Shown here piece after piece: positions 1-20,202 of a stretch of 20,202 nt of DNA (its first letter is position 1; the number at the start of each line of letters is the position of its first letter). Source of the stretch: a virus. The position numbers and the translations under genes are program-made. The stretch covers positions 1 through 20,202 of IMG/VR virus record IMGVR_UViG_3300031758_005443; one strand, 5' to 3'. The notes beneath the pieces were generated by a model, which did no database searches, had not been told where the DNA came from, and worked only from the letters and a program-made list of their open reading frames with translations.

Positions 1-657
1 AGGAGTAAATTAAATGAAGCAAATCAAGAATTGGGTAAAGAGCGTGGAGAAGCACCTGACGCCAAAGGTACGGGTAACCGTTTTAGCCATCTTATGGCTA
101 TTGCTCCTAACGCTAGTAGCAGTATCATTATGGGAAACACCAGCCCAAGTATAGAACCTTATCGTGCTAATGCTTATCGTCAAGATACATTAAGTGGCGC
201 TTTCTTAAATAAGAATCGTTATTTGGATGCAATCATTAAAAAGAAATGTGAAGAAGACACTAAATTAGATTACAATGAAGTTTGGTCATCTATTATTGCG
301 AATGATGGTTCAGTTCAACATCTGGACATTTTAGATGAATGGGCCAAAGATGTATTCAAAACATCTATGGAAATTGACCAAAGATGGATTATTCAACATG
401 CAGCTGACCGCCAAGAGTATATTGACCAAGCACAATCACTCAACCTATTCTTTAGACCAGATGTAAATGTAAAATATCTCCATGCGATTCATTTTATGGC
501 ATGGAAAACTGGTCTTAAAACTTTATACTACTGCCGTTCTGAAAAGATTGGTAAGGCTGATAAAGTGGCTAAGAAGATTGAAAGACAAGTAATGCAAGAG
601 ATAGACTTAAAACAATTAGCAACAGAAGAATCTGTTTGCGTAGCATGCGAAGGATAG
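1..657 (+). CDS. nrdA: Ribonucleotide reductase class I, large (alpha) subunit, C-terminal part; 5' end outside window
   Basis: The catalytic subunit reduces ribonucleoside diphosphates to deoxy forms for phage DNA synthesis in the cytoplasm. The frame is open from base 1, so the gene enters from the left; the TTG at 31 is internal. The 218 visible residues contain the NrdA-type stretch IAPNASSSI..GNTSPSIEP (about 34-53), a TLYY motif at 174-177 matching the paired radical-transfer tyrosines (E. coli Y730/Y731), and a C-terminal CVAC (C213, C216) matching the mobile redox cysteines reloaded by thioredoxin or glutaredoxin. The active-site cysteines lie upstream, outside the window. nrdB follows after 2 bases, and a thioredoxin gene lies at 14257. 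Identity is secure; completeness cannot be judged. Confidence 0.95.
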   Translation, partial: RSKLNEANQELGKERGEAPDAKGTGNRFSHLMAIAPNASSSIIMGNTSPSIEPYRANAYRQDTLSGAFLNKNRYLDAIIKKKCEEDTKLDYNEVWSSIIANDGSVQHLDILDEWAKDVFKTSMEIDQRWIIQHAADRQEYIDQAQSLNLFFRPDVNVKYLHAIHFMAWKTGLKTLYYCRSEKIGKADKVAKKIERQVMQEIDLKQLATEESVCVACEG

Positions 658-659
658 AA

Positions 660-1652
660 ATGACCAAGAAATACGATTATAGAATCACAGACGAAAGAAC
701 CAGTTTCAAACCATTTTTTTATCCTTGGGCATATGATGCTTGGTTGAAACACGAACAAAGTCATTGGCTTCATACTGAAGTTCCTATGGCTGAAGATGTG
801 AAAGATTGGAAGAATAAACTCACAGCACCACAAAAACAATTCTTAACACATATCTTCCGTTTCTTCACACAAGGTGATGTGGATGTGGCAGGTGGTTATG
901 TAAAGAATTATTTACCATACTTTCCACAACCGGAAGTAAGAATGATGTTATTAGGATTTGCAGCTCGTGAAGCACTTCATGTTGCAGCTTATTCTCATCT
1001 CATTGAAACATTAGGATTACCAGATACAACCTATAATCAATTTTTAGATTATCAACAAATGAAGGATAAACACGATTATGTTACGGACATCAGCTCGAAA
1101 AATGGTGACCTTGCGTCAACTGCAAAACACATCGCCGTCTTCTCTGCTTTTACGGAGGGCATGCAGCTTTTTAGTAGCTTTATTATGCTTCTTAATTTTC
1201 CTCGCCATGGTATGATGAAAGGTATGGGTCAGATTGTGACCTGGTCAATCGTAGATGAAACTCAACATTGTGAATCTATGATTAAATTATTCAGAACCTA
1301 CATAGAAGAAAACAAAGAAATCTGGAACGATGAATTAAAAGGCCAAATTTATACCATCGCAGAAAAGATGGTTGAATTGGAAGATAGATTCGTTGATTTA
1401 GCTTTTGAAATGGGCGATATGCCTAATTTAACTGCAGCTGATGTGAAACAATATATTCGTTATATTTGTGACAGACGCCTCATTTCACTTGGTATGAAAG
1501 GTGTATTCAAAGTGAAAAAGAATCCATTACCGTGGGTTGAAGAAATGATTAACGCACCGACACATACAAACTTCTTTGAGAATCGTGCTACTGATTATGC
1601 TAAAGGTGCATTAAGTGGTAATTGGGAGAATGTTTGGGGTGCAGCTGCATAA
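660..1652 (+). CDS. nrdB: Ribonucleotide reductase class I, small (beta) subunit
   Basis: This subunit holds the di-iron tyrosyl-radical cofactor that starts NrdA catalysis. The ATG at 660 gives 330 residues and is preceded by GAAGGA at 648-653, inside the end of nrdA; TTG 636 and ATG 645 are alternative starts with weaker support. Metal ligands can be assigned by spacing to E. coli NrdB: D73, E104, H107 (motif REALH), E166 (TEGMQ), E200 and H203 (DETQH). The radical tyrosine is Y111, seven residues after E104, so this is a canonical Tyr-radical enzyme. The length is slightly under the 375 residues of E. coli NrdB, as is usual for short phage versions. It is translationally coupled to nrdA. 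Confidence 0.96.
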   Translation: MTKKYDYRITDERTSFKPFFYPWAYDAWLKHEQSHWLHTEVPMAEDVKDWKNKLTAPQKQFLTHIFRFFTQGDVDVAGGYVKNYLPYFPQPEVRMMLLGFAAREALHVAAYSHLIETLGLPDTTYNQFLDYQQMKDKHDYVTDISSKNGDLASTAKHIAVFSAFTEGMQLFSSFIMLLNFPRHGMMKGMGQIVTWSIVDETQHCESMIKLFRTYIEENKEIWNDELKGQIYTIAEKMVELEDRFVDLAFEMGDMPNLTAADVKQYIRYICDRRLISLGMKGVFKVKKNPLPWVEEMINAPTHTNFFENRATDYAKGALSGNWENVWGAAA

Positions 1653-1663
1653 CAAGGAAAATT

Positions 1664-2392
1664 ATGAAGAAACTATTACTATTATTACTATTACCATTAA
1701 CATCTCTGGCGAATCCCATAGATGATAAATGTCCACAATTTACACCTTATGGTGCGCCAGTATCAAAGGCCACCAATGTCCAATATATGTGTAAAAAGAA
1801 TTACGCTCTACAATACAATTACAACACAAAAACAGCTGTATATGTATTAGAACATCTTACTAAAGAATCAATTACAGGCCCAGCAAAACGCAAAGACGAT
1901 TTTCGTCCTGATCCTGAAGTTCCTGTTCAACATCAAAGTCAATTAGCTGATTATGCTGGTAAACCATATGACCGTGGTCATTTAAGTCCTGGTGCTGACA
2001 ATACACAAAATGATGAGATTATGTCTGAATCATTCTTCTTGTCTAACATGATTCCACAGGTACCAAACAACAATCGTGGTATCTGGAAACAATTAGAAGC
2101 CAAGGTGCGTGATTATGTATTGAAAAACAATGATGTTTATGTAGTATCTGGACCAATCTATGAGAGAGGTTATGCGGTCATTGGTAACAATGTTGGTATT
2201 CCTACGAAAGTGTATAAAGTGATTGTTGATGTAAAGAATCAAAAATCAGCAGCCTACATATTTCCAAATACAGCCTTACCTGTTGCAGATTTAGAAAAAT
2301 ATAAATTATCCATAACAGAGGCTGAAAAGGTTATTAATATCAATTTCAACCCAAAACTTAACAATTCATTAGAGAGTAAAAACAATTGGTAA
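1664..2392 (+). CDS. DNA/RNA non-specific endonuclease (NUC1/His-Me finger family) with signal peptide
   Basis: A sugar-non-specific nuclease of 242 residues. The ATG at 1664 has AAGGAAA just upstream. The first 17 residues (MKK, seven leucines, then PLTSLA) form a clear Sec signal peptide with a likely cut after A17, so the protein is predicted to be periplasmic or secreted. The family signature DRGH is at 103-106 (catalytic H106). The motif SNMIPQ..NNNRGIW at about 127-141 aligns with the Serratia nuclease magnesium site (N119), giving N137 here. Cysteines C23 and C43 could form a disulfide in the periplasm. It lies between nrdB and erpA and overlaps the latter by 7 bases. The role is unproven: host nucleic-acid scavenging, degradation of competing DNA, or entry/exit are all possible. 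Confidence 0.9.
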
Positions 2393-2709
2393 CAATAGAA
2401 CAAGGCGCCGTTGATAAAATTAAAAGTTTATTAGCTGAAGAAGACAATCAAGACCTTAAATTAAGGTTATTTGTTTCTGGTGGCGGTTGCTCTGGTTTTC
2501 AATACGGTTTTACTTTTGATGAATCTCAAAATGAAGATGATTTTGTAGTAGAAAAAGATGGTGTCACTTTACTTGTAGATGCTATGAGTATGCAATACCT
2601 CAATGGTGCTACAATAGATTATAGTAAAACATTAATGGCTGAACAATTTGAAATTAAGAACCCAAATGCTACAAGTAAATGTGGTTGTGGTTCATCATTT
2701 TCAGCATAG
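2386..2709 (+). CDS. erpA: A-type iron-sulfur cluster carrier, ErpA-like
   Basis: A 107-residue Fe-S carrier that takes clusters from a scaffold such as IscU and passes them to apo-enzymes. The three cluster cysteines are present: C35 in [11 protein letters not shown] and C99/C101 in KCGCGSSFS. The wording of both motifs matches E. coli ErpA more closely than IscA. Translation appears to start at TTG 2386, seven bases inside the preceding nuclease gene, with a purine-rich GAGAG at 2372-2376 as likely ribosome site; no in-frame ATG covers the conserved N-terminus. iscU follows after 9 bases, making a carrier plus scaffold pair. No cysteine desulfurase is visible, so sulfur must come from the host. 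Confidence 0.93.
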
Positions 2710-2718
2710 GAGAACTTT

Positions 2719-3102
2719 ATGGCATACTCTGATAAAGTATTAGACCATTATGAAAACCCAAGAAATGTTGGGTCTTTTCCTAAAGACGAACCAGATGTTG
2801 GCACAGGAATGGTTGGTGCGCCGGCCTGTGGTGATGTAATGAAATTACAAATCAAAGTAGAAGATGGTATCATTACGGACGCTAAATTTAAGACCTATGG
2901 TTGTGGTTCAGCCATAGCTTCATCAAGTTTAGTGACAGAGATACTCAAAGGTAAAACACTACAAGAAGCTTCTACTATCAAAAATTCAGCCATCGCTGAA
3001 GAACTCGCACTACCACCAGTGAAGATACATTGTTCAGTCCTTGCTGAAGATGCTATCAAAGCTGCAATCAAAGATTACGAACTTAAATGTTCGTGTAAAT
3101 AA
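2719..3102 (+). CDS. iscU: Iron-sulfur cluster assembly scaffold IscU
   Basis: A 127-residue full-length scaffold on which Fe-S clusters are built. The cluster ligands C37 (GAPACGD, with D39), C62 (TYGCGSAIASSS) and C105 (KIHCS) are intact. The LPPVK motif at 98-102, recognised by the HscA chaperone, is also kept. From memory of the E. coli protein, nearly every motif matches, which suggests a recent bacterial origin or strong constraint. The ribosome site AGGAGA at 2708-2713 is good. The C-terminal tail has an additional CSC, which the E. coli protein lacks. Retaining LPPVK suggests that the phage protein works with host IscS/HscBA rather than a SUF system. Confidence 0.96.
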   Translation: MAYSDKVLDHYENPRNVGSFPKDEPDVGTGMVGAPACGDVMKLQIKVEDGIITDAKFKTYGCGSAIASSSLVTEILKGKTLQEASTIKNSAIAEELALPPVKIHCSVLAEDAIKAAIKDYELKCSCK

Positions 3103-3118
3103 TTCAACAGGATAACCT

Positions 3119-3289
3119 ATGGCAAACAAACATCACTCGTGTGAATGTGGGTCTAAATATGTAATACAGTATGACAAAGAGATATGCGAAACCGATCCTC
3201 TCTACTGTCCATTCTGTGGTGAATACATGATAGACGAAATAGATGAAATTAAAAAATCATTCAACGAGGAAGATGGTTACGAAGATTGA
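3119..3289 (+). CDS. Small zinc-ribbon protein, function unknown
   Basis: A 56-residue ORF starting at ATG 3119, with CAGGAT at 3108-3113 as ribosome site. It carries five cysteines: CEC at 8-10, C23, and CPFC at 30-33, followed by an acidic tail (roughly residues 39-56). The CxC plus CPFCGE pattern is typical of a small rubredoxin-like zinc ribbon. It directly follows iscU, so an iron rather than zinc site cannot be excluded, but nothing in the sequence requires it. The stop overlaps the next gene's TTG start (TTGA). Confidence 0.75.
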   Translation: MANKHHSCECGSKYVIQYDKEICETDPLYCPFCGEYMIDEIDEIKKSFNEEDGYED

Positions 3290-3738
3290 AATGGACATAT
3301 AATCATAAAGAGTTTACGGGTGAAGAAATTGGTGAGTATTTTGGTATGGTGTATCTTATCACCAATACAAGAACAGGCCGTAAATATGTGGGTAAGAAGT
3401 TTTTTACTAAAGCTGCAAGACGCCAAGTAAAAGGTAAATCAAAAAAAGTCAGAGTTGCTTCCGATTGGGAAAAATACTTCGGTTCTAATAAAGTTATACA
3501 AGAAGAAGTAAAGGCACTTGGAGAAGATGTGTTTAAGAGAGAGATACTTCACCTCTGTAAATCACGCTCAGAGTGTGCGTATTGGGAGACCTGGGAGATA
3601 TTTAATCGGGACGCTTTGAGAACTGACGATTACTATAATGATTGGGTTTCATGTCGGATTAGGAAAGCTCATTTATTATCAAACCGGACACCAGCTATGT
3701 ATAAAGCAAAAATGCGCCGGCCGACACACTTCCGCTAA
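3286..3738 (+). CDS. GIY-YIG family endonuclease-like protein
   Basis: 150 residues. The N-terminal module at 20-40 (GMVYLITNTRTGRKYVGKK) is a GIY-YIG variant, with MVY at 21-23 and YVG at 34-36. Candidate catalytic residues downstream are R45/R46, an acidic cluster at E97/E101/E104 and N118. The segment SDWEKYFGSNK...REILHLCKS.SECAYWE is the pattern of single-domain phage Seg-like endonucleases; no separate DNA-binding domain is evident, although the C-terminus is basic. The start is TTG 3286 overlapping the previous stop; no in-frame ATG precedes the motif. It could be a homing endonuclease or a phage DNA-processing nuclease. Confidence 0.75.
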   Translation: MKWTYNHKEFTGEEIGEYFGMVYLITNTRTGRKYVGKKFFTKAARRQVKGKSKKVRVASDWEKYFGSNKVIQEEVKALGEDVFKREILHLCKSRSECAYWETWEIFNRDALRTDDYYNDWVSCRIRKAHLLSNRTPAMYKAKMRRPTHFR

Positions 3739-3741
3739 ATA
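3735..3741 (+). promoter_or_regulatory. Possible late promoter box (weak)
   Basis: CTAAATA overlaps the stop of the GIY-YIG gene, 20 bases before ATG 3762. It resembles the T4 late consensus TATAAATA but is imperfect. Confidence 0.3.
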
Positions 3742-3761
3742 AATCCAATTATTGCCCAAAT

Positions 3762-3998
3762 ATGCAAAAAGATTTAGAAGCCGACATTATTAGACACCTT
3801 CGGTCATGGCATCCAGTTATTCGTGACTATTGGTGGATTAAGTTTTCTAATTATAAAGGAAACATACTGATATTTGTTGGTTCCACATTGACAGGACAAG
3901 TGATGACCCGTTACTATGCAGATGAAGATTTAGCCTGTCAATTCATCAATTGGGTGCTCAATCAAGACCCAACTAAATTGATAAAACATCAGGATTAG
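3762..3998 (+). CDS. Hypothetical phage protein
   Basis: 78 residues, not recognised. It is rich in aromatics (RDYWWIKFSNYKGN) and has the look of a small soluble alpha/beta protein, with no signal peptide or membrane segment. No strong ribosome site precedes ATG 3762. It stands between the GIY-YIG gene and the fibre block, with late-promoter-like boxes on either side. Confidence 0.6.
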   Translation: MQKDLEADIIRHLRSWHPVIRDYWWIKFSNYKGNILIFVGSTLTGQVMTRYYADEDLACQFINWVLNQDPTKLIKHQD

Positions 3999-4010
3999 AC
4001 ATTCTGAATA

Positions 4011-4018
4011 GATAAATA
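4011..4018 (+). promoter_or_regulatory. Candidate T4-type late promoter
   Basis: GATAAATA matches the T4-like late consensus (TATAAATA) at 7 of 8 positions. It lies 42 bases before the fibre gene at 4061. A second related box, TATAAATG, sits at 4022-4029. There is no sigma70 -35 requirement at such promoters. Confidence 0.55.
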
Positions 4019-4060
4019 CAGTATAAATGTAATTCATCAATCATTGTTTAGAGAGATTCT

Positions 4061-4612
4061 ATGGCAATCAGTCAAATAACAGCTGCCTCAATCGCAGACG
4101 GAACAGTAGTTGCAGCCGATATTGCAGCTAACGCAGTCACCACAGTCAAAATAGCAGATTCAGCAGTTACCGCAGCTAAATTAGCGCCAGGTGCCGCTTT
4201 ATCAAACGGTCAACTATCAATCGTATCATCAAGTTTAGGTGTTGTTCCAGATTCACCAGCATCAGCAACACCATACAAGATTTTAGGTCAGATTGTTGGT
4301 GTAGCCAATACAGATTCTAATGTGTATGTGGTTCCTGCTTCAACCAATACAGTAGTGAATTTAATTACTGTTTGTAATGGTACACAAAACAATATTCTTA
4401 TTGATTTAGTAGCAAGACCTTCAAGTGAAGCATTAGCCACTAAACATTTTGTTCTTAAATCACTCAACATACCTGCAGCTGATACATTAGTATTGGATAC
4501 AGGTGTAACATTACCAACATCAGCAATTCTTTCAGCAAATGTAACAGGTGCCAATGCAACCTCTTCAGCTGCAGGTGTTGCTATTCACGCATATGGAGTT
4601 GAAATCAAATAA
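4061..4612 (+). CDS. Putative virion/tail fibre-associated structural protein
   Basis: 183 residues. The first 45 residues are repeats of the kind IADGTV/IAANAV/IADSAVTAAKL, common in trimeric phage fibre stalks and neck regions. Residues about 71-183 form a separate beta-rich module (ILGQ...NVYVVPAS... to HAYGVEIK) that is paralogous to the whole of the next gene product. A GAGAGA ribosome site lies at 4050-4055, and candidate late promoters lie at 4011 and 4022. It is translationally coupled (TAATG) to its paralogue. A structural role is inferred from repeat type and position before the adhesin genes; the exact virion location is unknown. Confidence 0.65.
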   Translation: MAISQITAASIADGTVVAADIAANAVTTVKIADSAVTAAKLAPGAALSNGQLSIVSSSLGVVPDSPASATPYKILGQIVGVANTDSNVYVVPASTNTVVNLITVCNGTQNNILIDLVARPSSEALATKHFVLKSLNIPAADTLVLDTGVTLPTSAILSANVTGANATSSAAGVAIHAYGVEIK

Positions 4613-4950
4613 TGGCTAACGCACTTAAAATTTTAGGACAATTAAATCCTACTGCAAATACTCAAGGTAATGTGTATGTGGTTCCAGCTTCAACAGCAGC
4701 AATTATTAATAACATTACTGTAGCAAATCAAACAGCAGCTAATGTATCCTATTCAATCATTGTGATGCCTTCTGGTGGTTTTTCAGCAACGGCAGCTAAC
4801 ACATACTTTGTGGTTCGTGGCGGTGTCGTACCTGCCTCTGATACTGCATTGTTAAGTTTAGGTCTCACATTACCATCTGGTGCAATCTTAGCTGCCAATT
4901 CAAATTCAGGTTCAGTTTCAATATCAGCATTTGGTGTAGAGATTAGCTAA
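4612..4950 (+). CDS. Putative virion protein, paralogue of the C-terminal module of the 4061 product
   Basis: 112 residues. It lines up end to end with residues about 71-183 of the previous protein: KILGQ near the start, then GNVYVVPAS, ITV.N, VPA.DT..L..G.TLP..AIL.AN, and the ending AFGVEIS versus AYGVEIK. It lacks the stalk-like repeat region. Coupled by one-base TAATG overlaps to both neighbours, so the three products are probably made in related amounts. Likely a small fibre/baseplate decoration or host-contact subunit (inference). Confidence 0.65.
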   Translation: MANALKILGQLNPTANTQGNVYVVPASTAAIINNITVANQTAANVSYSIIVMPSGGFSATAANTYFVVRGGVVPASDTALLSLGLTLPSGAILAANSNSGSVSISAFGVEIS

Positions 4951-5888
4951 TGGCTGAAATTAAGTATTTTAGTTCCGATAATAACGGGTCATTTGTTCGG
5001 CCGTTAAATTATAGTTTCCCAGCAGGATTAACCAGATTTTCAAATTCTGCTAATTATCTTGTTGCAGCTGGCGGTGGCGGCGGTGCTCAAAACGCATCGG
5101 GCGGTGGAGGTGCTGGTGGATTATTAATTTCTAGTGCAACCTTACAATTAGGAACTACTTATACTATTACTGTTGGAGCGGGAGGAGCTGCATCCGTTAC
5201 ACTAGCTGAAGGTGATAATGGTTCTAATTCTTCCATATCTGGCACAGATTTAGTTACTATTACTGCTATAGGTGGCGGCGGAGCAGGTTCATTAGGTTAT
5301 CCACCTGGCGGATGGGTTACTCCAAATGGAAGAGCTGGCGGTTCGGGCGGTGGCGGAGGTTCAGGATATGGTGGGTATAATGGCGGAACTGGAGGAGCAG
5401 GAACGGGCGGCCAAGGTAATAATGGAGGAACATCACCATTTAACGGAAGTGGATCAGTATCATCATTAGGTGGTTCAGGTGGTGGTGGTGCTGGAGCTGT
5501 TGGAAGTAACGGGTCAAGTGGAGTTGGTGGTGCCGGTGGTGCTGGTGCATCCTCTTCAATTTCAGGATCCTCTGTAACATATGCTGGTGGCGGTGGCGGA
5601 GCTAGTGGAGGAACAGGAGTTGCTGGCGCCGGAGGTTCTGGTGGTGGTGGTGCAGGTTCTGTATCAACTACTGCAACGGCTGGTACAGCTAACACGGGTG
5701 GCGGTGGCGGTGGCGGTGGTAACGGAGGAAGTCCAGCGGCTGGAGGTTCAGGTGTAGTTATTATCTCATATGCTGGATCACAACAATTTACAGGTGGAAC
5801 CGTAACATCATCAGGCGGTAACACTATACATACATTTACAGGATCTGGTTCGTTAATACCAATAGGACCTGGTTTTTCTATCAATTAA
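4950..5888 (+). CDS. Glycine-rich adhesin/tail-fibre-tip-like protein, paralogue 1
   Basis: 312 residues. The N-terminal cap (about 1-40: IKYFSSDNNGSFVRP.NYSFPAGL) is followed by YLVAAGGGGG and a core dominated by glycine runs separated by short conserved islands (TYTITVGAGG, SSISG..LVTITAIGGGG, SSISGSSVTYAGGGG, NTGGGGG, SGVVIISY). The end is TGGTVTSSGGNTIHTFTGSGS...FSIN. This is the pattern of glycine-rich phage adhesins; polyglycine-II helix bundles are known in T-even Gp38-type adhesins. It starts on the one-base overlap with the preceding gene. Probably recognises the host surface; the fold is inferred. Confidence 0.75.
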   Translation: MAEIKYFSSDNNGSFVRPLNYSFPAGLTRFSNSANYLVAAGGGGGAQNASGGGGAGGLLISSATLQLGTTYTITVGAGGAASVTLAEGDNGSNSSISGTDLVTITAIGGGGAGSLGYPPGGWVTPNGRAGGSGGGGGSGYGGYNGGTGGAGTGGQGNNGGTSPFNGSGSVSSLGGSGGGGAGAVGSNGSSGVGGAGGAGASSSISGSSVTYAGGGGGASGGTGVAGAGGSGGGGAGSVSTTATAGTANTGGGGGGGGNGGSPAAGGSGVVIISYAGSQQFTGGTVTSSGGNTIHTFTGSGSLIPIGPGFSIN

Positions 5889-5920
5889 ATAAAAGAAAAA
5901 ATTCATTGAGATATTCTTAA

Positions 5921-6856
5921 ATGGGAATCAAATACGCAGTTTCTAATCCAACAAACACTTTCGTAAGACCTAGCGGATATTCTTTTCCTACAGGATTAAG
6001 TGCAATTTTATCATCCAACACATCAACAGATTATCTTGTTGTAGCTGGTGGTGGAGCAGGTGGTGGTGGTTGGACTGGCGGCGGTGGCGGTGCTGGCGGT
6101 TATCTAACAGGAACAACACCACTAAGCGTTTCAACAGCATATACTGTGACTGTTGGTGGAGGAGGAAGTGGACCAGGAGGCAATGGTTCTAATTCATCAA
6201 TAAGTGGTACGGGATTATCTACTATTACATCTATTGGCGGTGGTGGTGGTATAACAGATAATTCAGGATCAAATGGAAATAACGGCGGATCTGGAGGTGG
6301 TGGCGGATATAATTCTGGTGCAGGCGGAACAGCTGTTTCGGGTCAAGGTAATAATGGTGGCACTGGTTCTGGATGGGATGGAGGAGCTCAAACAGTAACA
6401 GGCGGAGGCGGTGGTGGCGCTGGAGCTGCAGGTACAAATGGCGTATTTAGTAATGCTGGTGATGGTGGTGTAGGTTTAGCATCTTCTATTTCAGGTACTT
6501 CTACATACTACGCTGGAGGCGGAGGCGGCGGTGGAGCTGCTGGAACTCCAAATTCATCTCCTGGTGGTTTAGGTGGCGGCGGAGCAGGTGGAGTTGGATC
6601 AAGTGTTGCTGGAACTGCAGGAACTACTAACACCGGTGGAGGTGGAGGTGGTTATGGTAAAAATCCTGGAACAGGATCTTCAGGCGGTTCAGGTATTGTA
6701 ATTGTCCGTTATTCTGGTTCACAAACAGCCACTGGTGGATCATCAATTAGTCCTTCAGCTGCACCAGGTTATACTGTTCACACATTTACTGGACCAGGAA
6801 CATTTACAACAAATTCAAATTATGGACTGTCTATAACAGGATATTCAGTAAATTAA
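5921..6856 (+). CDS. Glycine-rich adhesin/tail-fibre-tip-like protein, paralogue 2
   Basis: 311 residues, with the same architecture as the 4950 product: IKYAVSNPTNTFVRPSGYSFPTGL cap region, YLVVAGGG, TVTVGGGG, SSISGTGLSTITSIGGGGG, STYYAGGGGGGG, NTGGGGGG, SGIVIVRYSGSQ and the ending VHTFTGPGTF...YSVN. Glycine loops differ in length and content from the sister proteins, while the cap and ending are conserved. It is separated by 32 bases from paralogue 1. That gap includes TTAAATAA at 5885-5892, a weak late-promoter-like box. Confidence 0.75.
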   Translation: MGIKYAVSNPTNTFVRPSGYSFPTGLSAILSSNTSTDYLVVAGGGAGGGGWTGGGGGAGGYLTGTTPLSVSTAYTVTVGGGGSGPGGNGSNSSISGTGLSTITSIGGGGGITDNSGSNGNNGGSGGGGGYNSGAGGTAVSGQGNNGGTGSGWDGGAQTVTGGGGGGAGAAGTNGVFSNAGDGGVGLASSISGTSTYYAGGGGGGGAAGTPNSSPGGLGGGGAGGVGSSVAGTAGTTNTGGGGGGYGKNPGTGSSGGSGIVIVRYSGSQTATGGSSISPSAAPGYTVHTFTGPGTFTTNSNYGLSITGYSVN

Positions 6857-6858
6857 AA

Positions 6859-7842
6859 ATGCCAAAAATAAAATATACAACAGTCGCAAGTAATAAATCT
6901 TTCACACGACCAACAGGTTACTCCTATCCAGCTGGATTAACTGCTAATGCACCTTCCACGATAAACTATCTAGTAGTTGGTGGCGGAGGTTCTGGTGGCG
7001 GATCTAATAATCCAGGAACCAGTTTTGTTGGTGCTGGAGGTGGAGGCGCTGGCGGTTTATTAACTGGTACTGCTACATTACAAGCAGGTATTACATATAC
7101 TGTTACGGTTGGAGCTGGTGCGCCTGCGCCATCATCGGGATATAACAACGGAACTAATGGATCAAATTCAGTATTAAGTGGAGGAGCTATATCTACTGTA
7201 ACAGCTCTTGGTGGCGGTTACGGCGGAGCAAATAATGGAGTTCCAGCCTCTAATGCAGGAGGATCGGGGGCTTCAGGTGGTGGCGGATCAGGTGGTGGTC
7301 CTGGATCTTCTGGAGGTTCTGGTACACCTGGACAAGGCAACTCTGGAGGAAACGGATTTGGCCCTGGTGGAGGTAATGCTGCTGGTGGTGGTGGTGGCGC
7401 AGGTGGAACTGGTAGTAATGGATCTACATCTCCAGGATTGCCTGGTGGCGCTGGTGGCGCTGGAACTGCTTCATCTATTTCTGGAAGTTCAGTTACTTAT
7501 GCTGGTGGTGGCGGTGGAGGTGCTGGAGGTCCAGCAGGGGGCGGTGCTGGAGGATCTAGTATTGGTGGTGCTGGCGGAGCTGCAAGTAATGGTAGTGCCG
7601 CAATTATAAACACAGGATCTGGTGGTGGAGGTGCATGTGGATATTCCGATTCACCAGCAGTGATTATACCATCTACTATTGTAGCCGGAGGCGCTGGGTC
7701 TTCAGGCGTGGTCATTGTATCTTATTCATCTCCTACAACTTTATTTACAGGTGGAACCGTAACAACATCTGGCGGTAATCAAATTCACACATTTACGGGT
7801 CCGGGTTCATTAGCTTCTCTTAATGCTTATTCAATTAATTAA
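6859..7842 (+). CDS. Glycine-rich adhesin/tail-fibre-tip-like protein, paralogue 3
   Basis: 327 residues, the longest of the three. Cap IKYTTVASNKSFTRPTGYSYPAGL (split here as IKYTTVASNKSF / TRPTGYSYPAGL), YLVVGGGGSGGG, TYTVTVGAG, SSISGSSVTYAGGGGGG, SGVVIVSYSS, and the ending TGGTVTTSGGNQIHTFTGPGS...YSIN. The ending is closer to paralogue 1 than to paralogue 2. A single cysteine lies in the region about residue 258. It starts 2 bases after the stop of paralogue 2 with no clear ribosome site, so coupled translation is likely. Confidence 0.75.
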   Translation: MPKIKYTTVASNKSFTRPTGYSYPAGLTANAPSTINYLVVGGGGSGGGSNNPGTSFVGAGGGGAGGLLTGTATLQAGITYTVTVGAGAPAPSSGYNNGTNGSNSVLSGGAISTVTALGGGYGGANNGVPASNAGGSGASGGGGSGGGPGSSGGSGTPGQGNSGGNGFGPGGGNAAGGGGGAGGTGSNGSTSPGLPGGAGGAGTASSISGSSVTYAGGGGGGAGGPAGGGAGGSSIGGAGGAASNGSAAIINTGSGGGGACGYSDSPAVIIPSTIVAGGAGSSGVVIVSYSSPTTLFTGGTVTTSGGNQIHTFTGPGSLASLNAYSIN

Positions 7843-7853
7843 CAAATAATCCT

Positions 7854-7861
7854 TATAAATA
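7854..7861 (+). promoter_or_regulatory. T4-type late promoter
   Basis: A perfect TATAAATA box, 34 bases before ATG 7896 and just after the adhesin block. It matches the T4 late promoter consensus exactly. Confidence 0.7.
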
Positions 7862-7895
7862 CATGTATCACTATTTTTAATGGGAGTAGAAACAA

Positions 7896-8279
7896 ATGGC
7901 ACATTTCGCTAAAGTAAATTCAGACAATATCGTAGTTGAAGTTCATGCAGTTGACAATTGGAACTGTGTTGACGGAGAAGGTAACGAATCAGAAGCAGCC
8001 GGCCGTGCATGGCAAGAAAGCGTATTCGGCGTTCAAGAAGGCATTCGTTGGATTCAAACATCATATAATCACAATATTCGTAAAAACTATGCTGGTATCG
8101 GCATGACATATGACGAAGGTCGTGACGCATTTATTCACCCAAAACCATATCCAAGTTGGGTATTAAATGAAACAACTTGCCGTTGGGAAGCACCAATACC
8201 AATGCCAACGCCAGGTGAAGGTGAATTCTATAATTGGGACGAAGAAACAACATCTTGGGTATTAAACACAATAGAGTAA
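7896..8279 (+). CDS. Conserved marine/aquatic phage protein, possibly tail-fibre related
   Basis: 127 residues, with GGGAG at 7882-7886 and a perfect late promoter box upstream. The opening MAHFAKVNSDNIVVEVHAVDN and the segment WIQTSYNHNIRKNYAGIGMTYD, followed by FIHPKPYPSWVLNE..CRWEAP, are patterns I recognise from proteins widespread in cyanophages and pelagiphages, usually of unknown function near fibre genes. The tryptophan-rich C-terminal half (W.LNE..C.WEAP...YNWDEETTSWV) could be a carbohydrate or protein contact surface. A late virion-associated role is inferred from the promoter and the terminator that follows. Confidence 0.75.
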   Translation: MAHFAKVNSDNIVVEVHAVDNWNCVDGEGNESEAAGRAWQESVFGVQEGIRWIQTSYNHNIRKNYAGIGMTYDEGRDAFIHPKPYPSWVLNETTCRWEAPIPMPTPGEGEFYNWDEETTSWVLNTIE

Positions 8280-8295
8280 TATTATATTTCACAAG

Positions 8296-8320
8296 AAACC
8301 CACCTTTTGGTGGGTTTTTT
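8296..8320 (+). terminator. Rho-independent terminator
   Basis: A 9-bp perfect stem, AAACCCACC (8296-8304) with GGTGGGTTT (8309-8317), tetraloop TTTT, continuing into a run of T to 8320. It closes the late structural block 17 bases after the stop at 8279. Confidence 0.93.
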
Positions 8321-8404
8321 ATTGCCTCACATTCCTACCAATAGGTGTATAATTGACCCAAATCAACTAGCATTCAAATAGTTTTATTATCACCTTAAAA
8401 TCAC

Positions 8405-8433
8405 TTGACATGTAGCATAAATTAGTGTATGAT
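8405..8433 (+). promoter_or_regulatory. Sigma70-type promoter
   Basis: TTGACA at 8405-8410, a 17-base spacer, and TATGAT at 8428-8433. A near-consensus host sigma70 promoter placed 22 bases before ATG 8456, just after the terminator. It probably drives the long operon that follows. Confidence 0.85.
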
Positions 8434-8455
8434 ACTATATTATTAGGAAAATTAA

Positions 8456-8665
8456 ATGAATATATTAGACAGTTTCGTTAGGCCTATTGAGATGTTTGAT
8501 GTAAATAACAAAAAACATCGTGAGTATTATTTTGATTATATGAAAACGAATTCATGGGGTTATTGCCCTGTGCAACTCAAAGTACCAACTCAAGTGGTAA
8601 GTTTATCCACTTATGCTCGTGAACAATTAATACAATATTACATTAATAAAGAATTTACAAAATGA
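8456..8665 (+). CDS. Conserved small phage protein, function unknown
   Basis: 69 residues. The segment FDVNNKKHREYYFDYMKTNSW followed by GYCPVQLKVP resembles small proteins seen in T4-like marine phages, none with known function. AGGAAA at 8445-8450 is the ribosome site. It is the first gene behind the 8405 promoter and shares an ATGA overlap with the 2OG oxygenase gene. Confidence 0.7.
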   Translation: MNILDSFVRPIEMFDVNNKKHREYYFDYMKTNSWGYCPVQLKVPTQVVSLSTYAREQLIQYYINKEFTK

Positions 8666-9222
8666 TTAATAAAGACCTAGAATCTTATGTGACCGTGTTT
8701 CAAGGAGCTATTCCTCAGGAAATATGTCGTCAAACTTGTAGTGAATTAGATAAAGTGGATTGGCAACAACATACATTCTATAATGTCAATACCGATTCAT
8801 ACCATTCAACTGAAAAAGAATTATCGGTGTTTTTTAATGATGTTAAAACAAAACCTCAACTCATGCAAATGACACACACTTTACTTACACAGTATATGAA
8901 AGATTTGAATTTTCCATGGTATAGTGGCTGGGCTGGTTTTACTGATATTCGTTTCAATCGTTATACTGAACAAACCAATATGAAATTACATTGTGACCAT
9001 ATTCAATCAATGTTTGATGGTAAAATAAAAGGTATACCCACATTAAGTATTGTTGGTAATCTTAACTCAAACTATGAAGGTGCTGAATTCGTAATGTGGG
9101 ACCAGGTTATTCCTTTGGGTGAAGGTGATGTGTTGATATTTCCATCAAACTTCATGTATCCACATTTAGTCAAAGATTGCACCAAAGGCACCCGTTATTC
9201 ATTCGTATCTTGGGTTTATTAA
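8662..9222 (+). CDS. 2-oxoglutarate/Fe(II)-dependent oxygenase-like protein (first of three)
   Basis: 186 residues. The double-stranded beta-helix iron facial triad is visible: H110-x-D112 (LHCDH), distal H168 (FPSNFMYPHLV) and the 2OG-binding arginine R178 (GTRYSFVSW). The spacing and the G.GDVLIFPS..MYPH sequence fit prolyl-hydroxylase-like 2OG oxygenases. The substrate is unknown; phage versions could modify DNA, virion proteins or host proteins. It overlaps both neighbours (ATGA upstream, TAATG downstream). Confidence 0.82.
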   Translation: MINKDLESYVTVFQGAIPQEICRQTCSELDKVDWQQHTFYNVNTDSYHSTEKELSVFFNDVKTKPQLMQMTHTLLTQYMKDLNFPWYSGWAGFTDIRFNRYTEQTNMKLHCDHIQSMFDGKIKGIPTLSIVGNLNSNYEGAEFVMWDQVIPLGEGDVLIFPSNFMYPHLVKDCTKGTRYSFVSWVY

Positions 9223-9365
9223 TGACAGACCAAGATGCTGAATTATATTATGGAAAGATGTTAGATTATTTTGGCTATCTTCCAAACTTTGAAAGAGAAC
9301 CAAGACGATTTGCTTATTATGTTAGGTTATACAAATATCTAAATAGAGAATCAACCACAAGTTGA
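9222..9365 (+). CDS. Small hypothetical protein
   Basis: 47 residues from ATG 9222, which overlaps the preceding stop by one base. An in-frame GTG/TTG-type extension into the oxygenase gene is unlikely. The aromatic- and arginine-rich sequence (LDYFGYLPNFEREPRRFAYY) suggests a short helical protein. Function not recognised. Confidence 0.6.
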   Translation: MTDQDAELYYGKMLDYFGYLPNFEREPRRFAYYVRLYKYLNRESTTS

Positions 9366-9394
9366 TATTATTAATAACCCAAAAGGTGAATAAA

Positions 9395-9541
9395 ATGTTA
9401 GAAAACAAAAAAGAAGATGTTAAAGATTTAGCAACTGAAGCTGCTGTATTGAGTTTAGTGCCAGAAGACATGCCTCCATGTAAAGACCAAGACAAGGCTT
9501 GCACAAAGAGATGGCTTGAATCAATATCAGATTGCGCTTAA
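9395..9541 (+). CDS. Small cysteine-containing hypothetical protein
   Basis: 48 residues with AAAAGG at 9381-9386 as ribosome site, 8 bases before the ATG. A lysine/glutamate-rich first third is followed by C29, C36 and C47 in the C-terminal half (PPCKDQDKACTKRW...SDCA). The cysteine spacing could bind metal or be structural. Not recognised. Confidence 0.6.
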   Translation: MLENKKEDVKDLATEAAVLSLVPEDMPPCKDQDKACTKRWLESISDCA

Positions 9542-9567
9542 AATAAACTTTATATAATGAATTTGTG

Positions 9568-9801
9568 ATGAATATATTACCTGAAGTTAAACAAACCATA
9601 GACAATATCAAAAACTCAAATTACTTTTGGGTTGATTTGCCTATGACCATTTCTATCAAATATCTCAAACGAATACCCTTTACAGTAGCCATTGGTTCCA
9701 ATGAGCTACTTGCCTATGTGTTAGCACTCAATGAAAATGAGGCCTATGAAAAAGTATATGATTACCTCAATTCAGTAGATGATTCTGATATAATTCCGTA
9801 A
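9568..9801 (+). CDS. Hypothetical protein
   Basis: 77 residues from ATG 9568 (GTG 9565 in frame is an alternative). No good ribosome site; the AT-rich upstream contains TATAAT at 9552-9557 without a convincing -35. The sequence is a soluble mix of helix and strand with an acidic C-terminus (LNSVDDSDIIP). Function not recognised. Confidence 0.6.
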   Translation: MNILPEVKQTIDNIKNSNYFWVDLPMTISIKYLKRIPFTVAIGSNELLAYVLALNENEAYEKVYDYLNSVDDSDIIP

Positions 9802-9826
9802 ACAATATAAAAGAAAACCTAATATT

Positions 9827-10486
9827 ATGATAAACATAAAACAAATGAAACCAGCAAGTAATATGATAACGATTGTTGAACCAGAAATCTCTGGTATTTT
9901 CCCAACACCGGTTTATGTTTCGCACATGGATAGACCATTTACACCTTCAGAAATGGAAATATTCCAAAATGCTGAAAAGAAAACTGTGTCAAATGCTGGC
10001 AACATTACAAGTGCCAATAATTATATTCTTAATGAGCCTGGTTTAGAAAATCTTCGTAATATTCTTACAGCACATGTAACAGAATTCGTTAAAAGAATTT
10101 ATGTACCAAAACATGAGATGGTGCCATATATTACACAATCATGGACAAATTATACTAAAGAAAAAGAATGGCATCATAGCCATGAACATCCAAATAGTTT
10201 TGTTTCTGGTGTATTATACATCAATGCAAATGATGAATATGACAAAATTACATTTCAGAAAAAAGGCTATCAACAAATTAAACCCGTTTCAAGTGAGTTT
10301 AATTGGTATAATTCAGAGTCGTGGTTCTATACTGTTAGAACGGGTATGATTATAATGTTTCCATCAAGTACCACACACATGGTTGAAAACAAAGGTGGCG
10401 ATAACACACGAATTTCATTGGCCTTTAATACTTTTTTCAAAGGCACCATGGGTGAAAACTCATCATTAACTGAATTAATTTTATAA
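9827..10486 (+). CDS. Putative 2OG-Fe(II) oxygenase, phage 2OG-FeII_Oxy_5-like (second of three)
   Basis: 219 residues. The core W..Y.KEKEWHHSHEHPNSFVSG (written in parts: KEKEWHH at 111-117, SHEHPNSFVSGVLYI at 118-132) is the pattern of the putative 2OG-Fe(II) oxygenase family PF13759, common in T4-like cyanophages. Metal ligands would come from the histidine cluster 116-121 and distal H184 (PSSTTHMVE), with R195 (NTRISLAFN) for 2OG. The N-terminal IFPTPVYV is also typical of the family. Substrate unknown. Starts at ATG 9845 or 9863 are also possible. Confidence 0.8.
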   Translation: MINIKQMKPASNMITIVEPEISGIFPTPVYVSHMDRPFTPSEMEIFQNAEKKTVSNAGNITSANNYILNEPGLENLRNILTAHVTEFVKRIYVPKHEMVPYITQSWTNYTKEKEWHHSHEHPNSFVSGVLYINANDEYDKITFQKKGYQQIKPVSSEFNWYNSESWFYTVRTGMIIMFPSSTTHMVENKGGDNTRISLAFNTFFKGTMGENSSLTELIL

Positions 10487-10495
10487 GGATATATA

Positions 10496-10747
10496 ATGCA
10501 ATTACTTGAAGAAGATAGAAAGAAATTACATAATGCTTTAGTTGAGGCTAGCAATTCACTCACACGCATTGATGCTGAAAGAGATTTAATTAAAAACATC
10601 ATCAATGATACAAACAAGAACTTTCAAATTCCAAAGAAAACAATTAAGAAATTGATTCGTGTTTATCATAAACAAAACTTCTCCGAAGAAGTGACTACAC
10701 ACGAAGAATTTGAAACCCTTTACGAGACCGTAACTAAAACAAACTAA
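10496..10747 (+). CDS. dsbA: DsbA-like dsDNA-binding protein, late transcription
   Basis: 83 residues. The C-terminal half (IPKKTIKKLIRVYHKQNF...THEEFETLYETV) parallels T4 DsbA (FNRLLALYHKDN...ETEEVVELYDTV), the small double-stranded DNA-binding protein that promotes T4 late transcription; T4 DsbA is about 89 residues. This is not the periplasmic disulfide enzyme of the same name: there is no CxxC. AAGG at 10486-10489 is the ribosome site. Presence of late promoter boxes (4011, 7854) fits the role. The match is from memory of a short protein, hence moderate confidence. Confidence 0.65.
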   Translation: MQLLEEDRKKLHNALVEASNSLTRIDAERDLIKNIINDTNKNFQIPKKTIKKLIRVYHKQNFSEEVTTHEEFETLYETVTKTN

Positions 10748-10905
10748 TGGTTATTACATGGGTATTAGTTGTGGTGTTAAATCACCAAATACTATACACC
10801 GAAGAATTTGATAGTTTTGAAGGGTGTCAAAAGCAATCACACTCAAAACTTACAGATATGAATAACCGAAAAGTTTATGCTGAATGTAGAAAGATAGTAA
10901 AGTGA
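10747..10905 (+). CDS. Small protein with hydrophobic N-terminus and two cysteines
   Basis: 52 residues, start overlapping the previous stop (TAATG). The first 11 residues are hydrophobic (MVITWVLVVVL) and the rest hydrophilic with C27 and C47. The layout suggests a short membrane-anchored or exported protein whose two cysteines could pair in the periplasm. It leads a run of four small membrane-type genes. Confidence 0.65.
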   Translation: MVITWVLVVVLNHQILYTEEFDSFEGCQKQSHSKLTDMNNRKVYAECRKIVK

Positions 10906-11132
10906 AAGATTTTGATATTAAATGGATAGCCACAGCCTTGTTTATTACATCTGGCACATTCATTTCACTTAAATTACCTGGTATGCAATACGCATTTCCT
11001 GTATTGGTTACAGCTCATTCAATATTGGTCTATGAATTCTATTTCAAACAATTCAATAAGCCTTTATTGATACATAATTTATATTTTGCTATTGTAAATG
11101 CTTTTGCAACCTATATTTGGATGGTTCAATGA
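10902..11132 (+). CDS. Small integral membrane protein
   Basis: 76 residues, GTG start overlapping the previous stop (GTGA). About three hydrophobic segments are visible: residues 8-22 (IATALFITSGTFISL), 27-45 (MQYAFPVLVTAHSILVYEF) and 55-74 (IHNLYFAIVNAFATYIWMV). No family recognised. The next ORF overlaps it by ATGA. Confidence 0.7.
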   Translation: MKDFDIKWIATALFITSGTFISLKLPGMQYAFPVLVTAHSILVYEFYFKQFNKPLLIHNLYFAIVNAFATYIWMVQ

Positions 11133-11290
11133 CACCATCACAAAGAGCATTATATAAGGCGATTTCATATCGTATTGTTGTTTTAGCTGCAACAATACCT
11201 TGGGTTGGGTTTCATACAGCTATATGGTTATCCATAATGATGACAGTTTTATATTATATACACGAAAAGATTTGGCATAAAATTAAATAG
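11129..11290 (+). CDS. DUF2061-like small membrane protein
   Basis: 53 residues, ATGA overlap with the preceding gene. The sequence ALYKAISYRIVVLAAT, then two hydrophobic stretches (about 15-26 and 31-44) and the ending LYYIHEKIWHKIK, matches the predicted membrane family DUF2061 (KaisyRi...lYylHErvW). The function of that family is unknown. Too short for the usual ORF cut-offs, but coupling and the family pattern support it. Confidence 0.75.
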   Translation: MTPSQRALYKAISYRIVVLAATIPWVGFHTAIWLSIMMTVLYYIHEKIWHKIK

Positions 11291-11300
11291 GGAGATAATT

Positions 11301-11531
11301 ATGAAGGTAGTGAAAGTATTATTAGCAACAGCGTTATTCTTTGGTTTGGTCGCAGTTATTCCGTTTGGTATTATTTGGTCATTAAACACTCTATTCTATA
11401 CTGAAATTCCATACACTTGGCAGGCTTGGGCTGCTACAACGATTCTATCAACAATCGTATATGGCTCATCAGCTGCAAGTAATTATTCAAAGAAGAAAAA
11501 ACAAAGAACCAGTTGGGGGTATTATGCCTAA
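11301..11531 (+). CDS. Small two-helix membrane protein
   Basis: 76 residues with AGGGAGA at 11289-11295 as a strong ribosome site. Hydrophobic segments at about 5-30 and 42-58 surround a short polar loop (LFYTEIPYTWQ), followed by a basic tail (SKKKKQR). Similar short membrane proteins occur in marine T4-like phages; function unknown. It is the fourth consecutive membrane-type gene, suggesting a set acting at the host envelope (inference). Confidence 0.7.
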   Translation: MKVVKVLLATALFFGLVAVIPFGIIWSLNTLFYTEIPYTWQAWAATTILSTIVYGSSAASNYSKKKKQRTSWGYYA

Positions 11532-11763
11532 AAACGAAATGCTAGGTCACCTAATTCATTCAAAACCAAACTCAAATCAGTTTGATGAAATGAATGTTCG
11601 TAAAGAATTTCTACGATTAATTAATGATTTCAAAGCTGATATGAATGGCGCAATCAATACCATATCTGATAGTAATGTTCGTAGTACCTTATCAGGTATA
11701 TTTGGTAATCACATCGTTAAATTAGAAAACAAAATCTATTCATTGGAAGAAGAAATTAAATGA
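11524..11763 (+). CDS. Hypothetical soluble helical protein
   Basis: 79 residues from ATG 11524, overlapping the previous gene by 8 bases, with GGGGG at 11515-11519 as ribosome site. Largely helical, with a C-terminal segment (IVKLENKIYSLEEEIK) of heptad character suggesting a short coiled coil. Not recognised. Confidence 0.65.
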   Translation: MPKNEMLGHLIHSKPNSNQFDEMNVRKEFLRLINDFKADMNGAINTISDSNVRSTLSGIFGNHIVKLENKIYSLEEEIK

Positions 11764-12026
11764 TTCTTGAAGCAGCAACGGTTGGTATGATGTATATGGC
11801 TGATGCCACACCGACCAAGTCACCAGCTGATTTTCTAAACCCAATATCTATTGCTGTATCTGTTGCTGAAAAAGTATCTAATCATGTTGAAGAAAAAAAT
11901 CAGCCAAAAGCTAAAACAGCTTTACCGCAAGAAAAGATAGATAAGTTTGAGGTTATGGCAAAAGAAGATTTTATTAAGGATGACCCATATAAAGATATGT
12001 GGAATAAAGATTGGATAAGGAAATAA
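11760..12026 (+). CDS. Hypothetical protein with hydrophobic N-terminus
   Basis: 88 residues, ATGA overlap. The N-terminal 15 residues are mildly hydrophobic (MILEAATVGMMYMAD); the C-terminal half is charged and lysine-rich and ends DPYKDMWNKDWIRK. No family recognised. Confidence 0.6.
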   Translation: MILEAATVGMMYMADATPTKSPADFLNPISIAVSVAEKVSNHVEEKNQPKAKTALPQEKIDKFEVMAKEDFIKDDPYKDMWNKDWIRK

Positions 12027-12027
12027 T

Positions 12028-12186
12028 ATGTCATATGCAGATATGCTCAAAGATTTATTAGCAAAGAAAAACGAAAAGAACAATCAAGGCAAGAAAAAGA
12101 ATGACCTGGATACAGGTAAAGGTCAAGTAAAAGACCAAGTTACTTCACACAAACCAGCCAAGAAATCAGCTGGTCGTGGGAGATAA
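12028..12186 (+). CDS. Small lysine-rich basic protein
   Basis: 52 residues, ATG 12028 preceded by AAGGAAA at 12018-12024. About a quarter of the residues are lysine (e.g. KKNEKNNQGKKKND), and the end is KKSAGRGR. The composition suggests a disordered nucleic-acid-binding peptide; no family recognised. Confidence 0.6.
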   Translation: MSYADMLKDLLAKKNEKNNQGKKKNDLDTGKGQVKDQVTSHKPAKKSAGRGR

Positions 12187-12190
12187 TGAT

Positions 12191-12391
12191 ATGATTAAAA
12201 TAGATATGAAAATTACCCGTGAATGGAATGTCCAAGAGTGGAAGAGTTATTGGTTCAAAAGCTTCAAATGTTTTAATGTGCAAATAGTCAAAGATACCAC
12301 ACAATGGGTTCGTTTCCATGTGGCCTATCGTTTTAATACTTTCATTTTGAATGTTAACCTACTTGGCTATGAATTTGACCTATACATATGA
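12191..12391 (+). CDS. Hypothetical protein
   Basis: 66 residues from ATG 12191, served by GGGAGA at 12178-12183; GTG 12176 in frame is possible but would put the ribosome site inside. Rich in aromatic residues (WKSYWFKSFKCFN, VRFHVAYRFNTF), likely a small beta-sheet protein. ATGA overlap with the next gene. Not recognised. Confidence 0.6.
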   Translation: MIKIDMKITREWNVQEWKSYWFKSFKCFNVQIVKDTTQWVRFHVAYRFNTFILNVNLLGYEFDLYI

Positions 12392-12579
12392 TAAACAATT
12401 GGTTTCCACCTGATGACGATGAACCGCCATTCTTAATGCCTGGTGAATTAGACCGCATGAAGCAAGAAGCTCGTGCTAAAATGCGTGGTCGCTCTGGTCA
12501 ATCACTTGAAGATGCCATTAAAGACGCTATGGCACAACCACCAGTTCCAATTATATTGAAAGACCCAACCAAAGAGTGA
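12388..12579 (+). CDS. Hypothetical protein
   Basis: 63 residues. The acidic/proline-rich start (WFPPDDDEPPF) is followed by a helical charged middle (ELDRMKQEARAKMRGRSGQ) and a proline-rich end. Probably largely disordered apart from one helix. Overlaps both neighbours by 4 bases. Not recognised. Confidence 0.6.
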   Translation: MINNWFPPDDDEPPFLMPGELDRMKQEARAKMRGRSGQSLEDAIKDAMAQPPVPIILKDPTKE

Positions 12580-12773
12580 GAATATATTTAAGAGGATTAC
12601 CAGTAGAAGACGAATTAAGAAATAAACCATTGGTTGGTTCATTCTATCATGCTAAAAATGGTAAGTTTTCCCGTGAAGTATTTCCAACCTATGGTATTGC
12701 TAAGAAATGTTATAATGACCTTGGTGAAGCATGGATAGATAACGAAGAATTTTATTTTGAGGTCAATGAATAA
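12576..12773 (+). CDS. Hypothetical protein
   Basis: 65 residues, GTG start in a GTGA overlap with the preceding gene and TAATG overlap with the exonuclease gene. Soluble, mixed charge, with a central VGSFYHAKNGKFSREVFPTYG. Not recognised; the tight coupling to the DexA-like gene is the only hint of function. Confidence 0.6.
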   Translation: MRIYLRGLPVEDELRNKPLVGSFYHAKNGKFSREVFPTYGIAKKCYNDLGEAWIDNEEFYFEVNE

Positions 12774-13348
12774 TGTTTATGTTTGATGTAGAAACTCTTG
12801 GTAAAGAATCTAATTCTGTCATTCTATCCATGGCCTGTATTCATTTTGATCCTGACAGTAAACCAACACCACAACAATTAAGAGATAATACTTTTTTCTG
12901 TAAGTTTGATGCTTCAGACCAAATCAAAAGGCTACATCGCACCGTTGGTCGCACCACTATGGATTGGTGGGCAAAACAATGTGATAATGTCAAGGCTAAA
13001 TCATTTAGGCCAAATGTTGCGATTGATGAACGGTTTGAAGACGGCTACGAAAGAATGAGGCGCTGGGCTAAAAGTAAAAATGAACCTGATTCTTATGTAT
13101 GGGCTCGTGGTAATTTAGACCAATTAGTCCTTGATTCTATGGAAGAACAATTACAAATAGAACCTATCTTTCCATTCAAAAGATGGCGAGATGTTCGTAC
13201 CGCAGTAGATTTTCTCACAGGCACCACCAATGGGTATTGTAAAGTGAATTATCCTGGTTTTGACCCTTATTTACATATTACAAAACACAACCCAATTGAT
13301 GACTGTGTGCTTGATGTCATGCAATTAATATATGGAGTAAAAGAATAA
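12773..13348 (+). CDS. dexA: DnaQ-fold 3'-5' exonuclease, T4 DexA-like
   Basis: 191 residues. The DEDDh catalytic set can be assigned: D5 and E7 (FDVETLG), D116 (ARGNLDQLVL), H172 and D177 (HNPIDDCVLD). The order of landmarks (TMDWWAKQ, RWRDVRTAVDFL, then HxxxxD) parallels T4 DexA, which is 227 residues, and the Rv2179c-like exoribonuclease family. DexA degrades single-stranded DNA 3' to 5'; an RNA substrate is possible for this family. TAATG overlaps link it to both neighbours. Confidence 0.85.
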   Translation: MFMFDVETLGKESNSVILSMACIHFDPDSKPTPQQLRDNTFFCKFDASDQIKRLHRTVGRTTMDWWAKQCDNVKAKSFRPNVAIDERFEDGYERMRRWAKSKNEPDSYVWARGNLDQLVLDSMEEQLQIEPIFPFKRWRDVRTAVDFLTGTTNGYCKVNYPGFDPYLHITKHNPIDDCVLDVMQLIYGVKE

Positions 13349-13563
13349 TGTATGAACTATTTTATAATACACTAGAATTTTTAATTAACAAAACTGAACC
13401 GATTAATCAAACCTATGTAAAGTATGTACCTAAAATCATACGATTCATTCTATGGCCATTGACCCAAGTTATTTTAGGTTTGACCGTGACGATTGCGGTT
13501 GTGATTGCGGCCATATATAAATTAATACAAACTATTAAGAAGGTCTATGACAAGTATGAGTGA
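13348..13563 (+). CDS. Small single-pass membrane protein
   Basis: 71 residues, TAATG coupled to the exonuclease gene. A hydrophobic segment at about 32-58 (RFILWPLTQVILGLTVTIAV...AIY) is followed by a basic tail (KLIQTIKKVYDKYE). Not recognised. Its 3' end contains the start of a possible 14-residue peptide. Confidence 0.65.
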   Translation: MYELFYNTLEFLINKTEPINQTYVKYVPKIIRFILWPLTQVILGLTVTIAVVIAAIYKLIQTIKKVYDKYE

Positions 13564-13591
13564 TTGTTCTTATTGTAAAGCAATCAAATGA
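13547..13591 (+). CDS. Possible 14-residue CxxC peptide (leader or relic)
   Basis: ATG 13547 opens a frame reading MTSMSDCSYCKAIK and ending in a TGA that overlaps the next gene's ATG (ATGA at 13588-13591). AAGAAGG at 13537-13543 would serve as a ribosome site. CSYCKAI resembles a glutaredoxin active site, but the rest of such a protein is absent. It may be a coupling leader for the oxygenase, or chance. Confidence 0.3.
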   Translation: MTSMSDCSYCKAIK

Positions 13592-14136
13592 TACAAGTTT
13601 ATGACCATTTTTTAAGTAAAGAAGACGAAGATTTTATTGAAAATCATGTCACGAGTGGTTATTTTCCTTGGTATCTTAAAAATGAAACAGTTAGGCCTGA
13701 TAATCGGTTTGTGAGTGATACTAGGTTTGTAGATTTTCCTTGGCTATCACATGAAACGCATATTGATGGAAAAGAAAATTCATCTTACCTGGAGATACCA
13801 AATAGAATTATTGAAGTCCTCAATAGTAAATTTAACATCATATACAAAGAAATTAGGCAATCACGATTGAATTTAGTATTCAAAAGTAATGACGATAGAA
13901 AAAGTCCACCTCATTGTGATTTTTATGATGACAATATAGATACGATGATATATTATGTCAATGATTCGGATGGAAACACCATGTTTTATGCTGATGAAAA
14001 TGCTAATACGATATTGCAAGAAGTTGAACCAAAGAAAGGCCGCATAGTTATTTTTTCAAGTAAAACACTACATGCAGCCACTAGACCAAAAGAAAATCAT
14101 ACAAGAATAGTTATTAATTTTAACATGGTAAAATAA
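13588..14136 (+). CDS. 2OG-Fe(II) oxygenase, prolyl-hydroxylase-like (third of three)
   Basis: 182 residues. The iron triad is H109-x-D111 (PPHCDF) and H162 (SSKTLHAATRP), with R173 (HTRIVINFN) as the 2OG-binding residue. GNTMFYAD..., EPKKGRIVIFSSKTLH is the typical second half of the double-stranded beta-helix in 2OG-FeII_Oxy proteins. The start overlaps the stop of the small CxxC frame. Protein hydroxylation is the usual role of the family; the phage substrate is unknown. Confidence 0.85.
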   Translation: MIQVYDHFLSKEDEDFIENHVTSGYFPWYLKNETVRPDNRFVSDTRFVDFPWLSHETHIDGKENSSYLEIPNRIIEVLNSKFNIIYKEIRQSRLNLVFKSNDDRKSPPHCDFYDDNIDTMIYYVNDSDGNTMFYADENANTILQEVEPKKGRIVIFSSKTLHAATRPKENHTRIVINFNMVK

Positions 14137-14137
14137 A

Positions 14138-14260
14138 ATGAAAAATTGCCTACACCGTGAAATCGTAACCATCTATAAAACCTATAACGGACACACCCAC
14201 ATATCATGGAAGTGCCGTGCTTGTAATAAAGAATTTATACCAAAAGGGAGTTATCAATGA
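14138..14260 (+). CDS. Small zinc-binding-type protein
   Basis: 40 residues beginning 2 bases after the oxygenase stop. C4 and H6 (NCLH) plus C26 and C29 (KCRAC) make a plausible four-ligand zinc site across the whole length. The stop overlaps the thioredoxin start (ATGA), and AAAGGGAG at 14243-14250, the thioredoxin ribosome site, lies inside it. Function unknown. Confidence 0.65.
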   Translation: MKNCLHREIVTIYKTYNGHTHISWKCRACNKEFIPKGSYQ

Positions 14261-14502
14261 GTAAAAAAGTATTAAGGTTCACCGCCTCATGGTGCCAACC
14301 ATGTAAGATGTTAGCTAAGACATTAGAAGGTATCACCACCGACTATCCAATAGAAACCATAGACATTGATGAGAATCAAGAATTAGCCATCCAATATGGT
14401 ATCCGAGGTGTTCCAACACTTGTCATGCTTGAAAATGATACAGAGGTTAAAAGAATCTCTGGTGTCCAAACCGAAGGGTTCCTCAAAGACTGGTTAGTAT
14501 GA
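14257..14502 (+). CDS. Short thioredoxin-like protein
   Basis: 81 residues. The active site WCQPC is at 12-16 near the start, and the cis-proline motif is RGVPTLVML (about 49-57). It is shorter than E. coli thioredoxin (about 108), lacking the first strand and helix, as in T4-type NrdC/small phage thioredoxins. A likely role is reducing the C-terminal CVAC of the phage NrdA. Strong ribosome site AAAGGGAG. ATGA overlap with the next gene. Confidence 0.9.
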   Translation: MSKKVLRFTASWCQPCKMLAKTLEGITTDYPIETIDIDENQELAIQYGIRGVPTLVMLENDTEVKRISGVQTEGFLKDWLV

Positions 14503-15125
14503 AAATCTATACAAACAGACCTAAAAACAATTGGCTATCGCCCTATACGATTATAGAGAAGGTAATATTTTGGCGTGAAATTGATTATGATGAGCCATTC
14601 GTAAAAAACATTCTCAAATATACCAAACTAGGTTGGTTTTGTGATAAACTTCATACCATTCGTAGCTTCATAAACCGTGATATAAAATACATTCATATTG
14701 ATCCATGGGATGCCTGGTCAATTGAACACACCCTATCACCGATTATTCTACCTTTACTTCAAGAGCTCAAAAGAGTGAAGCATGGTGCACCGTTTATTGC
14801 TGATGAAGATGTACCAAAGAATTTAAGAGTTGGTGCCAAAGGAACAGGCAATTCAGATGTCCATAAGCTATTTGAAGATAACGACAACACCTTCTTTGAG
14901 CGTTATGATTATATTTTAGATGAAATGATATGGACTTTTGAGCAGTTATCTATGGATGACCATGAAGCTCCATTCTATGACCATACCGAATCAAGTAAAG
15001 AACCTGACCTCAATAAATCAGTCCGTAAGCTAAAAGTAGACCGTAAGGGATTAAAGGCTCATAATGCTCGTATTCAAAACGGGTTAAGATTATTTGGTAA
15101 ATATTACCGTAGCCTCTGGGATTAG
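14499..15125 (+). CDS. Conserved phage protein, function unknown
   Basis: 208 residues. The segment YIHIDPWDAWSIEHTLSPIILPLL followed by HGAPFIADEDVP, and YDYILDEMIWTFE, are patterns I recognise from conserved proteins of large aquatic phages, without assigned function. No catalytic motif, signal or membrane segment is evident; the C-terminus is basic (KSVRKLKVDRKGLKAHNAR). Coupled to the thioredoxin gene by ATGA. Confidence 0.7.
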   Translation: MKIYTNRPKNNWLSPYTIIEKVIFWREIDYDEPFVKNILKYTKLGWFCDKLHTIRSFINRDIKYIHIDPWDAWSIEHTLSPIILPLLQELKRVKHGAPFIADEDVPKNLRVGAKGTGNSDVHKLFEDNDNTFFERYDYILDEMIWTFEQLSMDDHEAPFYDHTESSKEPDLNKSVRKLKVDRKGLKAHNARIQNGLRLFGKYYRSLWD

Positions 15126-15126
15126 A

Positions 15127-15690
15127 ATGTTAAAAGATGAAATTGAAGAATGTCTATTACAAAAGCTAATTTATCCTGATGATACTCAATTATACCAAAG
15201 AGGAATAGCTGATAAGATTGAGCAAGAATGTAATAGAATATTAGTCAATTCATTCAATAAAACAGAGTTAGCCCGAAGCCGTAGAAGTGTTGAAGATATA
15301 ACAGTCAATGATTATTATGTTGACCATAAGACTTCCGATGTATCCCTAAAATTTAAGATGCCAAACCTAATTAGCATTGATAGGCTAAAAAGGTTAGATA
15401 AACCTCTTCTATATAATTTTGTCAAGTATGATAGCCATCAAAAGAAAATATTGGGTATAATGGTGCTAGATGTTTATGAATTGAATTGGGAACACTTAAA
15501 AATAGAGAATTTAGGTGCAGGCCAATTACAGATAAAGAACATGGAAGACTTCTATCAATCTCCAAAATCTAATATATCAAAAGAAGAATGGCTCAATGAA
15601 TTACACCAAAACGCCATCTCATTCTATAATAAATTATTAGGCAAGACACAAAGACGAATCCAGGCATGGAAAGTTAGTTTGCCTCAATAA
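15127..15690 (+). CDS. Candidate PD-(D/E)xK-type nuclease, conserved phage protein
   Basis: 187 residues from ATG 15127, one base after the preceding stop. D57 and D66-H-K68 (DITVND / YYVDHKTSD) have the spacing of a PD-(D/E)xK active site. They are followed by FKMPNLISIDRLKRL and WEHLKIENLGAGQLQIKN, a pattern resembling restriction-endonuclease-fold phage proteins. The C-terminal part is helical and basic (KTQRRIQAWK). Assignment rests on motif spacing only; another alpha/beta fold is possible. Confidence 0.5.
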   Translation: MLKDEIEECLLQKLIYPDDTQLYQRGIADKIEQECNRILVNSFNKTELARSRRSVEDITVNDYYVDHKTSDVSLKFKMPNLISIDRLKRLDKPLLYNFVKYDSHQKKILGIMVLDVYELNWEHLKIENLGAGQLQIKNMEDFYQSPKSNISKEEWLNELHQNAISFYNKLLGKTQRRIQAWKVSLPQ

Positions 15691-15711
15691 AACGATGGTT
15701 ATGATAGGATA
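15679..15711 (+). promoter_or_regulatory. Repeated promoter/leader module, copy 1
   Basis: TTGCC at 15679-15683 and TATGATAGGATA at 15700-15711, 6 bases before ATG 15717. The same arrangement recurs at 19534-19566 with identical spacing. TATGAT could be a -10 box with TTGCCT as a -35 at a short 15-base spacer, and AGGA the ribosome site. It overlaps the end of the 15127 gene. Confidence 0.5.
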
Positions 15712-15716
15712 GCCCT

Positions 15717-16490
15717 ATGAAAATCGCCTATTGTTCCGACCTACATTTAGAGTTTGCCGACCTCACTCTGACCAATGAAAACCAAGCCGATGTGTTGGTG
15801 CTCGCCGGTGATGTATGTGTAGCGAAACACCTCCAAACCAAAGAAGTATTTCAGAATTTTTTCCAAAGAGTTTCCAAAGAATTTCCAAAGGTGCTCTATG
15901 TCATTGGTAACCATGAGCATTATCATTACTTGTTTAATGACACCGTGGCTGACATAGAAGATGCTCTATTCCATTTACCCAATATCCATGTGCTTGACAA
16001 TGCAACCATAACCATAGATGACATTACTTTTATTGGTGGTACCATGTGGACAAATATGAATGAAGAAGACCCCATGACCATAGGTGCCGTTACTGACTTT
16101 ATGCCTGACTGGAGAATCATCAAGTATTTTGATGGAGTGAACTATCGTAAATATACACCTCAGCTATCCATACAAGAGTTTGATAGAACTGTCCAGTATA
16201 TAAACATTGTGACCAATCCAAAAGACAAGAAGTTTGTGGTGATTACACACCATAGCCCATCATTCCGATCCTGCCATGAGAAGTGGTCTGGTGATATTGG
16301 TAATGGCGCCTTTCACACCAACCTAGATGAGTTTATTACATATCGTCCACAGATTAAGGCCTGGATCCATGGACATACCCATGACCCTTGCGAATATGAT
16401 ATAAGTACCACAAGAATCGCCTGTAACCCAAGAGGTTACCCTAAAGAGAACCAGCATAACCAATTTCAATTAAAATACATGGAGGTGTAA
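15717..16490 (+). CDS. Calcineurin-like metallophosphoesterase
   Basis: 257 residues with the full two-metal signature: D8-x-H10 (SDLHLE), G31-D32, GNHE at 64-67, H178/H179 (ITHHSP) and GHTH at 219-222. The family includes nucleases, nucleotide phosphatases and protein phosphatases; the substrate here is open. The length suits a stand-alone phosphatase. AGGAT at 15706-15710 is the ribosome site, inside a promoter-like module shared with the gene at 19572. Confidence 0.9.
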   Translation: MKIAYCSDLHLEFADLTLTNENQADVLVLAGDVCVAKHLQTKEVFQNFFQRVSKEFPKVLYVIGNHEHYHYLFNDTVADIEDALFHLPNIHVLDNATITIDDITFIGGTMWTNMNEEDPMTIGAVTDFMPDWRIIKYFDGVNYRKYTPQLSIQEFDRTVQYINIVTNPKDKKFVVITHHSPSFRSCHEKWSGDIGNGAFHTNLDEFITYRPQIKAWIHGHTHDPCEYDISTTRIACNPRGYPKENQHNQFQLKYMEV

Positions 16491-16491
16491 T

Positions 16492-16728
16492 ATGACCAAA
16501 CAATTAGACCTATTCAATAATGAGATAGAACTCCAACAGATAGTCATAGACCTACACAATATTGCTCGTAGGGTAGAGAATAATGGTAATCCAGATGGAA
16601 TAGGGTATAGTATTAGAAGTATCGCTGATAAACTCAATGAATATAGTAGAGTAAAGGCACTTAAATATAAGTTAAAAGAGTCCATAGAAGAATTCGGTGA
16701 GGTATATCAAGAGCTAAAAGATGAATAA
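16492..16728 (+). CDS. Small helical hypothetical protein
   Basis: 78 residues with a strong ribosome site GGAGGTG at 16481-16487 located inside the end of the phosphoesterase gene. The sequence is mostly charged helix (KLNEYSRVKALKYKLKES, EEFGEVYQELKDE), suggesting a coiled-coil or helical-bundle protein. Not recognised. Confidence 0.65.
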   Translation: MTKQLDLFNNEIELQQIVIDLHNIARRVENNGNPDGIGYSIRSIADKLNEYSRVKALKYKLKESIEEFGEVYQELKDE

Positions 16729-16807
16729 GTATATAATAGATATAATCATTATCGCCATATTAGTAATCTACCTAGGTGGACTAGCCCTATCCTTGATGGA
16801 TAAGTAG
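16721..16807 (+). CDS. 28-residue single-membrane-helix peptide
   Basis: The ATG at 16721 overlaps the end of the previous gene by 8 bases. Nearly the whole product is hydrophobic (IIDIIIIAILVIYLGGLALSL) between MNKY and MDK. Overlapping start and composition suggest a real micro-membrane protein; no ribosome site beyond AAAAGATG context, so coupled translation is assumed. Confidence 0.5.
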   Translation: MNKYIIDIIIIAILVIYLGGLALSLMDK

Positions 16808-16909
16808 GTAATCACCTCATGGGAGAGTATTACCATTGGCGGGCGAAATCCCTGCCAGCGGAAGCGCTAATAAAACTAGGTGGTAGTATTCTCCCATGAG
16901 GTAGTAACC
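16807..16909 (+). ncRNA. Strongly structured non-coding RNA candidate
   Basis: Arms 16814-16835 and 16881-16902 pair over 22 consecutive positions, with only two G-U wobbles and no mismatch. After a small internal loop, GGT (16807-16809) pairs with ACC (16907-16909). Enclosed are hairpin P2, TGGC+GGG (16837-16843) with CCC+GCCA (16850-16857, one bulged T) and loop CGAAAT, and hairpin P3, AGCG (16857-16860) with CGCT (16865-16868) and loop GAAG. A single-stranded AATAAAACTAGG follows. No ORF explains it. It sits between two genes, is not followed by a T run, and is not tRNA-like. Confidence 0.65.
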
Positions 16910-16945
16910 AATCTGGAAAGAAACCACTAGGATCCGTGAAGAAGC

Positions 16946-17242
16946 ATGCCAGGCGTCTATAAGCTAAAAAATTGTAAGTTTTGCAGTAAAGAACACCGTA
17001 AGAAAGGCCCCTACTGTGGCCAGTCGTGTGCAAGTAAAGATAAAGAGCCAACAGAGGCCATGCGAGAGGCCATGCGCCAAGTGGCTACAGAGTATAACCA
17101 AACACCTGAAGCGGCTGCGAAGCGCCGTCAGTTTGGTACATCACTGGCCACTATGAATGGCGATGACTTTGCTGTGGATATTCCGACCATACAAGACCTA
17201 GACGAGTTACCGCCTGGTTATGACCGTGGAGAGAATTGGTAG
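16946..17242 (+). CDS. Zinc-finger-type conserved phage protein
   Basis: 98 residues. The N-terminal YKLKNCKFCSKEHRKKGPYC (10-29 roughly) followed by GQSCASKD has the ligands C10, C13, H17, C24 and C28, a compact zinc-binding module seen in several aquatic phage proteins. The rest is acidic and soluble, ending GYDRGENW. It ends one base before the convergent minus-strand gene. Function unknown; a small nucleic-acid-binding role is plausible. Confidence 0.7.
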   Translation: MPGVYKLKNCKFCSKEHRKKGPYCGQSCASKDKEPTEAMREAMRQVATEYNQTPEAAAKRRQFGTSLATMNGDDFAVDIPTIQDLDELPPGYDRGENW

Positions 17243-17243
17243 C

Positions 17244-17399
17244 CTAGTAGTCCGCGGTGTCTTGGACTTCTATATCGTAATCCTCATCCACTTTGAATAG
17301 GTCTTTCAGAGGCATTGTATAAACATCTTTAGCCTCCTTCTCAATCTTCTTTAATTCAGCGTCAGTTGGTCCACCGACTTCAACATACTTCTTAGCCAT
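17244..17399 (-). CDS. Small hypothetical protein, minus-strand island gene 3
   Basis: 51 residues, reading from ATG at 17399-17397 to TAG at 17246-17244, with a good AAGGAG ribosome site 7 bases upstream (17412-17407 region). The sequence is charged, lysine-rich then acidic (AELKKIEKEAKDVY; VDEDYDIEVQD). Not recognised. It is preceded by two hairpins and ends back to back with the plus-strand gene at 16946-17242. Confidence 0.65.
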   Translation of the reverse strand: MAKKYVEVGGPTDAELKKIEKEAKDVYTMPLKDLFKVDEDYDIEVQDTADY

Positions 17400-17418
17400 A
17401 CTATCTCCTTTTATTAGT

Positions 17419-17472
17419 CAAGCACTCTAGGTCAAATATAGGCACCCTAGTTTGGCCTATCTAAAGCGCTTG
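17419..17472 (-). other. Intercistronic hairpin
   Basis: Nested pairing: CAAGC (17419-17423) with GCTTG (17468-17472); TAGGTCAAA (17428-17436) with TTTGGCCTA (17451-17459), one wobble; TAGG (17439-17442) with CCTA (17446-17449). It lies between two minus-strand genes and has no T run on that strand. It may be a processing or stability element. Confidence 0.5.
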
Positions 17473-17476
17473 AGTA

Positions 17477-17498
17477 ATACCTCTAGCGGTAGAGGTAT
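17477..17498 (-). other. Perfect 9-bp hairpin over a stop codon
   Basis: ATACCTCTA (17477-17485) pairs with TAGAGGTAT (17490-17498) across a four-base loop. On the minus strand it covers the last codons and the stop (17485-17483) of the 17483-17779 gene. No U-tract follows, so attenuation or mRNA protection is more likely than full termination. Confidence 0.55.
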
Positions 17499-17779
17499 CC
17501 ACCAGCCCAATCGGCTATAACCTTAAGCTTTTCAATGTCATTCACAAGGTTAAAGCGAACACCTTTGGCAGGGCTCTTCCATGATTTAGCCTTGTATAGG
17601 TCACCATTGTTTTTATCCACGAAAGCATGGACTGAGCGTTGGTTATTGACCATAATGATTTTAATATAGCGGTTACCTTCTTCGGTCACAAAGTTATAAT
17701 CAAGGGTTGAACCCTTTTTATAGTAGTTGGCCTTTAGAATGGCGCATAGTTGGTTGGTTAGGTCTTTGATGTTATTCAT
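17483..17779 (-). CDS. Conserved phage protein, function unknown (minus-strand island gene 2)
   Basis: 98 residues. The segment RYIKIIMVNNQRSVHAFVDK, then GDLYKAKSWKSPAKGVRFNL, is a pattern I recognise from small proteins widespread in aquatic phages; none has an assigned function. A short alpha/beta fold is likely. Its ATG overlaps the stop of the upstream minus-strand gene (ATGA), so the two are coupled and driven by the promoter at 17957-17929. Confidence 0.75.
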   Translation of the reverse strand: MNNIKDLTNQLCAILKANYYKKGSTLDYNFVTEEGNRYIKIIMVNNQRSVHAFVDKNNGDLYKAKSWKSPAKGVRFNLVNDIEKLKVIADWAGGYLYR

Positions 17780-17907
17780 TCTGCTTCTCCCTTGTAAAGG
17801 TCAATACCGAGTATCACACCTGTTTTATTGTAAACAGCCTTAGCATACGCTGTGGCTTCGTTTAATGTCTTGAATATCTTACCATCGCAAATTAACATAT
17901 TTTTCAT
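17776..17907 (-). CDS. Small hypothetical protein, minus-strand island gene 1
   Basis: 43 residues from ATG 17907-17905; a second in-frame ATG three codons on (17898-17896) has the better AAGGA spacing. The sequence (MLICDGKIFKTLNEATAYAKAVYNKTGV) looks like a small alpha/beta protein and ends LYKGEAE. First gene of the leftward operon, 22 bases after the -10 box. Confidence 0.65.
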   Translation of the reverse strand: MKNMLICDGKIFKTLNEATAYAKAVYNKTGVILGIDLYKGEAE

Positions 17908-17928
17908 CCTTTTCAATTCTATGTAACC

Positions 17929-17957
17929 ATTCTAACATAAAACGGCAACAATGTCAA
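17929..17957 (-). promoter_or_regulatory. Sigma70 promoter for the minus-strand island
   Basis: Read on the minus strand: TTGACA (17957-17952), 17-base spacer, TAGAAT (17934-17929), with TGT directly before it (extended -10). Downstream sequence TGGTTA...AATTGAAAAGGATG carries the ribosome site. Near-consensus. Confidence 0.85.
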
Positions 17958-18010
17958 GCACTTTTCGCTAAAAATAAATGCCCTTTAGAATCAAGAGCTT
18001 AGCTGGAGCC

Positions 18011-18036
18011 CCCTATAAGTCATTGATTTATAAGGG
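18011..18036. promoter_or_regulatory. Imperfect dyad between divergent promoters
   Basis: CCCTATAA (18011-18018) and TATAAGGG (18029-18036) form an inverted repeat with a mismatch, placed between the leftward promoter (17957) and the rightward -35 (18047). The position is suitable for an operator shared by both. Rest of 17958-18046 shows no gene. Confidence 0.35.
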
Positions 18037-18046
18037 CAAATAATGC

Positions 18047-18074
18047 TTGACTTTTGCCCGGATTGTGATATAAT
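18047..18074 (+). promoter_or_regulatory. Strong sigma70 promoter, rightward
   Basis: TTGACT (18047-18052), 16-base spacer, TATAAT (18069-18074) preceded by TGA (extended -10). It stands 30 bases before ATG 18105 and is divergent from the 17957 promoter. Confidence 0.88.
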
Positions 18075-18104
18075 GGTCCTGTAAAATTGAGAAGGACAAA
18101 GAAA

Positions 18105-18236
18105 ATGAGTTACCGAGAAGAATTAATACTTGAAATAGAAACCGTGAAGGATATCATAGGCATGGCTCCAGGTGTGGCGCCAGAATATACTGTGATTCTA
18201 AACAAGCTTGAAACCAAATTACAGGAGCTAAACTAA
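18105..18236 (+). CDS. Small helical hypothetical protein
   Basis: 43 residues, with GAAGGA at 18090-18095 (written AGAAGGAC) as ribosome site. Two short helices (REELILEIETVKDIIGM and TVILNKLETKLQELN) separated by APGVAPEY. First gene behind the strong promoter, so probably early expressed. Not recognised. Confidence 0.65.
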   Translation: MSYREELILEIETVKDIIGMAPGVAPEYTVILNKLETKLQELN

Positions 18237-18237
18237 T

Positions 18238-18555
18238 ATGATGCTAGTAATAAGAACACAGTTCCAAGAAAACTATGCAGCCCATCAAGGGTTCAACGGA
18301 GAGTACCGTTGGAAAATGAAGGGTGGCTCAGAGTATAAGGTGCAAAACCTCCCACTTAATGTTGACTACGCTTCAGTTGTGGAGATGGCTGGTGTTGAAC
18401 ATGATAACGAATATACCAAAGAGGCTATCGTGGACTGGTCAGTTGAGCCAGATGACTACCTCTCATGGTTTGAGAAAAGCCAGTTGGAATACGAAGGCGC
18501 CATTGTGGCACCTGAACCAACCCTAGATTATAACGAGCTAAAAAATGCAAATTAA
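18238..18555 (+). CDS. Conserved phage protein, function unknown
   Basis: 105 residues. The opening MLVIRTQFQENYAAH and the GGSEYKVQ segment belong to a pattern seen in many phage hypothetical proteins (IRTQ..ENY.AH...W..KGG.EY.V). The C-terminal half is acidic. AGGAG at 18223-18227 within the previous gene is its ribosome site. The adjacent M codons at 18238 and 18241 are both possible starts. Confidence 0.7.
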   Translation: MMLVIRTQFQENYAAHQGFNGEYRWKMKGGSEYKVQNLPLNVDYASVVEMAGVEHDNEYTKEAIVDWSVEPDDYLSWFEKSQLEYEGAIVAPEPTLDYNELKNAN

Positions 18556-18685
18556 CCTGACCAAAAAAGAAGCTAACCTAATCATATACTTAGCTAATAT
18601 GAAGGTGGACACTCCACAATATGCTGATGTAAATCAAGAGCTTAGAGCCATCCTAAAAAAGATTGAGGAAGCCCTTGACAAATAG
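18545..18685 (+). CDS. Small helical hypothetical protein
   Basis: 46 residues overlapping the previous gene by 11 bases. GAGCTAAAAA just upstream gives a weak ribosome site. The sequence (LTKKEANLIIYLANMKVDTP; VNQELRAILKKIEEALDK) has two helices, with a pattern similar to short phage proteins of the form LTk.Ea.li...L. Not recognised. Confidence 0.6.
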   Translation: MQINLTKKEANLIIYLANMKVDTPQYADVNQELRAILKKIEEALDK

Positions 18686-18703
18686 GCAATAATATGTTAG
18701 CCT
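18675..18703 (+). promoter_or_regulatory. Promoter-like sequence with degenerate -10
   Basis: TTGACA at 18675-18680, then 17 bases to TAGCCT at 18698-18703, preceded by TGT. The -10 is poor, but the surrounding ATGTTAG..TGGTTA...AATT.AAAAGGAT matches the leader of the minus-strand promoter at 17957, suggesting a related, weakened or regulated copy. Confidence 0.45.
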
Positions 18704-18731
18704 GGTTATACAATTAAAAAGGATAAAAAAT

Positions 18732-18983
18732 ATGTCAAAAACACTACAAGAAAAACTACAATGGGAATTACAATGCTACGGATGTACCGCAGCTGCCATA
18801 GATAAAATGGTCAAAGAACAGGCCTTCCCAGGTACGGAGTTGATGTTCGCTGCTGGTATCCTATCAGATGCTCAAGAAACCATCTCCGGTGAGTATGGCG
18901 AACCAGACACCGAGACCGCTCGCCAATTCATTAACCGTGCCAAATACATTATATTCAAACAAATGGAGAAGGCTCGTGGTTAA
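18732..18983 (+). CDS. Hypothetical protein
   Basis: 83 residues, with AAAAAGGAT at 18716-18723 as ribosome site. Helical throughout (LQEKLQWELQCYGCTAAAID; ARQFINRAKYIIFKQMEKARG), with C15 and C18 close together. Not recognised. The next gene starts inside its last codons. Confidence 0.65.
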   Translation: MSKTLQEKLQWELQCYGCTAAAIDKMVKEQAFPGTELMFAAGILSDAQETISGEYGEPDTETARQFINRAKYIIFKQMEKARG

Positions 18984-19161
18984 TCCTAATGCAGAGCTAA
19001 GGCTCGCTGCCAAAGAAGAAAACGAGAAGGTCATCCAAAACATGTATGATGACCTAGTCCTCCTACCCAACCTCATGGCGGATCCAAGATTCTTTGGTCC
19101 CGATCCAATAGATTGTGACCCTGGCTGGGTGTGGGAACGGAACGGAGATTTCAATGGGTAA
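18976..19161 (+). CDS. Hypothetical protein
   Basis: 61 residues from GTG 18976, overlapping the previous stop by 8 bases and served by GGAGAAGG at 18965-18972. An upstream in-frame ATG (18868) would run deep inside the preceding gene and is unlikely. Helical first half, then DPRFFGPDPIDCDPGWVWER. Not recognised. Confidence 0.6.
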   Translation: MVNPNAELRLAAKEENEKVIQNMYDDLVLLPNLMADPRFFGPDPIDCDPGWVWERNGDFNG

Positions 19162-19306
19162 AATGAAAGAACTGGTCATTGAGGTATTAGAAGCCCTAGA
19201 GGTGAACGACTATGAAACGGTGGCCAACCAGTTTGGTATGACTATAGCTCAGGTGGTGCAGATAGCCAAGGACTATGGGGACATTGACGATGGGCAAGCG
19301 CCATAG
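19154..19306 (+). CDS. Small helix-turn-helix-like protein
   Basis: 50 residues from ATG 19154, with GGAGA at 19144-19148 as ribosome site. The segment NDYETVANQFGMTIAQVVQI reads as a helix-turn-helix (ALxxNDYETVA..FGMT..QVVQIAKDYG), so a small DNA-binding regulator is possible. The GNG/M upstream extension to 19115 lacks support. The repeats at 19404-19538 lie just downstream and could be its target (inference). Confidence 0.6.
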   Translation: MGKMKELVIEVLEALEVNDYETVANQFGMTIAQVVQIAKDYGDIDDGQAP

Positions 19307-19350
19307 TATTGGCGAAAAAGCGTCCAGGACAGTTGGAAGGAGTCCTCTTG

Positions 19351-19446
19351 ATGAAGGTCTATACCTCTAACATCTTTTTGACAGCTATACAAACGACTTA
19401 TTGTCCAGCGAATTTCGCTTTTCATTTAGAGGATCCTTACCACTAA
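19351..19446 (+). CDS. Possible 31-residue peptide at the repeat region
   Basis: ATG 19351 has a good GGAAGGAG ribosome site (19335-19342) and opens a frame of 31 residues. The frame runs into repeat copy 1, which it reads as CPANFAFHLEDPYH. No known family. The strong ribosome site is the only positive sign; it may be non-coding leader sequence. Confidence 0.3.
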   Translation: MKVYTSNIFLTAIQTTYCPANFAFHLEDPYH

Positions 19447-19538
19447 TATACTTTATGTCCAGCAAAATGCACTTTTCATTTCGTGGATACTTACCCTTAT
19501 CCAGGCAAATTACGCTTTTACTTTCGTGGATACTTGCC
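19404..19538 (+). repeat. Three imperfect tandem direct repeats
   Basis: Copies at 19404-19441, 19458-19495 and 19500-19538 share the plan TCCAGC.AA..... CTTTTCATTTCGTGGATACTTACC (broken here by dots). Start-to-start distances are 54 and 42 bases. Copy 1 contains the perfect palindrome GCGAA-T-TTCGC (19409-19419). The tails of copies 1 and 3 are also alike (TTACCACTAAT, TTGCCACAAAT). The rest of the 19307-19571 gap holds one possible peptide and a promoter-like module. Confidence 0.75.
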
Positions 19539-19566
19539 ACAAATTTACTATGGATATGATAGGATA
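19534..19566 (+). promoter_or_regulatory. Repeated promoter/leader module, copy 2
   Basis: TTGCC at 19534-19538 and TATGATAGGATA at 19555-19566, six bases... before ATG 19572 (five intervening bases ACTACT-type). Spacing between the two boxes is identical to copy 1 at 15679-15711, and CAA, AC and ATGG between them are shared. TTGCC is also the end of repeat copy 3. Confidence 0.5.
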
Positions 19567-19571
19567 CTACT

Positions 19572-19823
19572 ATGACACAAGACTTTATATTTGATGACCC
19601 GGACTTAACCGACATAGAGCGAGCCGTCTATTTTTCAGAGATTCTCACTCAAGGGTTCAAGAATGTACCTCAAAGGCGTCAAGAAATCATCATGGACCAT
19701 ATAGTGTTAAAGACACCTAGGCGAATGATTGCAGAAGACCAACAGAGGTGTGAATCGGTTATAGCTCAACAAGAGGCCAAAGGAATATATCAAGCTCGTG
19801 AAGCGATAAAGAGGATGCTATGA
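19572..19823 (+). CDS. Hypothetical protein
   Basis: 83 residues. An acidic start (FIFDDPDLTDIERAVYFSE) is followed by a helical, basic second half (VLKTPRRMIAEDQQRCES; REAIKRML). AGGATA at 19561-19566 is the ribosome site within the shared module. ATGA overlap with the next gene. Not recognised. Confidence 0.65.
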   Translation: MTQDFIFDDPDLTDIERAVYFSEILTQGFKNVPQRRQEIIMDHIVLKTPRRMIAEDQQRCESVIAQQEAKGIYQAREAIKRML

Positions 19824-20002
19824 CAGAACCAGTTAAAAAAAGATACACCATAGAGTTATCAGAGACCGATATGGACTTACTCTATGACGCCTTGATGTTT
19901 ATACAGGATCATTGTAAAGATGATGGACAGGCTCTATACACTACAAAGGATTACAATAGTTTAATGGATTCATTTAATAATATGATAGGAGTTTCAGAAT
20001 GA
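19820..20002 (+). CDS. Hypothetical protein
   Basis: 60 residues, ATGA overlap at each end. The pattern YTIELSETDMDLLYDALMFI is typical of small two-helix phage proteins; no motif assigned. C33 is the only cysteine. Confidence 0.6.
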   Translation: MTEPVKKRYTIELSETDMDLLYDALMFIQDHCKDDGQALYTTKDYNSLMDSFNNMIGVSE

Positions 20003-20091
20003 AGTTTGGTAAAATATATCTTATAGCGGTATTATACACCGTTGCGGTTGTATTAAGTGTGAAGTGTATCCATTTCATATTAGGAGCATAG
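19999..20091 (+). CDS. 30-residue membrane peptide
   Basis: ATGA overlap with the previous gene and TAGGAG (AGGAG at 19988-19991 region, TAGGAG before TTTCAG) upstream. Residues 6-20 (IYLIAVLYTVAVVLS) and 24-29 are hydrophobic, giving one membrane helix with a central K22-C23. Function unknown. Confidence 0.5.
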   Translation: MKFGKIYLIAVLYTVAVVLSVKCIHFILGA

Positions 20092-20092
20092 T

Positions 20093-20202
20093 ATGATATT
20101 AACAAAAGGTGTCTATTACATTGGGGATTTGTGTTATGTTATGCACAATGAATGGGACGAAGTGTGTGACCTCACACGAGGTGACCAATACCCTAACGAA
20201 GG
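20093..20202 (+). CDS. Conserved phage protein, N-terminal part; runs off the window
   Basis: The first 36 residues are visible, from ATG 20093, with AGGAG at 20082-20086. The opening KGVYYIGDLCYVMHNEWDEV resembles small conserved phage proteins with YYIGD.CYV..D.W..C; function unknown. The 3' end lies outside the window. Confidence 0.6.
   Translation, partial: MILTKGVYYIGDLCYVMHNEWDEVCDLTRGDQYPNE

Follow-up and report, generated by a model that had tools for sequence, protein, structure and literature searches.

A conserved RNA hairpin at a phage gene junction, with relatives in phage tRNA arrays and permuted tmRNA genes

The window, i.e. the whole 20,202-nt stretch of viral DNA analyzed here (positions 1 to 20,202 of IMG/VR record IMGVR_UViG_3300031758_005443), carries a 103-nt element closed by a long inverted repeat in the gap between a 28-codon and a 98-aa ORF. 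What is this element, and what could it do between two protein genes? A preliminary description had taken it for a multi-branched RNA, in which a 22-bp stem with two G-U pairs closes two hairpins and a single-stranded tract, accounted for by no tRNA or terminator and perhaps a phage small RNA or a processing element; an Rfam search and compensatory changes in the arms of homologues were named as checks. We find that the element is almost certainly a real conserved RNA structure, and that it very probably belongs to a class of hairpins associated with phage tRNA and tmRNA genes.

Fold and parts of the window element

The features of the locus are as follows.

16721–16807, + strand: 28-codon ORF upstream, shorter than the ORF search admits; its stop codon reaches the element's left edge (sequence reading).
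16807–16816, + strand: left copy of a 10-bp direct repeat, GGTAATCACC, diverged from GGTAGTAACC (sequence reading).
16814–16835, + strand: 5' arm of the closing stem P1, 22 nt, including the class motif GUAUU (fold, inverted repeat, covariation).
16837–16857, + strand: inner hairpin P2, made of UGGC-GGG, the loop CGAAAU (16844–16849), CCC, a bulged U and GCCA.
16858–16867, + strand: additional small hairpin GCG-GAAG-CGC, seen only in the window and in two contigs with the same sequence there (L004, L005).
16871–16879, + strand: conserved single strand UAAAACUAG (UAAAAMUAG in 16 of 16 sequences, partly by construction of the searches).
16881–16902, + strand: 3' arm of P1, starting with UGGUAGUAU and holding the conserved U-G pair (fold, inverted repeat, covariation).
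16900–16909, + strand: right copy of the direct repeat, GGTAGTAACC (sequence reading, comparison with relatives).
16946–17242, + strand: downstream 98-aa ORF, with Cys-x2-Cys and Cys-x3-Cys by eye (ORF list).

The closing stem pairs 16814–16835 with 16881–16902 in 22 consecutive pairs, exactly two of them G-U, so that the stem first proposed is borne out by both sequence and fold; read as an inverted repeat, its arms are identical at 20 of 22 positions (E 7.6e-4, for a single record of 20 kb). The predicted fold of the 103-nt stretch has an energy of −56.6 kcal/mol vs −26.3 (sd 3.5) in 200 dinucleotide shuffles (z −8.7), none of which reaches equal stability, and the opposite strand has a less stable fold (−45.0, z −6.1). 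Within P1, the inner hairpin P2 forms 6–7 pairs with a bulge, and the single strand reaches 16880. The outer ends of the direct repeat coincide with the ends given for the element, 16807 and 16909, and the first base of its left copy is the last base of the upstream stop codon. Both inner hairpins and the single strand are present in the window, as described beforehand, but the second hairpin is absent in L006, L007, L008 and twelve relatives from elsewhere and is therefore not part of the conserved fold. A 3-bp AGU-UAAA-ACU hairpin, seen in the J strand of some folds, was dropped, as by eye it is kept neither in L007 nor in L034.

The window contains no tRNA or tmRNA gene, and between 16600 and 17050 there is no terminator-like site (no T run) and no sigma-70-like site. 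Nowhere in the window does an Rfam family score up to its gathering threshold (Rfam 15, permuted tmRNA RF04321 included), and at E values up to 10 the region 16700–17000 matches just two microRNA precursors, far below the cut-offs. The proposed Rfam search thus returned no family that fits the element, and the tRNA/tmRNA, Rfam and terminator searches agree with the earlier view that no tRNA or terminator accounts for it. Single long hairpins do occur in phage genomes, but a chance fold or an ordinary terminator has next to no probability here: both readings were rejected on the z-score of −8.7, the missing T run and the covariation among homologues.

Elsewhere in the window, three side observations concern its protein genes. 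Adjacent ORFs at 2386–3102 resemble iron-sulphur cluster assembly proteins (IscA-like by eye, NifU-like by PHROGs), an ORF at 3286–3738 has a GIY-YIG-like motif by eye and is a possible homing endonuclease, and three consecutive glycine-rich ORFs at 4950–7842 appear to be diverged duplicates, perhaps of tail-fibre proteins.

Relatives of the core and covariation

The window fits the signature of what we call core A, a hairpin RGG-C(G/A)AAA(G)U-C(C/U)Y with the strand UAAAAMUAG. A scan with the 19-base inner hairpin found seven loci, five from the window group plus L034 and L035, where core A is the intervening segment of a permuted tmRNA; in a phage permuted tmRNA, the intervening segment carries all 19 of these P2 bases unchanged. 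Relaxed scans found core A in the tmRNA intervening segments of L048, L120, L352 and L353, upstream of a permuted tmRNA in L044/L049/L082, and in the tRNA arrays of L088/L203/L204, L135/L183, L139, L179/L202, L197 and L201. In one of these scans, 11 of 55 stretches are true copies, some already known, and the others were judged by eye to be chance; another gave at least 119 stretches ranked by stem pairing, of which the best 45 were inspected, and members may be missed; in the last, 17 of 20 stretches are core-A copies, while L350, L351 and L354 have no hairpin and look like chance. Altogether there are 16 distinct core-A sequences, a lower bound: the window, L006–L008 at the same locus and twelve elsewhere. 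Five are tmRNA intervening segments (Rfam RF04321), one lies upstream of a permuted tmRNA, six lie in tRNA arrays and four at this locus, the array or tmRNA context holding for 12 of the 16 and for none of these four.

Note that the search patterns were built from known members, and only positions left open in them count as evidence of conservation. The strand UAAAAMUAG was mostly demanded by the patterns and by the segmentation script; the 19-base hairpin scan, which did not require it, still recovered it in L034/L035.

P2 is the most conserved part of core A and covaries across the 16 sequences. In a hand segmentation of all 16, pairing holds in 282 of 288 cells (1000 shuffles give no more than 260), and both sides change in 10 of 18 pairs. 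In alignment A3, made of eight tRNA/tmRNA members, 94.8% of cells pair, both sides change in 8 of 24 pairs (matched by 4 of 500 shuffles) and the covariation score lies above all 500 shuffles; one of the five covariation measures, the count of further pair types, is not above shuffles (236 of 500). The compensatory changes looked for in the arms of homologues are therefore present, and they uphold pairing at the RNA level, for which the two wobbles alone were a weak argument. One U-G position is preserved in 13 of the 16 core relatives and, among the matches listed, in 124 of 134 places of the wider class described below.

A covariance model, R1, was trained solely on the eight tRNA/tmRNA-associated members, with no window-group sequence. 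It scores the window at 30.3 bits and the sister copies L006–L008 at 40.7–42.3 bits, L034 reaching 35.1 and L044 78.2 bits; the same stem on the reverse strand of L007 obtains just 17.4 bits. Hairpins with other cores score as high (L014, 32.0 bits in the same search as the window; up to 34.7 elsewhere), so the R1 score alone places the window copy in the class and does not identify core A. Its assignment to core A comes from the core sequence, with L034 as a bridge: L007 aligns with the L034 tmRNA segment over ~60 bases with a score of 83 (at most 32 in 1000 shuffles), L034 with L120 at 54 (shuffles at most 27) and L007 with L120 at 37 (shuffles at most 33), where the shuffles are approximate dinucleotide-preserving swaps. 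Compared with L120 alone, the window gives a short alignment with a score of 26. The inner end of the window stem, GUAUU / AGUAU, fits the class type YRYAUU / AGURYR with its U-G pair.

The kinship with permuted tmRNA (RF04321/RF01850) is partial. Five core-A sequences are the intervening segment or lie within it, near the acceptor stem and after the CCA end; unlike these, the window copy has no surrounding tmRNA and the tRNA-array copies lie outside tmRNA, and the Rfam alignment shows the segment as an unpaired insert. PMC9004378 reports, in its available text, that most phage two-piece tmRNAs are marine or aquatic. A tRNA-array stretch with a core-A copy gave only weak Rfam matches to microRNAs, lying on a neighboring hairpin. 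The initial suggestion of a phage small RNA or processing element probably holds, given the RNA-level structure, but the kinship with tRNA and tmRNA genes had gone unnoticed.

Two regions seen by eye are recorded separately. The intervening segment of the permuted tmRNA at L183 228–413 seems to hold a small ORF and no structured core. At L203, about 8160–8270, beside a class hairpin, a core carries a T-arm-like GGTTCGAATC before a D-arm-like piece and resembles a permuted or degenerate tRNA.

The window stretch, the L048 and L034 tmRNA regions, a core-A sequence and one class hairpin served as queries against 50,697 phage records, and none of these similarity searches recovered the element; short matches to the tmRNA-region queries came from Pelagibacter phage Mosig and Acinetobacter phage BUCT628, and neither matched region fits R1. 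One pattern scan of cellular genome contigs gave 0 matches. Among the titles and abstract openings listed by searches of an open-licence library, none describes such RNAs, and a family of small folded RNAs in phage tRNA arrays and split tmRNA genes is apparently undescribed.

Linker hairpins of phage tRNA arrays

Reading the arrays, we observed many linkers with the same closing stem and differing cores. A pattern scan for one common stem type found at least 120 stretches of viral contigs, some of them from one contig, and tRNA genes are present in 117 of 120 class loci among the matches listed. These listed matches contain 134 class places; 10 that read on both strands were set aside, leaving 124 for the counts of strand, distance and clusters. 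A same-strand tRNA is found in the locus for 121 of these 124 listed places, the other 3 being without any, and the tRNA counts around them amount to 1593 on the strand of the element and 0 on the opposite one, each tRNA being recounted for every place in its locus. In 36 of 102 listed places, the tRNA upstream, counted with its CCA, has its last base on the first base of the stem (35) or immediately ahead of it (1); on the other side, the following tRNA begins at most 2 bases from the stem in 17 of 112. Within 15 bases, 69 of the 124 listed places abut a tRNA on at least one side (26 on both), and 55 have no abutting tRNA visible to ARAGORN. Opposite G at one stem position, the class pattern permits U or C and excludes A-U; among the matches listed, all 124 places have U there, and the 10 set aside for reading on both strands have C.

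By single linkage at 34% edit distance, a rough threshold on which the cluster count depends, the 124 cores of the matches listed form about 51 clusters, of which the largest has 22 members. Inner helices are present in the consensus folds of the six largest clusters, the second largest showing clear compensatory changes, and some cores recur in different contigs. In L287, two different tRNAs of the same array are each followed by a near-identical linker core (13257–13330 and 14006–14079), a repetition that we take as a sign of cassette duplication or transfer.

Other structures in these arrays were noted by the way. On the reverse complement of L229, apparent whole tRNAs lie by eye within long hairpins (4130–4231, 6916–7019 and 9959–10057), their flanks lengthening the acceptor stem, so that every tRNA seems to come with a processing stem of its own. 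Hairpins of a second, distinct family, built as GGAT...CAGCAAAT or CAGCAATA...ATCCTGTT, also lie between tRNAs in L203 (2084–2175, 8368–8443) and L202 (3790–3861, 4386–4460, 6104–6183), and an inter-tRNA stretch of ~190–210 bases with CAAGTATCAACTATTACTACGTACCTCTAT is common to these two different arrays (L203 6446–6638, L202 5257–5464).

Could the core be catalytic? A self-cleaving ribozyme, in which core A would cut its own transcript and free tRNA and tmRNA ends, is in keeping with the compact fold and with conserved unpaired bases (the C-G/A-AAA loop and the UAAAAMUAG strand) located where cuts are needed. We nevertheless regard it as quite improbable: Rfam ribozymes match neither the window element (E up to 10) nor the L088 copy (E up to 5), the many different cores at the same position indicate a class without a common catalytic core, and L019 retains the hairpin only.

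Alternatively, the constant stem could be a carrier for varied cores acting as decoys or inhibitors of host defence (tRNA-cutting effectors, RNA-sensing systems), placed in tRNA arrays because these are counter-defence loci; phage tRNAs as counter-defence are the subject of published work, as far as the available text of PMC11555353 and PMC13096335 goes. Diverse cargo of this kind would be in line with the ~51 core clusters in 124 listed places of one stem type and with cores that recur from contig to contig, clear compensatory changes being seen in at least one. We consider this unlikely, though less so than a ribozyme: no target is known, core A is strongly conserved across very different phages rather than diversifying, and the flush placement at tRNA ends points to processing.

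Several known systems share some of these traits. RNase III-type intercistronic processing hairpins exist in phages such as T7 and are likewise long double helices between genes of a phage operon, whereas the present stems bear conserved cores. The PeSL cassettes of T4-type phages are small intergenic stem-loops, similarly found, by description, at junctions with exchanged neighbor genes; the window element has no sigma-70-like promoter. Like rnaC/rnaD of phage T4 (species 1 and 2), annotated as small stable RNAs in a phage tRNA cluster, class members lie among tRNAs; rnaC/rnaD were rejected as relatives, since they do not match R1 and their predicted folds differ. GOLLD and ROOL are phage-encoded, often near tRNA islands and of unknown function according to the accessible text of PMC12286853, which also gives many GOLLD members as >800 nt, vs ~60–115 nt for the class hairpins; the present element has no Rfam match to either.

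Presence, absence and possible role at the junction

The 98-aa ORF has no PHROGs match and 12 related loci in viral contigs, where it occurs with and without the element upstream. The element is present in L004–L008, with one copy in each of these records, which are possibly fragments, and missing from L009, L010, L011 and L012, where a single GGTAGTAACC copy is left; L013–L015 are diverged upstream of the ORF, and L019 has a bare hairpin with no core. In L007 and L008, two exact copies of the direct repeat, with starts 83 bases apart, enclose the element, and L006 has one exact copy, the left one being diverged as in the window. From the right repeat into the gene, L011, without the element, agrees with L007 at 228 of 246 bases. 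The genes upstream vary among loci by eye, and the junction AGTAGGTAGTAACC is kept in most. Judging by these sequences, the element was gained or lost precisely, at a junction where neighbors get exchanged. It is dispensable: the close relative L011 has the same gene downstream but not the element, and L019 retains no more than a bare hairpin.

A MITE-like mobile palindromic DNA, the inverted repeat being a transposition end and the RNA fold incidental, would account for presence and absence at one site with a 10-bp direct repeat (two copies in L007/L008, one in L009–L012), for the 22-bp terminal inverted repeat flanked by this direct repeat in the window, and for the recurrence of one core at several sites and of several cores within a shared stem. 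A precise deletion between repeats could have left the repeat just as well, however, and the compensatory core changes with the preferred U-G pair are signs at the RNA level; orientation follows the tRNAs in the 121 listed places where it can be judged, and the window arms share just the inner few bases with those of tRNA-array members. Mobile DNA is therefore improbable in our judgment. A riboswitch-like leader of the 98-aa gene would fit the position of all four window-group sequences, ~40 bases before this gene, with upstream genes that differ by eye. It is very unlikely given that the close relative L011 has the gene without the element and that the other twelve core-A sequences are in tRNA or tmRNA contexts.

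Among the 13 related records, possibly fragments, two have tRNAs and one a permuted tmRNA. The 162-kb record L229 encodes a protein 68% identical to the 98-aa protein of the window over 82 residues; it also carries a permuted tmRNA and 23 tRNAs, with class hairpins in the region of the tRNAs and, by eye, one class hairpin between protein genes, which means that the setting of the window copy is not unique.

The reading that we favor, with about even confidence, is a transcribed linker or processing hairpin of phage stable-RNA operons, relocated here into an mRNA. In the class, a long closing stem with a conserved U-G pair holds one of many interchangeable inner cores, and in other phages such hairpins lie between the CCA end of one tRNA and the next 5' end, or between the halves of a permuted tmRNA. 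Since in many places the stems begin and end at mature tRNA ends or continue the acceptor stem of the tmRNA halves, a linker cut from the precursor and leaving a small stable RNA is the simplest reading. We infer that the element is transcribed, its double helix marking the precursor junction for cutting or trimming; the cut would free the neighboring RNAs, the hairpin would persist as a small stable RNA, and the conserved core bases may bind a factor or fold tightly. The available text of PMC11915505 describes permuted tmRNA precursors as cleaved by tRNA processing enzymes. If the stem were all that counts, there would be no reason to expect a conserved core, and spacing alone does not explain the retention of both a long stem and a conserved core, for which a binding protein, a cargo function or catalysis may account.

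We hold the processing or linker role to be roughly evenly balanced for the class and less probable for the window copy. As no tRNA or tmRNA lies beside this copy, a role in releasing them cannot apply there directly; in the gap between the 28-codon and the 98-aa ORF, we would first take it for an intercistronic processing or stabilizing hairpin, but it may also be a stray, functionless at this place.

Phage tRNA arrays are now studied as counter-defence loci, and the stretches between phage tRNAs are, in our impression, usually taken as spacer. To our knowledge, no known system combines a constant frame with exchangeable cores. Tentatively, and with more doubt than for the linker reading, these elements may be modular RNA cassettes of uncultured phages, in which a near-constant U-G frame would take dozens of cores and be exchanged among tRNA, tmRNA and mRNA junctions, the cores being cargo (decoys, inhibitors, small ribozymes or sensors) delivered by tRNA processing. 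If so, the frame would exploit the tRNA processing pathway to be cut out, and several of the cores would be conserved as families of their own. Core A is found in tmRNA, in tRNA arrays and at an mRNA junction, which suggests a single RNA domain moving among these three settings; structured RNAs with a near-constant frame and ~51 core clusters in 124 places among the matches listed, often placed exactly at tRNA ends, would represent a novel type of phage RNA.
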